In this document: positions 1 to 64,000 of the stretch, in pieces
Layout of the letters: every line of letters starts with the position of its first letter
Numbering within the stretch: the first letter of the stretch is position 1
Source: an uncultured Sulfurovum sp.
GTDB taxonomy: Bacteria; Campylobacterota; Campylobacteria; Campylobacterales; Sulfurovaceae
Length of the DNA: 64,000 nucleotides
Assembly: GCA_902727935.1 (NCBI GenBank)
Contig: CACVAX010000045.1
Coordinates: 1-64,000, forward strand
Direction of reading: 5' to 3'
Translations under genes and position numbers: made by a program
The notes under the pieces: model-generated
What the model was told of the DNA's origin: nothing
What the model saw: the letters and a program-made list of their open reading frames with translations, nothing else
Databases searched by the model: none

Positions 1-120
1 ATGAAATATCATTGGATTCAAATTAAAGATTACGCTTCAACTCAAGCTTTAGAAATTTATATTAATCGAATCTTATCTACCTATGGAAAGGAACATGCTG
101 TTGAAATTAATTTTGGGTAG
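1..120 (+). CDS. Short ORF or 3' end of a gene cut by the window edge
   Basis: An open frame runs from base 1 to a TAG at 118-120 and encodes 39 residues starting MKYHWIQIKDY and ending VEINFG. The first codon happens to be ATG, but no upstream sequence is visible, so this may be the C-terminus of a longer protein. I do not recognise a family. The following gene starts 42 bases downstream with its own ribosome binding site. Confidence 0.35.
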   Translation: MKYHWIQIKDYASTQALEIYINRILSTYGKEHAVEINFG

Positions 121-162
121 GTACTTAATCCATCTAGGCAAAATATTTTAGGGGAAAAATAT

Positions 163-636
163 ATGGATAATAATATAACAAAAATAGCTGTTGATTGTAT
201 ACAAGAAGAACTTCTTTTAAAAGATTATTTTATAATAGTTGGTGTTACTATAGCTATAGTGACTTTTTTATATCAATTATATATAAATAAAAAACAGTTT
301 AAAATGCAAATATTTTTTAACTACACGGATAGATACCAGAATATACTAATACATTTACCCATTGATGTTCAGTCAAATGATTTTGATTCAAATTCATTGA
401 CAGAACAGGATTTAAAATGGTTTAGAGCATATTTTGATCTATGTTCAGAAGAGTTTTATTTAGCTCAAAAAAAATTAATAGATAATGACGTATGGTTACT
501 TTGGAAACTTGGACTTAAAGAATCATTAAAAAAACCAGCATTTATGTTTGCATGGAAAAAAATACCACGAAATAATTCCTATGATGAATTTGATAAGTTT
601 GTAAAGAAACTTTTATTAGAAAATAAAAATATATGA
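163..636 (+). CDS. Hypothetical protein with one N-terminal membrane segment
   Basis: A 157-residue protein with a clear hydrophobic segment at about residues 20-43 (FIIVGVTIAIVTFLYQLYI), then a basic stop-transfer patch (NKKQFK) and a soluble, aromatic-rich C-terminal part. The layout suggests a single-pass inner-membrane protein with its bulk in the cytoplasm. A good ribosome binding site (AGGGG, about 150-154) precedes the ATG. I do not recognise the family; the pattern resembles DUF4760-like single-pass proteins, but that is only a resemblance. It sits alone in an AT-rich accessory stretch. Confidence 0.6.
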   Translation: MDNNITKIAVDCIQEELLLKDYFIIVGVTIAIVTFLYQLYINKKQFKMQIFFNYTDRYQNILIHLPIDVQSNDFDSNSLTEQDLKWFRAYFDLCSEEFYLAQKKLIDNDVWLLWKLGLKESLKKPAFMFAWKKIPRNNSYDEFDKFVKKLLLENKNI

Positions 637-819
637 TTCAATAGTTTGTTTTCCTCGTTTCACAGCTCTAGTTGTAGAGTTCTATTGGAGTAAAGCTAAA
701 AAATAAAGCCTATGGAGTAGAGACTATTTATTAAATATAGCAAGTGGATCTATTAATTTCATTTAAATATAACTATCGTTTTGATATTATGATAATCTAA
801 AAACGATAAAAGGTTTAAT

Positions 820-2181
820 GTGTTTGTTAATCGTCAGAATGAGTTGAAATTACTTGAAGAAGAGTATGAAAATAGTGACTTTAGGTTTACCATACTATAT
901 GGACGACGACGAGTAGGAAAAACTACGCTTTTAAAAGAGTACATTTCTTCTAAATCCTACATCTACTTTTTAGTAACACTTGAAGCACTACCTACCGTAC
1001 TAAAGCGTTTTCAAAACTTAGTAGCTGACTTTTTAGAAGATGACTTTTTTCGAGAAATTGAAATAAAAAGCTTTGAGCAAATCTTTTCCTATCTAGCAAA
1101 ACAGAACCTTTCTAAAAAGATAGTAGTGGTCATTGATGAGTTTCAATATCTTGGAAAACTTGATAAATCTATTCCCTCTCAGTTTCAATTTATTGTAGAT
1201 GAGATACTCAAAAGTAAAAATATTCATTTAGTACTTTGTGGCTCTATCATCTCAATGATGTATGAACAAACACTCTCTTATAATTCACCACTTTACGGAC
1301 GGCGAACAAGTAGTATCAAGCTTGATGCTTTGAAGTTTGAGTATCTTTCTTCTTTTTTTCCTACTAAAAATGAGATTGAACTTATTGAGCTTTATGCTGT
1401 TTTGTATGGTGTGCCTAAGTATCTGGAACTTTTTAAAGAGAGTGATGATATTTTTGAAGCCATAGAGAAAAATATTTTGGATAGAAATGCTTTTCTTTAT
1501 GAAGAGCCTCGGTTTATTTTACAAAACGAAGTCAATGAACCGATGACCTATTTTACAATTTTAGAGACCATTGCCAATGGCGAACATAAACTTGGAAATA
1601 TTGCAGGAAAGCTTAATAAAAATGTTCAAAATATCACTTCGTTTATGAGCAAGTTAATTGAACTAGAGATTATTTATAAAGAAGTTCCCATTACAGAAAA
1701 GTTTCCCAATAAAAGTAAAAAAGGACTCTACTTTATAAAAGATAACTTTTTTCGATTTTGGTTCTCTTATGTACTACCCTATAAAAGTCAATTGGAGTTA
1801 GGAAATAGTAACTATGCAATGGTGAAAATAAAAGAGAACTTTTCAGGTTTCATTGCAAAAGTATATGAAGATTTAGCCTTGGAGTATACGCTTAACAACT
1901 ATCCTTTATTAAAAGCTGGTCGTTGGTGGTGTAAAGATGAAGAGATAGATGTGGTTGGTGTTGCTGAAAAATTTACTTTAGTGGGTGAGTGTAAATATTC
2001 AAATAAAAAAGTAGGTATAGATATACTTGAACAATTAGAAAGAAAAAGTAAAAAGATAGAATCAGATTTACCGATTAAGTACTATCTTCTTTTTTCTAAA
2101 AGTGGTTTTACTGAAGCATTAGTAGAACTTAGTCGAAATCGAGAAGATATTTGTTTGATTAGTAGGCTAGTAGCTAAATAA
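820..2181 (+). CDS. AAA-type ATPase with C-terminal DUF234 (archaeal-type ATPase family)
   Basis: A 453-residue ATPase. The Walker A motif GRRRVGKTTL is near residues 28-37 and a Walker B VVVIDEFQYL near 102-111, with a sensor-like LCGSIISMM after it. The middle carries a winged-helix-like region. The C-terminus matches DUF234, with EIDVVGV followed by VGECKYS, the spacing of a PD-(D/E)XK nuclease-like core. Members occur sporadically in archaea and bacteria; their role is not settled, and involvement with mobile or defence functions has been suggested. The start is a GTG at 820 placed six bases after AAAAGG; an overlapping ATG at 818 is in another frame. No partner gene is adjacent. Confidence 0.85.
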   Translation: MFVNRQNELKLLEEEYENSDFRFTILYGRRRVGKTTLLKEYISSKSYIYFLVTLEALPTVLKRFQNLVADFLEDDFFREIEIKSFEQIFSYLAKQNLSKKIVVVIDEFQYLGKLDKSIPSQFQFIVDEILKSKNIHLVLCGSIISMMYEQTLSYNSPLYGRRTSSIKLDALKFEYLSSFFPTKNEIELIELYAVLYGVPKYLELFKESDDIFEAIEKNILDRNAFLYEEPRFILQNEVNEPMTYFTILETIANGEHKLGNIAGKLNKNVQNITSFMSKLIELEIIYKEVPITEKFPNKSKKGLYFIKDNFFRFWFSYVLPYKSQLELGNSNYAMVKIKENFSGFIAKVYEDLALEYTLNNYPLLKAGRWWCKDEEIDVVGVAEKFTLVGECKYSNKKVGIDILEQLERKSKKIESDLPIKYYLLFSKSGFTEALVELSRNREDICLISRLVAK

Positions 2182-2218
2182 AAATGCTACTCTAACGCAT
2201 TATTTCCCCTTGACTTCT

Positions 2219-2545
2219 TCAACTTTGAGCTTTTTTTAAAATGCTTTTAATCATGTTGTTAAAAACCAAATAGTGAATGGGAACTAAACTGTACCAATAG
2301 AGCCTTCCCCATACCCCCTTTGGGTAGAAATAGGCTGACTGCATGAGTTTGTTGTCTTTAATCTTGAACTCTAACCAAGCCAACCCTAGTAGTTTCATTT
2401 GGGCGAAGAGAAGCAGTCTTTCATCTTTTTGTAAATCAACTACTTTCCAAAAGTCTAAGCAGTCTCCTACACGAGGGTCTTGTAAAAGCTTTTGTTTTAG
2501 TCGTCTACCAATATAGCCTGTGGAACCCGTTAAGAGGACTTTCAT
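2219..2545 (-). pseudogene. Internally deleted NAD(P)-binding / DUF2867 protein remnant
   Basis: The 108-residue product begins with a classical Rossmann start (MKVLLTGSTGYIGRRL) and after about 25 residues jumps directly into what looks like the C-terminal DUF2867 segment (GDCLDFWKVV, then MKLLGLAWLEF and GRLYWYSLVPIHY). Full-length members of this YbjT-like family, as I recall, are roughly 450-500 residues with a complete extended-SDR domain between these parts. The frame is intact across the junction, so it reads as an in-frame internal deletion of most of the gene. The remnant lacks the rest of the nucleotide fold and probably has no enzymatic activity. A deliberately short paralogue is the alternative. 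Confidence 0.65.
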
Positions 2546-2625
2546 AAAAAATCCTTTTTGAAGTTAAAGGGATTATCATAGTATTTTATTATTTAAAATC
2601 TGCTCCAATTAAGTTTTCATTTACT

Positions 2626-3096
2626 TCATTCAATATTATCATATATTGATTGGCGTTTTGTTCTTATGAAATGTACCGTGGCATGAATCTCAATCAAAAA
2701 TAAAAATAATGATGAACTCAATGATATCATCGAAGCGATGAAGAGAGAGGCAATGACCATCTGACCATCAAAGTGAAATAGCTTACTCGCAAAGATGGTT
2801 AAAATGACCATAGCTACCATATACAAGGTCAACGCACCTAAGAAAATAGATAAATTGATGTTTTTAAGTCTTTTTAACAAAGAGAGTCTTCGCTCTTGAA
2901 GTTTGAGGGGAAGCGTATAATGAGGGTCTGATTCTGTTTCTATGGATATTTTACGGTCAATGGCATTGAGTCTATCGACAATTCTTACAAATCTACTTGT
3001 AAAGACATTTAAAATCCCTGCAACCCCTGCTATGAGAAATACAGGAGCTACAGCAGCCTGAATATAGCTGGTAATCTCGGTGATATTATTTTCCAT
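2626..3096 (-). CDS. DUF2721 family membrane protein
   Basis: A 156-residue membrane protein with an N-terminal hydrophobic helix (about 13-32, VAPVFLIAGVAGILNVF), a charged loop containing RFVRIVDRLNAIDRK, and two further membrane helices in the C-terminal half. The helix-then-RxxRxxDR arrangement is the signature of DUF2721, a widespread inner-membrane family without an assigned function. No operon partner is visible; neighbours on the same strand are more than 80 bases away. Confidence 0.8.
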   Translation of the reverse strand: MENNITEITSYIQAAVAPVFLIAGVAGILNVFTSRFVRIVDRLNAIDRKISIETESDPHYTLPLKLQERRLSLLKRLKNINLSIFLGALTLYMVAMVILTIFASKLFHFDGQMVIASLFIASMISLSSSLFLFLIEIHATVHFIRTKRQSIYDNIE

Positions 3097-3232
3097 GGTC
3101 TGTTCTTCTATTTTAATGCTGATATTTTATCAAATTTTAAAAAAATAGCGTAACGATGTTTGTATTATTTATAGGCAATTTGGCTATAAAACTAAACTAT
3201 ACTACAATAAAAATAAAACAAGAAATGCTGTC

Positions 3233-3259
3233 AAAGCAACCTAAAATTTAGATTGCTTT
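3233..3259 (-). terminator. Hairpin downstream of the SDR gene
   Basis: A near-perfect inverted repeat (AAAGCAA with TTGCTTT flanking CTAAA/TTTAG, one mismatch) lies 11 bases after the SDR stop codon. It is followed on the minus strand by only three T, so it is a weak candidate terminator. Confidence 0.4.
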
Positions 3260-3270
3260 TAGATTAAAAA

Positions 3271-4023
3271 CTAACGCGTGGTATATCCACCATTAGCAAA
3301 AATGGTTTGACCTGTAATCCACCAACCTTCAGTGGCTAAAAACTTTACTATTGGAACAATATCTTCTATCTGTGTTAACTGATTACCAATTCCATTAGAT
3401 TTATGGTACGCCACTCTCTCTGGTGTCTCTTGTGCATAGAAAAATGGTGTGTCCATCGGGCCGGGTGCAATACTGGTTACGGAGATACCACGAACACCAA
3501 ACTCTTTTGCTGCTGCACGTGTAAAGTGTTCTACCGAAGCTTTTGCTCCTGCATACGTTGAATACCCATCGGTAAATGCACCCAAAAGTGAGGTGACGAT
3601 AGAGATTATTTTTCCATTATCATTAAGTTGTTTTCCTGCTTCTTTGATGAAAAAGTACGCTGATTTTGTATTGACATTAAACATCGTATCGTACTCTTTT
3701 TCGGTGGTTTCAACAATGGGCTTACGCAATACCATACCCACATTGTTAACAGCAATATCTACCCCACCTAACTCTTTTTTGGCTTGTTCAAACATTGCCG
3801 TGACGACTTCTGGTTTAGAAAGGTCACCTTGAAAAATGGATACTTTACGACCCAATTCTCTAATGGTCTTTGCCGTTGTTTCTGCTTCAACTTTTGCATT
3901 GTCTCCATGATAATGAATTAGTACATCAGCCCCTGCTTTTGCAAGGTTAATACTGGTTAATCCTCCTAAGTTTTTAGCACCACCTGTAATAACTGCTACT
4001 TTTCCATTTAATGTTTCGCTCAT
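3271..4023 (-). CDS. SDR family NAD(P)-dependent oxidoreductase
   Basis: A 250-residue classical short-chain dehydrogenase. The N-terminal nucleotide motif is TGGAKNLGG (about 13-21), the NNVG motif is near 92-95, the catalytic Ser lies in SIVTSLLG and the catalytic Tyr/Lys in YSTYAGAKAS. Length is typical of 3-oxoacyl-ACP-reductase-like SDRs, but the substrate cannot be read from sequence. A good ribosome binding site (AAAGGA) precedes the ATG and a TATAAT box lies at about 4055-4060 on the minus strand. It is divergently arranged with an AraC-type regulator, which probably controls it. Confidence 0.9.
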   Translation of the reverse strand: MSETLNGKVAVITGGAKNLGGLTSINLAKAGADVLIHYHGDNAKVEAETTAKTIRELGRKVSIFQGDLSKPEVVTAMFEQAKKELGGVDIAVNNVGMVLRKPIVETTEKEYDTMFNVNTKSAYFFIKEAGKQLNDNGKIISIVTSLLGAFTDGYSTYAGAKASVEHFTRAAAKEFGVRGISVTSIAPGPMDTPFFYAQETPERVAYHKSNGIGNQLTQIEDIVPIVKFLATEGWWITGQTIFANGGYTTR

Positions 4024-4158
4024 AAAATATCCTTTATTTAAAATTTATGACCCCATTATAGGTTATATTAAACCTGTAGAGGATGTCCATTTATTTAAAT
4101 TTCATGTCAATTTCTACAAATTGCTATGCTACTTTTAGTAAATGATTCAAATCTTCTA

Positions 4159-4164
4159 TATAAT
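4159..4164 (+). promoter_or_regulatory. -10 box of the AraC-type gene; possible leaderless start
   Basis: TATAAT is followed by exactly six bases (ACTTTT) and then the ATG at 4171. No Shine-Dalgarno is present, so transcription would begin at or next to the start codon. Confidence 0.5.
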
Positions 4165-4170
4165 ACTTTT

Positions 4171-5025
4171 ATGAGAGATACCATAAAAAATAATATCCAG
4201 CAACTTATTCAAGAAGATGGTCTAAAAAGAACCCACATTAAAGAGATTGAACTTTTTAAATCTTCTACCAATTTTCAAGCTCCCTTAACCTATGAATTGT
4301 GCATGGTTTTTGTACTTTCAGGTAGAAAAATAGGAAAGTTACCTCATAAAGATTTAGAGTTTGCTCCCAACAATTATTTGGTTGTTCCAACCACCATTCC
4401 TTTGATGTGTGAGACGTTTGGTTCAGTAACCGAGCCTTTTGTAGGCATGGTGGTCAAGATTGATAAAAGTATGATGTATGAAATTGCTGAAGCGTTAGCA
4501 CAAGAGGTGAAAACATTTAAAAAACCCTACACAGCCATGGGAATTTTTACCGATACCACCACCCCTCAAATAGATGAAGTACTCCACCGAATCCTTCAGG
4601 CACTAAGCTCAAAAGTAGAATCAAAACTTTTAGGTTCATCGTTATTAAAAGAGCTTTACTACCATGTTGCCATAGGACAAAATGCTGAATACCTTCAAAA
4701 AATGTTTTTAAATTCACAAGTTGAAGCCAAAATTGCGAGGTCTTTACGAAAAATACATGAGGCATTTAGCCTTCCTTTAGAAGTATCTAAATTGGCAAAA
4801 GAAGCAGAGATGAGCCTCTCTTCTTACCATACGCATTTTAAAGCCATCACCACTTTTACCCCTTTACAATACATCAAAAAAATACGACTCACCAGAGCTT
4901 TTGAACTCCTAAAAAGAGAGCATCTCAGCGTGACCCAATGCAGTTACAATGTGGGTTATGAAAGCCCTGCACAATTTAGTAAAGATTTTAAAAACCTTTT
5001 TGGATATCCTCCGAGTAAACTTTAA
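4171..5025 (+). CDS. AraC family transcriptional regulator
   Basis: A regulator of about 284 residues. The N-terminal half resembles the AraC_N domain (PF06719), a degenerate cupin for small-molecule sensing. The C-terminal 100 residues carry two helix-turn-helix motifs (LAKEAEMSLSSYHTHFKA, then VTQCSYNVGYESPAQFSKDFK) ending in FGYPPSKL, typical of AraC/XylS. An upstream in-frame ATG at 4126 would add 15 residues, but family members usually begin close to the MRDTIKNNIQ start, so I prefer 4171. The neighbouring divergent SDR gene is the likely target. Confidence 0.85.
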   Translation: MRDTIKNNIQQLIQEDGLKRTHIKEIELFKSSTNFQAPLTYELCMVFVLSGRKIGKLPHKDLEFAPNNYLVVPTTIPLMCETFGSVTEPFVGMVVKIDKSMMYEIAEALAQEVKTFKKPYTAMGIFTDTTTPQIDEVLHRILQALSSKVESKLLGSSLLKELYYHVAIGQNAEYLQKMFLNSQVEAKIARSLRKIHEAFSLPLEVSKLAKEAEMSLSSYHTHFKAITTFTPLQYIKKIRLTRAFELLKREHLSVTQCSYNVGYESPAQFSKDFKNLFGYPPSKL

Positions 5026-5057
5026 TTAGCCATTTGAGTTCCTAAAGTATTAAGCAT

Positions 5058-7808
5058 CTAAAGTTTAGGATTTAACTCCATTTGAATATAATCTTCTGAA
5101 AAAATTTCAGAAGCAAGGGTTAAAATATCTTCTGTTGTAACCTTTTTAATGAGCTTAGGTTGTTCATAAATCCTTTTAAAAGGAATCTTATTTTTATAAA
5201 ACTTTTCCATGGTAGATAGCCAATAATTGTTTTGTTTTAAGGCTGTTTGATGGTAGGTAGTAAAACTTTTTTGATAGACCGTTAACTCTTCTTGGCTAAC
5301 AGGCTCAGTTTTGATCTTTTGAATGGCATCATAAACTATCTTTAATAGCTCTTCTTTTCGGTTGGGGTTACATGAAAATGAGATAATGCTTTCTGATTTA
5401 TTTTCTAGCATGTCTAAGAACATATTGGTATTTATATGATATACCCCTGATTTTTCTTCACGAATGAGTTTTCGTAAGCGAATATTTAATATCTCTTTTA
5501 AAGCACCAAGTATGAACTCTTTTTTTTCACTGTAGATAATTTTACTTTTGTACTGTAAGCTAATGTTAGAAATATTTTCATGATTATAGTTTTTAGTAAA
5601 TTTGACAGAACCTTGACGGTAGTCTAAATTTCTTTTAATAAAGTGTTCTTTCCTATTGGAAACAGGAAGGTTTCCTAAATATTTTTGGCTTAATTTTTCT
5701 ATTTTTTCTATTGAAATGTCACCTATAATCATAAAAGTAAAATTATTTAAATCTGAAAATCTATCTTTAAAAATAGTTAACATCTCATTCCCATTTAAAC
5801 TTTCGATACTTTCGGGAGTTTCAAATTGAACTCTAGGATTATTTTTATAATAATATTCTTTTACTTCTTGTGAAAATTTTTCACTAGGATTATTTTGTAG
5901 TTTTTGAACTTTATCTTTAAGTATATTTTTGATATTTCTTGTGATATTTTTATCAATTTTTGATTGAGTTAGTTGTAAATAAAGCAGAGCAAACATACTT
6001 TCTAAGTCAGCCGTATTGCTTTCAGCATTTATCTCTTCGGTTCTTTCTTCAATATCTAAAGAGAGTAGTATATTTTTATTTAAAAGAATTTTGTTTAAGT
6101 CCAATAAAGAAAAGTTTCCTGCACCAGCATTATCGACAAAAAGTGTTGCTCTTGAAACACTCAATAGCTTATTGGCATCATAAAGTGATTTTCCTCCGAA
6201 ACTAAATCCTCTAAGAAGAACTCTATTTTTTGAAAATTCTGTTTTTTTAAACGCAATTTTAATCCCATTTTCTAAAGTAAATTGATGAATATCCGTTGAT
6301 TTATCATATTGTTGATTCACAATTTTACTACTTGGAAGTGCAGGATTTAGTAAATTTTTAGGGAGTTTTTTCTCTTTTGTAAAGTCTTCAATATTGTTTT
6401 TTGCACTTTTAATGGTATTTAAAACGGCTTCTTCTGTGTAGGTTTTACCTTGGCTATTTTGAAATAAAATTACCCTATCTTTAAAATTGATTATTTTTCT
6501 AAAAAGTGTATTAATCTCTTCAAGTGTAATATTATGAATGAATTCTTTTCTTAAAAGGTACGCTTCTTCATAAGCCACAAAGATAGAATTTGAAAAAGCA
6601 GTTTGTAAGAGTTGATTGCTTAAGGTAGCAGAGTCTTGACTTTGAATACGTTTATATTGCTTCTCATTTTTAGCTAACATAGCACGTTTAAGACGTTGTA
6701 ATGATGCTTCTGAAAACCCATACTTATTAAAACTCCATATCATTTCATAAAGTTCTTTAAGGGCTAATAGTTCATTCTCTTTTTCATAACTTGCTGTAAA
6801 TTTAAAAAAGCCTCGATTCTTATTAAGAATGTTACTACTTAAGTTAATACTACTTGCTTTAGGCTCTTTTTTTTCAATTTGTTCATTTGCTTTGGTATTG
6901 AAGAGTTCAACTAGCATCTCTTCCATAATACCTTTTCTAAGATTCTCTTCGGTTCGCAAATATTCATTGGCATCCATATAATAAAGGGATAAATAGTTTG
7001 AAGTAAGTTCTTGATCCCATACGGTTTGAATTCGAGTTGTGTTATTTTCAGGAATAATTCGAGGAGTTCTTTTTTTATCACTTTTATTGGTCAAGGTTGA
7101 GAAAGTTTGTTTAATCAATGTTTCGACTGCTGTTGTGTTAAAATCTCCTACAGCAATAAAGTGCATAAATTCGGGTCGATACCAAGTTTCATAAAAGTCT
7201 TTGGCTCTTTTAATGGAAATGTTTTCAATAACTTCTTTCGTGCCAATAGGCAGTCGTTTAGGGTACGGACTATTGGCAAATAATAAATTTTTATATTGAT
7301 TAAACATACGTAAAGCAACGGTATTTCTAAGTCGTTTCTCTTCTAAAATAACGCCTCGTTCTTTATTAAACTCTTCTTTGTCAAACTTTATTCCTTTTGC
7401 CCAATCTGAAAAAATTGTAAAACTTTTTTGTAAATTATTTTTTTCTAAAGGAACGGTGAGCATATAAATAGTTTTTTCAAAGTTTGTATTGGCATTTAAG
7501 TCATTACCAAAAGTAATTCCTATCGACTCTAAATAATGAATAAGTTGATTCTTTTTAAAATGCTTTGATCCATTAAATGCCATGTGTTCAATAAAGTGTG
7601 CAATCCCTTGTTGGTCATCAGCCTCTTCCAAAGAACCAACCTTAATTAAAAGCTGAAGTTCAGCACGATTTTTTGGTTTAGGGTTATGCATAACACTATA
7701 TTTAAAGCCATTATTCAGTTGACCTTCTACTAAACTAGGTTCAGTAGGAAGATTCTTTGCAATGCCTAAAAGAGAAGTAAGGAGTAAGAGGAAGATGATT
7801 TTTTTCAT
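5058..7808 (-). CDS. M16 family zinc metallopeptidase, PqqL-like, exported
   Basis: A protein of about 916 residues with a signal peptide (MKKIIFLLLLTSLLGIAKN) and the inverted zinc motif HFIEH at about 71-75, the M16/pitrilysin signature. A second, inactive M16 domain follows in the C-terminal half, the usual PqqL layout of four half-domains. It is probably a periplasmic peptidase that degrades peptides or small proteins. The frame extends upstream to an ATG at 7877, but that lies inside a 13-bp hairpin and would put 23 residues before the signal peptide, so I start at 7808. No Shine-Dalgarno is evident there. Confidence 0.88.
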   Translation of the reverse strand: MKKIIFLLLLTSLLGIAKNLPTEPSLVEGQLNNGFKYSVMHNPKPKNRAELQLLIKVGSLEEADDQQGIAHFIEHMAFNGSKHFKKNQLIHYLESIGITFGNDLNANTNFEKTIYMLTVPLEKNNLQKSFTIFSDWAKGIKFDKEEFNKERGVILEEKRLRNTVALRMFNQYKNLLFANSPYPKRLPIGTKEVIENISIKRAKDFYETWYRPEFMHFIAVGDFNTTAVETLIKQTFSTLTNKSDKKRTPRIIPENNTTRIQTVWDQELTSNYLSLYYMDANEYLRTEENLRKGIMEEMLVELFNTKANEQIEKKEPKASSINLSSNILNKNRGFFKFTASYEKENELLALKELYEMIWSFNKYGFSEASLQRLKRAMLAKNEKQYKRIQSQDSATLSNQLLQTAFSNSIFVAYEEAYLLRKEFIHNITLEEINTLFRKIINFKDRVILFQNSQGKTYTEEAVLNTIKSAKNNIEDFTKEKKLPKNLLNPALPSSKIVNQQYDKSTDIHQFTLENGIKIAFKKTEFSKNRVLLRGFSFGGKSLYDANKLLSVSRATLFVDNAGAGNFSLLDLNKILLNKNILLSLDIEERTEEINAESNTADLESMFALLYLQLTQSKIDKNITRNIKNILKDKVQKLQNNPSEKFSQEVKEYYYKNNPRVQFETPESIESLNGNEMLTIFKDRFSDLNNFTFMIIGDISIEKIEKLSQKYLGNLPVSNRKEHFIKRNLDYRQGSVKFTKNYNHENISNISLQYKSKIIYSEKKEFILGALKEILNIRLRKLIREEKSGVYHINTNMFLDMLENKSESIISFSCNPNRKEELLKIVYDAIQKIKTEPVSQEELTVYQKSFTTYHQTALKQNNYWLSTMEKFYKNKIPFKRIYEQPKLIKKVTTEDILTLASEIFSEDYIQMELNPKL

Positions 7809-7869
7809 GAGTTGACAACTTTTTATATTAATATGATGATAAAGATAGCAAAAATATGCTTTGAGTTTA

Positions 7870-7900
7870 TAATACATTAGCTTAAATAGCTAATGTATTA
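7870..7900 (-). terminator. 13-bp perfect hairpin at the end of pyk
   Basis: Arms 7870-7882 and 7888-7900 are perfectly complementary around a 5-base loop and include the pyk stop codon. The stem is AT-rich and no strong T-run follows on the minus strand. It probably ends or attenuates the pyk transcript before the M16 gene. Confidence 0.5.
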
Positions 7901-9325
7901 AAACTCCGAAGCCAAAACAGCTTCCATCCCTTGTTTATTGAGCAATCGAATTAAGTTACTAGAACCTTGCTCTCCCGTGGTTGAACCAATGGTTACAATG
8001 AAACGTTTGTCTGTACTTACACGTTTTTCATCCAAAATCTTTTTGACAAAATCATAAAGAAGTCTTGTTGGGTTTTTGACAGGATCCATGATGAATAATG
8101 GACGTACACCCCATACAAGATTGAGTCTTCTGTGTGTTTTGAGTGAGTGTGATACAGCGTAAATACTTTGCTTTGGTCGGTATTTTGAAAGGGTTTGTGC
8201 TGACATGCCTGACATGGTAAAGGGAACGAGTGCTTCGTGTGATAGGTTTTTAGCCAATTCCACAGCTGCTTTAGAAACAGCTTCACCTTCAGTTACTTTG
8301 TTAAACTCTTTAAAGTAAGGGTAGTCTTGTTCCACATCTTTGATGGTATCGTGTAGTACTTCCACAGACTGAATAGGGAATTTTCCAATGGTGGTTTCAT
8401 CACTTAACATGACAGCATCGGTTCCATCGTACACAGCATTGGCAATGTCACTTACTTCTGCTCTGGTTGGGAAGGGGTTGTCTTTCATCGTAGTTAACAT
8501 TTGGGTTGCTGTAATAGATGGTTTATTCATCTGATTGGCAACGGCAATAATATGTTTTTGTATTCGTGGAAGTTTGGTGACTCCAAATTCGGCACCAAGG
8601 TCTCCACGAGCGACCATGACACCATCTGAAACTTCAAGAATCTCTTTGAGGTTCGTAATAGATTCCCCTGTTTCAATTTTGGAAACAATAAACGGATCAA
8701 AGTTATGTTTTGCCATGATTTGTTTGGCTTTTAGAATGTCTTTTCTGTTTTGAACAAATGAAAGTGCCACAATGTCAATGCCTTGTGTTGCACCAAAAGC
8801 AAGATCTTCTTCATCTTTTTTGGTAATGGCAGAGATATTTAAATTTGTTTTTGGGAAGTTCACACCTTTTCTGGAAGTAAGTTCTCCATCGTTAAGTAGT
8901 TTTAGTTTAAGAGAGTTGGCATCTTTGTCAATGACTACGGTTTGAAGTGTTCCATCAGCAAAGAAAACCTCTTCGCCAATGTTGACCATGTCAATGATGA
9001 GTGGATAGGTGAGGGCTAGGGTATAAGGGTCATTTTCATTTTCTTCTTTAGCCAAGGTGAGCTTATCACCTTTTTTGAGTTCAAGTACCCCTTCTATTTT
9101 ACCAATACGTACTTTGGGACCAGAAATATCTTGTAATATGGCTACTTCGGTTTCTAAGTCTTTGGAGGCTTGGCGAATGAGCGAAATATTGTTGGCATGA
9201 GTTTCATGATCACCGTGGGAGAAGTTTAAACGAAAAACATTTACGCCTCGTTCTATAAGTATTTGAATCATTTCTAATGAAGAGGTTGAGGGACCTAAAG
9301 TGATAACAATTTTAGTTTTTCTCAT
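7898..9325 (-). CDS. pyk: Pyruvate kinase
   Basis: A 475-residue pyruvate kinase that converts phosphoenolpyruvate and ADP to pyruvate and ATP. The N-terminus MRKTKIVITLGPSTSS, the KIETGES strand, the VMVARGDLGAEF metal-binding motif and the TQMLTTM / PTRAEVSDIANAVYDG segment are all present, followed by the C-terminal alpha/beta domain. Length is normal for the family. AAAAGG lies 13 bases before the ATG, rather far. It stands as a single gene, ended by a hairpin. Confidence 0.97.
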   Translation of the reverse strand: MRKTKIVITLGPSTSSLEMIQILIERGVNVFRLNFSHGDHETHANNISLIRQASKDLETEVAILQDISGPKVRIGKIEGVLELKKGDKLTLAKEENENDPYTLALTYPLIIDMVNIGEEVFFADGTLQTVVIDKDANSLKLKLLNDGELTSRKGVNFPKTNLNISAITKKDEEDLAFGATQGIDIVALSFVQNRKDILKAKQIMAKHNFDPFIVSKIETGESITNLKEILEVSDGVMVARGDLGAEFGVTKLPRIQKHIIAVANQMNKPSITATQMLTTMKDNPFPTRAEVSDIANAVYDGTDAVMLSDETTIGKFPIQSVEVLHDTIKDVEQDYPYFKEFNKVTEGEAVSKAAVELAKNLSHEALVPFTMSGMSAQTLSKYRPKQSIYAVSHSLKTHRRLNLVWGVRPLFIMDPVKNPTRLLYDFVKKILDEKRVSTDKRFIVTIGSTTGEQGSSNLIRLLNKQGMEAVLASEF

Positions 9326-9442
9326 GGTAAGATTAAGCCTTTTAGTATAGTTATAAAAGGAATTATCTCTTAGGAGTTATTAAGAATTGCTTTTTTAGCC
9401 ATGATTGTTTTGTTATCAATTTTTGCTATAAAAATAAACTCT

Positions 9443-9901
9443 TTATTTGTAGTTTTTCATGGCTTGTGCAGCCTCACGTAGTTGTGTTTTACGTTTCATG
9501 GTTTCACGTTTGTCATGGAGTTGTTTACCTTTTGCTATGGAAATACTGACTTTGACATAGTTTTTTTCATTAAAGTAGAGCATCAAAGGCACAATGGTAT
9601 TACCATCTTTAGACACTTTTTCAAATAGTTTATCCAACTCTTTTTTATGTAAAAGTAATTTTCTTGGACTTCTTGTGTCTCGTGCGTAGGCTCTGTTGGT
9701 TGTATCTAGGTGGGCAATATGGGCATTCATAAGATGTAGCTCTCCTTGAATAAAACGACAAAAAGCATCTGATAAGTTGGCTCTTTTTTCACGAAGGGCT
9801 TTTACTTCAGCCCCTTGCAACACAATACCTGCTTCAAATTTTTCGAGTATTTCATAGTCGTGATAGGCTTTTTTATTTTTAGCAATTAAATTTATGGGCA
9901 T
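9443..9901 (-). CDS. smpB: SsrA-binding protein SmpB
   Basis: A 152-residue SmpB, the partner of tmRNA in rescuing stalled ribosomes. Recognisable features are the N-terminal NKKAYHDYEILEKFEAGI, the GAEVKALREKRANLSDAF motif, HIAHLDTTN and the basic C-terminal tail (DKRETMKRK). Length is normal. A TATAAT-type box is at 9937-9942 on the minus strand; the nadC promoter points the other way from the same intergenic region. tmRNA itself is not in this window. Confidence 0.97.
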   Translation of the reverse strand: MPINLIAKNKKAYHDYEILEKFEAGIVLQGAEVKALREKRANLSDAFCRFIQGELHLMNAHIAHLDTTNRAYARDTRSPRKLLLHKKELDKLFEKVSKDGNTIVPLMLYFNEKNYVKVSISIAKGKQLHDKRETMKRKTQLREAAQAMKNYK

Positions 9902-9936
9902 AGTATATTCTTTATTTAGGGTATTTGGTTGTCAAA

Positions 9937-9942
9937 ATTATA
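9937..9942 (-). promoter_or_regulatory. -10 box of smpB
   Basis: TATAAT on the minus strand, 36 bases upstream of the smpB start. No conserved -35 is expected in Campylobacterota sigma-70 promoters and none is seen. Confidence 0.5.
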
Positions 9943-9977
9943 TCCAAAAAAGTTCTTAATCAAAAAGCTCTTAATGG

Positions 9978-9983
9978 TATAAT
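9978..9983 (+). promoter_or_regulatory. -10 box of the nadC operon
   Basis: TATAAT on the plus strand, 29 bases before the nadC ATG and divergent from the smpB promoter. Confidence 0.5.
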
Positions 9984-10012
9984 TCTTTAAAAAATATTAA
10001 AAGGTATTGAAC

Positions 10013-10834
10013 ATGCTAAAACATAAATTTATAGAAGCCATGGTGGCTGAAGATGTGGGGCGTGGTGACCTTTTTTCTCGTATTTCTACGGCCAAAGAAG
10101 TACGTTCTTACATTATTGCTAAATCAGAAGGAGTTTTTGCTGGTCGTGAATATTTAGAGGTGATTGAAAAGATGTATGACTTAAAGTTTGAATGGCATAC
10201 TGACGATGGTAAGGGATTTAGTGTTGGACAAAAACTTCTTTTTGTTTCAGGAAATTCAAAAACAATCCTCTCTTTAGAGCGTTCCATTTTAGACATTGCC
10301 TTACATGCTTCTTCCATTGCCACTTTGACAGCTAAGTTTGCAAAAAAAGTACAACCGTATGGCGTCAAATTATTAGATACACGTAAAACCAGACCTTTAC
10401 TTAGAGAGCTTGAAAAGTATGCTGTACGTTGTGGAGGAGGTATTAATCATCGTATGGGTTTGGATGACTGCTTGATGTTAAAAGATACGCATCTGAAAAC
10501 CATTGATAATTTAGTGGAATTTATGGTGGAGGTACGTCAAAAAATTCCTTTTACCTCGAAAGTTGAAGTTGAATGTGAAGATTTAAAAGGGGTCAAAACA
10601 GCAATGGAAGCTGGGGCTGATATTGTGATGTGTGACAATATGAGCAATGATGCAATACGTGAAGTAGTTAAGTTTAGAAATGAAAATTATGAACATATTT
10701 TACTCGAAGCCAGTGGGAATGTGACTTTAAATACCATAGAAGAGATTGCCAAAACAGGGGTAGATGCTATTTCATCTGGGGCATTAATCCATCAGGCAAA
10801 CTGGATTGATTTGTCTATGAAAATGGAAGGTTAA
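10013..10834 (+). CDS. nadC: Nicotinate-nucleotide pyrophosphorylase (quinolinate phosphoribosyltransferase)
   Basis: A 273-residue NadC that makes nicotinate mononucleotide from quinolinate and PRPP in NAD synthesis. Signature segments are VAEDVGRGDLFS, LLDTRKTRPLLR, CGGGINHRMGL, LMLKDTHL and the late VEVECEDL and EASGNV strands. An in-frame TTG at 10007 exists, but the AAAAGG at 9999-10004 is spaced 8 bases from the ATG at 10013, so the ATG is preferred. It heads an apparent operon with the DHH protein (8-base gap) and the M23 peptidase. nadA is not in the window. Confidence 0.95.
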   Translation: MLKHKFIEAMVAEDVGRGDLFSRISTAKEVRSYIIAKSEGVFAGREYLEVIEKMYDLKFEWHTDDGKGFSVGQKLLFVSGNSKTILSLERSILDIALHASSIATLTAKFAKKVQPYGVKLLDTRKTRPLLRELEKYAVRCGGGINHRMGLDDCLMLKDTHLKTIDNLVEFMVEVRQKIPFTSKVEVECEDLKGVKTAMEAGADIVMCDNMSNDAIREVVKFRNENYEHILLEASGNVTLNTIEEIAKTGVDAISSGALIHQANWIDLSMKMEG

Positions 10835-10842
10835 GGTCGTAG

Positions 10843-11742
10843 TTGATAGAAGCATTTAAAACAGTAGTTGAAAAACATGAAAAAATAACGATTCTAGCAA
10901 CACAAGTACCTACTGGAGATACTTTAGGAACAGGTTTAGGTATCTATGCTGTTCTAAAAAGTTTCGGAAAACAGGTTGAAATTTGTAATCTTGATAAAAA
11001 GTTGCCCAATCACTTAGACTTTTTACCTCATTTTGCTAGAATAAAACGTCAAATTGACTTTGATAATAGTTTAATAATAACTTGTGGTTCTGCTAGTACT
11101 AATATAGTTGGGTTTGATTTAAGTTTGAGAGAGATTGTACCTATTGTAGATGGTACTTCGACTTCGATGTTGGCTTATGGTTTACTCAAAGATGACTTTG
11201 TTATAGACCAAGTATCAGCCACTTGTTTTTATGTTGGCTTAGTCACCGAAACACAAAATTTTAGCACTTTGAACCTTACTCAAAATGTTTTTAGAGTGGC
11301 TTCAGAATTGGTTGCTTTTGGCGTAGATATTTCAATGGTCAATAAAAATTTGATGCAAAGAAAATCTTTGAGTTCTTTAAGGATTTTAAGTAGGGCTTTA
11401 GATAGCTTGGTACTTTCAAGTGATGCCCAAATTGCTTCTATGGTGCTTACAAAAGAGAGCTTGGAAAAAACAGGAGCAGATGCTAGGGATGTGCTTGGAA
11501 TAATTGAACATGGAATGGCATTAGCAACGGTAAAAATAGCCATTTTATTGGTTGAGTTTGAAGAGAAAATTGAAGTCTCTTTTCGTAGCGATAGGGCAAA
11601 TGTTGCAGAATTAGCACGACATTTTGGTGGAGGAGGGCAGTTAATGGCTTCTGGATTTAGTACTAAAATCGTAGATTTAAATAGATTGTTAGATGAAATA
11701 GAAATAGAAATAAAAAACAGAAGGTTAGTGAATGAGTTATAG
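10843..11742 (+). CDS. DHH/NrnA-like phosphoesterase homologue with degenerate active site
   Basis: A 299-residue protein of the DHH/DHHA1 (NrnA/RecJ-like) family, normally Mn-dependent enzymes that degrade nanoRNA or cyclic dinucleotides. The fold signature is recognisable, but key motifs are altered: the first motif (NxDGDAxGS type) reads VPTGDTLGTGL, the second aspartate motif reads IITCGSAS, the eponymous DHH reads DGT, and the C-terminal GGGH motif reads GGGGQLMASGF. Several metal ligands are therefore missing and it may not hydrolyse phosphodiesters. The TTG start at 10843 has AAGG six bases upstream. It follows nadC closely and overlaps the M23 gene by 11 bases. Confidence 0.75.
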   Translation: MIEAFKTVVEKHEKITILATQVPTGDTLGTGLGIYAVLKSFGKQVEICNLDKKLPNHLDFLPHFARIKRQIDFDNSLIITCGSASTNIVGFDLSLREIVPIVDGTSTSMLAYGLLKDDFVIDQVSATCFYVGLVTETQNFSTLNLTQNVFRVASELVAFGVDISMVNKNLMQRKSLSSLRILSRALDSLVLSSDAQIASMVLTKESLEKTGADARDVLGIIEHGMALATVKIAILLVEFEEKIEVSFRSDRANVAELARHFGGGGQLMASGFSTKIVDLNRLLDEIEIEIKNRRLVNEL

Positions 11743-13141
11743 ACGAAGAAGTTATAATAGTAGGGATAGAGGTTCAAGTTCATTATGGATAGTGATTTTA
11801 ATTGCTTTAATTGCACTGGGAGCTTTTGTGTATACGTCAAAAAGTTTTGAACGCAATGTACCTACAATCCAAACAGATAACTCAATTTTTTGGAATCGTA
11901 AAGACCCTTTAAAGATTAAATTGACTGATGAGAGTGCTTTAAAGTCTTATGAGGTTAAAATCACGGATGGTCAAAATACCATTGTGGTAGCAAATGAGAT
12001 GATATTAGAAACCATTCATGAAAAGGTGGTTGAGGTTAAATATCCTAAAAAGGCTGTTGAAGGGGTGTTGCTTGATCCTCAGGCAAAAAAATTACAAATC
12101 ATTTTTACAGCAACAGATAAAAGTAATTGGAATTTCTTTCAAGGAAACAGTGTAAGTAAAACGATTAATGTTCATATTGACTACAAACGTCCACATGTTA
12201 ATATTTTATCAAACTCCTACTCCATTACTAAAGGGGGTTCAGCTTTAGTAATTTTTCAAGTCAAAGATGACACAGCGTTAAAAAGTTTTTTTGTGGAAGC
12301 AGGAGGAGAACTTTTTAAGGCACAGCCTTATAAAAAAGAGGGATATTATGCCACACTTTTAGCTTGGCCTTTTCATGTTGAGAACTTTGTGGCAAATATT
12401 ACAGCAGAAGATATGGCTGGAAATAAAAAGGTTTCTAATATTCCTCTTTATTTATTGACAAAAAAATATAAAACTTCTTGGATTCAAGCGAAAGATAATT
12501 TTATTGATGGAAAAATTTCAGATTTAATTGACACTGAGCCGAAGTATTCAACCATAGACGATCGCTTAGAAAAATTAAAAACAATTAATGAAACAATGAG
12601 ATTGGAAAATGAAAAAATTATTCATTCTTTATCTAAAAATGTTTCAGATGAGATGATTGATTCCTGGAAGATTAAAAGGTTTTATCCTTTGCGTAATGGT
12701 GCTAAAGTTGCTTCTTTTGGAGATGAAAGACACTATTATTATGGACATAAAGATCATGAAATTTCTAAATCTTATCATGTTGGATTGGACATGGCAAGTA
12801 CCAAGATGGCAAAAGTGATTACTTCAAATCCTGGAACAGTTGTGTATGATGAATATAATGGAATCTATGGGAATATGCCCATGATAGATCATGGTTTAGG
12901 ACTCTATACGCTTTATGGACATTGTTCAGATGTGTTAGTGCAAAAGGGTGATAAAGTTGCTGCAGGTTTTTCCATTGCCAAAACAGGGATGTCTGGTTTA
13001 GCCTTGGGTGACCATTTGCATTTTGGTATTTTGGTGCAAGGAAATGAAGTACGCCCTGAGGAGTGGATGGATTCTAAATGGATTAATGATAACATCGTTA
13101 AAGTTTTTAAAGAAGCCGATAAAATTATTGACGGAAAATAG
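11732..13141 (+). CDS. M23 family metallopeptidase, membrane-anchored
   Basis: A 469-residue protein with an arginine-rich cytoplasmic start (MSYRRRSYNSRDRG), one membrane helix at about 18-37 and a periplasmic part ending in a peptidase M23 (LytM) domain. The zinc and catalytic motifs are visible: YHVGLDMAS (HxxxD), LYTLYGHCSD and GDHLHFGI (HxH). M23 enzymes cut peptidoglycan cross-links; in helical Campylobacterota, relatives (Csd family) shape the cell. The long middle region (about 40-330) has Ig-like strands and a helical segment. It overlaps the DHH gene by 11 bases, so they are probably translationally coupled. Confidence 0.88.
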   Translation: MSYRRRSYNSRDRGSSSLWIVILIALIALGAFVYTSKSFERNVPTIQTDNSIFWNRKDPLKIKLTDESALKSYEVKITDGQNTIVVANEMILETIHEKVVEVKYPKKAVEGVLLDPQAKKLQIIFTATDKSNWNFFQGNSVSKTINVHIDYKRPHVNILSNSYSITKGGSALVIFQVKDDTALKSFFVEAGGELFKAQPYKKEGYYATLLAWPFHVENFVANITAEDMAGNKKVSNIPLYLLTKKYKTSWIQAKDNFIDGKISDLIDTEPKYSTIDDRLEKLKTINETMRLENEKIIHSLSKNVSDEMIDSWKIKRFYPLRNGAKVASFGDERHYYYGHKDHEISKSYHVGLDMASTKMAKVITSNPGTVVYDEYNGIYGNMPMIDHGLGLYTLYGHCSDVLVQKGDKVAAGFSIAKTGMSGLALGDHLHFGILVQGNEVRPEEWMDSKWINDNIVKVFKEADKIIDGK

Positions 13142-13155
13142 TTAAAAGATTTTTT

Positions 13156-14022
13156 GTGTCGGTTCAACTGCATCAGAGTTTAAACCTTTTATTACTTTTA
13201 ATAATTGGCTCTTTTACAGCAAATGTTCATCTGGCTTGGATGGACATTGTTTTTATTTTGTTGTTTACCCTTTTTGTAGAACACTTATTTCTCTATTTTA
13301 ATGCCTCTCGACCTTTTTATTTCTCTTATTCCTCTCTTACCACGGTTGTTGGGGTGATGGTGCTTGTTTATGCGAATAGCTTGTGGATTTATTGTTTTAT
13401 TATTGCTTTGGGATTGGCACAGAAACATTTTTTGACATTAAACGCTAAGCATTTTTTTAATCCTTCTAATTTTGCCTTAATCATGGCACTGTTTTTTTTT
13501 TATGAAGATGCCCATCTTATAACAGGACAATTTGGAGATGAGCCACTGTTTTCAATGACCGTTTTTGTCTTAGCTTTAAGCATTTTAGTACGTGTGGGAC
13601 GGGCATTGATTCCTTTTTTATTTTTATTTTTTTATTTAGCATTACAATATTTTTTGGTGTTATATTTTGACCCTAGCATGACATTTCAGCAAATTTACCA
13701 TCGTTTTTATTCTGCGAGTTTTATGCTTTTTATCTACTTTATGTTAACGGACCCTTTGGTCACGCCAGGCCAATGGCAAGAGCAGATAATTTTTATCTTT
13801 TTTATGGTTCTCATAGCAACGCTGTTGGACAGTTTTTATGGTTTTAGAGTACAGCATCTTTTTATGTCGCTCTTTTTTGTCTCTTTTTTTGTGCATTATC
13901 AACGCTATAAAAACCTCTCTCCACGAGGGCTTAAGCTTGTAGTCACTATACTTTTTTCAGTCATAGTGAGTTTGGTGTACATTGAGCATCAAGCACCCTA
14001 TTATTTTGAAATGAATGGATAG
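13156..14022 (+). CDS. NqrB/RnfD-like integral membrane protein
   Basis: A 288-residue, highly hydrophobic protein with about nine to ten membrane helices. Two motifs mark it as an NqrB/RnfD relative: AKHFFNPSNFALIMAL (compare the family's K/H-hFNPSxF motif) and FMLTDPLVTPGQW (compare FMATDPVT). In Rnf and Nqr complexes this subunit carries covalent FMN on an SGAT-type threonine, which I cannot find here, and no other rnf/nqr genes are nearby. Start is GTG at 13156. The next gene begins three bases after its stop, so the two form a pair. Confidence 0.65.
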   Translation: MSVQLHQSLNLLLLLIIGSFTANVHLAWMDIVFILLFTLFVEHLFLYFNASRPFYFSYSSLTTVVGVMVLVYANSLWIYCFIIALGLAQKHFLTLNAKHFFNPSNFALIMALFFFYEDAHLITGQFGDEPLFSMTVFVLALSILVRVGRALIPFLFLFFYLALQYFLVLYFDPSMTFQQIYHRFYSASFMLFIYFMLTDPLVTPGQWQEQIIFIFFMVLIATLLDSFYGFRVQHLFMSLFFVSFFVHYQRYKNLSPRGLKLVVTILFSVIVSLVYIEHQAPYYFEMNG

Positions 14023-14025
14023 AGA

Positions 14026-15852
14026 TTGAGCAGAGAGACAAAAATAAGCATTGCCATTTTGGTATTGGGTTTTTTAGCCATTGGGGTTTACTGGTTTTGG
14101 GATAATAACAGCGTCTATTCCATGAAGTCAGAACGCATTGTGTTACCTAAAAACGCAAAAGAAAAAAGTGAACCCATCAAAGAGGTTCAAGTCTATTTAG
14201 AAGCCTTAAAAAAGCATCAAGGGTTCTTGCCTTTAGAGGGTAATGAGCTTGATGCAAAAGCAGAAGAGGTTCAAGCATTTCTTTTAACCAACAGAGCATT
14301 TTTAGAAGATACGCACAATGCCAAAGGAGAAGCAGAACAGAATGAAATGATGACCATTCGACCTGCTATTGTTTCCGTGTTAAGCCAAGAGAATAAGGCT
14401 CTTTGTCAAAAAAACAGTTGTTATCAAGCCATTAAATATAACTTTGTAACCAATACCACCACCCGAGCTATTGTGAATGTGGAAACAAAAAAACTGCTGG
14501 AGCTTAAACGCTTTGCCAACATGCAACCTGATATCAGTTTACGCTTAAAGAAAATAGCCCAAGCCATTGCTTTAAATGCACCCGAAGTCAAAGAAGCGTT
14601 AGGAGAAGCACCGAGTATCAAAGAGATGAGCATGGCAAATGTACGAGGTTCACTCAACAACTCTCCTTGTGAAAACAAAGAGCATCTCTGTGTTGCTCCA
14701 ACATTTTCGTATCATGATAAAGCAGAAGCCTTATGGGCGATTGTTGATTTAACCGACCTAAAACTAGCAGCAGCCAAATGGGCTGGACTGGGGAAAACAG
14801 CAACTCCTGCTTGTATTTCGGAACGTTCCTTACAAAACCGTGAAATTATGGAAAAGTATTGTCAAAATGATACCTTGCATAAAGAAGATGCATGGGAACT
14901 CTTTTACCGTATCACAGGGTCTGATGGGCTAGAAGTGGTCAATGCCTCTTTTAACGGAGCATCTGTTTTAAAATCAGCCAAGATAGTCGATTGGCATGTG
15001 GCATATGAGGGAAAAGGGGCTGTTTCTAACGCTGAAAATATTGTTTTGGCTGGACGCCAAGTGGAGTTTGTGAAAGAAGAAGAGAATTTCTTATTTGGGT
15101 ATAACGATGCCATGGGATGCCCCATGTTCTCAACTTCGGTGGTACTTCCTTTTAATGCCCCTAGAGTTTTTCCTTTGATGAAGGAGGGTAAAAAAGTGGG
15201 GTTTTATTTGGTGCAAGATTATCGTAACCCTAAATGGCCGATGGCCTGTAACTACCGTTATGAAAACCGTTTTGAATTTTATGCTGATGGTTCATTTCGG
15301 GTGGTTGGGGTAAATATTGGTCGTGGTTGTGGAGAAAAAGCCATTTACCGACCTGTGATGCGAATTGATATGGCGTTAAAAAACGAGGCATTCTACAAGT
15401 ACAATAACGATGAAAAGTGGCATCAGTGGTTAAGTGAACAGAGCGATTTACAATTTGAAGCCAAAGCGTATGCCCAAAACCGATACCTTTATAAGATTCA
15501 AAATACTAAGGGTCAAGGCTATTATATTGAACCCAATAGAGGACAATTTAAGGATAATAGCCGAGGAGATCATGCCCGTGTTTTTGTCACAAAGTTTAAA
15601 GAAGATGAAGGTGATTTGGATTTATTAACATTGGGGTCATGTTGTAAACTGGACGAAGATGGGGTAGAACGCTATTTAGAACAAGCAGAAAATATAGAGG
15701 GGGAAGATATTGTACTTTGGTATGTCCCTAAAATCCAAAATGATGCACGAGAGGGTCATGAGTATTGTTGGGCTGATACGGTGCTAGAAGATGGACGTTT
15801 GGTAGTTAAAGAGTTTCCTTGTGTGGTTGGACCGATGTTTGTACCCATATAA
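14026..15852 (+). CDS. Membrane-anchored copper-amine-oxidase-like protein lacking the HxH copper ligands
   Basis: A 608-residue protein with an N-terminal membrane helix (about 7-26) and a periplasmic body. The 145-200 region (RAIVNVETKKLLELKRF, then PEVKEALGE) looks like a copper amine oxidase N-domain. The catalytic part shows FNGASVLKSAKIVDWHVAYEG, then NYRYENRFEFYADGSF, matching the NYD/EY-xFxWxFxxDG quinone motif, then MRIDMAL and VLWYVP. Where oxidases have the HxH copper ligands seven and five residues before RLD, this protein has AIY. It has several cysteines instead (GCGEK, GSCCK, YCWAD, FPCV). So it has the fold, probably without the standard metal site. TTG start; paired with the NqrB/RnfD-like gene. 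Confidence 0.55.
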   Translation: MSRETKISIAILVLGFLAIGVYWFWDNNSVYSMKSERIVLPKNAKEKSEPIKEVQVYLEALKKHQGFLPLEGNELDAKAEEVQAFLLTNRAFLEDTHNAKGEAEQNEMMTIRPAIVSVLSQENKALCQKNSCYQAIKYNFVTNTTTRAIVNVETKKLLELKRFANMQPDISLRLKKIAQAIALNAPEVKEALGEAPSIKEMSMANVRGSLNNSPCENKEHLCVAPTFSYHDKAEALWAIVDLTDLKLAAAKWAGLGKTATPACISERSLQNREIMEKYCQNDTLHKEDAWELFYRITGSDGLEVVNASFNGASVLKSAKIVDWHVAYEGKGAVSNAENIVLAGRQVEFVKEEENFLFGYNDAMGCPMFSTSVVLPFNAPRVFPLMKEGKKVGFYLVQDYRNPKWPMACNYRYENRFEFYADGSFRVVGVNIGRGCGEKAIYRPVMRIDMALKNEAFYKYNNDEKWHQWLSEQSDLQFEAKAYAQNRYLYKIQNTKGQGYYIEPNRGQFKDNSRGDHARVFVTKFKEDEGDLDLLTLGSCCKLDEDGVERYLEQAENIEGEDIVLWYVPKIQNDAREGHEYCWADTVLEDGRLVVKEFPCVVGPMFVPI

Positions 15853-15930
15853 ATGGTGATAATGATAAATATCAATTGTTAATCTCTAAGCTTTGGCTAA
15901 AATTGTTGAAATAACTAAAAGGATTTTCCA

Positions 15931-16272
15931 ATGGAATTAGCATCATTTTTAAACGACTTAGCATTTTCAGATGAGCAGGTACTCATCAGCCCTTTAATTG
16001 ACAATGCGTTTACAAAAGAGATACGCATCGCTTTTAAAGAGGGACAAATAATGAAAGAGCATAAAACTAAATTTCCCATCTCTGTTATGACGGTTATAGG
16101 AAGTATAGAGTTTACTGTGGGGGAAAAAGTAGTTACGCTCAATCAAGGTGATGTTGTCTCTTTAGAGGGAAATGTAATGCATGAGTTAGTTGCTACGGAG
16201 AAATCTGTAGTAAGGCTATCGTTACATAAAGGCGACTCTGTGGCTAGGGTAAACAGTGTTTTGAAGTTATAA
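15931..16272 (+). CDS. Small cupin-domain protein
   Basis: A 113-residue single-domain cupin. The two cupin motifs are GQIMKEHKTKFPISVMTVIGSIEF and GDVVSLEGNVMHELVA, with His in both. Such proteins bind a metal or small ligand; the function is not predictable. A good ribosome binding site (AAAAGGA) lies upstream. Seven bases separate it from the DOMON-like gene, which has its own -10 box. Confidence 0.8.
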   Translation: MELASFLNDLAFSDEQVLISPLIDNAFTKEIRIAFKEGQIMKEHKTKFPISVMTVIGSIEFTVGEKVVTLNQGDVVSLEGNVMHELVATEKSVVRLSLHKGDSVARVNSVLKL

Positions 16273-16273
16273 T
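16268..16273 (+). promoter_or_regulatory. -10 box directly before the DOMON-like gene; possible leaderless start
   Basis: TATAAT overlaps the cupin stop codon region and sits exactly six bases before the ATG at 16280. No Shine-Dalgarno is present in the gap (ACTTAG). Confidence 0.5.
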
Positions 16274-16279
16274 ACTTAG

Positions 16280-16795
16280 ATGAAAAATAGACTCATCGCA
16301 CATAATGGTAATCAGAATCTTAGCATAGAGACAAGCATTTACTTGACTGCTACAAGTATGCAAATAACGTTTATTATTAAGGGTGCATTAGAGACGTATG
16401 TTTTTCCTCAAAAGTCACAGCCACAAAGAGCCAATGAACTCTGGAAAAGTACCTGCTTTGAACTTTTTTTGGGCAACAGTCAAAAAGAAGCATATTATGA
16501 ACTTAATTTTTCTTCATCTTTGGCTTGGAACTTTTATTATTTACGAAGTTATCGTGCTGAACTGCAAGAGCTTAAATTGCTATCTGAACCTAAGATAAGC
16601 GTCAAAGAAAATGAAGAAGTATTTAAAATTGTTTTTGAATTAGAAACAGAAACATTCTCTTTTAAAGATTTTGATAGCTATAATGTAGCGAGTGTATTGT
16701 TAACTAAAGAGCATGAGTGTACTTTTTGGTCGCTAAAAGCGTTCACAGATGTTCCTGATTTTCATCATCAAGATAATTTTTTGAAAATTAAATGA
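16280..16795 (+). CDS. DOMON-like domain protein
   Basis: A 171-residue protein with the conserved core RANELWKSTCFELFLG, YYELNFSSSLAWNFYYLRSYR and LSEPKISVKE. These match the DOMON-like (CBM9-like) family of short beta-sandwich proteins found across proteobacteria and cyanobacteria, whose members are thought to bind sugars or haem but are mostly uncharacterised. No signal peptide is seen, so it is probably cytoplasmic. Confidence 0.75.
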   Translation: MKNRLIAHNGNQNLSIETSIYLTATSMQITFIIKGALETYVFPQKSQPQRANELWKSTCFELFLGNSQKEAYYELNFSSSLAWNFYYLRSYRAELQELKLLSEPKISVKENEEVFKIVFELETETFSFKDFDSYNVASVLLTKEHECTFWSLKAFTDVPDFHHQDNFLKIK

Positions 16796-16834
16796 CAATT
16801 TGACATATATTCAATGAAAAAAAATAATTCATGT

Positions 16835-16840
16835 TAAAAT
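16835..16840 (+). promoter_or_regulatory. -10 box before the helicase gene; possible leaderless start
   Basis: TAAAAT followed by ACTTTT and the ATG at 16847, the same six-base spacing and the same spacer sequence as the AraC-type gene. No Shine-Dalgarno. Confidence 0.45.
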
Positions 16841-16846
16841 ACTTTT

Positions 16847-18562
16847 ATGAAACAAACTACAGCACTTGACATTCTAAAATCTGGTAAAAATGTGTTTATA
16901 ACAGGTTCAGCTGGTACAGGTAAGACCTATCTTTTACAGCAGTACATAGAGTATTTAAAAGAACGACGGATTCATCCTACCATTGTTGCTCCTACAGGCA
17001 TTGCAGCTTCACATTTAAAGGGACAAACCATTCACTCTTTTTTTGCTTTGGGTATTCGCGATACGGTGGTAGATAATGGTTATGTGGCATTCTTATTGGA
17101 AAAGTCTTATCTTAGAAGTCGTTTTTCAAAATTGAAAGTGTTAATTATTGATGAGGTTTCCATGGTATCGCCTGAAATTTTTGCTTCAATGGATAAAGTC
17201 TTAAGAGCTTTTAAAAATAATCCAGCACCTTTTGGTGGGGTGCAAGTGGTTATTTCAGGGGATTTTTTTCAGTTACCTCCTGTAAGCCGTGAGTTTAAAG
17301 AAAAACGTTTTGCGTGGCAAGCACCTGTTTGGAAAAAATTAGAGCTTAAAAGCTGTTATTTAGAAAAAAAGTTCCGACAAGATGATGACAGACTGATTAA
17401 AATACTTGATGAAATACGTTCAGGAGAAGTTTCTGAACAATCCCAAACAACCTTAGAGGCATGTTTCCATAATGAACTAACAGAAAAAATGACCGTAACC
17501 AAACTTTATACTCATAATGTAGATGTAGACAGAATCAACCTTGAAGAGTTAAGTAAATTAAGCACTAAAGCTCAAACATTTAATTATAGCTCTAAAGGTT
17601 CAGTCAAAAATATAGAGAAAATTTTTAAAACAGCTTTGGTATTAGAATCTTTAACACTTAAAAAAGGGGCAATGGTTATTTTTATTAAAAATAATCCTGA
17701 AAAGTTTTACGTCAATGGAACAACAGGTGTAGTGATAGGATTTGAAGGGGATCTTCCCATTGTTCAAACTGCTACAGGTCAAAAGATACGTGTTGTTATG
17801 GAAGATTGGACACTCGAAAACGACAAAGGTGAAAATGTTGCTACGGTTTCACAAATTCCTTTACGTTTGGCATGGGCAATTACCATTCACAAATCGCAAG
17901 GTATGACATTGGATGCTGCCCAAATTGACCTTTCTCAAACCTTTGAAGTAGGGCAGGGATATGTTGCTTTGTCACGGGTTAAAAGTATTGAGGGCTTACG
18001 ACTTTTGGGTTTAAATGCCATGGCTTTAAAAGTTGATCCTTTGATATTAAGAATTGATGAACCTATTAAAAAAGCGTCATTAAGAGCCAGTGAAGAGATA
18101 GAAGCCTATGGTGAAGATGAACTTGAAAAAGTACATATGAATTATATAAGAGGTTTAGGTGGTTTAACAAATTTTTTAGAAATAGAAGATGAAAAGAAAT
18201 TATTACGTGCTGGTAAGTCATCAGTTTCTTCTGATGTCCCTACCCATTTAAAAACCAAAGCACTTATGGAAAGTTGTGATACTATAAAACAAATAGCCCA
18301 AGCCAGAGGTGTGACGGTTGCTACGATTATGAATCATTTTTCCACTTTAAAAAAAGAAGATACAAGCATAGATTTAAGTAAGTACAAACCTAAAAATCTT
18401 CCTAGTCAAGCCATTGAAAAAGTGGTGGCTTCTTTAGAAAAGGAACAAAACATGGAAAACTTTTCAGATGATGGTAAGTTAAGAATGAAACCGATTTATG
18501 AGGCTTTAAATGGAGAAGTATCTTATGATGAGATAAGAGCTACCTTGTTGTTTGGGTTATAG
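16847..18562 (+). CDS. PIF1-like superfamily 1 DNA helicase with C-terminal helix-turn-helix
   Basis: A 571-residue helicase. Walker A (ITGSAGTGKTYLL) is at about 19-31, followed by motif Ia (TGIAASHLKGQTIHSFF), the Walker B-type LIIDEVSMVS and GDFFQLPPV. Late motifs LAWAITIHKSQGMTLD and GQGYVALSRV complete a PIF1/RecD2-like core. The last 100 residues hold a helix-turn-helix (IKQIAQARGVTVATIMNHF) of the kind found at the end of RecQ-like or PIF1-like bacterial helicases. It probably acts in replication or recombination. The next gene starts 3-6 bases after its stop, suggesting an operon with the BatD-like gene and xseA. Confidence 0.88.
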   Translation: MKQTTALDILKSGKNVFITGSAGTGKTYLLQQYIEYLKERRIHPTIVAPTGIAASHLKGQTIHSFFALGIRDTVVDNGYVAFLLEKSYLRSRFSKLKVLIIDEVSMVSPEIFASMDKVLRAFKNNPAPFGGVQVVISGDFFQLPPVSREFKEKRFAWQAPVWKKLELKSCYLEKKFRQDDDRLIKILDEIRSGEVSEQSQTTLEACFHNELTEKMTVTKLYTHNVDVDRINLEELSKLSTKAQTFNYSSKGSVKNIEKIFKTALVLESLTLKKGAMVIFIKNNPEKFYVNGTTGVVIGFEGDLPIVQTATGQKIRVVMEDWTLENDKGENVATVSQIPLRLAWAITIHKSQGMTLDAAQIDLSQTFEVGQGYVALSRVKSIEGLRLLGLNAMALKVDPLILRIDEPIKKASLRASEEIEAYGEDELEKVHMNYIRGLGGLTNFLEIEDEKKLLRAGKSSVSSDVPTHLKTKALMESCDTIKQIAQARGVTVATIMNHFSTLKKEDTSIDLSKYKPKNLPSQAIEKVVASLEKEQNMENFSDDGKLRMKPIYEALNGEVSYDEIRATLLFGL

Positions 18563-18567
18563 TATTG

Positions 18568-19704
18568 ATGTTAATCATACGCGTTTTTCTTCTTAGCATT
18601 TTTGTGATGTTAAAGCTTCTTTCTGCTAATGATGTAGCCTATGGTTTTCATATTTCAAATGCTAAACCTTATGAAAAGGAAGCAATATTTTTAGAGGTAA
18701 ACCTCACACAAACAGAGCAGTCAAAAGTAATGCTTTTTAAATTTTCGCTAAAAGCCTCTACTGATTATGATTTTCATCAAGTAGGCTTTAAAGAGCATGA
18801 AAAATATCATGACTTACGCCATGAATATTTTTATTTAATCTATCCTAAAAAGTCAGGTCAAGTATTATTAGAGTTTGAGATGACCAAGTCCATTACCGAT
18901 GATGATAAAGTAGCCTACTCTATTTCTGGCGACCGTGACAATGTCAAAGGATTGGAAAAAAAAGACATAGAAGTAGCGTTGAAGCCCTTGGTTTTAGAAG
19001 TAAAAGCCATTCCGAAAGATACCGATTTGGTTGGTGATTTTAGCTTAAGTTCCAAGATAGACAAAGTAAAAACAAAAGCTTTTGACCCTGTTAATGTGAA
19101 AGTAGAGTTGAAAGGTAAAGGCTTTTTGACAGCATTTGAACTGTTAAAAGAAAATAAAAGCTACAAGTTATTTACTCAAAATCCAAAGCTTAAAACACTT
19201 CATACTAAAGTTGGTTCAAGTTCATCATTACAATGGGATTATGCCATATCAGCTAAAGAAAACTTTAGCTTAGAAAAGCAAATTCTAAGAGCTTTTAATC
19301 CTAAAACTCAAAAAGCTTATGAATTACTTGTACCTGGCTACAAAGTAGAAGTGGAGAAAGTAGATGAAGCTTCATTGTTAGATAAAGAAGATTATCCTTC
19401 CAAATCGAAAGGCATAGATTGGACGTTTTGGTCTTGGTTTTTTTCATATTTTGTGGTTTTTGTGGCAGGTTTTTTAATGCCTAGAGATTTGTTTAAAAGT
19501 AAAAAAATAACTCAAAAAAGTGCTGAGGATATGTTAAGAAATAAAATCAGTGAAGCCCAAACGCATAAAGCGTTATTGCACGTTTTATTACTAGAGAATG
19601 ATAAGAGGTTTTCTAAAGCCATTGAAGCTTTAGAGGGGGTTGTGTATAATGGTGAGCAAAAATCTCTCTCCCAAATAAAGAGAAATATGGAGTACATAAG
19701 TTAG
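18568..19704 (+). CDS. BatD-like protein, secreted N-terminus with C-terminal membrane anchor
   Basis: About 378 residues: signal peptide (VFLLSIFVMLKLLSA), a beta-rich periplasmic region with two Ig-like repeats, one membrane helix (about 291-309, FWSWFFSYFVVFVAGFLM) and a cytoplasmic helical tail. This fits the BatD (oxygen tolerance) family, whose members normally sit with BatA/B MoxR-linked VWA proteins. None of those is nearby, so it is a solitary copy inside a DNA-repair operon. A TTG at 18565 immediately precedes the ATG; either could start it. It abuts xseA without a gap. Confidence 0.65.
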   Translation: MLIIRVFLLSIFVMLKLLSANDVAYGFHISNAKPYEKEAIFLEVNLTQTEQSKVMLFKFSLKASTDYDFHQVGFKEHEKYHDLRHEYFYLIYPKKSGQVLLEFEMTKSITDDDKVAYSISGDRDNVKGLEKKDIEVALKPLVLEVKAIPKDTDLVGDFSLSSKIDKVKTKAFDPVNVKVELKGKGFLTAFELLKENKSYKLFTQNPKLKTLHTKVGSSSSLQWDYAISAKENFSLEKQILRAFNPKTQKAYELLVPGYKVEVEKVDEASLLDKEDYPSKSKGIDWTFWSWFFSYFVVFVAGFLMPRDLFKSKKITQKSAEDMLRNKISEAQTHKALLHVLLLENDKRFSKAIEALEGVVYNGEQKSLSQIKRNMEYIS

Positions 19705-20961
19705 ATGTCACAAGGAACAATGAGTGTAAGCTCTCTAAATACCAAAATAAAATCTTTATTAGAAACGACTTTTATGCACATCTTAGTAGAAGGAGAAGTC
19801 TCTTCGGTTACCTATCATAACTCTGGACATGTGTATTTTTCTATTAAAGATAAAGCATCTAGTATTAAATGTGTGATGTTCCGTTCAAATGCTAACAAAA
19901 TGAAGTTTCGTTTAGAGCGTGGACAACATGTGGTGGTGAATGGGTCTGTTTCTGTTTACACTCCTCGTGGAGAGTATCAACTCCTCACCGTTTCCATTGA
20001 GCCTTTTGGTCAAGGAGCGTTAGCTTTGGCGTATGAACAGCTCAAAGAGAAGTTAGAAAAAAAAGGTTATTTTGAACAGAATCGAAAAAAAGTTCAGCCA
20101 AAATACCTAAAAAAAATAGCCTTAGTAACAGCATCTAAGAGTGCAGCTTTACAAGATATGCTTAAAATCATAGAAAAACGTTGGGCATTACTTGAAGTCG
20201 TTGTTGTTGATACTTTGGTTCAAGGGGAAAGAGCATCCTCACAAATAGCCGAGGCTTTAGCATATGCAGATACTTTAGGATGTGATGCCATTGTGCTTGG
20301 TCGTGGTGGTGGAAGCAAAGAAGACTTATGGGCATTCAATGAAGAAGTTGTGGCTGATGCTATTTATAAGTTAACTACCTTTGTGGTATCAGCTGTTGGG
20401 CATGAAATAGATGTGCAGATTTCTGACTTTGTGGCAGATTTACGCGCACCCACGCCCAGTGCTGCGATGGAGATGATTTTGCCTGACCAAAATGAGATAC
20501 TTTACACGCTTTCAGAAATGCAAGAGCGATATGCTAGGGTAATGCAACAACTCTTAGGAACTAAGGAAGAAAAACTAAAAGCATTTTCACAAGAGTTTCA
20601 ACGTCATTCTAGTTCACGAAAAATTGCCATGATGGAAAAAGAGTTTGTAAACTTAGAAGAAGAGTTTAAACGTGTCATGCAGTATCAGATGGGACAATAC
20701 CAAAATAGAGTAAGCCCTTTGGAGGGTGAGTTAAAAGAGAAATTAGACTATGCTTTAGCCTTAAGAAGAGCAGAACTTAAAACCTTGGAAGAGAAGTTTC
20801 AGCTTTCTAATCCCAAAGCGAAACAAAAAGAAGGTTGGGCTGAAGTGGTTAGGGCTGGGAAACGTGTTGATTTATCATTACTTCAAAAAGATGATAAGTT
20901 TGTAATCACAGATACAAAGACAAAGGTAGAAGTACTTTGTCTCAATAAAAAAGAGATATAA
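19705..20961 (+). CDS. xseA: Exodeoxyribonuclease VII large subunit
   Basis: A 418-residue XseA, the large catalytic and DNA-binding subunit of exonuclease VII, which degrades single-stranded DNA. It has the N-terminal OB domain ([23 protein letters not shown]), the central [16 protein letters not shown] motif, [30 protein letters not shown]-like sequence and a long coiled coil. Length is normal. The small subunit xseB is not in this window. Confidence 0.96.
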   Translation: [418 protein letters not shown]

Positions 20962-20963
20962 AA

Positions 20964-21368
20964 GTGAAAAAAATGATGGATAATATGTTTTGGGTAGTGT
21001 TGGTGTTGTTGGGAATTTATGTTCTCTATTCTAAAGGCATAATATTGGCTAACTTTGAGTCAGTTTCAGCTAAGGTTGCGTATGAAATGATTGAAAATAA
21101 CGATGAGGACAACTTGACTATTTTAGATGTACGTACCCCTGAAGAGTTTAAAACAGAGGGAAGAATTGCTGGTGCAAAACTCATTCCTGTTAGTGAGTTA
21201 AATAAAAATTTAGCGATGCTTGATAAATCTAAAAAAGTGTTGGTTTATTGTCGTAGTGGTAGCCGTTCTGTTCATGCATCAAGAATACTCGAATCTAATG
21301 GCTTTATACCTCTAAATATGAATGGAGGAATTAACGCTTGGAAATCAGAAAAATTACCTCTACAGTAA
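20964..21368 (+). CDS. Membrane-anchored rhodanese-like domain protein
   Basis: A 134-residue protein with an N-terminal hydrophobic helix (MFWVVLVLLGIYVLYSKGI) and one rhodanese domain: ILDVRTPEEF, the active-site loop VYCRSGSRS with the catalytic Cys, and MNGGINAWK at the end. It is probably a periplasmic or membrane-bound sulfurtransferase. The start is GTG at 20964 (ATG alternatives at 20973 and 20976). It follows xseA by two bases. Confidence 0.88.
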   Translation: MKKMMDNMFWVVLVLLGIYVLYSKGIILANFESVSAKVAYEMIENNDEDNLTILDVRTPEEFKTEGRIAGAKLIPVSELNKNLAMLDKSKKVLVYCRSGSRSVHASRILESNGFIPLNMNGGINAWKSEKLPLQ

Positions 21369-21378
21369 AGGATTGCCA

Positions 21379-21657
21379 ATGAAACAAGTCACATTAAGAG
21401 CTTATGCCCAAATGTATAAACTTAGTTACTTTAAAGTGATGAAAATGGTACGTAATCAAGAACTCAAAAGCATTAGTGTTGAAGAGAATGGAAAAGAAGT
21501 TGAATATGTTGTCATAGATGAAGTGCAAAATAAAAAAGTTGAAGAAGCTCCTCTTAAACCAATTTCTTTAAAAGAAGAGAATAAAATGCTAAAAAAAGAG
21601 GTTTTACGATTAAAAGTAGAATTGGAAAAGTGTAATAAACGGACAATTTTAGCATAA
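21379..21657 (+). CDS. Small helix-turn-helix-like protein with C-terminal coiled coil
   Basis: A 92-residue protein beginning MKQVTLRAYAQMYKLSYFKV. The first 60 residues look like an excisionase/MerR-type winged helix that reads a short DNA site (RAYAQMYKLSYFKVMKMVRNQELKS), followed by a charged helix with leucines at heptad spacing (LKEENKMLKKEVLRLKVELE). The start is set by AAAGGA at 21366-21371; a longer frame opening inside the rhodanese gene is less likely. Function unknown. Confidence 0.65.
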   Translation: MKQVTLRAYAQMYKLSYFKVMKMVRNQELKSISVEENGKEVEYVVIDEVQNKKVEEAPLKPISLKEENKMLKKEVLRLKVELEKCNKRTILA

Positions 21658-21680
21658 TTATAAATTATATAAATTTATGT

Positions 21681-21686
21681 TATAAT
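21681..21686 (+). promoter_or_regulatory. -10 box of the 74-residue membrane protein gene
   Basis: TATAAT preceded by AT-rich sequence, 28 bases before the ATG, with AAGGATA as ribosome binding site in between. Confidence 0.45.
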
Positions 21687-21714
21687 TCTTATAACTTTAA
21701 CATAAGGATAGATA

Positions 21715-21939
21715 ATGGAAAAAGAAAGAAGTCTCCTCGGCTCAATGTTTAAATGGATGTTCATTTTGTTCAACTTATTTATGGTAGCCTTGGTTTACAT
21801 GACACAAACAAGTACAGATGAAAGCAATTTGCTTGTCTCTATTGGTGCTGGTATGGGTATTGCGATGCTAATTGGTATGTGGATTATGGGGGCAATGGTA
21901 TTGGGTGGTTTTACTTACTTTACCAGAGCTAAAGATTAA
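21715..21939 (+). CDS. Small two-helix membrane protein
   Basis: A 74-residue protein with two hydrophobic helices (about 12-30, MFKWMFILFNLFMVALVYM, and 43-67, a Gly/Met-rich helix). Both its promoter and ribosome binding site are clear. No family recognised; the Gly/Met-rich second helix suggests tight packing. It stands alone. Confidence 0.65.
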   Translation: MEKERSLLGSMFKWMFILFNLFMVALVYMTQTSTDESNLLVSIGAGMGIAMLIGMWIMGAMVLGGFTYFTRAKD

Positions 21940-22084
21940 TTTCTTGAAGGTGTAGTTTATGACTGCACTTTAATCTTTTTTAGCAAATTTTTTACGCATC
22001 TATTTTATCTACTTCTTATTTTTTAATCTATTATCTATATTTAATCAAATGAGCTAATATTAGTAATAATAAAAAAGAGAAAAA

Positions 22085-23938
22085 ATGAGTTTTTTAATTG
22101 ATACATTAAGTAAAAAAGTAGGATTTTTTACAGCTATTTTAGCCATAATTTTAGCTTTATTAATAGGCTATGATGCGACAATGCGTTATGCATTTTCAGC
22201 AGGTTCTGTTGCCTTACAAGAGTTACAATGGCATATTTTTGATATTATCTTTCTTTTGGGACTCTCTTATGCTTTAAAACATGATAAACATGTTCGAGTA
22301 GATATTTTCTTTGCTTCCTACTCTGCACAGACAAAAGCCATGATTCAGATTTTCTCAATGCTCTTTTTACTCATTCCCTTTTCATTGCATTTTTTACATG
22401 GTTCGTATGAGATGACAGTTCAGTCTTTTTTACAAGATGAAGTCTCATCTAATCCAGGTGGTTTGGGGTATAGGTTTCTTATAAAAGGGGTGCTTTTTGT
22501 AGCCTTTGTTTTGTTGGTTTTACAAGCTGTTTCTGAGATTATAAAAGCATATATAAAATTGGACTCTAAGCGAAATCTTTTAGTGGGTTTTGTATTTATA
22601 GGGTTTTTTTTAGCATTTTCAGCTTTGGATATGGCGTTTTGGATTGACCCATTATGGTTGATGTTTCTCTTGACTCTTGCGTTGCTTATGACAGGCTTTC
22701 AAGTGGCATTTGTCTTTGCTGGGGTGGCATTGTTTTTTGCATTGATTTCCGATGAATTGGGCATACATGCTTTAGACATGTTGCCTTACCGTGTATATGG
22801 GATTATGGGGAATGTTACGTTGATGTCGGTTCCCTTGTTTATCTTGATGGGTCTAATACTGGAAAAGTCTAAAATGGCTGAAAACCTTTTGCTTTCCATG
22901 GGAAAACTCTTTGGAGGTCTACGTGGTGGTTTGGCTATTTCGGTCGTGGTAGTTGGGGCAATTTTGGCAGCGAGTACAGGGATTGTTGGGGCATCAGTGG
23001 TGATGATGTCGTTGATTGCTTTGCCTTTGATGTTGAAACATAACTATTCGCCTGAATTGGCTACGGGCTCTATTGCTGCTTCGGGGACTTTGGGGCAGAT
23101 TATTCCTCCTTCGATTGTTTTGATTGTTTTGGGTGATCAGATGCATTTGTCGGTGGGAGATTTGTTTAAAGCTGCTGTGGTTCCAGGAATGATTTTGATT
23201 ACTTTGTATATTATCTACATTTTGATTTATGCCTACTTTAACAAAGAAGTTGCACCAGCCATTCCAAATGATGAGCCTTACGCTGAAGTTCTGAAAGAGG
23301 CGTTGAAAGTTATTATTCCTCCTTTATTACTTATAGTGGCTGTTTTGGGTTCTATTTTTGCTGGTATTGCTTCTCCAACTGAATCAGCAGCCATTGGGGT
23401 TTTGGGTGCATTGCTTTTAGCCTTTTTAAATAGGCAGTTTTCTTTTGAATTAATGCGATATGCTTCCATAGAAGCTGTGAAGTTAACGTCAATGATATTT
23501 ATGATACTTATTGGTGCAACGGCATTTTCATTGGTGTTTAATGAACTTGGTGGTGACACCATGGCAATGCAGTTTTTCCAAGAGGAAGTAGGGGATAAAT
23601 GGATGTTTATTCTTATTGCGATGGCTGTTATCTTTTTCTTGGGATTTTTCATAGATTTTATAGAGATAGCCTTTGTGGTTGTGCCTATTTTATTGCCTAT
23701 TGTGCATGCTTTTGGGATTGATCCTATTTGGTTTGCTGTATTGATTGCTTTAAATTTACAAGCTTCATTTTTAACTCCACCATTTGGTTTTGCTTTATTT
23801 TACCTCAAAGGTGCTGCTGGTAATTTGGTCACGACGATGCAGATATATAAAGGGGTATTGCCTTTTATTGGTTTACAGCTTTTAGCATTGTTAATTATAG
23901 TATTATTCCCTAATTTAATTTATTTATTTGGAAAGTGA
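22085..23938 (+). CDS. TRAP transporter permease, DctQ-DctM fusion
   Basis: A 617-residue inner-membrane protein combining the small (DctQ, about 1-160, with LQELQWHIFDIIFLLGLSYALKHDKHVRVDIF) and large (DctM, about 175-617, with GASVVMMSLIALPLMLKHNY and GTLGQIIPPS) subunits of a TRAP transporter. These systems import organic or sulfonic acids using a sodium gradient and a periplasmic binding protein. No DctP/TAXI binding-protein gene lies next to it, so the substrate cannot be inferred from context. A ribosome binding site (AGAGAAAAA) precedes the ATG. Confidence 0.9.
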   Translation: MSFLIDTLSKKVGFFTAILAIILALLIGYDATMRYAFSAGSVALQELQWHIFDIIFLLGLSYALKHDKHVRVDIFFASYSAQTKAMIQIFSMLFLLIPFSLHFLHGSYEMTVQSFLQDEVSSNPGGLGYRFLIKGVLFVAFVLLVLQAVSEIIKAYIKLDSKRNLLVGFVFIGFFLAFSALDMAFWIDPLWLMFLLTLALLMTGFQVAFVFAGVALFFALISDELGIHALDMLPYRVYGIMGNVTLMSVPLFILMGLILEKSKMAENLLLSMGKLFGGLRGGLAISVVVVGAILAASTGIVGASVVMMSLIALPLMLKHNYSPELATGSIAASGTLGQIIPPSIVLIVLGDQMHLSVGDLFKAAVVPGMILITLYIIYILIYAYFNKEVAPAIPNDEPYAEVLKEALKVIIPPLLLIVAVLGSIFAGIASPTESAAIGVLGALLLAFLNRQFSFELMRYASIEAVKLTSMIFMILIGATAFSLVFNELGGDTMAMQFFQEEVGDKWMFILIAMAVIFFLGFFIDFIEIAFVVVPILLPIVHAFGIDPIWFAVLIALNLQASFLTPPFGFALFYLKGAAGNLVTTMQIYKGVLPFIGLQLLALLIIVLFPNLIYLFGK

Positions 23939-23950
23939 GTGAGGTAAAAT

Positions 23951-24163
23951 ATGGAAGAAAATATTAAAATAGAGTTGAAACAAGATAAGATAGAGAGTTT
24001 GAGAGCTTATGCTGAATTATTAAACAAAGACATTAACACCATGTTAGATGAAGCTTTAGAACGTTACTTTAAAGTGGAAAAAGAGAGACTTATAGACAAG
24101 GAAGAGAGTGCCACAAACCTTGACTACGATGAATTTTGGGGAGGAATTGACTTAGACGATTAA
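23951..24163 (+). CDS. Small ribbon-helix-helix-like protein
   Basis: A 70-residue acidic protein. The first 45 residues (IKIELKQDKIESLRAYAELL then INTMLDEALERYF) fit the strand-helix-helix pattern of CopG/RHH proteins, which often serve as antitoxins or repressors; the tail is acidic with an EFWGG segment. It starts 12 bases after the TRAP permease, and its 3' end overlaps the convergent bactofilin gene by 12 bases. No toxin gene follows, so if it is an antitoxin it is an orphan. Confidence 0.6.
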   Translation: MEENIKIELKQDKIESLRAYAELLNKDINTMLDEALERYFKVEKERLIDKEESATNLDYDEFWGGIDLDD

Positions 24164-24778
24164 GTTACTTTCATCTTTTTGGCTTACAGTATTTTTATCA
24201 GATACTTTAGGCTTTGTTTCTTCTTCTTGGTAATTTTGCATTGAACCTATGAGTCTTCCACCTTCGTGGGTTTTAATGTTTTTGACAATAATTTCACCTT
24301 CAACAGAACCAGTCGTTCCTACTTCTAAGAGTTCAGATGCAATGACTTTTCCTAGAATTCTACCATTGACCAAAATAGTTTTACTTTTCATGACATTGGC
24401 ACTAATCACTCCTGTAGGCTCAATGTTAATCTCGTTTTTTGCTTCAATTGTACCATCAATTGTACCTGAAACTAAGAGCTGTTTAACTTTTACTTCATTA
24501 TTGATATTACCATTAGCCATTACTTCCAAAGTATCGCACAAGATTGAACCATTAAGCGTTCCATTGACAATAACATTGGTCGCATTGATAGAACCATTGA
24601 CGGTACCATTTTGACCAATAACCACAGAAGTTACTGATATGTCACCATGTAAAATTCCTTCAATTTGAACAGCTCCTTCTCCTTTAAAGTTACCTGTTAT
24701 TTCAATTTCTTTAGCAATATAAGTATTTTTATTGCTTTGTGGTGTTGACTCTACTGCTTTTTTGTTTCCCTTAAACAT
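24152..24778 (-). CDS. Bactofilin (polymer-forming cytoskeletal protein)
   Basis: A 208-residue bactofilin. The central region (about 20-165) is a right-handed beta-helix of repeating hydrophobic-glycine units (GILHGDISVTSVVIGQNGTV, then NGSINATNVIVNGTLNG and similar), flanked by disordered polar tails. Bactofilins polymerise without nucleotide and position cell-wall enzymes; in H. pylori the homologue CcmA works with Csd peptidases for helical shape. Here it is a single gene with a good ribosome binding site, close to but convergent with the gene block that includes an L,D-transpeptidase. Confidence 0.92.
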   Translation of the reverse strand: MFKGNKKAVESTPQSNKNTYIAKEIEITGNFKGEGAVQIEGILHGDISVTSVVIGQNGTVNGSINATNVIVNGTLNGSILCDTLEVMANGNINNEVKVKQLLVSGTIDGTIEAKNEINIEPTGVISANVMKSKTILVNGRILGKVIASELLEVGTTGSVEGEIIVKNIKTHEGGRLIGSMQNYQEEETKPKVSDKNTVSQKDESNLIV

Positions 24779-25011
24779 AGACTTCCCTTTGTATTAAATA
24801 GCATTCTATTCACTAATTATAATATATTCTAATATAAAATTAGTTTAATTTTTAATTATAAAATTTAGTTCTTAAATATGTTATTATATTTTTTTTAGTT
24901 TAATTTTTTATTAAGTACAAGGATTAAAAATAGAATAATATTTTTTTTATAGACATTTTTCGTTAGAATTATTTATATGTAAGTAAAATAAATTTAAAAA
25001 GGTTGTATAAA

Positions 25012-25224
25012 ATGGGACAAAACAAAGCGTTAAATCAAGTTAATATTATTGAAAATGCACTTAGTGATTATGTAGGCTTTACCTTGGGTGAAAAAGAATA
25101 TTTTTCTGCTAACCTTTCAACTTGGATTTCAGAAGATAAGAGTTTAGATTATTTAATCTCGAAGTTTTCTGAAATCTCTTTAGATATTAAACCTTTTTTA
25201 AAACAAAATGGACTTTTAGTTTAA
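25012..25224 (+). CDS. Small conserved-looking protein of unknown function
   Basis: A 70-residue, soluble, mixed-charge protein (MGQNKALNQVNIIENALSD...). The AAAAAGG at 24996-25002 is spaced nine bases from the ATG at 25012, which decides the start over a TTG at 25003 that directly abuts it. The long AT-rich upstream region (24779-24995) probably holds promoters in both directions. Its last nine bases overlap the convergent L,D-transpeptidase gene. No family recognised. Confidence 0.5.
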   Translation: MGQNKALNQVNIIENALSDYVGFTLGEKEYFSANLSTWISEDKSLDYLISKFSEISLDIKPFLKQNGLLV

Positions 25225-25929
25225 TTTTATTTTTGCCATTTCTTCTTTTGGTAACTGTAATAAGAGTGGCTTTTTTGCTTCTTCTAGCCACTTTAAGATG
25301 CTGATAATCTCGTTTTCTGTCATGGCTGTACATCCAGCTGTACCTGTACCTTTTTTATTTTTGATATGTATAAATATACAAGAACCAGCTTGTGCGATTT
25401 TTTCTGGGTTATGATTGACTGTAATACCATATTTATAGAGCTTATTTGTGAGCTTCATGTGTTCAAAGCTTTTATAATCTTTGTTTGTTATTGTGGCATC
25501 AATAATTTGGTTGTACCATTGTGAATGGCTATCATCAACACAGTGGTCGGTTGTCTGGTAAGTCGCATAAGGAAAATGCATGCTAAAGTCTGTAGAGCTA
25601 TACCCAAACCCATTTCCCAAAGAGAAAAGTCCAGCTGGTGCTTTACCATCTCCCTCTTTTTTGATATAGGGAGCATTGGTAGGTGTTGTGTGTAACCCTT
25701 TACCCCAACCTAAACCATTTCTACCTAAAACAATTTGAATAGGCTCTCCTATTTTTTGCCATTGTGTGGCATTTTTTTCATAACGTTCCAATATACCTTC
25801 TGGGGTTGACCAATTATCAGTGGTCACGACAATCAGTTGGGAAGTCTCTTGAGGAATAATAATATTTGCAGAGAGTTGAAGGGTAGAAATGAAGAGAAGG
25901 CTTAAAGATAAAAGACGAAAATTTTTCAT
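25216..25929 (-). CDS. L,D-transpeptidase (YkuD) family protein, exported
   Basis: A 237-residue protein with a signal peptide (MKNFRLLSLSLLFISTLQLSA) and a C-terminal YkuD-like core: GDGKAPAGLFSLG, the HIKNK His and the catalytic TAGCTAM cysteine. YkuD enzymes make 3-3 peptidoglycan cross-links or attach proteins to the wall, though this subgroup, with a large DHCVDDSHSQWYN segment, is largely uncharacterised. The frame is open for 60 residues upstream, but the signal peptide and the start of the divergent nhaC gene at 25970 favour 25929. Confidence 0.85.
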   Translation of the reverse strand: MKNFRLLSLSLLFISTLQLSANIIIPQETSQLIVVTTDNWSTPEGILERYEKNATQWQKIGEPIQIVLGRNGLGWGKGLHTTPTNAPYIKKEGDGKAPAGLFSLGNGFGYSSTDFSMHFPYATYQTTDHCVDDSHSQWYNQIIDATITNKDYKSFEHMKLTNKLYKYGITVNHNPEKIAQAGSCIFIHIKNKKGTGTAGCTAMTENEIISILKWLEEAKKPLLLQLPKEEMAKIKLN

Positions 25930-25934
25930 TATGA

Positions 25935-25940
25935 TATAAT
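25935..25940 (+). promoter_or_regulatory. -10 box of the nhaC-like gene
   Basis: TATAAT 29 bases before the ATG at 25970, with an AGAGGA ribosome binding site in between. It lies only a few bases from the start codon of the divergent L,D-transpeptidase gene. Confidence 0.5.
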
Positions 25941-25969
25941 CCTGTTTAATAATATACAGAGGATAAATT

Positions 25970-27352
25970 ATGGAAGATTTAGGATTTCTCTCGGTACTCA
26001 TTCCACTTTTCATCATCGTTATGGCAATTATAACAAAAGATGTGCTGGTGTCATTACTTTCAGGTATTTTTTTTGGAGAATTAGTACTGCATGGCTTTAA
26101 TCCATTCATAGCAATGATTCAACTTTTAGAAGGTGTCGTCAAACTTTTTTCTGAAGGCTGGATAACAAAAACATTAATTTTTGCTCTTTTAGTAGGAGCA
26201 ATTATTAAACTGATTTCGCGTTCAGGAGGGGTAGATGGTTTTGTGCATTATTTAAGTCAAAAGCAACAAGCAATAGACTCTCCTAAGGGGGCTCAATTTT
26301 TGGCCTATTTTATAGGGGTCATTATTTTTATAGAGTCTTCCATAACAGCGTTAGTAGCTGGAACGGTAGCTAAACCACTTTGTGACAAGAACCAAGTAAG
26401 TCGAGAAAAATTGGCTTTTATTTGTGATTCTACCTCATCCCCTGTTTGTTCTTTGTTTCCCTTTAATGCTTGGGGTGCATTACTTCTAGGACTTATTGTT
26501 GTGGCATTAAATGATAAAGTGATTGAAGGAGAAGGGATTTCGTTACTGATAGAATCCATATTGTATAACTTTTATTCGCTTATTATTTTAGCCATTGTAT
26601 TTTTGAGCATATTATTTGACATTAACATTGGACCTATGAAACAAGCAAAACCAGTACCCTATGTTGAAACGGTTGTTGAAGAGGGTAAGCATCGTTCTAT
26701 TTGGGTAATGGTTTTACCTATTTTAGTACTGATTGCTATGGTGCCTCTTTCTTTATATTACACAGGTAAAGGAGATATTTTAAAAGGGTCTGGTTCGACC
26801 TCTATTTTTTATGCCACTATTGCTACGCTTATGTTTATGTATGTTTATTATATGGCTAAAGGATATATGAAACATAAAGAGTATTTTTCTGGTTTTTATG
26901 AAGGAATTGCAGAGATGATTCCTATTGTATTCATTTTACTTTTGGCATTTTTTATTGGAAGCATTATAAAAGAGTTAGGAACAGCCCAATACATTGCTAC
27001 GGAGGTAAAAGCAGCATCCATACCTCTTTATCTTTTACCATTATTGGTGTTTTTAGTGGCTGGACTCACAGCTTTTTCAACAGGGACTTCTTGGGGAACT
27101 TTTTCAATTATGATGCCCATAGCTTTAGGTTTAGCAGGAACATTTGATATGAACATCGCGTTAATGATAGGGGCAGTGGTTTCAGGAGGAATTTTTGGAG
27201 ACCATGTCTCTCCTATATCAGATACGACCATTATTTCTTCCATGGCAACAGGGTGTGACCATATAGAACATGTTCGTACACAAATGCCTTATGCACTTAT
27301 GGGTGCTTTTTTAGCGTCATTATTATATTTGTGGTTTGGGTATTTGAATTAG
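25970..27352 (+). CDS. Na+/H+ antiporter NhaC family protein
   Basis: A 460-residue inner-membrane protein with about twelve helices. Family marks are the early KDVLVSLLSGIFFGEL, the discontinuous-helix region SSPVCSLFPFNAWGALLLG, and FSTGTSWGTFSIMMPIALGL followed by GGIFGDHVSPISDTTIISS. NhaC-type carriers exchange sodium for protons (some relatives exchange malate/lactate), which fits a saline habitat together with the sodium-driven TRAP permease. The gene has its own promoter and is followed by a hairpin. Confidence 0.88.
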   Translation: MEDLGFLSVLIPLFIIVMAIITKDVLVSLLSGIFFGELVLHGFNPFIAMIQLLEGVVKLFSEGWITKTLIFALLVGAIIKLISRSGGVDGFVHYLSQKQQAIDSPKGAQFLAYFIGVIIFIESSITALVAGTVAKPLCDKNQVSREKLAFICDSTSSPVCSLFPFNAWGALLLGLIVVALNDKVIEGEGISLLIESILYNFYSLIILAIVFLSILFDINIGPMKQAKPVPYVETVVEEGKHRSIWVMVLPILVLIAMVPLSLYYTGKGDILKGSGSTSIFYATIATLMFMYVYYMAKGYMKHKEYFSGFYEGIAEMIPIVFILLLAFFIGSIIKELGTAQYIATEVKAASIPLYLLPLLVFLVAGLTAFSTGTSWGTFSIMMPIALGLAGTFDMNIALMIGAVVSGGIFGDHVSPISDTTIISSMATGCDHIEHVRTQMPYALMGAFLASLLYLWFGYLN

Positions 27353-27360
27353 AAAAGTGT

Positions 27361-27385
27361 AAGAGTTACTGAAGAAGTAACTCTT
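27361..27385. terminator. Hairpin between convergent genes
   Basis: A perfect 10-bp inverted repeat (AAGAGTTACT / AGTAACTCTT) with a 5-base loop, between the nhaC stop and the end of the Met/Asp repeat gene. On the minus strand it is followed by a T-rich stretch, so it may end both transcripts. Confidence 0.55.
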
Positions 27386-27399
27386 GGGGTAGATAAAGA

Positions 27400-27825
27400 C
27401 TATTTAGTAGTCGTTGCAGAATCTTTAACATCAGTTGCATCGTCTTTAATGTCATTAACTGAATCTGTCATTGCATCGGTCATTTCAGTCATTACATCTC
27501 TCATAGAGTCAGACATGTCTCTCATAACATCTGTCATATCAGTCATCATATCACCCATGGCGAAGTCAGAAGAAGTTGAGTCTTTATCATCTTTGTCATT
27601 AACTGCATCTCTCATAGAGTCACTCATGTCTCTCATTGTATCTGTCATGTCTGTCATCATATCAGCAAACGGGAATGATGTGCTTGATGTTTTACCATCT
27701 TCATCTTTAACCGTATCTCTCATAGAATCAGTCATGTCTGTGATAATATCTGTCATAAAGAAGTCTGCATTAGCAGAAGACATCATAGTTGCTGTTAAAC
27801 CAGCAATAAGTAAAATTTTTTTCAT
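27400..27825 (-). CDS. Secreted Met/Asp/Thr-rich repeat protein
   Basis: A 141-residue protein with a signal peptide (MKKILLIAGLTATMMSSANA, cleavage after ANA). The mature part contains three imperfect copies of a roughly 30-36-residue unit built around MTDMTDxMRDMSDSMRD, separated by acidic Ser/Asp linkers (KDEDGKTSSTS, NDKDDKDSTSSD). Met recurs every three to four residues, so each unit would be an amphipathic helix with a methionine face and an acidic/arginine face. Possible roles are metal (Cu or Ca) binding or an envelope filament; I do not recognise a family. Good ribosome binding site (AAAGG). Confidence 0.75.
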   Translation of the reverse strand: MKKILLIAGLTATMMSSANADFFMTDIITDMTDSMRDTVKDEDGKTSSTSFPFADMMTDMTDTMRDMSDSMRDAVNDKDDKDSTSSDFAMGDMMTDMTDVMRDMSDSMRDVMTEMTDAMTDSVNDIKDDATDVKDSATTTK

Positions 27826-27928
27826 CGTAAGTACCTTTGTAGTATTTATTTATGTCTAAATTATAATAGTTATTAGTTTAAATAATACTTAATTTATAAT
27901 TAAATGTAAAATTCTTTTCTTTGTTTTT

Positions 27929-28507
27929 CTAATTATTAATACCATTAATGGTTAAAAGTTTAGATGAATTTTCTAATATGGCGACTGTTTTAACCATCTC
28001 TCGTAAGTCTCTGTCATAAGAGATTAATCCAAACCCTTTAATAAGTAAAAGGTGAGTATTGTTTTTTTCAAAGTAATTTGCAATTTCATGTGGTGCACGT
28101 TCTGCCCAATCTTTAAAGTTGCCTGGGTCATAAATAGGGATTTCTTTTAATACACTGTAGCCATAATAATCTTTAGGAATAATTACGGAGTTATTAAAAG
28201 TATAGGCCGTGGTGTAGGGTGGCATGGTATAAGAAATATATTTAGCATTGGGGATGGACTGATAAATTTCAGAATGTATTTGTGCATCGGCTGAAGCCTC
28301 TTTCCAACGGTAATCTTGTCGACTATTACAGGTAAGTCTGATAAACCCAGCTTCGGTTACTTCATCTAAAATAATCTCTTTTTTATTAATCGTAAAAGCA
28401 TGAATATCGGTTTTTGCTGAAAGAGAACCATGAAAAACACCAAAATAATTTTTGGTAAATAAAGAGTGTGAGATATGTTGTAGCTCTTGAAGAAGATGCG
28501 CATCCAT
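27929..28507 (-). CDS. Class II aldolase/adducin-like protein without zinc ligands
   Basis: A 192-residue protein with the class II aldolase/adducin fold: LLQELQHISHSLFTKNYFG, FHGSLSAK, HSEIYQSIPNAKYI and a PPYTTAYT core. In active enzymes the zinc is held by an HTH motif before PP and by a His in LxxxHGL. Here the first site reads YTMPPY and the second reads KGFGL, so all three ligands are absent. It is therefore probably not a metal-dependent aldolase. It is divergent from rsmH with about 70 bases between them, and has a TATAAT box and an AGGA ribosome binding site. Confidence 0.75.
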   Translation of the reverse strand: MDAHLLQELQHISHSLFTKNYFGVFHGSLSAKTDIHAFTINKKEIILDEVTEAGFIRLTCNSRQDYRWKEASADAQIHSEIYQSIPNAKYISYTMPPYTTAYTFNNSVIIPKDYYGYSVLKEIPIYDPGNFKDWAERAPHEIANYFEKNNTHLLLIKGFGLISYDRDLREMVKTVAILENSSKLLTINGINN

Positions 28508-28577
28508 CTATTTAGTATCCTAATAAGTTTCTGCTATTATATCAAAATAAAAAGTTAAACTATAAAGTGAATAAATT

Positions 28578-29525
28578 ATGAACAACATCCCCCATATCCC
28601 CGTATTACTTGATGAGGTTTTAGATGGTTTTTCAAGCATAAAAGAGGGCTACTTTGTTGACTGTACGCTTGGGTATGCTGGGCATTCTGAAGCCATGTTA
28701 AAAACTTATGAGCAGATACAACACCTTGGAATAGACAGAGATGATGAAGCTTTAAGTTTTTCAAAAGCACGGCTTGAACCGTTTAAAAGTCGTTCAAAGC
28801 TTTACAAAGGTACATTTGCCAGTACTTTAGCTATTTTAGAAGAGCAACCTATTACAGGGCTGTTAGCTGATTTTGGGGTTTCGTCCTTACAGTTAGACAA
28901 AATGGATAGAGGGTTTTCTTTTGAGAGTGAAACCTTGGATATGCGAATGGATGCCAGAGCTAAACTCTCTGCTTATGAAGTTGTCAACGAATATCCTCAG
29001 GATAAGTTGGAATACATTTTAAATCATTATGGTGAAGTACGCTCATACAAAAAAGTAGCAGCAGCAATTGTTCAAGCTCGTTCAGAAAATTCTATTCAGA
29101 GTGGAAAAGAACTTTCTGATATTATTTGTACCGTGATTCCTCGTGGGGGAAAGATTCATCCTGCAACGCTCTCTTTTCAAGGTATTCGTATTGAGGTGAA
29201 CAATGAACTTGGTGAAATAGAAGGGCTTTTAGATGTACTTGAATCAAAGTATAAAGTTGGTGAGTTAGATGGAACAATTGTTTCACTCATTACCTTTCAC
29301 TCTTTAGAAGACAGGTTGGTGAAGAACCGTTATAAAAAATGGGCAAGCAAATGTATCTGTGATGCACAAGCCATGCGTTGTACTTGTGGTAAAGACAATG
29401 ATTTAGGGAAAATGTTGTTTCGTAAACCCATTGTAGCAACGCAAAAAGAACTTAAAATAAATACACGTTCTCGTTCTGCAAAATTAAGAACATTTATTTT
29501 TAAAGAGAGTAGATCCAATGGCTAA
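28578..29525 (+). CDS. rsmH: 16S rRNA (cytosine(1402)-N(4))-methyltransferase
   Basis: A 315-residue RsmH (MraW), which methylates C1402 in the ribosomal decoding centre. Signature segments are HIPVLLDEVLDG, YFVDCTLGYAGHSEAML, GLLADFGVSSLQLD, DRGFSFESETLDMRMD and the C-terminal ITFHSLEDRLVKNRYK. Length is normal. It is followed, with an 8-base overlap, by a small membrane protein in the ftsL position, the usual division-cluster order. Confidence 0.97.
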   Translation: MNNIPHIPVLLDEVLDGFSSIKEGYFVDCTLGYAGHSEAMLKTYEQIQHLGIDRDDEALSFSKARLEPFKSRSKLYKGTFASTLAILEEQPITGLLADFGVSSLQLDKMDRGFSFESETLDMRMDARAKLSAYEVVNEYPQDKLEYILNHYGEVRSYKKVAAAIVQARSENSIQSGKELSDIICTVIPRGGKIHPATLSFQGIRIEVNNELGEIEGLLDVLESKYKVGELDGTIVSLITFHSLEDRLVKNRYKKWASKCICDAQAMRCTCGKDNDLGKMLFRKPIVATQKELKINTRSRSAKLRTFIFKESRSNG

Positions 29526-29757
29526 AAAAGAAATTTTAGAAGAAAATGGTGTCACTTTAAGTATGATTATTATTACGCTGATGTTGACTTCTTTAGTATT
29601 GTTATTAACCCTGCCAAATATTTATTTGGACAATCAAATTTATTATAAAAGTAGAGAGTTAGCCCATTTAAACAAAATTAAAGTAATTCTTGAAGAAGAA
29701 CAATTTATCATTAAAAATAGACTTGAAGAGATAAATGTGAAAGAGAATTTAAGATAA
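29518..29757 (+). CDS. Small bitopic coiled-coil protein, candidate FtsL
   Basis: A 79-residue protein with a short cytoplasmic start (MAKKEILEENG), one membrane helix (about 15-36, MIIITLMLTSLVLLLTLPNIY) and a charged coiled coil. This is the size and topology of the division protein FtsL, and it overlaps rsmH by eight bases, the position ftsL occupies in many bacteria. Sequence conservation of FtsL is very low, so the call rests on position and topology. An RND pump gene follows 12 bases later. Confidence 0.55.
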   Translation: MAKKEILEENGVTLSMIIITLMLTSLVLLLTLPNIYLDNQIYYKSRELAHLNKIKVILEEEQFIIKNRLEEINVKENLR

Positions 29758-29769
29758 AAGAAGTCAAAA

Positions 29770-32700
29770 ATGATTAAAAAATTTTTAGAGTTTTCCATTG
29801 ATAGACCAGTTTTAAATCACTTAGTAATGCTTCTCATGTTTGCCATGGCTATTTTTGCTTATAAAAGCATACCCAAAGAGATTTTTCCTCCTTCAGATTT
29901 GGATGAAATTTCTATTTCAGGGTCTTATATTGGGGCAAGTGCTGATGTGTTGGACAAGATGGCTGTTAAGGGAATAGAAGATGATCTTAAAAGTATTTCT
30001 CAGATAGATACCATTTTTTCAACCATCCAAAATGGGTTTTTTACCATACGTGCTGAAATTTTACCAGGTAATGATAACCAAGCTGTGTTGGGTGATGTCA
30101 AAGATATTATTGCTCAAAATAAACGTGATTTGCCCTCTGATATGGATGAACCTATTGCTAAGATCGTGGTGCATGATTACCCTTTGGTTTTGGTGGCTGT
30201 GGCTGGTGGTAAAAACATGAAAGATTTAGTTGATGCTGCCAATGATTTAAAAGATAGACTCACGCTTATTGACGATTTAGCCGACATTCAGATACGAGGT
30301 GAATCTGATGAAGAGGTACTCATTACCCTTGACCAAATGAAAATAGATGCCTATGGACTCTCTAAATCAGCTGTCTATTCAGCCATTGGTTCGCTCTCTT
30401 CCATTTTTCCTGTGGGGACGGTTAAAGCCAAAGGGGAACACCTTTATATCTCAACCATTAATGGTGAAAAGAGTAAAGAAAAACTCGAACAGAGTTTGCT
30501 TTCGGTGAATGGTAAACGATTTTATTTAAGTGATATTGCTTCGGTAAAAGTTGGTTTAGCTGAGCCTTTACAGCTTTCGCATTTTAACTCTAAAGCCAAT
30601 ATTTCTTTAGACATTAAAAAAACAAAAGATGGCAATGCAATTGAGCTAAGTAAAAAAGTTCGAGAAGTTTTAGTGGAGTATAATCAAAAATACAAGGGTG
30701 AATTAGTTTTTGAAGCCTATACGGACACCTCTATTTGGATTAAAAATCGTCTAAATTTGGTTTCCTCCAATATTATGTTTGGGCTGATATTGGTGATGAT
30801 TGCTTTGCTTTTAACGCTAAATATTCGTATTGCTTTAGCTGTTGTCATAGGAATTTTTGCTTCTTTTATGATAACCCTCATCGCAGCTGATTTAATGGGT
30901 GAAAGTATTAATATGTTGAGCCTTATGGGAGCATTGATAGCCCTTGGGATGCTGGTGGATGAGGCAATTGTGGTCGCAGAAAATATTTACAGGCATGTGG
31001 AGATGGGGAAAGCACCAAGAGAAGCAGCCATAGATGGAGCAACAGAGATGTTTCCAGCTATTTTAACAGCCACCCTAACCACCGTATTTGCTTTTTTACC
31101 TTTGTTGATTATGACAGGTAAGATGGGAATGTTTATGAAAATTCTTCCCATTATGATTACCATTTTACTGATTTCCTCATTATTTGAAGCATTCTATTTT
31201 TTACCTCTGCATTCTAAAGAGTTGCTATCGATAGGTAAAGTAGAAAAAATTCAGAAAAAAGAGAATAAGTTTTGGAAAATGCTTACTGATTGGTATAAGG
31301 CTATTTTAGAAAAACTGTTACATTTTAAAATGAGTGCTTTATTTTTGTTGGTCATAAGTATTGTGGTGGGGAGCATGGCGATGATGAAAGTAACCAAGTT
31401 TCAACTGATGCCAGAGTTTGATGTACAGCAAGTCTATCTTAATGGTAAGGTAAACATTAATAATTCTTTAGAAGAGACAGAAGCCTATGTTACTAACATT
31501 GAAGAGCAACTTTTAGGGTATTTAAAAAAAGAAGATATGGATTCTGTAACCTCCGTGATAGGTTTTAAAATGAACCCTGATAAAACTTTTGAAACAGGAG
31601 AGAATCTTTTTCATATTTTTATTAATTTGCATGAAAGAGCCCCTGAAAACTTTTTTGATAAATATGTTAATCCTATTTTTTCTTTGGAGTATGACGACAG
31701 TAAGATGATACGTGTACGTTCAGCCCAAACCGTAGCCAAAGAGGTTCAAGAGGGTATTTTAGAAAAAATGCGACAGTTAAAAGATAAAGCAGGTAATAAA
31801 GTATTTGAAGAGTTTAATATCTATGCACAACAAACAGGTATGGTGGGTAATGACATTGAAATTGGTTTTTCAAACATTTCTCAAAAGAAAGTATTAGAAG
31901 CATTGGCAAAGGTAAAATCTAAACTATCAACAATAGAAGGTGTGAGTGATATAGGGGATAATGCAACAGAAGGAGAACGTGAACTAAAATTAAGAGTCAA
32001 TGAGTATGGACAATCGTTAGGTTTAAATGAAAACTACATTACCCAGGCACTTAGAGGCTCATTTTTTAAAGCAGAATATAGCAAAATGTTTAATGAAGAG
32101 GGTTTATTACGGGTCAAAGTAGAAGACAAATATAAAGATGAAAAGAACACACTTTCGGACTTTAAACTCACCACACCTGACGGTCAAGTGGTCGTCATTA
32201 AAGAAGTTTGTGATTTTTATTATCAAAAAAGTTTTGTACGTATTTTTAAAGAAGATGGTACAAAAGTGAACTCTCTTTATGCAGCTGTCAATAAAGAAAA
32301 AATAGTTCCTGAAGAGGTTATGAAACAATTAGAACCTTTGTTAGATGCTTTACAAGAAGAGGGCATAGAAGTTATTATTAAAGGGGAAAAAGAAGCCAAT
32401 GACAAAATAGTATCTGAAATTATGCAAGCAGCACTGATTGCAGCTTTTTTAATTTTTATTACTTTGGTGTGGATGTTTAACTCTTTTGTGCAACCGTTAA
32501 TCATTTTGTCGATTATTCCTCTTTCATTGCTTGGGGTTTTGGTTGGAACAAAAATCATGGGACTCAACATGACCATGACAGGTGCGATGGGAATTGTTGG
32601 TTTAGCAGGAGTTGTGGTAAATGATGGACTTATCATGCTAGAGTTTGTAAGAAAAGCAAAAAATAAAGCTGAAATCTTAAAGTATGCTGGTCAACGTTTA

Positions 32701-32949
32701 CGTCCAATTGTTTTAACATCAGTAACCACGGTTTTAGGTCTTGGTTCACTCATCTTCTTTGCTTCTGGTCAGGCACTTATTTTACAACCCATGGCGATTA
32801 GTTTAGGTTTTGGTATCGCATGGGCTACGGTGTTAAATCTTTATTTTGTACCGTTGATGTTTGCTGTGTTGTATAGGGTGGGGGAGAGAGAGAGAAAAGA
32901 GCTTTGGTCTCCTTTTAATTCTAAAAATAAAATTGAAAATGGAGTGTAA
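29770..32949 (+). CDS. Efflux RND transporter permease (AcrB/HAE1-like)
   Basis: A 1059-residue inner-membrane pump with twelve predicted helices and two large periplasmic loops. The start SIDRPVLNHLVMLLMFAMAIFAYKSIPKEIFP and the helix-4 segment ALGMLVDEAIVVAENIYRHV are typical of the AcrB superfamily, with a second-half match at GIVGLAGVVVNDGLIMLEFV. It should work with a periplasmic adaptor and an outer-membrane channel, but neither is encoded next to it; only a small lipoprotein follows. Substrate unknown; it may be in the HAE-2/UPF0-like group that acts on lipids or hopanoids. Confidence 0.88.
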   Translation: MIKKFLEFSIDRPVLNHLVMLLMFAMAIFAYKSIPKEIFPPSDLDEISISGSYIGASADVLDKMAVKGIEDDLKSISQIDTIFSTIQNGFFTIRAEILPGNDNQAVLGDVKDIIAQNKRDLPSDMDEPIAKIVVHDYPLVLVAVAGGKNMKDLVDAANDLKDRLTLIDDLADIQIRGESDEEVLITLDQMKIDAYGLSKSAVYSAIGSLSSIFPVGTVKAKGEHLYISTINGEKSKEKLEQSLLSVNGKRFYLSDIASVKVGLAEPLQLSHFNSKANISLDIKKTKDGNAIELSKKVREVLVEYNQKYKGELVFEAYTDTSIWIKNRLNLVSSNIMFGLILVMIALLLTLNIRIALAVVIGIFASFMITLIAADLMGESINMLSLMGALIALGMLVDEAIVVAENIYRHVEMGKAPREAAIDGATEMFPAILTATLTTVFAFLPLLIMTGKMGMFMKILPIMITILLISSLFEAFYFLPLHSKELLSIGKVEKIQKKENKFWKMLTDWYKAILEKLLHFKMSALFLLVISIVVGSMAMMKVTKFQLMPEFDVQQVYLNGKVNINNSLEETEAYVTNIEEQLLGYLKKEDMDSVTSVIGFKMNPDKTFETGENLFHIFINLHERAPENFFDKYVNPIFSLEYDDSKMIRVRSAQTVAKEVQEGILEKMRQLKDKAGNKVFEEFNIYAQQTGMVGNDIEIGFSNISQKKVLEALAKVKSKLSTIEGVSDIGDNATEGERELKLRVNEYGQSLGLNENYITQALRGSFFKAEYSKMFNEEGLLRVKVEDKYKDEKNTLSDFKLTTPDGQVVVIKEVCDFYYQKSFVRIFKEDGTKVNSLYAAVNKEKIVPEEVMKQLEPLLDALQEEGIEVIIKGEKEANDKIVSEIMQAALIAAFLIFITLVWMFNSFVQPLIILSIIPLSLLGVLVGTKIMGLNMTMTGAMGIVGLAGVVVNDGLIMLEFVRKAKNKAEILKYAGQRLRPIVLTSVTTVLGLGSLIFFASGQALILQPMAISLGFGIAWATVLNLYFVPLMFAVLYRVGERERKELWSPFNSKNKIENGV

Positions 32950-32951
32950 CA

Positions 32952-33206
32952 ATGCAAGTAGTAAGTAGTTTGCTTGTAAGTATCATGTTTTTTTCTGGAT
33001 GTAGCCAAAAGCTAGTAAGTTCAGAGCCAGAGTGTAAAGAGATAGAAAATAAAATTATTAAATTAGAAGAAGAGAAAAAGCTAAACTTAGCAGGAGAAAT
33101 AGCACAAGTAGTTGCTAATGGTTATCCTGTAGGCGTAGATGAAGTAAAGTTAAATCAAACTATAAAAGTTTTAAAGATGAAGTTAGATGAATGTAATGGA
33201 AGATAA
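32952..33206 (+). CDS. Small lipoprotein
   Basis: An 84-residue protein with a lipoprotein signal (MQVVSSLLVSIMFFSGC; lipobox FSGC with Cys at 17). The mature part is a charged helix (ECKEIENKIIKLEEEKKLN) with two further cysteines, possibly disulfide-linked. It begins two bases after the RND gene and so is probably cotranscribed; it might be an accessory of that pump. Family not recognised. Confidence 0.7.
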   Translation: MQVVSSLLVSIMFFSGCSQKLVSSEPECKEIENKIIKLEEEKKLNLAGEIAQVVANGYPVGVDEVKLNQTIKVLKMKLDECNGR

Positions 33207-33244
33207 AAATTATCAAAATTTTTTTGAAGAGTTAGGCAATTTAA

Positions 33245-34042
33245 ATGAGCGATATTAAAATAAAAAATGAAGATTCACCCTATATCTTTTCTTTTCCACA
33301 TAGTGGAGAGTTGTTAACCTCTGAAATGGAATGGCAACTAACTCCTAAAGCATGGGAGTTTTTGCCGAATACAGATTGGTATTTAAATGAGCTTTACTCT
33401 TTTTTGAAATATTATAAAGTGAACATGATTTCTACGCCTCATAGTAGATATGTGGTGGATGTCAATCGTTCATTAACGGCGAATAAGTTTGGGAACTACA
33501 GAGACTCAATAGTGTATGAGACCAATAGCTGGGATGAAGAGATTTATGCTTTAAAACCTACATCAGAAGAGGTAGAACGCCGAATAGAGCGATATTACAA
33601 ACCCTATCATGAGGCATTGGAAGCATTGATTATTGAAAAAGTTAAGAAGTTTGGTAAAGTGTATCTTATAGATTTACATGCGTTTATGGGACCAATTACG
33701 GCTGATGTTTGTTTAGGAAATAGGAATGGAACGACTTGTTCTAATGCGTTTTTTACTCAAATTTTTGATGCTTTTAAAAGTGAAAATTTTGACGTTGTAA
33801 AAAATGATGTTTTTATTGGTGGTTACATCACTCAAAGTTACGCCGTGGAAGAGGTGGTAGAGAGCGTTCAGATAGAGTTAGGTTACAGTAATTATATTGA
33901 AGCATCTGAGTTGAATGTGCCTAAAGTCCCTCAAAAGAATACAACGCTTTTTTATGAAACAGCCGATAGGTTGGAGAGGGTTATACAAGCTTTGGGTATT
34001 GAGAAAAAAGATAAGAGTTTGTTTGGTGGGATGTTTGGGTAA
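33245..34042 (+). CDS. N-formylglutamate amidohydrolase family protein
   Basis: A 265-residue protein of the N-formylglutamate amidohydrolase (FGase) family, a zinc peptidase-like fold. Recognisable motifs are FSFPHSGELL, PHSRYVVDVNRS, VYLIDLHAFMG and GYITQSYA. The family hydrolyses N-formylglutamate in histidine breakdown, but with no hut genes nearby its role here may be a related deformylation or amidase. Ribosome binding site GAGTTAGG lies upstream. Confidence 0.85.
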   Translation: MSDIKIKNEDSPYIFSFPHSGELLTSEMEWQLTPKAWEFLPNTDWYLNELYSFLKYYKVNMISTPHSRYVVDVNRSLTANKFGNYRDSIVYETNSWDEEIYALKPTSEEVERRIERYYKPYHEALEALIIEKVKKFGKVYLIDLHAFMGPITADVCLGNRNGTTCSNAFFTQIFDAFKSENFDVVKNDVFIGGYITQSYAVEEVVESVQIELGYSNYIEASELNVPKVPQKNTTLFYETADRLERVIQALGIEKKDKSLFGGMFG

Positions 34043-34105
34043 GATTAATATTTTAATTCATCTATTGATATAATGAATACATCTCATAAATTAAAAGGAA
34101 TAAAC

Positions 34106-34342
34106 ATGGAAGCAATTGATTTGCGTCAAAATTTAATAACAACTATCAATACTTTACCTTCTGATATGTTGGAAGAGCTAAATAAGTTTATTAGTTTTTT
34201 AGAGTATAAAAATACTTCGAATTCTAAAAACTTAAAAGAAGAGGTTTTAAATAATTTACGAACATCAGCTAAAGAGATGCAGATGATAAAAGAGGGAAAA
34301 TTAAAAGCTAAAAATGCGAATGAGTTTTTAGATGAATTGTAA
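34106..34342 (+). CDS. Antitoxin of a type II toxin-antitoxin pair
   Basis: A 78-residue protein (MEAIDLRQNLITTINTLP..., then SDMLEELNKFISFLEYK). The pattern fits DUF2281/RelB-like antitoxins, with an N-terminal dimer/DNA part and a helical toxin-binding tail. AAAAGGA is spaced seven bases from the ATG at 34106, so this start is preferred over an in-frame ATG at 34073 that overlaps the TATAAT box (34068-34073). Its stop overlaps the toxin start by 11 bases. Confidence 0.75.
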   Translation: MEAIDLRQNLITTINTLPSDMLEELNKFISFLEYKNTSNSKNLKEEVLNNLRTSAKEMQMIKEGKLKAKNANEFLDEL

Positions 34343-34658
34343 GGTATTAACAATTCCTCAATTTGAAAAAGATGTCAAAAATTTGGCTAAAAAGTTTAAA
34401 GCTATTAAGCAGGACTTGTCTAAATTAATTAATGAGTTACAGAAAGAACCACTTCAAGGCATATCCCTAGGGCAGGGTATTTATAAACTTCGTTTGGCGA
34501 ATACATCTATTCCTACAGGAAAAAGTGGTGGATTTCGTGTGATTACTTATTTTTTGGATGAAGAAAACAACCTTTATTTATTGTCTATTTATTCTAAAAC
34601 AGAAAAAGAGAATATAACTGATGATGAGATACGAGAAGCTTTGAAATTTTTTAGTTAA
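34332..34658 (+). CDS. RelE/ParE-family toxin
   Basis: A 108-residue RelE-superfamily toxin, probably an mRNA interferase. Typical features are FEKDVKNLAKKFKAIKQDL, the YKLRLA strand, the GKSGGFRVITYF strand and LYLLSIYSKTEKENI. Its start overlaps the antitoxin end by 11 bases, the usual coupled order. Length is normal. Confidence 0.85.
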   Translation: MNCKVLTIPQFEKDVKNLAKKFKAIKQDLSKLINELQKEPLQGISLGQGIYKLRLANTSIPTGKSGGFRVITYFLDEENNLYLLSIYSKTEKENITDDEIREALKFFS

Positions 34659-34676
34659 TGAATACTTAAGTAAAAT

Positions 34677-34710
34677 CTTCTTTTTCTCCATAAATTAAGA
34701 AAAAAAGAAG
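34677..34710. terminator. Bidirectional terminator-like hairpin
   Basis: CTTCTTTTT (34677-34685) pairs with AAAAAGAAG (34702-34710) between the convergent toxin and flavoprotein genes. The A/T-rich arms supply U-runs in both directions. Confidence 0.5.
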
Positions 34711-34715
34711 GTGTG

Positions 34716-36083
34716 TTATTTTTGACTTTCCCGAACAGCACTTACAGCTTTAACAGCAGCAGGTAACAATGCTTCGCTTAGAGCAGGGTGGATGTATATC
34801 ATCTCTTTTAAGTGTCGGATGTCATTGTCTAAGTGCATGATGCTAAGTACTTGGTGCATCATGGTAGAACTCTCTGGACCGATGAGGTGACAGCCTAAAA
34901 TCTCATAGGTATTTGGGTCTATTAAAAACTTGGTTCGTGGGTATTTTACACGCAGAGACTGTGCTTTGGCACTGGCTAACCAAGAACGTGAACTGGCTAC
35001 ATAGTCAATGCCCAGTTCTTGGGCTTTTTGTTCGGTTAAACCTACACTGGCTACTTCAGGGTGAGTGAAGACAGCGTGAGGCATGTACTTAAACTTGTGA
35101 ATCTCTTTGTTTCCTTTGAGCAGTACTTGGGCTAAGTGGTTTACTTCGGAAGCTGCAGCGTGTTGTAGCATGTGTTCTCCTGAGGCATCACCCACAACAT
35201 AAACCCCTTTTACGGATGTTTCAAAAGTATCATCTCTGGCTATGAAACCTCTTTCATTTACTTTTATGTCAGTGTTTTCTAGTTTTAGGGTGTCTGTATT
35301 TGGCGTTCTTCCTGTTGCGTAGAGTAGGGCTTCACTTTTATGAGTAGAGGTTATTCCCTCTTTGTTTATAAGGGTCATATGGAACATGTTCTCTTTATGT
35401 TCTACCGATTGAATGCTTGTATCAAAGGCGATGTCAATGTTTTTGGTGAACTCTTCTTTAAAAATCTTTGCTATCTCTTTGTCTTCATTTCCTAAGATTC
35501 TTTGGCTTCTTACCAGTAGTTTTGACTCTATGCCTATAGCGTCAAAAAAGTTGACCAGTTCACAAGCAATGAAGCCTGAACCTACAACCGTAATAGACTT
35601 TGGAATCTTTCCTTCTAAAGGAAAAATATCATCACTTGTCCATGCTTTTTCATGTTCAGGTCTGTTTGGTCTTGTACCTGTGGCAATGACAATTTTAGGA
35701 GCTGTTAGCGCTTCGCCATTTACAGTGATCACATAGTTAGAGATAAAAGATGCTTCACCTTCAAAAGTAGTGACATTCTCGTTGAACTTACTTCGGTAAG
35801 CTGGGTCAACAGAGTAGATGTGTTTGTTGGTCTCTTCAAAGATTTTTTCAACATTTATACTATTTATTTGGGCATCTATAAAATGCCTAGAAGCTTCTTT
35901 GATGCTTCTTGCGACATGAGCATAACCTATAAGCAGTTTTGAAGGTACACAACCTCTGTTTGGGCAAGTCCCACCAAAGCTTGATTTCTCGATGATGGCA
36001 ACTTTTTTTCCTGCTTTTCCAGCATTTTTAGCCAAGTTACTCGCCCTTCCAGCCCCAATAATAATAATGTCAAATGTTTTCAT
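34716..36083 (-). CDS. Dihydrolipoyl dehydrogenase-like flavoprotein disulfide reductase
   Basis: A 455-residue class I pyridine-nucleotide disulfide reductase. It has the FAD-binding IIIGAGRASNLA start, the redox pair in GGTCPNRGCVPSK, the second Rossmann motif VVGSGFIACELV, GDASGEHMLQHAA and the C-terminal base motif HPALSEALLPA. This layout fits dihydrolipoyl dehydrogenase or mycothione-reductase-like enzymes; no 2-oxo-acid dehydrogenase or glycine-cleavage genes are nearby to specify it. The first GxGxxG reads GAGRASN, a slight departure. Ribosome binding site AAGGAAC is good. Confidence 0.85.
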   Translation of the reverse strand: MKTFDIIIIGAGRASNLAKNAGKAGKKVAIIEKSSFGGTCPNRGCVPSKLLIGYAHVARSIKEASRHFIDAQINSINVEKIFEETNKHIYSVDPAYRSKFNENVTTFEGEASFISNYVITVNGEALTAPKIVIATGTRPNRPEHEKAWTSDDIFPLEGKIPKSITVVGSGFIACELVNFFDAIGIESKLLVRSQRILGNEDKEIAKIFKEEFTKNIDIAFDTSIQSVEHKENMFHMTLINKEGITSTHKSEALLYATGRTPNTDTLKLENTDIKVNERGFIARDDTFETSVKGVYVVGDASGEHMLQHAAASEVNHLAQVLLKGNKEIHKFKYMPHAVFTHPEVASVGLTEQKAQELGIDYVASSRSWLASAKAQSLRVKYPRTKFLIDPNTYEILGCHLIGPESSTMMHQVLSIMHLDNDIRHLKEMIYIHPALSEALLPAAVKAVSAVRESQK

Positions 36084-36144
36084 GATGTTCCTTAGTCTTA
36101 AATTGTAAGTATAACATAGTAATATACTTTAAAAAATAGGTCTA

Positions 36145-36834
36145 ATGATGATAGAAGAAAATTATGTAAGCTTACCTCGTGGAACATTTCTTATGGGGTC
36201 AGAATATCAATTGAATGAAATGCCTGTGCATGAGGTGAGCATTGATTATGATATTGCGATGTCTAAGTATCAGACAACGGTGGAAGATTATATGTTGTAT
36301 GCACAAGCAACTGGTGCAGAAATTCCTGAAGAAAAATATGAACATTTGGGTGTTGATGTCCCTGTGCGTCGTGTTACTTGGGTAGATGCTGTAAACTACT
36401 GTAAATGGATGAGTGAACGTGAAGGAAAAACTGTCCGTTTACCTACGGAAGCAGAGTGGGAGTATGCTTGTCGTGCTGGTTCTAATGCTAAGTATTCATT
36501 TGGTCATGAAAGTGCTGAACTGGGAAAGTATGCTTGGTATAAGGAGAATTCTGAGAAGGTAACGCATAATGTAGGAACTAAAAAACCCAATGCTTGGGGC
36601 TTGTATGATATGCATGGAAATGTTTGGGAGTGGTGCGTTGACCGATATGCTGATAATTATGAAAACACTTCAAACGATGGTTCGGCTTATAGGGTTCGTA
36701 GTGAAAAAGGTATGGTACTTCGTGGAGGTTCATGGTCAGGTATTGCTGATAAATGTCGTTCTGCTTTTCGTATCAATTTAGGAGCAAATTCACGGAACTA
36801 TTTTGTGGGTTTTAGAGTGGTTATAGAGCTTTAG
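36145..36834 (+). CDS. Formylglycine-generating (SUMF1/EgtB/PvdO) family protein
   Basis: A 229-residue protein of the FGE-sulfatase domain family: GTFLMGSEYQLNEMPVHEV at the start, PVRRVTWVDAVNYCKW, VRLPTEAEWEYACRAG, WGLYDMHGNVWEWC and LRGGSWSG at the end. Members activate sulfatases or carry out other oxidations, and many bacterial copies have unknown targets. No sulfatase gene is in this window. There are two adjacent ATG codons (36145 and 36148). Confidence 0.88.
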   Translation: MMIEENYVSLPRGTFLMGSEYQLNEMPVHEVSIDYDIAMSKYQTTVEDYMLYAQATGAEIPEEKYEHLGVDVPVRRVTWVDAVNYCKWMSEREGKTVRLPTEAEWEYACRAGSNAKYSFGHESAELGKYAWYKENSEKVTHNVGTKKPNAWGLYDMHGNVWEWCVDRYADNYENTSNDGSAYRVRSEKGMVLRGGSWSGIADKCRSAFRINLGANSRNYFVGFRVVIEL

Positions 36835-36908
36835 TTTTGACTCTAATTTTATTATTTTAGAGGAAAGTTTATGTTATGATGTTCGATAAATTAAAAAAGG
36901 AAAAGTAA

Positions 36909-37235
36909 ATGAAGTATTTATACCTCGTAGTAGCCATAATTTTAATGGGTTGTAGTCAAAAAAGTCCAGAAGTTATAAAAGTAGCAGAAACAAAGACTAA
37001 AGTTGAGGTAGTTGAGGTAGCTAGTGTGGATGAAGTAGTAAATGTAGGTTCTAAAAGTGAGACATTGATTGTAGAGCCTAAAGTCACTAAAAATATAGGT
37101 GCAGACATAGCTACTTCATGTGAAATGTGGTCAGATGGTTGTAATGTGTGTACACGTTTAGGTAATGGTAAAGCATCCTGCACAACCAACCCTGAGTGTC
37201 AGAATAAAATGTTTTCTTGTTTACAGTGGCAATAA
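36909..37235 (+). CDS. Lipoprotein with Cys-rich C-terminal module
   Basis: A 108-residue lipoprotein (lipobox LMGC, Cys at 15). A Val/Lys/Glu-rich linker of about 60 residues leads to a compact C-terminal module with six cysteines: CEMWSDGCNVC, ASCTTNPEC, FSC. The CxxWxDGCNxC...CTxxxC pattern resembles small disulfide-bonded modules (Kazal/potato-inhibitor-like) seen on exported proteins of marine bacteria. Ribosome binding site AAAAAGGA is clear. It is monocistronic. Confidence 0.7.
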   Translation: MKYLYLVVAIILMGCSQKSPEVIKVAETKTKVEVVEVASVDEVVNVGSKSETLIVEPKVTKNIGADIATSCEMWSDGCNVCTRLGNGKASCTTNPECQNKMFSCLQWQ

Positions 37236-37276
37236 TTTTAACCTAATACCTCTTTCCTTCCCTAAGCCAAATTAGC

Positions 37277-37306
37277 TATAATCACGAAAATTATAATTTC
37301 GTGATT
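37277..37306 (+). promoter_or_regulatory. dapD promoter overlapped by a perfect palindrome
   Basis: A TATAAT box (37277-37282) overlaps a 10-bp perfect inverted repeat (arms AATCACGAAA 37280-37289 and TTTCGTGATT 37297-37306, 7-base spacer which contains a second TATAAT-like box). AAAAGG and the dapD ATG follow. The symmetry across the core promoter looks like a repressor site; an RNA hairpin in the leader is the alternative. Confidence 0.55.
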
Positions 37307-37322
37307 AAAAGGTAATACAAAC

Positions 37323-38516
37323 ATGGCAATAGTAACAACAAATACAGCAGAAGAATTTAAAGCATTAGTAGCAGAGATTGAAGCACAAGATGGATACAAA
37401 AAAGCAATGGCTTTTGGTATTGCAAGGGTTGATAGAGGTCAAAAAAATGCAGAGAAAATTTTACAAGCAAATTTTGGACTAATTAACTGGAATGAAAATT
37501 TTGGTTCAGCAGCTGTTTACGTAAAAGCACTTCAAGAATCTGGTTGTGATGTTGACTTTTCTGGATCTGAATTTACGGCAACTATTAACGAAGAGTTTGT
37601 TCAAAATGCAATGAATGCTTTTGCTGTTTACGCAGATGATGCAGTGAGTGATGTTCATAGAAACATTCAAGTTATTAAAGCATTATCTAACATTGATGAC
37701 TTAGCAAAAGACTTTAGAATTGTTTTCATGTTTGAAGACGTAAACTCTGAAAGTGTTGAAGCTGTTTACTTAAAACTTTACGCACTTTCAGAAGGAAAAG
37801 CTGCACTTAGAACCGTAAATTTAAATGGTGCATTTGGAATTCTTTCTAATGTTGCATGGGTTGGAAGAACTCCTTATGAATTAGCGTACTTAAGAGACAA
37901 CGAAATAGAGATGAAACTTAATGGTACTTACCCAACTATTGATTCTGTGGATAAATTTCCAAGATTCTTACAGCACGTTATCCCTGCTGATAACACAAGA
38001 ATTTTAGAGTCTTCAAAAGTTAGAATGGGTGCACAACTTGCAGCTGGAACAACTGTAATGCCTGGTGCTTCATACATTAACTTCAATGCTGGAACACTTG
38101 GTTCTGTTATGGTGGAGGGTCGTATCTCTTCTTCGGCTATTGTTGGTGCTGGTTCAGACGTTGGTGGAGGAGCAAGTATATTAGGTGTTCTTTCTGGAAC
38201 AGATGGTAACCCTATTTCTATTGGTGAGAACACACTTCTTGGAGCAAACTCAACATGTGGTATTCCTTTAGGTGATGCTTGTATTTTAGATGGTGGTCTT
38301 GCAATCTTTGCTGGAACAAAAGTTAAAATAGCTCCAGAGCAGTTAGCACTAATTAACGAAGCAAACCGAGGAATTAATTTAGAAGCTAAAACTACATGGA
38401 GGGCAGATGCACTTCAAGGTTTAGATGGTCTTCACTTTAGACAAGATTCTACTACTGGTGAGATTCTTGTAAGAAGAAGTACTAGAGAAATTAAGCTTAA
38501 CGCTGATCTTCACTAA
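37323..38516 (+). CDS. dapD: 2,3,4,5-tetrahydropyridine-2,6-dicarboxylate N-succinyltransferase
   Basis: A 397-residue DapD of the long type found in Campylobacterota. It adds a succinyl group from succinyl-CoA to tetrahydrodipicolinate in the lysine/diaminopimelate pathway. The C-terminal left-handed beta-helix is visible as hexapeptide-like repeats (SSKVRMGAQLAAGTTVMPGA, then GRISSSAIVGAGSDVGGGAS and GENTLLGANSTCGIPLGD). The same pathway is served by lysC at 50.2 kb. A palindromic promoter precedes it and a terminator follows. Confidence 0.95.
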   Translation: MAIVTTNTAEEFKALVAEIEAQDGYKKAMAFGIARVDRGQKNAEKILQANFGLINWNENFGSAAVYVKALQESGCDVDFSGSEFTATINEEFVQNAMNAFAVYADDAVSDVHRNIQVIKALSNIDDLAKDFRIVFMFEDVNSESVEAVYLKLYALSEGKAALRTVNLNGAFGILSNVAWVGRTPYELAYLRDNEIEMKLNGTYPTIDSVDKFPRFLQHVIPADNTRILESSKVRMGAQLAAGTTVMPGASYINFNAGTLGSVMVEGRISSSAIVGAGSDVGGGASILGVLSGTDGNPISIGENTLLGANSTCGIPLGDACILDGGLAIFAGTKVKIAPEQLALINEANRGINLEAKTTWRADALQGLDGLHFRQDSTTGEILVRRSTREIKLNADLH

Positions 38517-38527
38517 GACTTCTTTCT

Positions 38528-38556
38528 GAGGGTGAAAATCCCTCTTCTTCTTTTTT
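38528..38556 (+). terminator. Rho-independent terminator of dapD
   Basis: Stem GAGGG / CCCTC with a 7-base loop, followed by a T-rich tail (TTCTTCTTTTTT), 12 bases after the dapD stop. Confidence 0.7.
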
Positions 38557-38676
38557 AACTATTTCTTTTCTCTATTTTTTGTTTATGTTGTGATTGTTTG
38601 TTGGATTTTTCTGTCAGTTTTTCTTCTTTTGTGTTGAAACAAAACAAAAAAGTATGGGGAAATGCTTTAAAGGAAG

Positions 38677-38753
38677 TGGCGCGGTGGACGAGACTCGAAC
38701 TCGCGACCCCCTGCGTGACAGGCAGGTATTCTAACCAACTGAACTACCACCGC
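38677..38753 (-). tRNA. tRNA-Asp(GTC), copy 1
   Basis: The reverse complement folds as a 77-base tRNA: acceptor GCGGTGG/CCACCGC, D-arm TAGTTCAGTTGG, anticodon loop CTGTCAC (anticodon GTC), T-loop TTCGAGT, and an encoded CCA. It is the promoter-distal member of the array. Confidence 0.95.
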
Positions 38754-38769
38754 GCATATATTGTAAAAA

Positions 38770-38845
38770 TGGTGGTCGCTATAAGACTCGAACTTATGAC
38801 ATCTACCTTGTAAGGGTAGCGCTCTACCAACTGAGCTAAGCGACC
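38770..38845 (-). tRNA. tRNA-Val(TAC), copy 1
   Basis: A 76-base cloverleaf: acceptor GGTCGCT/AGCGACC, anticodon stem CTACC/GGTAG with loop CTTACAA (anticodon TAC), T-loop TTCGAGT, encoded CCA. Confidence 0.95.
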
Positions 38846-38879
38846 ATATACTAAAAAATTAACTTTAAGGACAAAACTT

Positions 38880-38955
38880 TGGCGACCCCTAAAGGATTTG
38901 AACCTTTGTTTTTGCGTTGAAAACACAATATCCTTGGCCACTAGATGAAAGGGTC
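38880..38955 (-). tRNA. tRNA-Glu(TTC)
   Basis: A 76-base cloverleaf: acceptor GACCCTT/AGGGGTC (one wobble), anticodon loop TTTTCAA (anticodon TTC), T-loop TTCAAAT, encoded CCA. It is the only unduplicated member of the array. Confidence 0.93.
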
Positions 38956-38974
38956 ATCTTGAAAACCTTAAACA

Positions 38975-39050
38975 TGGTGGTCGCTATAAGACTCGAACTT
39001 ATGACATCTACCTTGTAAGGGTAGCGCTCTACCAACTGAGCTAAGCGACC
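38975..39050 (-). tRNA. tRNA-Val(TAC), copy 2
   Basis: Identical across the tRNA to the copy at 38770-38845, including the encoded CCA; anticodon TAC. Confidence 0.95.
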
Positions 39051-39063
39051 AACTAAACATTAA

Positions 39064-39139
39064 TGGTGACCCTTCATGGATTCGAACCATGGGCCCACTC
39101 CTTAAAAGGGAGTTGCTCTACCAACTGAGCTAAAAGGTC
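39064..39139 (-). tRNA. tRNA-Lys(TTT), copy 1
   Basis: A 76-base cloverleaf: acceptor GACCTTT/AAGGGTC, anticodon stem ACTCC/GGAGT with loop CTTTTAA (anticodon TTT), T-loop TTCGAAT, encoded CCA. Confidence 0.95.
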
Positions 39140-39151
39140 ATCTATAAAAGG

Positions 39152-39228
39152 TGGCGCGGTGGACGAGACTCGAACTCGCGACCCCCTGCGTGACAGGCAG
39201 GTATTCTAACCAACTGAACTACCACCGC
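39152..39228 (-). tRNA. tRNA-Asp(GTC), copy 2
   Basis: Identical across the tRNA to the copy at 38677-38753; anticodon GTC, encoded CCA. Confidence 0.95.
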
Positions 39229-39245
39229 GCATATCTAAACATTAA

Positions 39246-39321
39246 TGGTGACCCTTCATGGATTCGAACCATGGGCCCACTCCTTAAAAGGGAGTTGCTC
39301 TACCAACTGAGCTAAAAGGTC
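39246..39321 (-). tRNA. tRNA-Lys(TTT), copy 2
   Basis: Identical across the tRNA to the copy at 39064-39139, and shares the flanking spacer CTAAACATTAA. It is the first tRNA after the promoter. Confidence 0.95.
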
Positions 39322-39356
39322 ATGTTTTCTACTCACCTTTACGATAAGTGGACGGA

Positions 39357-39362
39357 ATTATA
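39357..39362 (-). promoter_or_regulatory. -10 box of the tRNA operon
   Basis: TATAAT on the minus strand (context GGCTATAATTCC), about 36 bases upstream of the first tRNA-Lys. It is the only evident promoter for the seven-tRNA array. Confidence 0.6.
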
Positions 39363-39401
39363 GCCTATGAGTAAGTTTATGTCAAGGGTTTTTAAAGCAT
39401 T

Positions 39402-39878
39402 TTATAAATTATTCTTTAAAAGTATGATTGCCTCTTGGGTAGCTTGTTTTTGTATGCTTTCTCTATCTCCATTAAAAAGATAATGTTGAACCATGAATTT
39501 CTTATTATTTTTGATACCAATGTAGACTGTCCCTACAGGTTTATCGTTTGTTCCTCCTGTTGGTCCTGCAATTCCAGAGACAGCTATAGCATGATTGGCT
39601 GATGCCATTTTAAGTATGCCTGTTAACATCTCTTCGACACATTCTTTACTTACTGCACCATGCTTTATAAGGGTTTCTTCTTTTACACCAAGCCATGCTG
39701 ATTTAATCTCATTGGCATAGGTAATAGCAGAACCCATAAATACAGAGGAAGCTCCTGAAATGCCTGTGAATGCTGAAGCTATTCTTCCTCCAGTGCAACT
39801 TTCTGCAAAAGTGACGGTCTCTTTTCTCTCTTTTAGGATATTAATGATTGCTATGGTATTTTTTTGTGTTGTTTTCAT
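39402..39878 (-). CDS. CinA-family nicotinamide-nucleotide amidohydrolase (PncC domain)
   Basis: A 158-residue stand-alone CinA C-terminal domain (PncC), which deamidates nicotinamide mononucleotide to nicotinate mononucleotide in NAD recycling. Signatures are TVTFAESCTGGRIASAFTGI, SSVFMGSAITYANEIK and HAIAVSGIAGPTGGTNDKPVGTVYIG. Length is right for the single-domain form. A TATAAT lies six bases before the ATG with no Shine-Dalgarno. Confidence 0.92.
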   Translation of the reverse strand: MKTTQKNTIAIINILKERKETVTFAESCTGGRIASAFTGISGASSVFMGSAITYANEIKSAWLGVKEETLIKHGAVSKECVEEMLTGILKMASANHAIAVSGIAGPTGGTNDKPVGTVYIGIKNNKKFMVQHYLFNGDRESIQKQATQEAIILLKNNL

Positions 39879-39884
39879 AGACTT

Positions 39885-39890
39885 ATTATA
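39885..39890 (-). promoter_or_regulatory. -10 box of the CinA-family gene; possible leaderless start
   Basis: Minus-strand TATAAT followed by AAGTCT and then the ATG at 39878, i.e. six-base spacing and no Shine-Dalgarno. Confidence 0.5.
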
Positions 39891-39952
39891 GCCTATCCTT
39901 TACAGCGATGCTTCGTCTTTTTTCATTTTCTTATAAAAATGATTCGTTGTCT

Positions 39953-41668
39953 CTACAGAACTTTCAACCATAATATTTGATAGGGTTCCAGATGTAACAT
40001 ATTTTTATCAATAAATTGATGTGAAATAATGTCCATCAATACCCCTTCAGCATACGCTGATAAATCAAGTTCGATTGTTTTAGGGCTAACGTTATGCAGT
40101 GCAATTATATAATTATTTTCTTCTTTATCATAACGCTTAAGAGCAAAAATCTCTTTTCCAAGTGTCAAACACTCAAACTTAGAGAAAGGGTCAAAACAAG
40201 GCTCATTAATACGGATGGAAATTAACTGCTTATAGCGTTTAAAGAGACTGTTACGCAAACTTCCCTCTTCTTCTAATGCCTCTTTAATATTATCAAAATT
40301 TAACTTTTCACGGTTAATGGTTCGATTTCGTCTGGTTTTACGTACAGCTTCATGATAGTTTTGAGATCCCACTAAAGAATGAAAATAGATACCAGGAACC
40401 CCAGGCATGGCTAGGGTAATCGCTTGAGATATCATCATTCTTTTTAAACGAACCACATCATCCTCTTTAGGGTCAGTTAAAATATCAATGTAACTACAAT
40501 TAAGTTCATAAGGAGATTTCTCTTCTCCTACCGTACGGTAAGAGACCAAACCACCATGATTCTCACAAGATTGAACTAAAAAGTTTAACTCTTTATCATC
40601 CAAAATATCACTCACAGCCCGTACCCCTACGCCATCATGACTGGCTGTAAAATTAAAGAAACAAACTTTATCACTTGGAAGCTCTAAACTCTCTGCCCAT
40701 GCTGTTAGTTTTCGCGTATCTCCTTCTAAAATAGAAAAAGCCAAAAGTGGAGGAAGGGCAAAGTTATAAACCATCTGTGCTTCATCATCTCCCTTTCCAA
40801 AATAAGAGATATTCTCATCATGAGGTACATTGGTTTCGGTAATAATTAACACTTCAGGGGCAACTGTATGAATCACCTCTCTCATCAGCTGAATCAACTC
40901 ATGGGTTTGAGGAAGATGCACACAGCTTGTTCCGATCTCTTTCCAAATAAAAGCAATGGCATCCAATCTCAATAAAGATGCTCCCTGCTCCACATAAAAA
41001 AGTAAAACATCTAAGAGCTTAACCAATACTTTATAATTGGCATAGTTCAAATCAACTTGGTCAGCACTAAAAGTAGTCCAAATATGACGAATAGCCCCTT
41101 CACCATCACTAAACTCAGTCAATACAGGGGTGGTACGTGGTCGTACTACGGCTGTTAAATCTAAAGAGGGGTCCAATTCGGTAAAAAAATTATAATACTC
41201 AGGGTCATTGGCTAAAAACTTTTCAAACCAAAGACTGAGTTGACTCATATGGTTAATCACCCCATCAAACATCAAACGATGATTTTGACTTAAAGCCTGA
41301 ATGTCTTTCCATGAACCTTTTAGAGGACAAACCCCCTTATAGTCCACTATGGAGAAACCATCATCACTTGAATAAGGGTAAAAAGGCAAAATATGCACAC
41401 TGTTAATGGCATCTTGAATGTATTCATTAAAAAACCGATTCAAGGTGGCTAAGGCTGTCTCTCCCTCATGAAAAATCTGATCACCATAGGTAATTAAAAT
41501 GACATCTTTTTCACTTAACACATAAGGTTTACTCTCAATCTTCTCTTGGTAAGCTTTAATCAGTTCATCTACGGCCACATAAGCCAAAGCAGCATCATCT
41601 TCATTATAAATAGATGCTAATGACGCTTTAATCAGTGCCAATCTTTCTTGATTATCTTTTTCTATCAT
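39953..41668 (-). CDS. GH13 glycoside phosphorylase, probable glucosylglycerate phosphorylase
   Basis: A 571-residue sucrose-phosphorylase-like GH13 (subfamily 18 type). The catalytic residues are visible: nucleophile in LLRLDAIAFIW, acid/base in VLIITETNVPH and transition-state Asp in TASHDGVGVRAV. GH13_18 includes sucrose, glucosylglycerol and glucosylglycerate phosphorylases. The next genes upstream (GT81 synthase, glycerate kinase, phosphatase) make glucosylglycerate the likely substrate, giving glucose-1-phosphate and glycerate. It overlaps the synthase gene by four bases and is the last gene of the operon. Confidence 0.8.
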   Translation of the reverse strand: MIEKDNQERLALIKASLASIYNEDDAALAYVAVDELIKAYQEKIESKPYVLSEKDVILITYGDQIFHEGETALATLNRFFNEYIQDAINSVHILPFYPYSSDDGFSIVDYKGVCPLKGSWKDIQALSQNHRLMFDGVINHMSQLSLWFEKFLANDPEYYNFFTELDPSLDLTAVVRPRTTPVLTEFSDGEGAIRHIWTTFSADQVDLNYANYKVLVKLLDVLLFYVEQGASLLRLDAIAFIWKEIGTSCVHLPQTHELIQLMREVIHTVAPEVLIITETNVPHDENISYFGKGDDEAQMVYNFALPPLLAFSILEGDTRKLTAWAESLELPSDKVCFFNFTASHDGVGVRAVSDILDDKELNFLVQSCENHGGLVSYRTVGEEKSPYELNCSYIDILTDPKEDDVVRLKRMMISQAITLAMPGVPGIYFHSLVGSQNYHEAVRKTRRNRTINREKLNFDNIKEALEEEGSLRNSLFKRYKQLISIRINEPCFDPFSKFECLTLGKEIFALKRYDKEENNYIIALHNVSPKTIELDLSAYAEGVLMDIISHQFIDKNMLHLEPYQILWLKVL

Positions 41669-42891
41669 AAGCCATTATCCTTTTTAACCGTATTGATAAA
41701 TTTTTCTGAAATTTCAGGCAGTACCGAACGTAAACTAACCCACGCTGAGAGTGACGGTACTCCAAGAGGGTCATTTAAAAAAAGATCACAAGCTTCTTTA
41801 AGTGATTTATCAAAAGTCTCTACAGCCTCTATCTCTTTTTTTCGATCAAAATCCAAAGCATTAAATTTTGCCACAGCATCATAACGTGCAATGGCTTTTC
41901 GGCTCTCATAAAAAAATGAACTGCGTAAAGTGGCAAAAGACTCTTTAGAAAAAGTAACCCCTCTTTGTGACATAACCCTAAAAATAGTTTGGGCAATGTC
42001 AATGGACATCTTAGCCACCCCTCCTTCTAAGGCATTTGATGGATTAGCACCTGTTAACTCCTGATGTTTATGCTCATAACTCTCCATTATCTCTGTTTGA
42101 CAAATGCGTCGAACCGAGGTATTGTCATAAACTTCACTCAGTGTTGAAACTTCCAAGCCCCAAGTCGGAGAGATACGAATACCCCGTGCAAGGGTACGAA
42201 TAAAGGCAAACTCTCCTGAAAGTGAATACCTAAAACTGTCCATATACTCTAAATAAGCTGTTGAACCATAAGTACTTTTAAGTGCTTTAATCAATGGAGA
42301 ATAAAAAAGTCGTGTTACCCGTCCATGTAGTTTATTGGTCACACGAGAGTAATACCCTTTGTTAAACTCAAAATCAAGTGCTGGATGCACAATAGGATAA
42401 AAAAGTCGTGCAGGAATTTCACGGCTATAGTTGACAATATCACAGTCATGTAAGGCAAAAGCATAAGCACTTTTATCTGATAATGCATATCCTAACATCG
42501 TCCAAACATTTCGCCCTTTACCTTTAATATTGATGCTTCTAAAGCCCTGATCTGAAAACTCTCCATAAAGTGCTTGAACATTGGGTCCATCATTCCATAA
42601 AACATCAACCCGTACATCGAGTGTTGCCATAATGGTTTTAACTTTTTTAAACTCTTCTTCTGTTGCTCTGTCCAAGCCTAAAATAATTTTATAGAGATAT
42701 TTAACGCCCTTAAGTTCATCTAAAATGGTTTGCATGGCTGGTGTTTCAAACTCTGAATAGAGTGCTGGTAACAGTAAGACCATATTGTGTCGTTTAGAAA
42801 ATGTCTCTAACTCACCTTCTATGTCTTCAAGCTTTCGATTTGCTACATCTTGTAGTGTTGTAATTGTTCCATTTTGAAAAAAATCTGCCAT
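41665..42891 (-). CDS. gpgS: Glucosyl-3-phosphoglycerate synthase-like glycosyltransferase (GT81)
   Basis: A 408-residue retaining glycosyltransferase. The N-terminal GT-A part has VLLLPALYSEFE and the metal/nucleotide motif FALHDCDIVNY; downstream NKLHGRVTRLFYSPLIKAL and SGEFAFIRTLARGIRI resemble GpgS/MpgS enzymes such as that of Persephonella. The reaction joins glucose from NDP-glucose to 3-phosphoglycerate. The phosphatase gene for the next step is in the same operon, three genes up. Confidence in the donor and acceptor comes mainly from this context. Confidence 0.8.
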   Translation of the reverse strand: MADFFQNGTITTLQDVANRKLEDIEGELETFSKRHNMVLLLPALYSEFETPAMQTILDELKGVKYLYKIILGLDRATEEEFKKVKTIMATLDVRVDVLWNDGPNVQALYGEFSDQGFRSINIKGKGRNVWTMLGYALSDKSAYAFALHDCDIVNYSREIPARLFYPIVHPALDFEFNKGYYSRVTNKLHGRVTRLFYSPLIKALKSTYGSTAYLEYMDSFRYSLSGEFAFIRTLARGIRISPTWGLEVSTLSEVYDNTSVRRICQTEIMESYEHKHQELTGANPSNALEGGVAKMSIDIAQTIFRVMSQRGVTFSKESFATLRSSFFYESRKAIARYDAVAKFNALDFDRKKEIEAVETFDKSLKEACDLFLNDPLGVPSLSAWVSLRSVLPEISEKFINTVKKDNGL

Positions 42892-42903
42892 TGTTTTCCT
42901 TGT

Positions 42904-44058
42904 TTACTTTTTTAATATGATAATAAAATCCATCACGTTCGTGCCTGTTGCACCCGTGCTAAAATCATACCCTAAGGCTTTAAAAAAACCATAACTATCC
43001 GAATTTTTTAAATACGATTTGGGGTCTAAGCCCTTTTTTTTTATCTTGTCATAAATATCAAAATCTATAAATGCACCTGTTGCAGGAGAGTTGCCATCAA
43101 TACCATCACTTCCTGCAACTAAAATAGTAATCTTTTTATTTACTACCTCTTTAAGTAGTAATCTTAATGCCAACTCTTGATTGCGTCCACCTTGTCCCTC
43201 ACCTTTAACTTTGGTGGTTGTTTCCCCACCAAAGAGAAGACAGAAATGATTATATTTTTTATTATACTCTTTAATATTTTGAGCTATATACGCCGTGGCA
43301 TCTTTAGAAGATTGATTGAGTGTCGTTGTGATAATCTTAACCTTATCCACCTCGTTAGCCATAAACTTTTTCGCCTCTTTTAAGGCAATGGCATTGTTTC
43401 CAATAATATGGTGAGGTATCTCTCCATTTCTCATGGGTGCTGACCCAATGGTTTTTAAATCATCGCCAATCACATCACTTAATACTAAAACCACTCCCTT
43501 AGCTTTGCTGTGCTGGGCTAGTTTCCCTCCCTTGATTTGAGAAATACTTTTTCGTACACTGTTCAACGCTTTAATATCAATACCTGAACCCAATAAAGCT
43601 ACAGATACTTGTTGAAAATCTTCTAAACTTAACCCCTCAATTGGTTTCTCTATCATTGCTGAAGCCCCACCAGAGAGACAAAAAATAAAAAAATCATCCT
43701 CTTCCATCTCCTTCATGGTACTTATAAGTTTATCCGTAGCCTTAAGACTCTTTTTAGAGACCAATGGATGCGTGGAGGTGACATGTTCCATTCTAAGCAG
43801 TTCAGCTTTTTGATGCGAAATAGCCAATCCTCCTGCAAGATGTTCCCCTAAGATCTCTTCACAAGCTTTTGCCATAGCCAATCCAGCTTTTCCAACAGAG
43901 AAACAGTAGAGATTTTTAAATGATTTTAAGGCATAATTTTGCTCACATATCCTAAGGTTTTTACTGTTTATGGAGAGGTTTTTAGCCAGAATTATGTCTG
44001 CTTTTACAGCATTGAGGGCATGATGATAAGCAGTGGTTAATAACGTTTTATTAGACAT
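42904..44058 (-). CDS. Glycerate kinase (GK-II / MOFRL type)
   Basis: A 384-residue class II glycerate kinase. It has FSVGKAGLAMAKACEE near the N-terminus, CLSGGASAMIEKP, LVLSDVIGDD and the C-terminal MOFRL signature GGETTTKVKGEGQGGRNQELALR. It phosphorylates glycerate, usually at C2, and would return glycerate released by the phosphorylase to glycolysis. It overlaps the preceding phosphatase gene by eight bases and is followed by gpgS after 12 bases. Confidence 0.9.
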   Translation of the reverse strand: MSNKTLLTTAYHHALNAVKADIILAKNLSINSKNLRICEQNYALKSFKNLYCFSVGKAGLAMAKACEEILGEHLAGGLAISHQKAELLRMEHVTSTHPLVSKKSLKATDKLISTMKEMEEDDFFIFCLSGGASAMIEKPIEGLSLEDFQQVSVALLGSGIDIKALNSVRKSISQIKGGKLAQHSKAKGVVLVLSDVIGDDLKTIGSAPMRNGEIPHHIIGNNAIALKEAKKFMANEVDKVKIITTTLNQSSKDATAYIAQNIKEYNKKYNHFCLLFGGETTTKVKGEGQGGRNQELALRLLLKEVVNKKITILVAGSDGIDGNSPATGAFIDFDIYDKIKKKGLDPKSYLKNSDSYGFFKALGYDFSTGATGTNVMDFIIILKK

Positions 44059-44845
44059 TTTTTAATACCATCTCATTCCATCCTTTACTACCAATATAGC
44101 TTGATTTTTGTATATTTGCTAAGTTTGTTTCAAGGTAAGAACCATCATGTTTTTGAATCAAAATAGGCTTCTGAACACGTTCTAACATAGGTATATCATT
44201 CTCACTGTCTCCTAAAGCTATGGCAATAATCTTTTCTTTATAAAGCTCTTCAAATAATTCTATGGTCTCAATAACGGCAATACCTTTATCTTGCAACTCT
44301 CCAATGAGATGATAAAAACGACCTCCTTTGGTAACTTTTAATTCATAACCTCGAGCTAATTTTTTTAACTCTTCTAACTTATTTTCATCTTCAAGAATAA
44401 ATGGTTCAGAAAAATCACGCTGTTTTGCCAACAATACTGACCTCTGTTCTAGCCCTGTTAACTCTGAGACTTGAATATCAGACATCTCACTAAACCCTAA
44501 CATGCCACACTCGTCTTTGTAAAAGTTATAAAACGCCAAAACTTTGGCATACGTTTTTCCAAAAATCATTACTTTCTTATCTTCATAGTTTCTCAAAAAA
44601 GACAAATCAAAATCTTGGTAATCTTCAGGAATAAAAAGTGCAGCCCCATTTTCAACAATAAAAGGTTCAGCGATACCAACTTTTTGTTGCAGTCTTTCAA
44701 CTTCGGCTTTTGTTTTACTGGTAGTAAAAATAAGAGGAATCTCTAAAGCTTTAATTTTCTGAAGTGCCTCAAAAGAGGCTTCAAAAGAGTAGTTATGATG
44801 GTTTAAAAAAGTACCATCCAAATCAGTGAATATTAATTGTTTCAT
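44051..44845 (-). CDS. HAD-family glucosyl/mannosyl-3-phosphoglycerate phosphatase
   Basis: A 264-residue Cof-type HAD phosphatase of the mannosyl-3-phosphoglycerate phosphatase (MPGP) family. Motif I is FTDLDGTFLNHHNY, motif II FTTSKTKAEV, and motifs III/IV include KGIAVIE and IALGDSENDIPMLE. With GpgS in the same operon the substrate is probably glucosyl-3-phosphoglycerate. This is the first gene of the operon; a TATGAT box lies six bases before the ATG. Confidence 0.85.
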   Translation of the reverse strand: MKQLIFTDLDGTFLNHHNYSFEASFEALQKIKALEIPLIFTTSKTKAEVERLQQKVGIAEPFIVENGAALFIPEDYQDFDLSFLRNYEDKKVMIFGKTYAKVLAFYNFYKDECGMLGFSEMSDIQVSELTGLEQRSVLLAKQRDFSEPFILEDENKLEELKKLARGYELKVTKGGRFYHLIGELQDKGIAVIETIELFEELYKEKIIAIALGDSENDIPMLERVQKPILIQKHDGSYLETNLANIQKSSYIGSKGWNEMVLKNV

Positions 44846-44851
44846 AGTAGC

Positions 44852-44857
44852 ATCATA
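44852..44857 (-). promoter_or_regulatory. -10-like box of the glucosylglycerate operon; possible leaderless start
   Basis: Minus-strand TATGAT followed by GCTACT and the ATG at 44845: the six-base spacing seen at five other genes here, without a Shine-Dalgarno. Confidence 0.4.
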
Positions 44858-44918
44858 ACATATTATTATCTTTTAATTAATCATATAATTGTATATTATA
44901 TAGTCAAAAAATGAACGT

Positions 44919-45959
44919 TTAAATAATCAGCATCGCATCGCCATACGAGAAGAATCTGTACTCTTTTTCTATGGCTTCATGGTAAAGTTCTAAAGTTTTT
45001 TTGCGACTTACAAAGGCAGATACTAACATGATAAGCGTACTTTTTGGTAGATGAAAATTTGTTAAAAGGTGATTTACTCTTTGTGGTGGGTTAGCAGGGT
45101 TTAAAAACAAATCACATTCTCCAGAAGTTTTAGCTGTTCTAGCAAAATATTCAATGGTTCTCGTCACAGTAGTTCCTACAGCCAAAATGGGTTTAGAACC
45201 TTGCAAAACTTTAGCACTTTTTTCAGGTATGTCAAAAAATTCTGAATGCATTGGATGCTTTAAAATCTCTTCTACCTCCACAGGTTTAAATGTTCCTGCT
45301 CCAACGTGTAAAGTTATTTTATGGGTTTTATGTTTATCAGTAAATGCTGCAAAGAGTTCTGGGGTAAAGTGTAAAGAGGCTGTAGGAGCTGCTACAGCCC
45401 CTGCATTTTTAGCAAAAAGTGTTTGATAATCTATTTCATCTTCTTTTTTGTCTTCACGGTGCATATAGGGGGGTAGGGGGATGTGTCCTATCTCATCTAA
45501 AACTTGTACTAAAGTTTCAAAACGAATTTCTTTATTTTGATGTTTAAAAGTGACAATACGTGAACCATCTTGATTGAAGCTTTGAACAGTCGCTACTAAA
45601 TCATCATCAAAAAAGAGTTCCATGCCTATTTGTACTTTTCCTCGAATCATGACTAAATATTCATGTGCAGAGAGAGGTTTGTTAAAAAGTAGTTCTATTT
45701 TACCTCCACCTTCTCCATGTTCATTGGTTTTTTTCTTACCAAATATACGGGCTTTTATCACTTTGGTATCATTTAAGCAGACCTCACAATCATCAGGTAA
45801 AAAGTCTAAAATATTTTTAAAAATAGTATGGGTAATGGTATCTGTTTTTCTGTTATAGACAAAAAGCTTGGCATGATCACGAGGTTGTACAGGGTGTTGT
45901 GCTATGAGATGAGCTGGAAGCTCATAGTCATAGCTGGAAGTTAGGAGTTCTTTATTCAT
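44919..45959 (-). CDS. queA: S-adenosylmethionine:tRNA ribosyltransferase-isomerase
   Basis: A 346-residue QueA, which transfers and isomerises the ribosyl part of SAM onto preQ1 in tRNA during queuosine synthesis. Typical segments are YDYELPAHLIAQHPVQPRDHAKL, IPLPPYMHREDKKEDEIDYQ, TLHVGAGTFKPVEVE and NHLLTNFHLPKSTLIMLVSAF. Length is normal. It starts three bases after tatC, ending the hemW-yheT-tatB-tatC-queA block on the minus strand. Confidence 0.97.
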   Translation of the reverse strand: MNKELLTSSYDYELPAHLIAQHPVQPRDHAKLFVYNRKTDTITHTIFKNILDFLPDDCEVCLNDTKVIKARIFGKKKTNEHGEGGGKIELLFNKPLSAHEYLVMIRGKVQIGMELFFDDDLVATVQSFNQDGSRIVTFKHQNKEIRFETLVQVLDEIGHIPLPPYMHREDKKEDEIDYQTLFAKNAGAVAAPTASLHFTPELFAAFTDKHKTHKITLHVGAGTFKPVEVEEILKHPMHSEFFDIPEKSAKVLQGSKPILAVGTTVTRTIEYFARTAKTSGECDLFLNPANPPQRVNHLLTNFHLPKSTLIMLVSAFVSRKKTLELYHEAIEKEYRFFSYGDAMLII

Positions 45960-45962
45960 TGT

Positions 45963-47012
45963 TTATTTTTTATTGGGTAAAAGTTCTTTCTCTTCTTCTG
46001 GATTTTCATCCTCATCTTCCTCATACTCATGTGGATTGACATACTTTACAATAATAATAGAGAGACCATAAAGTAAAATAAGTGGAACAGCCATAAGTAA
46101 CTGTGTTAAAACATCTGGAGGGGTTAAAAGAGCAGCTAAAGCAAAAATGATAATGACAGCATATTTGAAAAAGTCTTTTAAAGTTTTGTCGGTAACCATG
46201 CCTAATACAGCTAAAAAGTAAGCAATTACAGGTAATTCAAAAGCAATACCAAAACCTGTCATGATTTTTGTAAAGAAGCCAACATAGTCCTCAATGTTAA
46301 TGAGAGGGGTGTAGAGGAATGAACCAAAAGTAATAAGGAATTGGAAACCAAAAGGGGTTACCACATAATAAGCAAAAAGTACTCCTACAGCAAACATAAA
46401 TGAACCACCTATGACAAAAGGCGTCACCATTTTCTTTTCATTGGCATAGAGACCAGGGGCAATAAAAAGCCAAAGCTGATAGAGTACAAAAGGCAAAGCC
46501 CCTAAAAGACCAGCAAAGAATGAAACTTTTAAGGCAACGAAGAATGCTCCTCCTACTTGGTGGGTAGTTACTTGTCCATCAAAGGTTGATTTGTCAATGT
46601 TTTCATTAAGTCCTGCGAGGGTTTCTTTTAATTCTTTGGCTGCTAGAGTGGCATCTTTTAGCAAAAGAGAAAGTTCATCTTTGGCTATATCGGCTGCTTT
46701 TCTTAAGGCTCTTTCGAGTTTTATGGCAGCAGCTTCTTCAGCAGAGTTTGGAGACTCTTCTGGGGGTTTAATGCTTATGTTAGATTCATTGGATTCATTA
46801 TTGTCCAAAGGTTCTAAGTGCCAAGTTGCCTTTTCTTGGGCATTGACAATTCTACCTACTTCAGTAAGGGCTTCGTTTAGAGGGGCTGTAATCCATGTTA
46901 AAATAGGATTGTGAAAGATAAACGCAATAATAAAAGCCACAATAATAGAGGCAACAGAGAGACTAAGGCGTTTACGGAGTTCTGCTAAGTGGGGTTTTAT
47001 TTCAGCTAACAT
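45963..47012 (-). CDS. tatC: Twin-arginine translocase subunit TatC with long periplasmic insertion
   Basis: TatC, the substrate receptor of the Tat pathway for folded proteins. Core features are HLAELRKRL at the start, FFAGLLGALPFVLYQLWLFIAPGLY, NEKK and six membrane helices. At 349 residues it is roughly 100 longer than usual. The extra sequence (about 60-145) lies in the first periplasmic loop, between ITAPLNEALTEVGRIV and QVGGAFFVALK: an acidic Asn/Ser/Glu/Pro segment and then an Ala/Leu/Lys/Glu helix. The C-terminal tail is also acidic (EYEEDEDENPEEEKE). It overlaps tatB by one base. Confidence 0.95.
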   Translation of the reverse strand: MLAEIKPHLAELRKRLSLSVASIIVAFIIAFIFHNPILTWITAPLNEALTEVGRIVNAQEKATWHLEPLDNNESNESNISIKPPEESPNSAEEAAAIKLERALRKAADIAKDELSLLLKDATLAAKELKETLAGLNENIDKSTFDGQVTTHQVGGAFFVALKVSFFAGLLGALPFVLYQLWLFIAPGLYANEKKMVTPFVIGGSFMFAVGVLFAYYVVTPFGFQFLITFGSFLYTPLINIEDYVGFFTKIMTGFGIAFELPVIAYFLAVLGMVTDKTLKDFFKYAVIIIFALAALLTPPDVLTQLLMAVPLILLYGLSIIIVKYVNPHEYEEDEDENPEEEKELLPNKK

Positions 47013-47494
47013 TAGTTGTCACCTGATTCATTATTTTTTTTAGCTTCTTTTTTGAGTATCTTATTTTCTTGTTTGACTTCGCTAAGACTTGAATCTGTTA
47101 CGGTTTTTTTCTTGAACGTAATTTCTTGATCTTGTTTTGCTTCCACTTGGGTTGCTTGTGCTTCTGGTTCTCTTTGGGTGAGTCGTTCAAAGTTTTCTTT
47201 GACTGAACCTAAATCAGCACTCTCTCGTAAGTCATTCATAGGATTTAAATTTTTGAAACCTTGTAATTCATCGGTTACTTTATCAAGCTGTTCTTTATAG
47301 CCTAGTGCTTCACGTTTAAGTTCATCAAGATTAACTTCTTCGTTTAAAGATTGTTTTGCATCTGTAATTGCATTTTTAGCACTTTTAATAAATTTTGCTA
47401 TGTCTACCATGGCACCAGGTAATTTATCTGGCCCTAAAAAGATTATTGCGATAATGGCAATAAAGAGTATTTCCATAAAACCTAGTCCAAACAT
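47012..47494 (-). CDS. tatB: Sec-independent protein translocase TatB
   Basis: A 160-residue TatB: a short N-terminal membrane helix (MFGLGFMEILFIAIIAIIFLGPDKLP) with the FLGPDKLP hinge, an amphipathic helix and a long charged tail. It works with TatC to bind Tat substrates. The ribosome binding site AAGGGATG is good. No tatA is in this window. Confidence 0.93.
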   Translation of the reverse strand: MFGLGFMEILFIAIIAIIFLGPDKLPGAMVDIAKFIKSAKNAITDAKQSLNEEVNLDELKREALGYKEQLDKVTDELQGFKNLNPMNDLRESADLGSVKENFERLTQREPEAQATQVEAKQDQEITFKKKTVTDSSLSEVKQENKILKKEAKKNNESGDN

Positions 47495-47547
47495 ATGGGC
47501 ATCCCTTTTGTGTTAATTGTTGTATTTTACCTATAAAAGATTAAGAT

Positions 47548-48510
47548 TTATACTTTTTCTAAAAAGTATTGGGGAATACGCTCTTCTAGCCAATAGCTTG
47601 GTTTAAAAAGTGACCCAGAAACAAAACCAAGATGACCTCCATAAGGGCTTAGTTCAAGTGTGATTTTTGAGGAGAGTTCATGGTGACTTGGTAGAACTCT
47701 TTCATCCATAAAAGGGTCATCTAAAGCATGTAGTATCAGCGTTGGAATGGAAATGTGTTTTAAAAACTGCTTGGAACTTGACTGTGTGTAATAGTCTTTG
47801 GCTGATTTAAATCCATGCATGGGTGCTGTATAGTGTTCATCAAAGGCTTCAATGGTTTTAATCGTATCTATCTCATTTTCTTTGAGTGTCAGATAAGTTT
47901 CCATATTAAAGGTATTATATTTTCTTTTTAAGGACGCTATTAAAGGTTTAAGTAGGTGCTTTTCATAGTTTTTGGCAAAACCTTTGGAAATGACTTCGGC
48001 ACAAACAGCCAAATCCATAGGTGCTGATACAGAAACAGTAGCTTCAAGAGCTAAATTATTTTTTTCTTCGCCTAGTAACTTTAATAAAACATTACCCCCT
48101 ATAGAGTAGCCAATGGCATAGAGTTTATTATTGGGGTAGTTTTTGTGAACATGGTTTATCCATGCTTTAACATCGGCTGTATCACCACTATGATAAGAGC
48201 GAGCTAATCGATTGTCTTCACCTGAACAAGCTCTAAAACTCATGAGTACAGCATGAAATCCTTTGTTATCAAGTGCTGACATAATGCCTTGAATATAAGG
48301 TGAGTAAAAAGAACCTGTTAAGCCATGTAACAAAATAACAATAGGACGTTCATCTTTAGGTTTAGTCTTATGCCAATAGGCATCTAAAAAATCACCATCT
48401 GCTAATTCAAAACGTTCAATTTCTACTTTAGGGCGAACAGGTTTTCTTAAAAGAGGGGCATAGAGTGTTTGGATATGAGCGTTTTTTAGAAAAAAAGAGG
48501 GTTTAAACAT
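47548..48510 (-). CDS. YheT-family alpha/beta hydrolase
   Basis: A 320-residue alpha/beta hydrolase of the YheT group. It begins FKNAHIQTLYAPLLRKP-like, has the oxyanion HGLTGSF segment, the nucleophile elbow IGYSIGGNVL, the acid in LHALDDPFM and the His in PYGGHLGFV. The physiological substrate is unknown; related proteins are lipases or esterases. It lies four bases after hemW. This gene is not part of the C. jejuni version of the block as I recall it. Confidence 0.88.
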   Translation of the reverse strand: MFKPSFFLKNAHIQTLYAPLLRKPVRPKVEIERFELADGDFLDAYWHKTKPKDERPIVILLHGLTGSFYSPYIQGIMSALDNKGFHAVLMSFRACSGEDNRLARSYHSGDTADVKAWINHVHKNYPNNKLYAIGYSIGGNVLLKLLGEEKNNLALEATVSVSAPMDLAVCAEVISKGFAKNYEKHLLKPLIASLKRKYNTFNMETYLTLKENEIDTIKTIEAFDEHYTAPMHGFKSAKDYYTQSSSKQFLKHISIPTLILHALDDPFMDERVLPSHHELSSKITLELSPYGGHLGFVSGSLFKPSYWLEERIPQYFLEKV

Positions 48511-48514
48511 CTCT

Positions 48515-49570
48515 TTAACCTAAAAGATAAAGTACTAATTCATCAGCAATAAAATAGTTGGTGTTTTTATAAGTATCTTTTTCTTTAATAAGTTTTTCTT
48601 TTTCAACTAAAAAATCAGCACGTTTTTTCATTTCATTATCTAAAACTTTTTTATGAACTCCAATATTTGAACGAAGACCTAAAAAAAGTCTTTCTGTAAG
48701 TAACTCCTCTGTTGTTAATATTTCTTCTTGAATCGTTAAAGGCTCTTTAATATAAAGGTCGATATCAGTGTTTGGATAGTAGCGAATATTTTTTTTAAAA
48801 CCCACAGCACCAGCTCCCACACCCATATAGTCTGTTAGTTTCCAGTAGCCTTTGTTATGGTTACTTTGATAAGTTCCAAAATTTGAGATTTCATAATGAG
48901 GAAAGCCTTTGGACGTAATTTCGTTTGCCACAAAGAAAGCCAAAGCATCATTTTCTTGTCTGACGCTTGGTGTTGATGCAAATTTTGTATTATGCTCGAT
49001 GGTCAGTTCATAAGCTGAAATATGATTAATAGGTAATTTAAAGGCTTCATTAATATCATGCCCAAGTAACTCTTGGGTATCGCCCTCATAATTATAGATG
49101 AGGTCAAGAGAGAGGTTCTTAAAACCAATTTTAGAAGCAGTGACTATAGCAAGTCTTGCTTGTTCAGGAGAATGTGCTCTGTTAAGGGCTTTTAATTTGT
49201 TTTCATTAAAGCTTTGTACGCCAAAAGAGATTCGGTTTACCCCTAAATTATACATGCCTTGAAGCCATGCTTTTGTGGCAGAATTTGGATTGGCTTCGGA
49301 TGTAATTTCAGCCTCTTTTTTAAGTAAAGGTTTTAATAGGTTAAAGATAGGTCTATAAAGTTCTGAATCTACCGTTGAGGGTGTTCCTCCTCCTATAAAA
49401 ATGGTCTCTATTTCATTGGCTTGAACATTAAAACGTTTTAATTCATGCCCAAGCTGTTGTTCGAGTGAAAGCATATAGGCTTTACGAGTGTCAAATTTGT
49501 CCACATAAGAGTTGAAAGAGCAGTAATGACATTTGGAGTCACAATAAGGAATATGAAGGTATAAAAGCAT
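48515..49570 (-). CDS. hemW: HemW-like radical SAM protein
   Basis: A 351-residue radical SAM protein. The cluster motif is YCDSKCHYCSF (CxxxCxxC), followed by FIGGGTPS, EANPNS, GVNRISFGVQSFNENKL and HNKGYWKLTDYMGVGAGA. These match HemW, the haem chaperone often misannotated as coproporphyrinogen III oxidase. It has the first Cys of the motif preceded by HIPY as in HemW. It is the first gene of the minus-strand block and divergent from rppH. Confidence 0.92.
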   Translation of the reverse strand: MLLYLHIPYCDSKCHYCSFNSYVDKFDTRKAYMLSLEQQLGHELKRFNVQANEIETIFIGGGTPSTVDSELYRPIFNLLKPLLKKEAEITSEANPNSATKAWLQGMYNLGVNRISFGVQSFNENKLKALNRAHSPEQARLAIVTASKIGFKNLSLDLIYNYEGDTQELLGHDINEAFKLPINHISAYELTIEHNTKFASTPSVRQENDALAFFVANEITSKGFPHYEISNFGTYQSNHNKGYWKLTDYMGVGAGAVGFKKNIRYYPNTDIDLYIKEPLTIQEEILTTEELLTERLFLGLRSNIGVHKKVLDNEMKKRADFLVEKEKLIKEKDTYKNTNYFIADELVLYLLG

Positions 49571-49703
49571 TTTATTTGGCCTAAGTATTTTAGTCGTATT
49601 CTAGCGAAATAATCTAAGCTCATTTAGTTTGTATTTTTACCCTCCATTAACCAAGCTTTAGATAAAATTTCATTGAAATAATGGTGAAAGATGAGTACTA
49701 AAA

Positions 49704-50198
49704 ATGCAAACAGAAAAGCGATATCGCCCAAATGTTGCAGCTGTTATACTCTCTTCAAATTATCCACAGAAATGTGAATTTTTTTTAGGTAAACGTTCCG
49801 ATATTCGGAATACATGGCAATTCCCACAAGGTGGAATTGATGAAGGTGAAACCCCGGTTGAAGCTTTAATTCGTGAATTAGAAGAAGAGATTGGTTGTTG
49901 TGCTGTTGATATTATTGCAGAGTATCCATATTGGATTTCATATGACTTTCCTAAAGGTGGAAAAGCTCGTAAAATGTACCCTTTTGATGGACAAACACAG
50001 AAATACTTTTTAGTTAAATTACGGAAAGACGCAGAGATTGACCTTGAGAGTTACCATGAACCAGAATTTGAAGACTACAATTATGTAGGGTATAAACAGT
50101 TGCTAAGAAGAGCAACCTATTTTAAAAGGCATGTCTATAGACGTGTGATTGATCATTTTGTAAAAGAAGGACATATAGTCGATGTTAATAGTGCATAA
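49704..50198 (+). CDS. rppH: RNA pyrophosphohydrolase (Nudix)
   Basis: A 164-residue Nudix hydrolase of the RppH/NudH type. The Nudix box is GGIDEGETPVEALIRELEEEIG, preceded by WQFPQ and followed by YDFPKGGKARKM and GQTQKYFLVKL. It removes pyrophosphate from mRNA 5' ends (and can act on Ap4A). It overlaps lysC by 17 bases, so the two are translationally linked; this neighbourhood is also found in C. jejuni. Confidence 0.92.
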   Translation: MQTEKRYRPNVAAVILSSNYPQKCEFFLGKRSDIRNTWQFPQGGIDEGETPVEALIRELEEEIGCCAVDIIAEYPYWISYDFPKGGKARKMYPFDGQTQKYFLVKLRKDAEIDLESYHEPEFEDYNYVGYKQLLRRATYFKRHVYRRVIDHFVKEGHIVDVNSA

Positions 50199-51387
50199 AT
50201 ACGGTGGAACAAGTGTTGGTGACCTAGAGCGTATTGGGAATGTAGCCAGTCGTGTCATGAAAGCCAGAGAAGCTGGCAATGATATTGTGGTGGTGGTTTC
50301 AGCAATGAGTGGTGAGACAAATAAGTTGATAGATTTTGCAAAACACTTTTCAAACAATCCCTCTAAGCGTGAAATGGATATGTTGTTAAGTTCAGGAGAG
50401 CGTGTGACAGCAGCTCTTTTAGCCATTGCATTAGAAGAGAAAGGCTGTCCTGCTATGGCAATGACTGGTCGTCAAGCAGGAATTTTAACAGATGATTCGC
50501 ATACTTATGCAAGAATTGAGTCGATTGATCCTACAGCAATGCAAAGTGAAATTGCCAATGGAAAAGTGGTGATTGTTTCTGGTTTTCAAGGCATTAATGC
50601 AATGGGATCAGTTACCACACTTGGGCGTGGGGGATCAGACCTTTCGGCTGTAGCGATTGCTGGAGCATTAGAGGCAGATGCCTGTGAGATTTATTCGGAC
50701 GTTGATGGTATTTATACCACTGACCCACGGATTGAACCTAAAGCTAAGAAGATGGATTTTATCTCTTATGATGAGATGCTAGAATTGGCTTCATTAGGGG
50801 CAAAGGTTTTACAAAATCGTTCAGTAGAGTTAGCAAAAAAATTAAATGTAAAAATGATTGCAAAAAGTTCATTCTCAGATGCAGAAGGAACAGTAATTGG
50901 TGAGGAGACAGAAGAGATGGAAGAAGTTTTAGTAAGTGGTATCGCTGTAGATAGAAATCAAGCAAGAGTGAGTCTTAGAGAAGTTTCAGATAAGCCTGGC
51001 ATTGCAGCAGAGATTTTTTCTATTTTGGCAGAGAAAAATGTTAATGTAGATATGATTATTCAAAATGCTTCAACCCATGGAGCAACCAACTTAGGCTTTA
51101 CCGTTCCAGCGTCTGAAATAGACAATGCTCGAGAAATTATGGAAGCATTTGACCACGATATAGGTAGCATAGACTTAGATGATTCTGTGTGTAAAGTTTC
51201 GGTGGTGGGTGTGGGTATGAAGTCCCACGCTGGTGTGGCTGCTACAGCATTTTGTGCGTTAGCAAAAGATAATATTAACATAGAGATGATTTCAACTTCA
51301 GAGATTAAAGTTTCAATGATTGTGGCAGAAAGGTATGCCGAGTTAGCTGTACGTACACTTCATAATGCATATAACTTAGACAAGTAG
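50182..51387 (+). CDS. lysC: Aspartate kinase
   Basis: A 401-residue aspartokinase, first step of the aspartate pathway to lysine, diaminopimelate, threonine and methionine. Features are the N-terminal KYGGTSVGDLERI, the LLSSGERVTAALLA and TLGRGGSDLSAVAIA segments, and two C-terminal ACT domains (about 265-401). The ATG lies inside the end of rppH. hobA begins four bases after its stop. Confidence 0.97.
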   Translation: MLIVHKYGGTSVGDLERIGNVASRVMKAREAGNDIVVVVSAMSGETNKLIDFAKHFSNNPSKREMDMLLSSGERVTAALLAIALEEKGCPAMAMTGRQAGILTDDSHTYARIESIDPTAMQSEIANGKVVIVSGFQGINAMGSVTTLGRGGSDLSAVAIAGALEADACEIYSDVDGIYTTDPRIEPKAKKMDFISYDEMLELASLGAKVLQNRSVELAKKLNVKMIAKSSFSDAEGTVIGEETEEMEEVLVSGIAVDRNQARVSLREVSDKPGIAAEIFSILAEKNVNVDMIIQNASTHGATNLGFTVPASEIDNAREIMEAFDHDIGSIDLDDSVCKVSVVGVGMKSHAGVAATAFCALAKDNINIEMISTSEIKVSMIVAERYAELAVRTLHNAYNLDK

Positions 51388-51391
51388 TTCA

Positions 51392-51937
51392 ATGACATCA
51401 ATTTTAACTTGGACGCTTGATACCATTAGAGAAGAGGATTCCTCTTTCTCATGGATGGAAGAGTGTCGTTATGATTGGGTGCCAGTTGTTCAAAATGCCG
51501 TGAGTAAAATTATTGATGGGCAGACGATTTTACTTTTAACCGATGAAAAACAGTCATGGTATGCAAAATATGTTGCCTCTAAGATTAATAATCTTCAAAA
51601 TGAACGACCTTTTTTACCTGTTTATACTTTACGCTCAATGTTTCATAATCTTAATAAAATGAAAAATACCCAAGAGCTAGATTTGTTGGAAGATATGTTA
51701 GAGATTTCTTATCCTAATGGTTATTTTATTTGGTATATTGGTTCGGCTGAAAGCAGTTATTCTAAGTTTGCATTTCGAAATGATGAAAATCTCTTATGGA
51801 TTATTGATGGTGATGTGCCAAACTCTTTTTATCTTAAAAATGCTGGTGCATCATTGGATATTAAGTTGATTCAGCTTTTTAAACTTTTTAATAAAACCAT
51901 TGATGCTTCACTTTTTGGTGACATCAATTTGGACTAA
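51392..51937 (+). CDS. hobA: DnaA-binding initiation factor HobA
   Basis: A 181-residue HobA, specific to Campylobacterota, which in H. pylori binds DnaA and promotes its assembly at oriC (a structural counterpart of DiaA). The N-terminus TSILTWTLDTIREEDSSFSW, then EECRYDWVPVV and ITDEKQSWYAKYV-like sequence, identifies it. It is in the conserved lysC-hobA-holB order. holB starts four bases after its stop. Confidence 0.92.
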   Translation: MTSILTWTLDTIREEDSSFSWMEECRYDWVPVVQNAVSKIIDGQTILLLTDEKQSWYAKYVASKINNLQNERPFLPVYTLRSMFHNLNKMKNTQELDLLEDMLEISYPNGYFIWYIGSAESSYSKFAFRNDENLLWIIDGDVPNSFYLKNAGASLDIKLIQLFKLFNKTIDASLFGDINLD

Positions 51938-51941
51938 CTTC

Positions 51942-52577
51942 ATGACTTTGAGTGCTGGAATTTTTATTAGTTATCAAGCTGATAGGGTTTTAGAGCAATT
52001 AGAGGCTTATAAAACTACGGAATTTTTTACAATTATTAGAAGTGAAGATGATAAAGGAAAGCCCAAAGAGTTCTTGGTAGAACATGCCCAAGAGGCGATT
52101 GCTAAAGCTTATATCACTTCTGAAAATTTAAACTACATTATTTTAATTGCTCCAAAATTTTCTGATGTTTCTCAAAACAGATTATTGAAAATTTTAGAAG
52201 AACCCCCCCCCAATAAAGCTTTTATTCTAATTACCGAGTCAAAATCTGCACTGCTAGACACCATTCAGTCACGTCTTCCCATAACCGTTTTACATGATAA
52301 TAATAATCATGAAGAAAGTCTCTCTTTAGATATAGAAAATCTTAATCTTAGTAAAGTTTATGCCTTTATACAGAATAATAATCGAATCTCTACAGCCCAA
52401 TGTAAAAGGCTGGTAGCTCAAATCTCTTTAGAGGCGATGAAATCAGGAAAGTATCATTTAGATGAATCTACTCTAAAAGTTTTTTCAGATGCCATTAAAG
52501 CTTTAGATGTTGGCTCTCCTGTTAGTTTTATTTTAAATACCCTACTTCTTAAATTATTAGTAAAAAAAAGAGTTTAG
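51942..52577 (+). CDS. holB: DNA polymerase III delta' subunit
   Basis: A protein of about 211 residues, the short delta' (HolB) of Campylobacterota, part of the clamp loader. The KILEEPPPNKAFILIT segment matches the conserved LEEPP region of clamp-loader subunits and IQSRLPI resembles the SRC-type motif. It lacks a P-loop, as expected for delta'. The start is the ATG at 51942; an earlier in-frame ATG at 51900 lies inside hobA. A run of nine C (52203-52211) encodes the three prolines. Confidence 0.85.
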   Translation: MTLSAGIFISYQADRVLEQLEAYKTTEFFTIIRSEDDKGKPKEFLVEHAQEAIAKAYITSENLNYIILIAPKFSDVSQNRLLKILEEPPPNKAFILITESKSALLDTIQSRLPITVLHDNNNHEESLSLDIENLNLSKVYAFIQNNNRISTAQCKRLVAQISLEAMKSGKYHLDESTLKVFSDAIKALDVGSPVSFILNTLLLKLLVKKRV

Positions 52578-52798
52578 CCTACTTACTATAATTATTATCA
52601 ATATAATTTAACTTTATTTCTATCTAAAAAATATTTTATAATAAAATAAAATAATTCTTTAAATTTTAGTTTAAAATTTTTATATTATTTTAATAAATTT
52701 TTAAGTTCTACACAGTTTTATCACTTTATCTCTATAAACTTATTATAATATTTAATATAATATTAAATATAAATATTTATTTTAATTTAAGGTTTAGG
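52578..52798 (+). promoter_or_regulatory. AT-rich promoter region of the surface-protein locus
   Basis: A 221-base stretch that is extremely AT-rich. Tandem TATAAT boxes at 52744-52749 and 52756-52761 precede the AAGG-type ribosome binding site of the first surface gene. It marks the left edge of the cluster inserted between holB and folP. Confidence 0.5.
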
Positions 52799-53698
52799 AT
52801 GAAGAAGCTTATAATATTTTTATTAATTGTTGAAAATTTGGTTTCAGCAGGAGTATCTGCTGGAACAGAAATAAAAAATGTGGCTTATTTACATTACAAA
52901 GTGGGTGCTTTTGATTTTAATACAACGAGTAACTTATTGGTTGATATTGTTGACCAAAAGTTAGACATGCAAATGAGTTGCCAAGAGAGTGATGTGGTCA
53001 TGGTAGGGGTGGGTGAAAAAAAACGTGCTTTGAGTTTTAGTTTAAGTAATACAGGTAATGGAATAGATACTTATGAATTTACACCCATAGAAGCTGATAG
53101 TAGAGACTTTACGGTAGAGAATGCAGCAGTTTATATTGACAATGGTGATGGTGTTTTCTCTGAATCAGAAGACAGTTTAGCAACCGAAATAAAAGTAGTT
53201 GCCGATGGAAATATTTCGCTTTTTTTGGTTAGTGATATTCCTAATAATGCAGTCAATCAATCAGCCAATGGGATTAAAGCCCTTTCTTCTATGCAAGGTT
53301 CACTCTCTTATGGAGAATCTAAAAAGCTAAATGATTTTTACGCAGTGGTTGCCATGAAAGAAGAGGCAAAATCTGATTTTTGTACCTATGGTGTCTCTCC
53401 TTTAGCCTTAGAGTTAGAGAAGAGTGCCACACTTTCGAGTGATAAACTCTATAAAGGTACAACCATTGAATATAAAATAGATGTCAAAGTGGTTGGTGTT
53501 GGAACAATTGAGAATGTGCTTGTTAAAGATAATGTTCCTACAGGAACAGTTTACATTGATGAGAGTTTAAAGTTAGATGGTGTTCTAGCAGGTGATTTTA
53601 ATGGTTCAGCCATCTTAGTCGCATTCAATAGCATTGTACAAGAAAATGAAAGTTCAGAGCCTCTGCACACCATTACCTTTGAAGTCAAGGTTCAGTAA
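52799..53698 (+). CDS. Secreted protein with C-terminal DUF11-like domain (surface gene 1)
   Basis: A 299-residue protein with a signal peptide (MKKLIIFLLIVENLVSA). Residues about 20-200 form a beta-rich region that is clearly paralogous to the 350-residue protein of the same cluster (shared AGTxIxN, VDxKxD, SFSLSNTxNxI and YIDNGDG-type segments). Residues 203-299 form a single DUF11-like Ig-fold domain (KGTTIEYKIDVKVVGVGTIE, DNVPTGTVY) that ends the chain at TFEVKVQ. Probably exported to the cell surface. A 13-bp stem-loop follows its stop. Confidence 0.75.
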   Translation: MKKLIIFLLIVENLVSAGVSAGTEIKNVAYLHYKVGAFDFNTTSNLLVDIVDQKLDMQMSCQESDVVMVGVGEKKRALSFSLSNTGNGIDTYEFTPIEADSRDFTVENAAVYIDNGDGVFSESEDSLATEIKVVADGNISLFLVSDIPNNAVNQSANGIKALSSMQGSLSYGESKKLNDFYAVVAMKEEAKSDFCTYGVSPLALELEKSATLSSDKLYKGTTIEYKIDVKVVGVGTIENVLVKDNVPTGTVYIDESLKLDGVLAGDFNGSAILVAFNSIVQENESSEPLHTITFEVKVQ

Positions 53699-53712
53699 GC
53701 AATAAAAATAGA

Positions 53713-53754
53713 GAGACCTCTGTAAGTATTTAATCAAATGTTTACAGAGGTCTC
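53713..53754 (+). other. 13-bp stem-loop between surface genes 1 and 2
   Basis: Arms GAGACCTCTGTAA (53713-53725) and TTACAGAGGTCTC (53742-53754) are perfectly complementary around a 16-base loop. No T-run follows on the plus strand, so it is more likely an mRNA-processing or stability element, or an attenuator, than a standard terminator. Confidence 0.6.
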
Positions 53755-53783
53755 CTCAAAAAACAAAAGATAAAGGATAGATA

Positions 53784-54254
53784 ATGAAAGTTTTATTAAG
53801 CACCGTAGTTTTAACAGTTTCTTTGATGAGTATGGTTCAAGCCAATGTGAGCATTAATGCCAGTTCTTACCAAAAAACAATAAAGTTAAATGAGAATGCT
53901 GAAGAAGTTATAGCATGGGTTCAAGCTCAAAAGGTTGTGCCTGGAACAATCATACGTTATGTGAACACTTTAGAAAACAGTGGTCAGCAATTGGCTACCA
54001 AATTGGTAATAGACAATCCTGTTCCAACACATATGGAATATATTGAAAACTCTGCTTTGTGCCAATCAGCATGTACTCTATCGTATTCAGTCGATGGTGG
54101 TAAAAGTTATAACAATCCAGAGGCACTTTTTGTGGGTGTCGGTGAAGAGAGACATCTCGCAAAAGCATCAGAATATACCAATATCAGATGGACAGTAGAA
54201 CGTTTAGGGGCAGTATCGCAAAGTTTGGTTGAGTATAAAGCTCAATTAAAATAA
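53784..54254 (+). CDS. Secreted single DUF11-like domain protein (surface gene 2)
   Basis: A 156-residue protein: signal peptide (MKVLLSTVVLTVSLMSMVQA), about 30 linking residues, then essentially one DUF11-like domain (about 52-156: VVPGTIIRYVNTLENSGQQL, DNPVPTHMEYIENSALCQSAC) ending LVEYKAQLK. It is the minimal member of the family in this locus. Two cysteines (93, 97) may pair. Ribosome binding site AAAGGA is good. Confidence 0.75.
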   Translation: MKVLLSTVVLTVSLMSMVQANVSINASSYQKTIKLNENAEEVIAWVQAQKVVPGTIIRYVNTLENSGQQLATKLVIDNPVPTHMEYIENSALCQSACTLSYSVDGGKSYNNPEALFVGVGEERHLAKASEYTNIRWTVERLGAVSQSLVEYKAQLK

Positions 54255-54282
54255 AAATTAAATTATATATCAAGGAATAATT

Positions 54283-55335
54283 ATGAAGAAAATATTAAGT
54301 ATGTTTGCCTCAATAGCACTCTGTAGTGTGGCTTTGAATGCAGCAGGAACAGCATCGGGAACAACGGTTTCCAATAGTGCTTCCCTCTCTTATAGCGTAG
54401 GAGGAGCAACACAACCCACGGTGAATACCCAAGCAGCAGCTACTTTTGTTGTGGATAAAAAAATTGACTTCTCCGTGGTACATGCTGATGGAGTTAAGCA
54501 TCTGGTAACGACACCTGGTGCAAGCAAAGTACAACGGTCATTTACTTTAGAGAACACAACGAATAGTATTCAGGATTTTACACTTTTAGCCACCAATTTA
54601 GATGCAAAAATTTATGATAGCAAAACTGATAATGCTGAAGTAAGCAATTTAGAGATAAGTATTGATGGTGGAACAACTTGGACAGCTGGTTCTGTGACAG
54701 TGGATGATTTGGCTGTAGATGGATCACAAGCGATATTAGTACGTGCTGATGTACCTAACACCAATGTAGATGGAAATGTTATGAACATTCAACTCGAAGC
54801 AACAGCCGTTCAAAATGGAACAGCAACAGCTGAAGTGGTGACAGGTGGAGCTGGTGGTATTGATAGAAAAGATGAAATTGATGTGGTTCTTGCAGAGGGT
54901 GCAGGAGTGACAGATTTTGATAATGCTCAATTTGATGGTAAATATGCTGCATGGGCAGGATATATAATTAATGCACCAACGCTAACTTTGGCTAAAAGTT
55001 CGTGTGTTTATAAAGATTTGGTGAGTGGGGTAAGTGCAAATGCAAAACGCATTCCAGGTTCAACGATTACCTATTTATTAGACATTGAAAATGGTGGAAG
55101 TATTGATGCTTCTGATATTAACATTACCGATACGCTTCCTTTGGAGTTAGACATGGATACGGTAACAGCCGTGAATACATTTGATAATCAAGCATCTTGT
55201 TCTTGTATTGGTGGGACAGCAGGTGGTGGAACAGCAGCGACTTTTTCTAAAAATGGACAAGAGCTAACCATATCAAGTTTAACAGCCTTAACGAAAAAAC
55301 ATAACTGTGTCACTTTTCAAATAGACATTCAATAA
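54283..55335 (+). CDS. Secreted protein with C-terminal four-Cys DUF11-like domain (surface gene 3)
   Basis: A 350-residue protein with a signal peptide (MKKILSMFASIALCSVALNA). The N-terminal 200 residues are a beta-sandwich-like region paralogous to surface gene 1 (SNSASLSYSVG, VVDKKIDFSV, FTLENTTNSIQDF, ISIDGGTTW). The C-terminal domain (about 235-350) has SCVYKDLVSG, RIPGSTITYLLDIENGG and TDTLPLELD, with cysteines at 241, 306, 308 and 342 and an end eight residues after the last Cys (CVTFQIDIQ). This Cys pattern is repeated in surface gene 5. A hairpin follows. Confidence 0.8.
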   Translation: MKKILSMFASIALCSVALNAAGTASGTTVSNSASLSYSVGGATQPTVNTQAAATFVVDKKIDFSVVHADGVKHLVTTPGASKVQRSFTLENTTNSIQDFTLLATNLDAKIYDSKTDNAEVSNLEISIDGGTTWTAGSVTVDDLAVDGSQAILVRADVPNTNVDGNVMNIQLEATAVQNGTATAEVVTGGAGGIDRKDEIDVVLAEGAGVTDFDNAQFDGKYAAWAGYIINAPTLTLAKSSCVYKDLVSGVSANAKRIPGSTITYLLDIENGGSIDASDINITDTLPLELDMDTVTAVNTFDNQASCSCIGGTAGGGTAATFSKNGQELTISSLTALTKKHNCVTFQIDIQ

Positions 55336-55341
55336 TATAAG

Positions 55342-55368
55342 GCATCATCAACCATCCATTGATGATGC
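55342..55368 (+). other. 10-bp stem-loop between surface gene 3 and the barrel gene
   Basis: Arms GCATCATCAA (55342-55351) and TTGATGATGC (55359-55368) with a 7-base loop. No T-run follows. Like the stem-loop after surface gene 1, it could set different expression of the small secreted proteins and the large barrel. Confidence 0.55.
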
Positions 55369-55405
55369 TTAATATACAAATAAAAAAAATGAAAGGAGAA
55401 CCAAA

Positions 55406-58400
55406 ATGCAAAAAATAATTAAATACTTTATATTAACCACACTGTTTCTCTTTTCCTCTTTTTTATCGGCATTAGAAGTGGGAGAGAGCATTACTAATAC
55501 GGCATCGGCAACCTATAGTATACATGGTGTGGATAAAAACATTTCTTCAAATACCTTAGCACATATCATCGAAGAGAGTGATGCTTCAATTACCTTTATG
55601 ACCTCTTCTCAAAATGGTACACAAACAGCTGTTTTAGGGATAAGCAGTTACCGTGATGCTAACGGGGTTTGGCGTGAAGGAGATGCGAGTAGTTTAGGTA
55701 ATGATACTCCATTGAGTTTAGAAGATACAGAGGTGTATGGGGTAGAAGATACGGTCATTATTAGTGTGACAGATGCTGATAGAAATGCGAACCGTTTGCT
55801 ACGAGAAGTTATTGAAGTGACCGTAACCACGAGTAATGGAGATACGGAAGTTTTAAGCCTTAGAGAAACCAGTGAAAACTCAGGAATTTTTGTGGCGTAT
55901 ATTGTGCTTTCTAGCCAAGTAGGAACTTCGTATGACAACCGTCTATATGTACAAAATGGCGACACTCTTGTGGCTAACTATGAGAACAGTAGTATCAATG
56001 TAAAAAGTGATACTGCTGTTGTGATGTTAGACCAAGATTTAAACATTTGGATTGAAAAACAGGTTAACAAAACAGCGTCATCGGTTGGGGAGCTTTTAGA
56101 ATATACACTTGTGGTGCATAATGATGAAGAATTTCCCGTTTCTAATTTAACCATACAAGATGCTTTGCCCCTTGGTGTTAAATATGAAAAAACAGTAGCC
56201 AATACCAATGGAGAGACATTTACTCCTACTTTTTCAGACGATGCTAAAACTGTATTTTTTGCCATAGATAAAATAGTAGCAGGTGAAAGCCTTGAAATAA
56301 AATTTATAGCCTCGGTAACAGCTGGGGTACAAAACAGACAAGTGGTGAACCAAGCATGGGTTACGCAAAACAATGGTTTTAAATCGAATGTTGCAACGGT
56401 AACCACCCTTATTAATGAAGAGTTGATGCGTAGTAAGGGAATTATTATGGGTCAAGTTTATGATGCAAAAGAAAAAGCTAAAGCAAGAGGTGTTGCTGGG
56501 GTAAGACTTTACCTTGAAAATGGACTCTATGTGGTGACCGATGAGGCTGGAAAATATCATTTTGATGGCATAGAAGCTGGAAATCATATTATTCAAGTAG
56601 ACAAAGCACTGTTGCCACAAGGCTACAAGATGGGGAAATGTGAAGAGAATGCTCGTAATGCAGGAAGTGACTTTTCTCAGTTTGTAAAAGTAGGACAAGG
56701 GGCTTTAAAACGGGTTAACTTTTGTGTGGAGCGTAATGGTGAGCTTGTTGAAACGAAAACAAAAGAAGCGTATGTGATTCCTACTAAAGTAGAGACCATG
56801 CCTACTTATGGTGTTAAAGATTTAGAACAAGCCGACAAAAGAGAGATTCTGTGGCCTCCTGTGGGTTATGTTCCTTTTATTCCTAGTACTAAGATTGCTG
56901 TTAAACATGCAAAAAATGAACGGATTGATATTTGCTTAAATGGACAGAGAGTTTCAAAAATGAACTACAGTACCAATGTGACTTCTAAAAAATCTAAGAA
57001 TGTTATTGATATTTATACAGGGGTTGATTTACTTGAACGAGGCAATATTATTAAAGTAGAATACTTTGACAAAGCCAATAAGCTTTTAGAGACACTTAGC
57101 CGAAAAGTGCATGTCTCCTCAGCTCCTGTACAAGTACGATACATGAAAGAGAATTCTTATACCGTTGCCGATGGGAAAAACTCACCTGTGATTGCTGTTA
57201 AGTTTTTAGATGATGCTGGACAACCGTTACGTGCAGGAATGACAGGAACATTTAGCATTGATGCACCTTATGCTTCACAAGAGTATTTGGAACAACTCAA
57301 AAAAAATCCTTTGGCATTAAGCAGTGCTCAAAACAGATATACAGTACATTCAGATGGTATTGCTTACATCAAACTTCAACCCACCACAGAGTCAGGAGAA
57401 GTGACTTTACATTTTCAACTTCAAGAGCGAGATGAGGTGATACGAGCATGGTTAAAGCCTGAACTGCGTGAATGGATTATGGTAGGATTTGCCGAGGGAA
57501 CAGTGGGTTACAATACGCTTAAGGGAAACAGAGAATCTTTAGGAGAAATTGGTGCTGAAGATAAAACCATTACCGAGGGTAGAGTCTCCTTTTTTGCCAA
57601 AGGAAAAGTAAAAGGCGACTGGCTTATGAGCATGGCGTATGACACAGGAAAAGATACCTCTCAAACAGAGTTTTTTGATGAGATTGACCCAAATGCTTAT
57701 TATACACTTTACAATGATAATTCACAACAAAACCAAGAAGCAGCGTCACGTGAAAAGCTTTATGTCAAACTTGAAAAAGAGCAGTTCAATATACTTTTTG
57801 GAGATTACAGTACCGATTTATCCTATACAGAACTTTCGGCTTATTCGCGTCGATTTACAGGGGTGAAGAGTGAGTATCATGGTGAGCATGTAGAAGCCAA
57901 AGCTTTTGTGAGCCATACGGAACAGTTGTTTATAAAAGATGAAATACGTGGTGATGGAACGTCTGGGTATTATTATTTAAAATCTAAAAATATGTTACAG
58001 TTTTCAGAACAAATTACCATTGAGGTACGTGACCGTTATCGAACAGAAGAGATTGTTTCGAGTACGAGTTTACAGCGTTTTAAAGATTATGAGATTGACT
58101 ATGCTTTAGGACGTTTGTATTTTAAAGAGCCAATTTACAGTACAGATGAAACTTTTAACCCACGATTTATTGTGGTGGATTATGAAGTCAATGGTGATGC
58201 TGGAAAATATTATACTTATGGTGGAAGAACAGCTATTAAAGTATTGGAGGACAAAGTAGAGATTGGGGCAACTTATATTTCTGAAGATTCTTCAAAAAAG
58301 AGTTCCGAACTGATGGGAGCAGATGCACGAGTAGAAATAGCCCAAAATACCACGGTAAAAGCAGAGTATGCGAAAACTAAAACCGTGGAAGAGGCAAGTT

Positions 58401-59872
58401 CAAGCCAAGGTGAAGCCAAATTAGCAGCAATAGAACATGTGAGTAATGGGGTTTATGTTAGGGCTTATTTTCGTGAACAGGAGTCTGCTTTTGGTTTGGG
58501 GCAACTTAGTGACAGTTTGGGTGCAACACGTAAAGTAGGCTTGGATGTATCGCAACAATTGGATAACCGTCAAACAAACAGACTCTCTCTCTACAGAGAC
58601 AGTGACCTTTTGAATAAGACAGATGCCGATGTTATGGACTTTAGAACAGAGTTTGCCAGTTTAAATTGGAATGTTTATGGAGGTTATCGTTACTCTAAAG
58701 TAAGCACTGATGAAGAGATGGCACAGCAGTTACTTTTAGGGGGGTCGTATGGATTTTTTGACCAACGCTTAAAACTTTCAGCACTTAGAGAACAAACGCT
58801 GTCGGATACCGAGAGTGAACTTTTTCCTACTAAGACAATGGTAGGTTTAGACTATGCTTTAAATGCTTCTATGGACTTTTTTTCAGCATATGAATGGACA
58901 GATAACTTAGAGCAGGGACGTGCAGGAGTGAGGGTTAGACCTTGGTCTGGAATGACCGTTGAAAACACCACGCTTTCTGAGTATGAAAATGACAACCAAA
59001 ATGTTTACAATACTTTAGGAGGTCTACAAACTCTTCAAGTGAGTGAGAAAGTTGGTGTAAATGTGGGTTATGAAAAAGGTCAAGTGGTTCAACAATCGGT
59101 TGCGTCATTACTCTTAGATGACAATATTACAGAGATGGATAAAGCATTTTCGGCTTACCGTTTAGGGGTAAATTATAATGGAGAGGATTATTCTGCAACA
59201 CTTAATGGTGAGATTAGAAAGGGAAGCAGTGTTGACAAAGTAAATCTCTCGTCAGCTGTTTATACCCAAACGTCTGATTCTTTGGCCGTGGCTTTAAGTG
59301 CAACCCATAATAAAGAGACAGGTAAAAACCGTAATCAAACAGATAGTAATGCACGTTTTTCTTTAGCTTATAGACCCGAAGAAGATGGGATGATTGTGCT
59401 TGAAAAGTTGGATTTTATCTCTTCAAAAAGTTCTGAAGCTCAAAATGACTTTGTAACTGAAAAGATGATAAACAATTTAAATGTCAACCTAACACCCACC
59501 ACAAAAAGTGAAGTAGCATTACAACATGGACTTAAATATGTGGCTGATACCATTAATGACTATGAATACAAAGGTTTTACCCAACTTTTAGGAATAGATG
59601 CCCGATATGACATGACGAAAACATGGGAACTTGGCGTTCAAGGTTCGCTTCTTTATGCACAAAGTGCCAACAACATGGACTATGGTTTTGGACTCTATTC
59701 AGGACATAACTTGTTTGACAACATGGTTTTAACTTTAGGATATAACTGGAAAGGTTTTGAAGAGAGAGATTTTTCACTGCAAACGTATCGAATGGAAGGG
59801 GCATACTTTAGATTTAACATGAAGTTTGACCAAGAGAGTTTAAAAGATACGGTGAGGTTAATGTCATGGTAA
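55406..59872 (+). CDS. Large outer-membrane beta-barrel protein with DUF11 and SdrB-like domains (surface gene 4)
   Basis: A 1488-residue protein. Order of parts: signal peptide (about 1-22); a short SxTNTASATYSxxG segment shared with surface genes 1 and 3; a beta region (60-205); a DUF11 domain (about 212-335, VGELLEYTLVVHNDEEFPVS, QDALPLGVKYE); an SdrB/carboxypeptidase-regulatory domain (344-440, GVRLYLENGLYVVTDEAGKY); a Big-like region (560-690); then about 780 residues of alternating aromatic/polar strands. The KDYEIDYALGRLYFKEPI segment is typical of large Gram-negative barrel proteins with DUF11 domains. The end AYFRFNMKFD...MSW suits an outer-membrane barrel. It overlaps the next gene by seven bases. 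Confidence 0.75.
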   Translation: MQKIIKYFILTTLFLFSSFLSALEVGESITNTASATYSIHGVDKNISSNTLAHIIEESDASITFMTSSQNGTQTAVLGISSYRDANGVWREGDASSLGNDTPLSLEDTEVYGVEDTVIISVTDADRNANRLLREVIEVTVTTSNGDTEVLSLRETSENSGIFVAYIVLSSQVGTSYDNRLYVQNGDTLVANYENSSINVKSDTAVVMLDQDLNIWIEKQVNKTASSVGELLEYTLVVHNDEEFPVSNLTIQDALPLGVKYEKTVANTNGETFTPTFSDDAKTVFFAIDKIVAGESLEIKFIASVTAGVQNRQVVNQAWVTQNNGFKSNVATVTTLINEELMRSKGIIMGQVYDAKEKAKARGVAGVRLYLENGLYVVTDEAGKYHFDGIEAGNHIIQVDKALLPQGYKMGKCEENARNAGSDFSQFVKVGQGALKRVNFCVERNGELVETKTKEAYVIPTKVETMPTYGVKDLEQADKREILWPPVGYVPFIPSTKIAVKHAKNERIDICLNGQRVSKMNYSTNVTSKKSKNVIDIYTGVDLLERGNIIKVEYFDKANKLLETLSRKVHVSSAPVQVRYMKENSYTVADGKNSPVIAVKFLDDAGQPLRAGMTGTFSIDAPYASQEYLEQLKKNPLALSSAQNRYTVHSDGIAYIKLQPTTESGEVTLHFQLQERDEVIRAWLKPELREWIMVGFAEGTVGYNTLKGNRESLGEIGAEDKTITEGRVSFFAKGKVKGDWLMSMAYDTGKDTSQTEFFDEIDPNAYYTLYNDNSQQNQEAASREKLYVKLEKEQFNILFGDYSTDLSYTELSAYSRRFTGVKSEYHGEHVEAKAFVSHTEQLFIKDEIRGDGTSGYYYLKSKNMLQFSEQITIEVRDRYRTEEIVSSTSLQRFKDYEIDYALGRLYFKEPIYSTDETFNPRFIVVDYEVNGDAGKYYTYGGRTAIKVLEDKVEIGATYISEDSSKKSSELMGADARVEIAQNTTVKAEYAKTKTVEEASSSQGEAKLAAIEHVSNGVYVRAYFREQESAFGLGQLSDSLGATRKVGLDVSQQLDNRQTNRLSLYRDSDLLNKTDADVMDFRTEFASLNWNVYGGYRYSKVSTDEEMAQQLLLGGSYGFFDQRLKLSALREQTLSDTESELFPTKTMVGLDYALNASMDFFSAYEWTDNLEQGRAGVRVRPWSGMTVENTTLSEYENDNQNVYNTLGGLQTLQVSEKVGVNVGYEKGQVVQQSVASLLLDDNITEMDKAFSAYRLGVNYNGEDYSATLNGEIRKGSSVDKVNLSSAVYTQTSDSLAVALSATHNKETGKNRNQTDSNARFSLAYRPEEDGMIVLEKLDFISSKSSEAQNDFVTEKMINNLNVNLTPTTKSEVALQHGLKYVADTINDYEYKGFTQLLGIDARYDMTKTWELGVQGSLLYAQSANNMDYGFGLYSGHNLFDNMVLTLGYNWKGFEERDFSLQTYRMEGAYFRFNMKFDQESLKDTVRLMSW

Positions 59873-61251
59873 GGGGTTTATGGAACTTTTTTACCATAAT
59901 GATTTTATTCTCTTTGAGCTTAGAAGCTTCATGGTGGAATAATGATTGGAAACATAGAGTAGCCATTACGATTAATAATGCTGTTACTCATCAAACAGGT
60001 AAGCTTAATATTGACTTTTCAACTCTAGGGTTGCTGGGTGATTTGGATGAAAATTCAATTAGGGTTGTGAAGGAAGATGGCACACTACTTGCACAACAAG
60101 AATTTACTGATATTCTCTACAACGGTGTAACTGATAGTTTAAATAATAATCGAGGTGAAGTAAAATTTATTATTGAAGAGAGTGGAGAATTGACATATTA
60201 TATTTATTATGACAGCATAGAAAATGGTTCTAAAGGAGTACTTTCTTCTACTTATGTGATTAATGGAAATTTTGAACACTCCTCCACTTCAACAGCAACC
60301 AATTGGTCAATAGGTCAAAGTAGCATTGGTACAAATAATCCTAATAATGAAGTGCATCCATTAGCTAGTGAGGGGACAACTTTTTCTATTGATGGCCAGA
60401 ATATTAATAATACTGCTTATCAAGGAAAGGCTTTTTTTCTTCATGGTTATCGAGATAGAGCAGAGTCTGGGAATATGAGTGAAGTAGTATATGTTGAAAA
60501 AACATTTAATGTTCCCTCAACAGCTTATGGAAATTTAACCTACTGGTTTAGAATTCAAGCTTTTGATGATATTAATTATGATTATGTACAGGTAAAAGTA
60601 AATGGAAATGTTATAAATCATACTAATCTAAATATCTCTAATAGTAATTTATCAGTTACAAGTACGAAGTATGGACGAAAAAGTAGTTATGGTGGATATC
60701 AAGATATTGGTTGGACAAAAGCAACTTTAAATTTATTAGCGTATGCAGGAACAACGATTACGGTACGTATTTCTCATCATTTTTTTAGTGATAATAATTA
60801 TAAAAGTTGGCAACTTATTGATGATTTTGAATGGAGTTTGAACAGTGCAGTTACACTTGGTGTGCAAGAGAATCAAGAAAATATAAAATTAGAGATTACA
60901 AAATTTTCATGTGTGCTATCAGACTTGGTCAATGGAACACTCAATCCCAAAAGAATTCCAGGAGCAACCATACGTTATGCACTTGAAGTAACCAATGCAG
61001 GAAGTGCTACAGCTTCCAATGTTTTACTAAGTGACACTTTAAGTGCTGAGTTTGATGTAACAACCATTCAAAAATTGCAGGTTCAAAGTGGAGCATGTGA
61101 CTGTTTAGGGATGAGTTCTAGCAGTAATAATGGGGCAAATGGAACAGCCGATGGGGTTCATCCTATTGTTTTAGATTTTGGAAATCTATTGGGTGGAAGT
61201 GTTGCTACACCTACTAAAGAGTGTGGTTATTTTGAAGTTGAATTAAAATAA
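59866..61251 (+). CDS. Secreted protein with DUF2341-like and four-Cys DUF11-like domains (surface gene 5)
   Basis: A 461-residue protein. After a signal peptide (about 1-21) comes a DUF2341-like domain (SWWNNDWKHRVAITI, then LTYYIYYDS), a carbohydrate-binding-like beta-sandwich region (about 130-325) and a terminal DUF11-like domain (342-461). The last domain has SCVLSDLVNG, RIPGATIRYALEVTNAG and SDTLSAEFD with cysteines at 349, 411, 413 and 453 and ends eight residues later (CGYFEVELK), copying surface gene 3. The ATG overlaps the barrel gene end by seven bases, so translation is coupled. The next gene begins directly after its stop. Confidence 0.75.
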   Translation: MVRGLWNFFTIMILFSLSLEASWWNNDWKHRVAITINNAVTHQTGKLNIDFSTLGLLGDLDENSIRVVKEDGTLLAQQEFTDILYNGVTDSLNNNRGEVKFIIEESGELTYYIYYDSIENGSKGVLSSTYVINGNFEHSSTSTATNWSIGQSSIGTNNPNNEVHPLASEGTTFSIDGQNINNTAYQGKAFFLHGYRDRAESGNMSEVVYVEKTFNVPSTAYGNLTYWFRIQAFDDINYDYVQVKVNGNVINHTNLNISNSNLSVTSTKYGRKSSYGGYQDIGWTKATLNLLAYAGTTITVRISHHFFSDNNYKSWQLIDDFEWSLNSAVTLGVQENQENIKLEITKFSCVLSDLVNGTLNPKRIPGATIRYALEVTNAGSATASNVLLSDTLSAEFDVTTIQKLQVQSGACDCLGMSSSSNNGANGTADGVHPIVLDFGNLLGGSVATPTKECGYFEVELK

Positions 61252-63255
61252 ATGATAAAAAAAATAATTTTACTTTTTATTGCTCTGTCATTAGTTCTTT
61301 TTGCTAAAGCCATTACCCCTAATTTAGAATATCAAAAAATATCTTCAGTTGGCTATGCTTGGACACATGTTAATTTACTAAATAGTTATAGTGACCCTAT
61401 TGTGGTTTGTTCTAATGTACTTCCTTCTAAAGCTCATCGTGAAGCAGTGGTACGTGTAAATAATATAACCTCAATGGGTTTTGATGTTAAAATTCAAGCT
61501 CCTAATGATGTAGATCCAAATTATTCAACCGATATCTATTGTATTGTTTCTGATGAGGGATCCTATACGATACCTATTAAATATGAAGCACATAAAGTGA
61601 TTTCAAGAGGAACAAGTGGTTCTACTTCTCCTGTAAATTGGAATGCTTCAAATACTGAAAATGTTAGTGGTTCTATTTTTCAGACCTATGATAAACCAGC
61701 TGTTTTAGGACAGGTAATGAGTTATAACGATAATCGTTTTTCAACTTTTTGGTCTTTTGATTGTGAATCACGTTCGAATCGTCCATTTCAAAGTAATATG
61801 GCAGATGGTATTTGTGTGGGAAAACATGTAGGACAAATAGGAGAAACACGTAATGATGAGACCTTGGGTTATATTGTCGCTGAAGCTGGAGTTTATGAGT
61901 TAGAAGACTTTTCGATGGCAGTTGATTATGGTGCAGATAGTGTTGCAGGAGTAGGAAATAATCCTCCTTATTCTTACAATTTAGATAAAAGCTATACCCA
62001 TGGTGTGGTAACAAAGGAGGCAGAAGATGGTGGAAATGGAGGATGGTCTGTATTGTATGGGGCTTCTCCTTTTGGTACAAGTTTGGATTTAGCCATAGAT
62101 GAAGAGACCATTGCAGGAGATAAGACACGTACGCATACGACTGAAAATGTTGCTTATTGGGTGTTTCTTGAAGAGCAAGTGAACCTAGCTGAGATAAAAA
62201 TTAATGAGGTGCTTTATAAGCAAACGGTTACAGGAATGGCAAATAATGAGTTTATTGAGTTTTTTGTTACAAAATCTGGTGATTTAAAAAACTATCTTTT
62301 TACTGACCAAGATGAAAAATCTCATCACTATCGTTTTCCAAAACATAGTGTTAATACTGGAGATTATGTGGTTTTACATATTGGTGTGGGAACAGACTAT
62401 GTTGATGCTAAGGTACATCATTTTTATCAAAATTCATCTCAATTTCTTAATGATGATGGGGATGATATTTTGTTGTTAAAACCAAGTAACACTGATGTAA
62501 CAGTGGTTGATGGGGTGGGTGTCAATGCTGTACCTTTTGATTATATGGCATATAATAATGCAGGGGACAGCATACCCATCAGTCAAAATGGTATTACAAC
62601 CTTTTGGAATTCAAGTTATGAATCAGAGTTGAAAAATGCAGACAAAGGACATTCTTTCTCTTTAGTACCCAATGCGATAGATAGCGATACTTCAGCCTGT
62701 TGGGAGCTTACAACCAGTGGTAATGCCAGTGATAATGGATGTAGTGGATATGTTAAAAGTACCGATGCCAATAGCGATACTTCATTAACGTACAGTATGG
62801 GTAGAAGTAACACGGATGTCCCAAATATAAAATTGGAAAAAACATCGTTAACCATTTATGACCCTGTTAACATAGAAAGCAATCCAAAGGCAATTCCAGG
62901 TGCTTTGGTAGCCTATACCATTTCTGCTCGAAATGAAGGTTTTGGTAGTACCGATGCCAATGGTATTGGCATAGCCGATAGTGTTCCTGCCAATATGAAA
63001 CTCTGTGTGAGTAGTCTTAGTAGATGTACAGAGGTAGGTTTTGTGGAGGGAGGAGTAAGTTCAACTTTGAGTTTGGGAAGTTTGGAATATTCTAATAATA
63101 ATGGTGCAAGTTTTAATTATATGCCAATGGCAGATGCTGAAGGTTTTGATAGGGATGTTACGAATGTAAGGATTAAACTCAATGGAAGTTTTCAAGAGAG
63201 TGATGGGATGAATCATCCTAGCTTTTCTTTGGTGTTGAAGATGGGGATTATATAG
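61252..63255 (+). CDS. Secreted protein with H-type-lectin-like, lamin-tail and DUF11-like domains (surface gene 6)
   Basis: A 667-residue protein with a signal peptide (IILLFIALSLVLFAKA). Residues about 25-110 look like an H-type-lectin-like sandwich (DPIVVCSNVLPSK, VRVNNITSMGFDVKIQ), possibly repeated at about 145-300. A lamin-tail domain follows (about 305-415: EIKINEVLYKQ, NEFIEFF, YVVLHIGVG, FLNDDGDDILLLKP). The C-terminal DUF11-like domain (about 525-667) contains KAIPGALVAYTISARNEGFG and ADSVPANMKLC. Its ATG directly follows the previous stop codon. The array suggests binding to surfaces or glycans; function unproven. Confidence 0.7.
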   Translation: MIKKIILLFIALSLVLFAKAITPNLEYQKISSVGYAWTHVNLLNSYSDPIVVCSNVLPSKAHREAVVRVNNITSMGFDVKIQAPNDVDPNYSTDIYCIVSDEGSYTIPIKYEAHKVISRGTSGSTSPVNWNASNTENVSGSIFQTYDKPAVLGQVMSYNDNRFSTFWSFDCESRSNRPFQSNMADGICVGKHVGQIGETRNDETLGYIVAEAGVYELEDFSMAVDYGADSVAGVGNNPPYSYNLDKSYTHGVVTKEAEDGGNGGWSVLYGASPFGTSLDLAIDEETIAGDKTRTHTTENVAYWVFLEEQVNLAEIKINEVLYKQTVTGMANNEFIEFFVTKSGDLKNYLFTDQDEKSHHYRFPKHSVNTGDYVVLHIGVGTDYVDAKVHHFYQNSSQFLNDDGDDILLLKPSNTDVTVVDGVGVNAVPFDYMAYNNAGDSIPISQNGITTFWNSSYESELKNADKGHSFSLVPNAIDSDTSACWELTTSGNASDNGCSGYVKSTDANSDTSLTYSMGRSNTDVPNIKLEKTSLTIYDPVNIESNPKAIPGALVAYTISARNEGFGSTDANGIGIADSVPANMKLCVSSLSRCTEVGFVEGGVSSTLSLGSLEYSNNNGASFNYMPMADAEGFDRDVTNVRIKLNGSFQESDGMNHPSFSLVLKMGII

Positions 63256-63261
63256 TATAAT
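63256..63261 (+). promoter_or_regulatory. -10 box of folP; possible leaderless start
   Basis: TATAAT begins on the base after the stop codon of surface gene 6 and lies six bases before the folP ATG at 63268. No Shine-Dalgarno is present. It gives folP a promoter independent of the surface locus. Confidence 0.55.
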
Positions 63262-63267
63262 TACCAG

Positions 63268-64000
63268 ATGAAAATCTATCAATTAAACAACATAAACGAG
63301 AAAAAGCAGTTTTTAAAAGATTTAAAGGTGCATGGTGGGGGTGTCTCCATTATGGCAAAAAAGATGGAGTTGCTTTATTTTTTTATTAAAGATTTAAAAA
63401 CACCAGCTGCGAATATTTTGAAGCAAGATGCTTTGAGTATTGGGGCTGAATTGGCAACCCCTTCAGGGGTGATAACGTGTGAAAAAGAGAGCTATGATTG
63501 TCTACTTGTAGGAACACGAAAACACATGGAAGTTTTGTCTAAAAAAGAGTTGGCACAACCTTTTGGACTTAAAAAATTAGCTGAAGAGTTGCAAGCGTTT
63601 TTAAAAACAACAAAATACCCCACTCAAATCATGGGAATTATCAATGTCAATGATGACAGTTTTTTTGCAGGTTCAAGGTTTGTGAAAGAGGATGCCATAA
63701 AACAAATTAAGCAGATGATTGTGGAAGGTGCAAATATCATAGACATTGGGGCTGTTTCAAGTCGACCCAATGCTCCTTTGGTAAGTGAAGAAGAGGAGTT
63801 AGAACGTATTCAAGATATTTGTGATGTGATTAAAGCTGAAAAACTTTATGAAAAAGCCTCTTTTTCCATTGATTCTTATATGCCATTGGTGATTGAATAT
63901 GCATTGAAATCGGGCTTTAATTTGGTCAATGACATTACAGGTGCTAGCAATGATGAGGTAGTGAAGTTGGCTGTGAAATATGAGGCAAAACTTTGTATTA
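63268..64000 (+). CDS. folP: Dihydropteroate synthase, C-terminus beyond the window
   Basis: The first 244 codons of FolP, which joins p-aminobenzoate to the pterin diphosphate in folate synthesis. The catalytic core opens with QIMGIINVNDDSFFAGSRF at about residue 115, with NIIDIGAVSSRPNAP and FSIDSYMP following, and the VNDITGAS segment near the end. The first 110 residues are the N-terminal extension characteristic of Campylobacterota FolP. The frame is open to the last base, so the gene is truncated by the window edge. Confidence 0.93.
   Translation, partial: MKIYQLNNINEKKQFLKDLKVHGGGVSIMAKKMELLYFFIKDLKTPAANILKQDALSIGAELATPSGVITCEKESYDCLLVGTRKHMEVLSKKELAQPFGLKKLAEELQAFLKTTKYPTQIMGIINVNDDSFFAGSRFVKEDAIKQIKQMIVEGANIIDIGAVSSRPNAPLVSEEEELERIQDICDVIKAEKLYEKASFSIDSYMPLVIEYALKSGFNLVNDITGASNDEVVKLAVKYEAKLCI

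Follow-up and report, generated by a model that had tools for sequence, protein, structure and literature searches.

Fibres built on donor strands and adhesins locked by isopeptide bonds are both known, each separately from the other. In engineered systems such as SpyTag/SpyCatcher and Isopeptag, an isopeptide domain has been split and its terminal strand reacts in trans. This tag/catcher design is described in PMC5487036. The natural domain of most direct relevance to the locus considered here is DUF11, which was renamed CLIPPER with the structure PDB 9IFR, a nine-strand CnaA-like sandwich (PMC12617251). In 9IFR, an isopeptide bond connects Lys715 and Asn806, with Asp748 as the catalytic residue, and the recombinant domain, when unsplit, does form it (PMC12617251). 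Since the final strand, b9, holds Cys818-821, Asn806 precedes b9 (PMC12617251). The presence of the Lys/Asp/Asn triad in one chain is not universal within the DUF11/CLIPPER family.

The window, i.e. the whole stretch of 64,000 nucleotides analysed here, contains six genes, p1-p6, arranged head to tail on the + strand with intergenic gaps of 85, 28, 70, -7 and 0 nt (Table 1). They are flanked by a holB-like gene and a folP-like gene, the names being read off the translations, and the host is a sulfur-vent-type bacterium. Across the whole assembly, which is 84.6% complete, seven DUF11 matches were found at E<=0.1, six of them in the p1-p6 operon and one, weak, elsewhere. The gap between p3 and p4 holds an RNA hairpin, and hairpins of different sequence are present in the same gap of four close relatives; this feature is compatible with the shaft genes upstream of it being at a higher level.

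Table 1. Features of the p1-p6 operon, in window coordinates, with putative assignments
Feature	Coordinates	Strand	Description
p1	52799..53698	+	299 aa, secreted; N-terminal donor, Ig-like middle, C-terminal acceptor; shaft-type subunit
p1 donor	52862..52954	+	GTEIKNVAYLHYKV...TSNLLVDIV, Asn27; few residues from likely mature N-terminus
p1 acceptor	53393..53695	+	truncated DUF11; Lys208, Asp244; ends FEVKVQ
p2	53784..54254	+	156 aa; signal peptide and stand-alone acceptor without Lys/Asp; proposed reversible partner, cap or chaperone-like
p3	54283..55335	+	350 aa; donor, middle, acceptor; probable major shaft subunit
p3 donor	54358..54468	+	GTTVSNSASLSYSV..., Asn31
p3 acceptor	54958..55332	+	Lys238, Asp283; Cys241/306/308/342; ends FQIDIQ
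RNA hairpin, p3-p4 gap	55340..55370	+	-16.8 kcal/mol, z -5.5
p4	55406..59872	+	1488 aa; N-terminal donor, complete DUF11, SdrD_B-like domain, predicted outer-membrane barrel; proposed anchor
p4 donor	55481..55573	+	GESITNTASATYSIHGVDKNISSNTLAHII, Asn31
p4 internal complete DUF11	56030..56431	+	Lys218, Asp252, Asn315 (VNQA)
p4 predicted beta-barrel part	57503..59869	+	strands of alternating hydrophobicity, C-terminal Trp
p5	59866..61251	+	461 aa; binding-type N-terminal part and acceptor, no donor; proposed tip adhesin
p5 acceptor	60871..61248	+	Lys346, Asp390; Cys349/411/413/453; ends FEVELK
p6	61252..63255	+	667 aa; lamin-tail-like domain and acceptor, no donor; proposed tip adhesin
p6 acceptor	62827..63252	+	Lys530, Asp576; ends FSLVLKMGII

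The first-pass annotation had reported a DUF11-like unit at the end of all five secreted proteins, and this was borne out by profile searches. The C-terminal parts of p1, p2, p3, p5 and p6 match PF01345 (E 0.006 to 3e-5 for the full proteins), and they are also matched by TIGR01451, above the cut-off in four cases and slightly below it in p6. These terminal PF01345 matches are confined to the profile's first part. The domains stop 0-5 residues past the strand preceding the Asn strand, and the last two strands are absent; the terminal domain of these five proteins is not a normal DUF11. The secreted chains of p1-p6 finish on a strand, with no transmembrane tail, and the SipW-type match of p2 is weak, at 15.5 bits where the cut-off is 60. 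The closing strands FEVKVQ, YKAQLK, FQIDIQ and FEVELK had been read correctly, but they had been counted as four; as p6 ends in FSLVLK followed by the four extra residues MGII, every one of the five has a closing strand. The Cys plan that p3 and p5 were said to share is exact (positions in Table 1, in chains of 350 and 461 residues).

The barrel protein p4 does carry a DUF11 domain of its own, as had been noted. It is a single internal copy (residues 215-325, PF01345 E 3e-9) which is complete and has Lys, Asp and Asn all in one chain. In a profile of p4 relatives, the Lys and the VNQA Asn of this p4-type complete DUF11 align to Lys715 and Asn806 of 9IFR, while the DxxP Asp aligns by chain count to residue 749, the published catalytic Asp being 748. 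Searches of PDB sequences with p3, p4, the p4 of Acinetobacter and a p2 from Thermus gave no significant match; a profile of complete DUF11 domains picked out 9IFR. The C-terminal part of p4 is predicted to be an outer-membrane barrel. Its fraction of alternating pattern is 0.159, against 0.072 +/- 0.021 in shuffled sequences, and its AlphaFold2 model is of low confidence (mean pLDDT 38.8).

The residues of the isopeptide triad are distributed between the two ends of the chains. Lys and the DxxP Asp are retained in four of the five acceptors, namely those of p1, p3, p5 and p6, and p2 is without both. Lys, Asp and Asn never occur together in one terminal domain; Asn is found instead at the N-termini of p1, p3 and p4. 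In a set of 73 terminal domains, 49 have both Lys and the acid (47 with Asp, two with Glu), 24 have neither and none has just one of them; the 24 without them are all 20 of the p2 type plus four of the p1 type. Because the 73 acceptors are related, few independent events stand behind this co-variation, i.e. at least two joint losses rather than 24, affecting p2 and a single clade of p1.

The motif absent from the terminal domains, GTxIxNxA...Y...SN...V, was found at the mature N-termini of p1, p3 and p4, that of p4 reading GESITNTASATYSI...SSNTLAHII. These N-termini follow the pattern of the tail of the complete DUF11 of p4, VVNQAWVTQ...KSNVATV. A regular expression for the donor matches 39 operon proteins and none of the other 170 proteins from those loci, and a short HMM of the tail, run against all N-termini, gave matches which are rich in donors yet individually weak. 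The strand-exchange fibre that had been suggested earlier is in this way supported at the level of sequence, with the Asn strands missing from the C-termini and present at the N-termini of p1, p3 and p4. As for the accompanying suggestion that the barrel protein recognises the domain, its support lies solely in the donor at the N-terminus of p4 itself; there is none for recognition by the internal DUF11 of p4 or by the barrel. Asn is present in every p1 donor with a motif-matching N-terminus. In the p3 donor of six f6 loci it is replaced by Ser or Thr, and p4 of several f6 genomes is without a clear Asn motif; the covalent bond therefore cannot be universal. A covalent step would be expected in the lineage of the window, though not everywhere. 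It could also be that a donor segment belongs only to the domain that comes after it.

When acceptor and donor were joined in silico, the match to Pfam DUF11 was extended. Alone, the p1 acceptor scores 24.1 bits over profile positions 6-62; joined to the p4 donor, it reaches 36.4 bits over positions 6-109, and the isopeptide-Asn column is occupied by the donor Asn. With the p1 donor the score is 30.7 bits, and with a control N-terminus 23.7 bits. The p3 acceptor rises from 28.1 bits (9-78) to 34.5 bits (9-109) with the p4 donor, compared with 26.7 bits with a control N-terminus, and the p5 acceptor from 28.6 to 32.6 bits after joining to a donor. Joined acceptor-donor sequences match the profile out to position 108-109, whereas control N-termini do not. 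In a stricter leave-one-genome-out trial with a home-made HMM, donors gained 0.45 bits, an effect that is small yet consistent, against -0.45 bits for controls and -0.10 bits for shuffled donors.

At the structural level, the modelled acceptor was compared with PDB folds, and 9IFR was the best among the 50 matches listed (prob 1.00, E 3e-3). An AlphaFold2 fusion was modelled from locus L034, consisting of the p3 acceptor, a linker, the p4 signal peptide and the p4 donor, as an artificial read-through in which intergenic stop codons were read as residues. Its acceptor part folded well (pLDDT mostly 82-91), while the donor was left undocked (pLDDT about 34-48). Given the shallow alignment and the artificial linker, this model leaves docking unconfirmed without cleanly refuting it, and because the donor stayed undocked, both strand exchange and a covalent bond are put forward conditionally here.

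With the p4 barrel as query, the operon was recovered from 18 of the 249 genomes sampled from the order, and further carriers are named relatives labelled Sulfurovum or Campylobacteraceae. A profile of p2 matches the same 18 barrel genomes and one more (G180, on a short contig). The distance from p2 to the barrel is about 1.4-3.2 kb in 17 of the 18 genomes, and in the remaining one they lie on different contigs. As p2 occurs once without the barrel, in G180, the co-occurrence is near-perfect, not perfect. A profile of the terminal domain, which had been proposed as a check, was built from the domains of the window and recovered the same chain-terminal domain in orthologues, and its chain-end position is kept in about 20 relatives. 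This constancy of position and the joint occurrence of p2 with the barrel go beyond chance. Internal copies, named earlier as something that would count against a terminal module, do occur in p4 and in a tip protein from Thermus, but those copies are complete or nearly so and the terminal ones are truncated.

The same division between donors and acceptors is found on plasmids of Novosphingobium, Acinetobacter haemolyticus, Pacificitalea, Thermus brockianus, Deinococcus radiodurans and D. aquaticus. These six plasmid-borne relatives have proteins with a donor only, with both donor and acceptor, and with an acceptor only. Proteins of the p2 type were seen in four of the six, and across the set some genes are broken or partly called. 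In these members of Pseudomonadota and Deinococcota, Asn is present in all donors read, and Lys and Asp in all non-p2 acceptors read. Separate genes in Thermus and Deinococcus encode the donor-only DUF11/SdrD part and the barrel-like part. Domains borne by acceptor-only relatives are H-type lectin, nidogen, PA14, Reelin/CBM, MAM and LTD. In a second barrel family, DUF11/SdrD/OmpA proteins occur as giant single chains.

From the observed architecture, motif complementarity, co-variation and conservation, we infer how strands may be inserted, where a covalent bond may form, what polarity the fibre may have and which role each protein may play. Judged from sequence, complementation of split domains in trans by DUF11/CLIPPER parts is probable, and a covalent Lys-Asn weld between subunits has about an even chance. 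Each secreted subunit would end in a CLIPPER sandwich holding only the strands before the Asn strand, with a reactive Lys and a catalytic Asp putatively available in the acceptors of p1, p3, p5 and p6. The last hairpin, with the reactive Asn, would be supplied by the mature N-terminus of another subunit, be it p1, p3 or p4. Cleavage of the signal peptide would free this donor hairpin, its insertion would complete the acceptor fold of the other subunit, and a Lys-Asn isopeptide bond would link the two wherever the full Lys/Asp/Asn triad is available.

In such a fibre, p4, which has a donor only, would be the membrane anchor and give the first donor; p1 and p3, with both donor and acceptor, would form the shaft; p5 and p6, with an acceptor only and N-terminal domains of the binding type, would be distal tip adhesins. 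The donor of p4 and its strand-rich C-terminal part of alternating hydrophobicity are what an anchor would be expected to have, and p5/p6-type proteins, lacking a donor and bearing varied binding-type domains, look as tip adhesins would be expected to. The acceptor p2, lacking Lys and Asp, would be a non-covalent partner, perhaps a cap or a placeholder guarding the donor. That p2 never has the Lys/Asp pair yet is nearly always kept suggests a reversible donor partner.

Several other readings of the same data were considered. A variant of split-domain complementation, with which its probability overlaps, is a non-covalent donor-strand fibre with no isopeptide bond between subunits. It is unlikely; p2 without Lys and Asp fits it, as do the p3 and p4 donors that lack a clear Asn motif in several f6 genomes, whereas Lys, the acid and Asn are all retained in the lineage of the window, in Pseudomonadota and in Deinococcota, and the unsplit recombinant domain does form the bond (PMC12617251). 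Donor and acceptor share one chain in p1 and p3, and the TasA monomer is self-complemented before exchange (PMC9674648), both of which would agree with closure in cis, where the N-terminal segment of a protein completes its own C-terminal domain as a circularly permuted DUF11, resulting in closed monomers and no fibre. Such closure would leave the donor of p4 and the acceptors of p2, p5 and p6 unpaired, also in the relatives and in all three phyla, and it is quite unlikely.

The terminal domain might instead be a finished, compact Ig-like tag for secretion or sorting that p4 reads, and the N-terminal segments would then be no more than the first strands of their own domains, resembling a DUF11 tail by descent. 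The domain is always terminal and always beside p4, and AlphaFold2 folds the acceptor alone at high pLDDT, but this unlikely reading leaves unexplained the co-retention of Lys and the catalytic Asp without a partner Asn, the conservation of the donor Asn across phyla and the in-register completion of the Pfam profile. The sorting signal considered in the first-pass annotation is not needed, since neither sortase nor exosortase was found in the 84.6%-complete genome and the conserved Lys/Asp pair would be without a role in a plain sorting tag. As for ordinary single-chain fibrillar adhesins with a worn-down DUF11 repeat at the end by chance, DUF11 repeats are common stalk modules, and the second barrel family includes giant single-chain proteins of this kind; the truncation point is nevertheless constant across phyla and several gene families, and the catalytic pair is kept, which makes this reading highly improbable.

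If complementation of split domains in trans is correct and the subunits are welded, covalent pili would exist in Campylobacterota, Pseudomonadota and Deinococcota without sortase or chaperone-usher machinery, and the donor strand would also bring one half of a spontaneous covalent bond. Many proteins annotated merely as "DUF11 domain-containing" would thereby obtain a role. Whether the operon stands for a widespread and hitherto unrecognised class of self-welding pili in diderm bacteria, based on a natural split isopeptide domain, independent of sortase, chaperone and usher, and with a non-reactive p2 that would hold the donor until assembly, appears evenly balanced. No account of a split DUF11, or of a system like p1-p6, was found in the open-access papers searched, bioRxiv excluded.

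Compared with known systems, 9IFR belongs to the same domain family, and its Lys and Asn align to the complete copy of p4 and hence to the acceptor Lys and the donor Asn. It is, however, a complete single-chain stalk domain with an intramolecular bond, and the p1-p6 domain is divided between subunits. Chaperone-usher pili would share with the operon, as read here from sequence, a C-terminal incomplete Ig-like domain, an N-terminal donor extension and a two-domain, donor-less tip adhesin. The operon differs in its CLIPPER fold, its probable two-strand rather than one-strand donor, its predicted covalent link and its anchor, which would give a donor; neither the usher (PF00577) nor the PapD-type chaperone (PF00345) had a match in the 84.6%-complete assembly, and p4 has no usher match. 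Sortase-built pili have covalent isopeptide links between subunits and isopeptide domains, but they depend on a sortase and an LPXTG-type signal, neither of which turned up here: sortase (PF04203) and exosortase had no match in the same assembly, and no secreted chain has an LPXTG-type C-terminus.

The archaeal thread Saci_0406 combines donor-strand complementation with a proposed isopeptide bond between subunits, with no known sortase (PMC9715654). That proposed bond, unlike the one predicted here, would run from Asn57 to the N-terminal amine two subunits away, and the thread is archaeal and without DUF11, barrel or Lys/Asp/Asn triad (PMC9715654). The thread structure is absent among the 50 PDB matches listed for the modelled acceptor, of which 9IFR is the best. 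In TasA/TapA fibres, the next subunit is likewise completed by an N-terminal donor strand, and TapA has been suggested to give the first one (PMC9674648), with p4 as its counterpart in the operon. Those fibres are of the camelysin type and Gram-positive, without an isopeptide triad or an outer-membrane anchor, and no operon protein has a Pfam match to the TasA/camelysin family. SpyTag/SpyCatcher and Isopeptag, lastly, are engineered, whereas the split in the operon would be natural and serve fibre assembly. If so, it would be the natural counterpart of the SpyTag/SpyCatcher trick, and a source of naturally evolved tag/catcher pairs usable in protein engineering.

The gap between the gene of p3, the probable major shaft subunit, and that of p4, the predicted outer-membrane barrel protein, holds a strong RNA hairpin that lacks a long run of U residues. 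In four relatives (loci L034, L035, L036 and L037) the same position is occupied by hairpins whose sequences are unrelated; lying 3' of the major subunit gene, the element perhaps stabilises the mRNA or acts in attenuation. Within the window, tRNA species recur in a cluster of seven genes (Asp, Val, Glu, Val, Lys, Asp, Lys).

Features and their coordinates
Feature	Sequence	Positions	Strand
RNA hairpin, p3/p4 gap	window	55340-55370	
tRNA cluster	window	38677-39321	minus
p2-like protein	L073 (genome G180)	594-1148	
2160-aa protein	L063 (genome G000, contig C6)	7732-14214	
Giant protein (example pair)	L058	4388-8107	
Second-family barrel (example pair)	L058	8107-11604	

The p2-like protein is an orphan whose barrel is absent, on a 3.7 kb contig of an 83%-complete genome. 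The secreted 2160-aa protein, which has a weak DUF11 match, ends in SIPAMGQLAAFIMLVLTLLISIFFFRKE, which resembles an IPTL/exosortase-type sorting tail; despite this, no exosortase was found.

A second barrel family, of about 1170 aa, occurs in the f6 genome group (loci L057-L062), encoded immediately 3' of giant single-chain proteins in which SdrD/SpaA/DUF11-type domains precede a C-terminal OmpA-like part. This pair is probably related, in unsplit form, to the system whose DUF11 domain appears to be divided between subunits.
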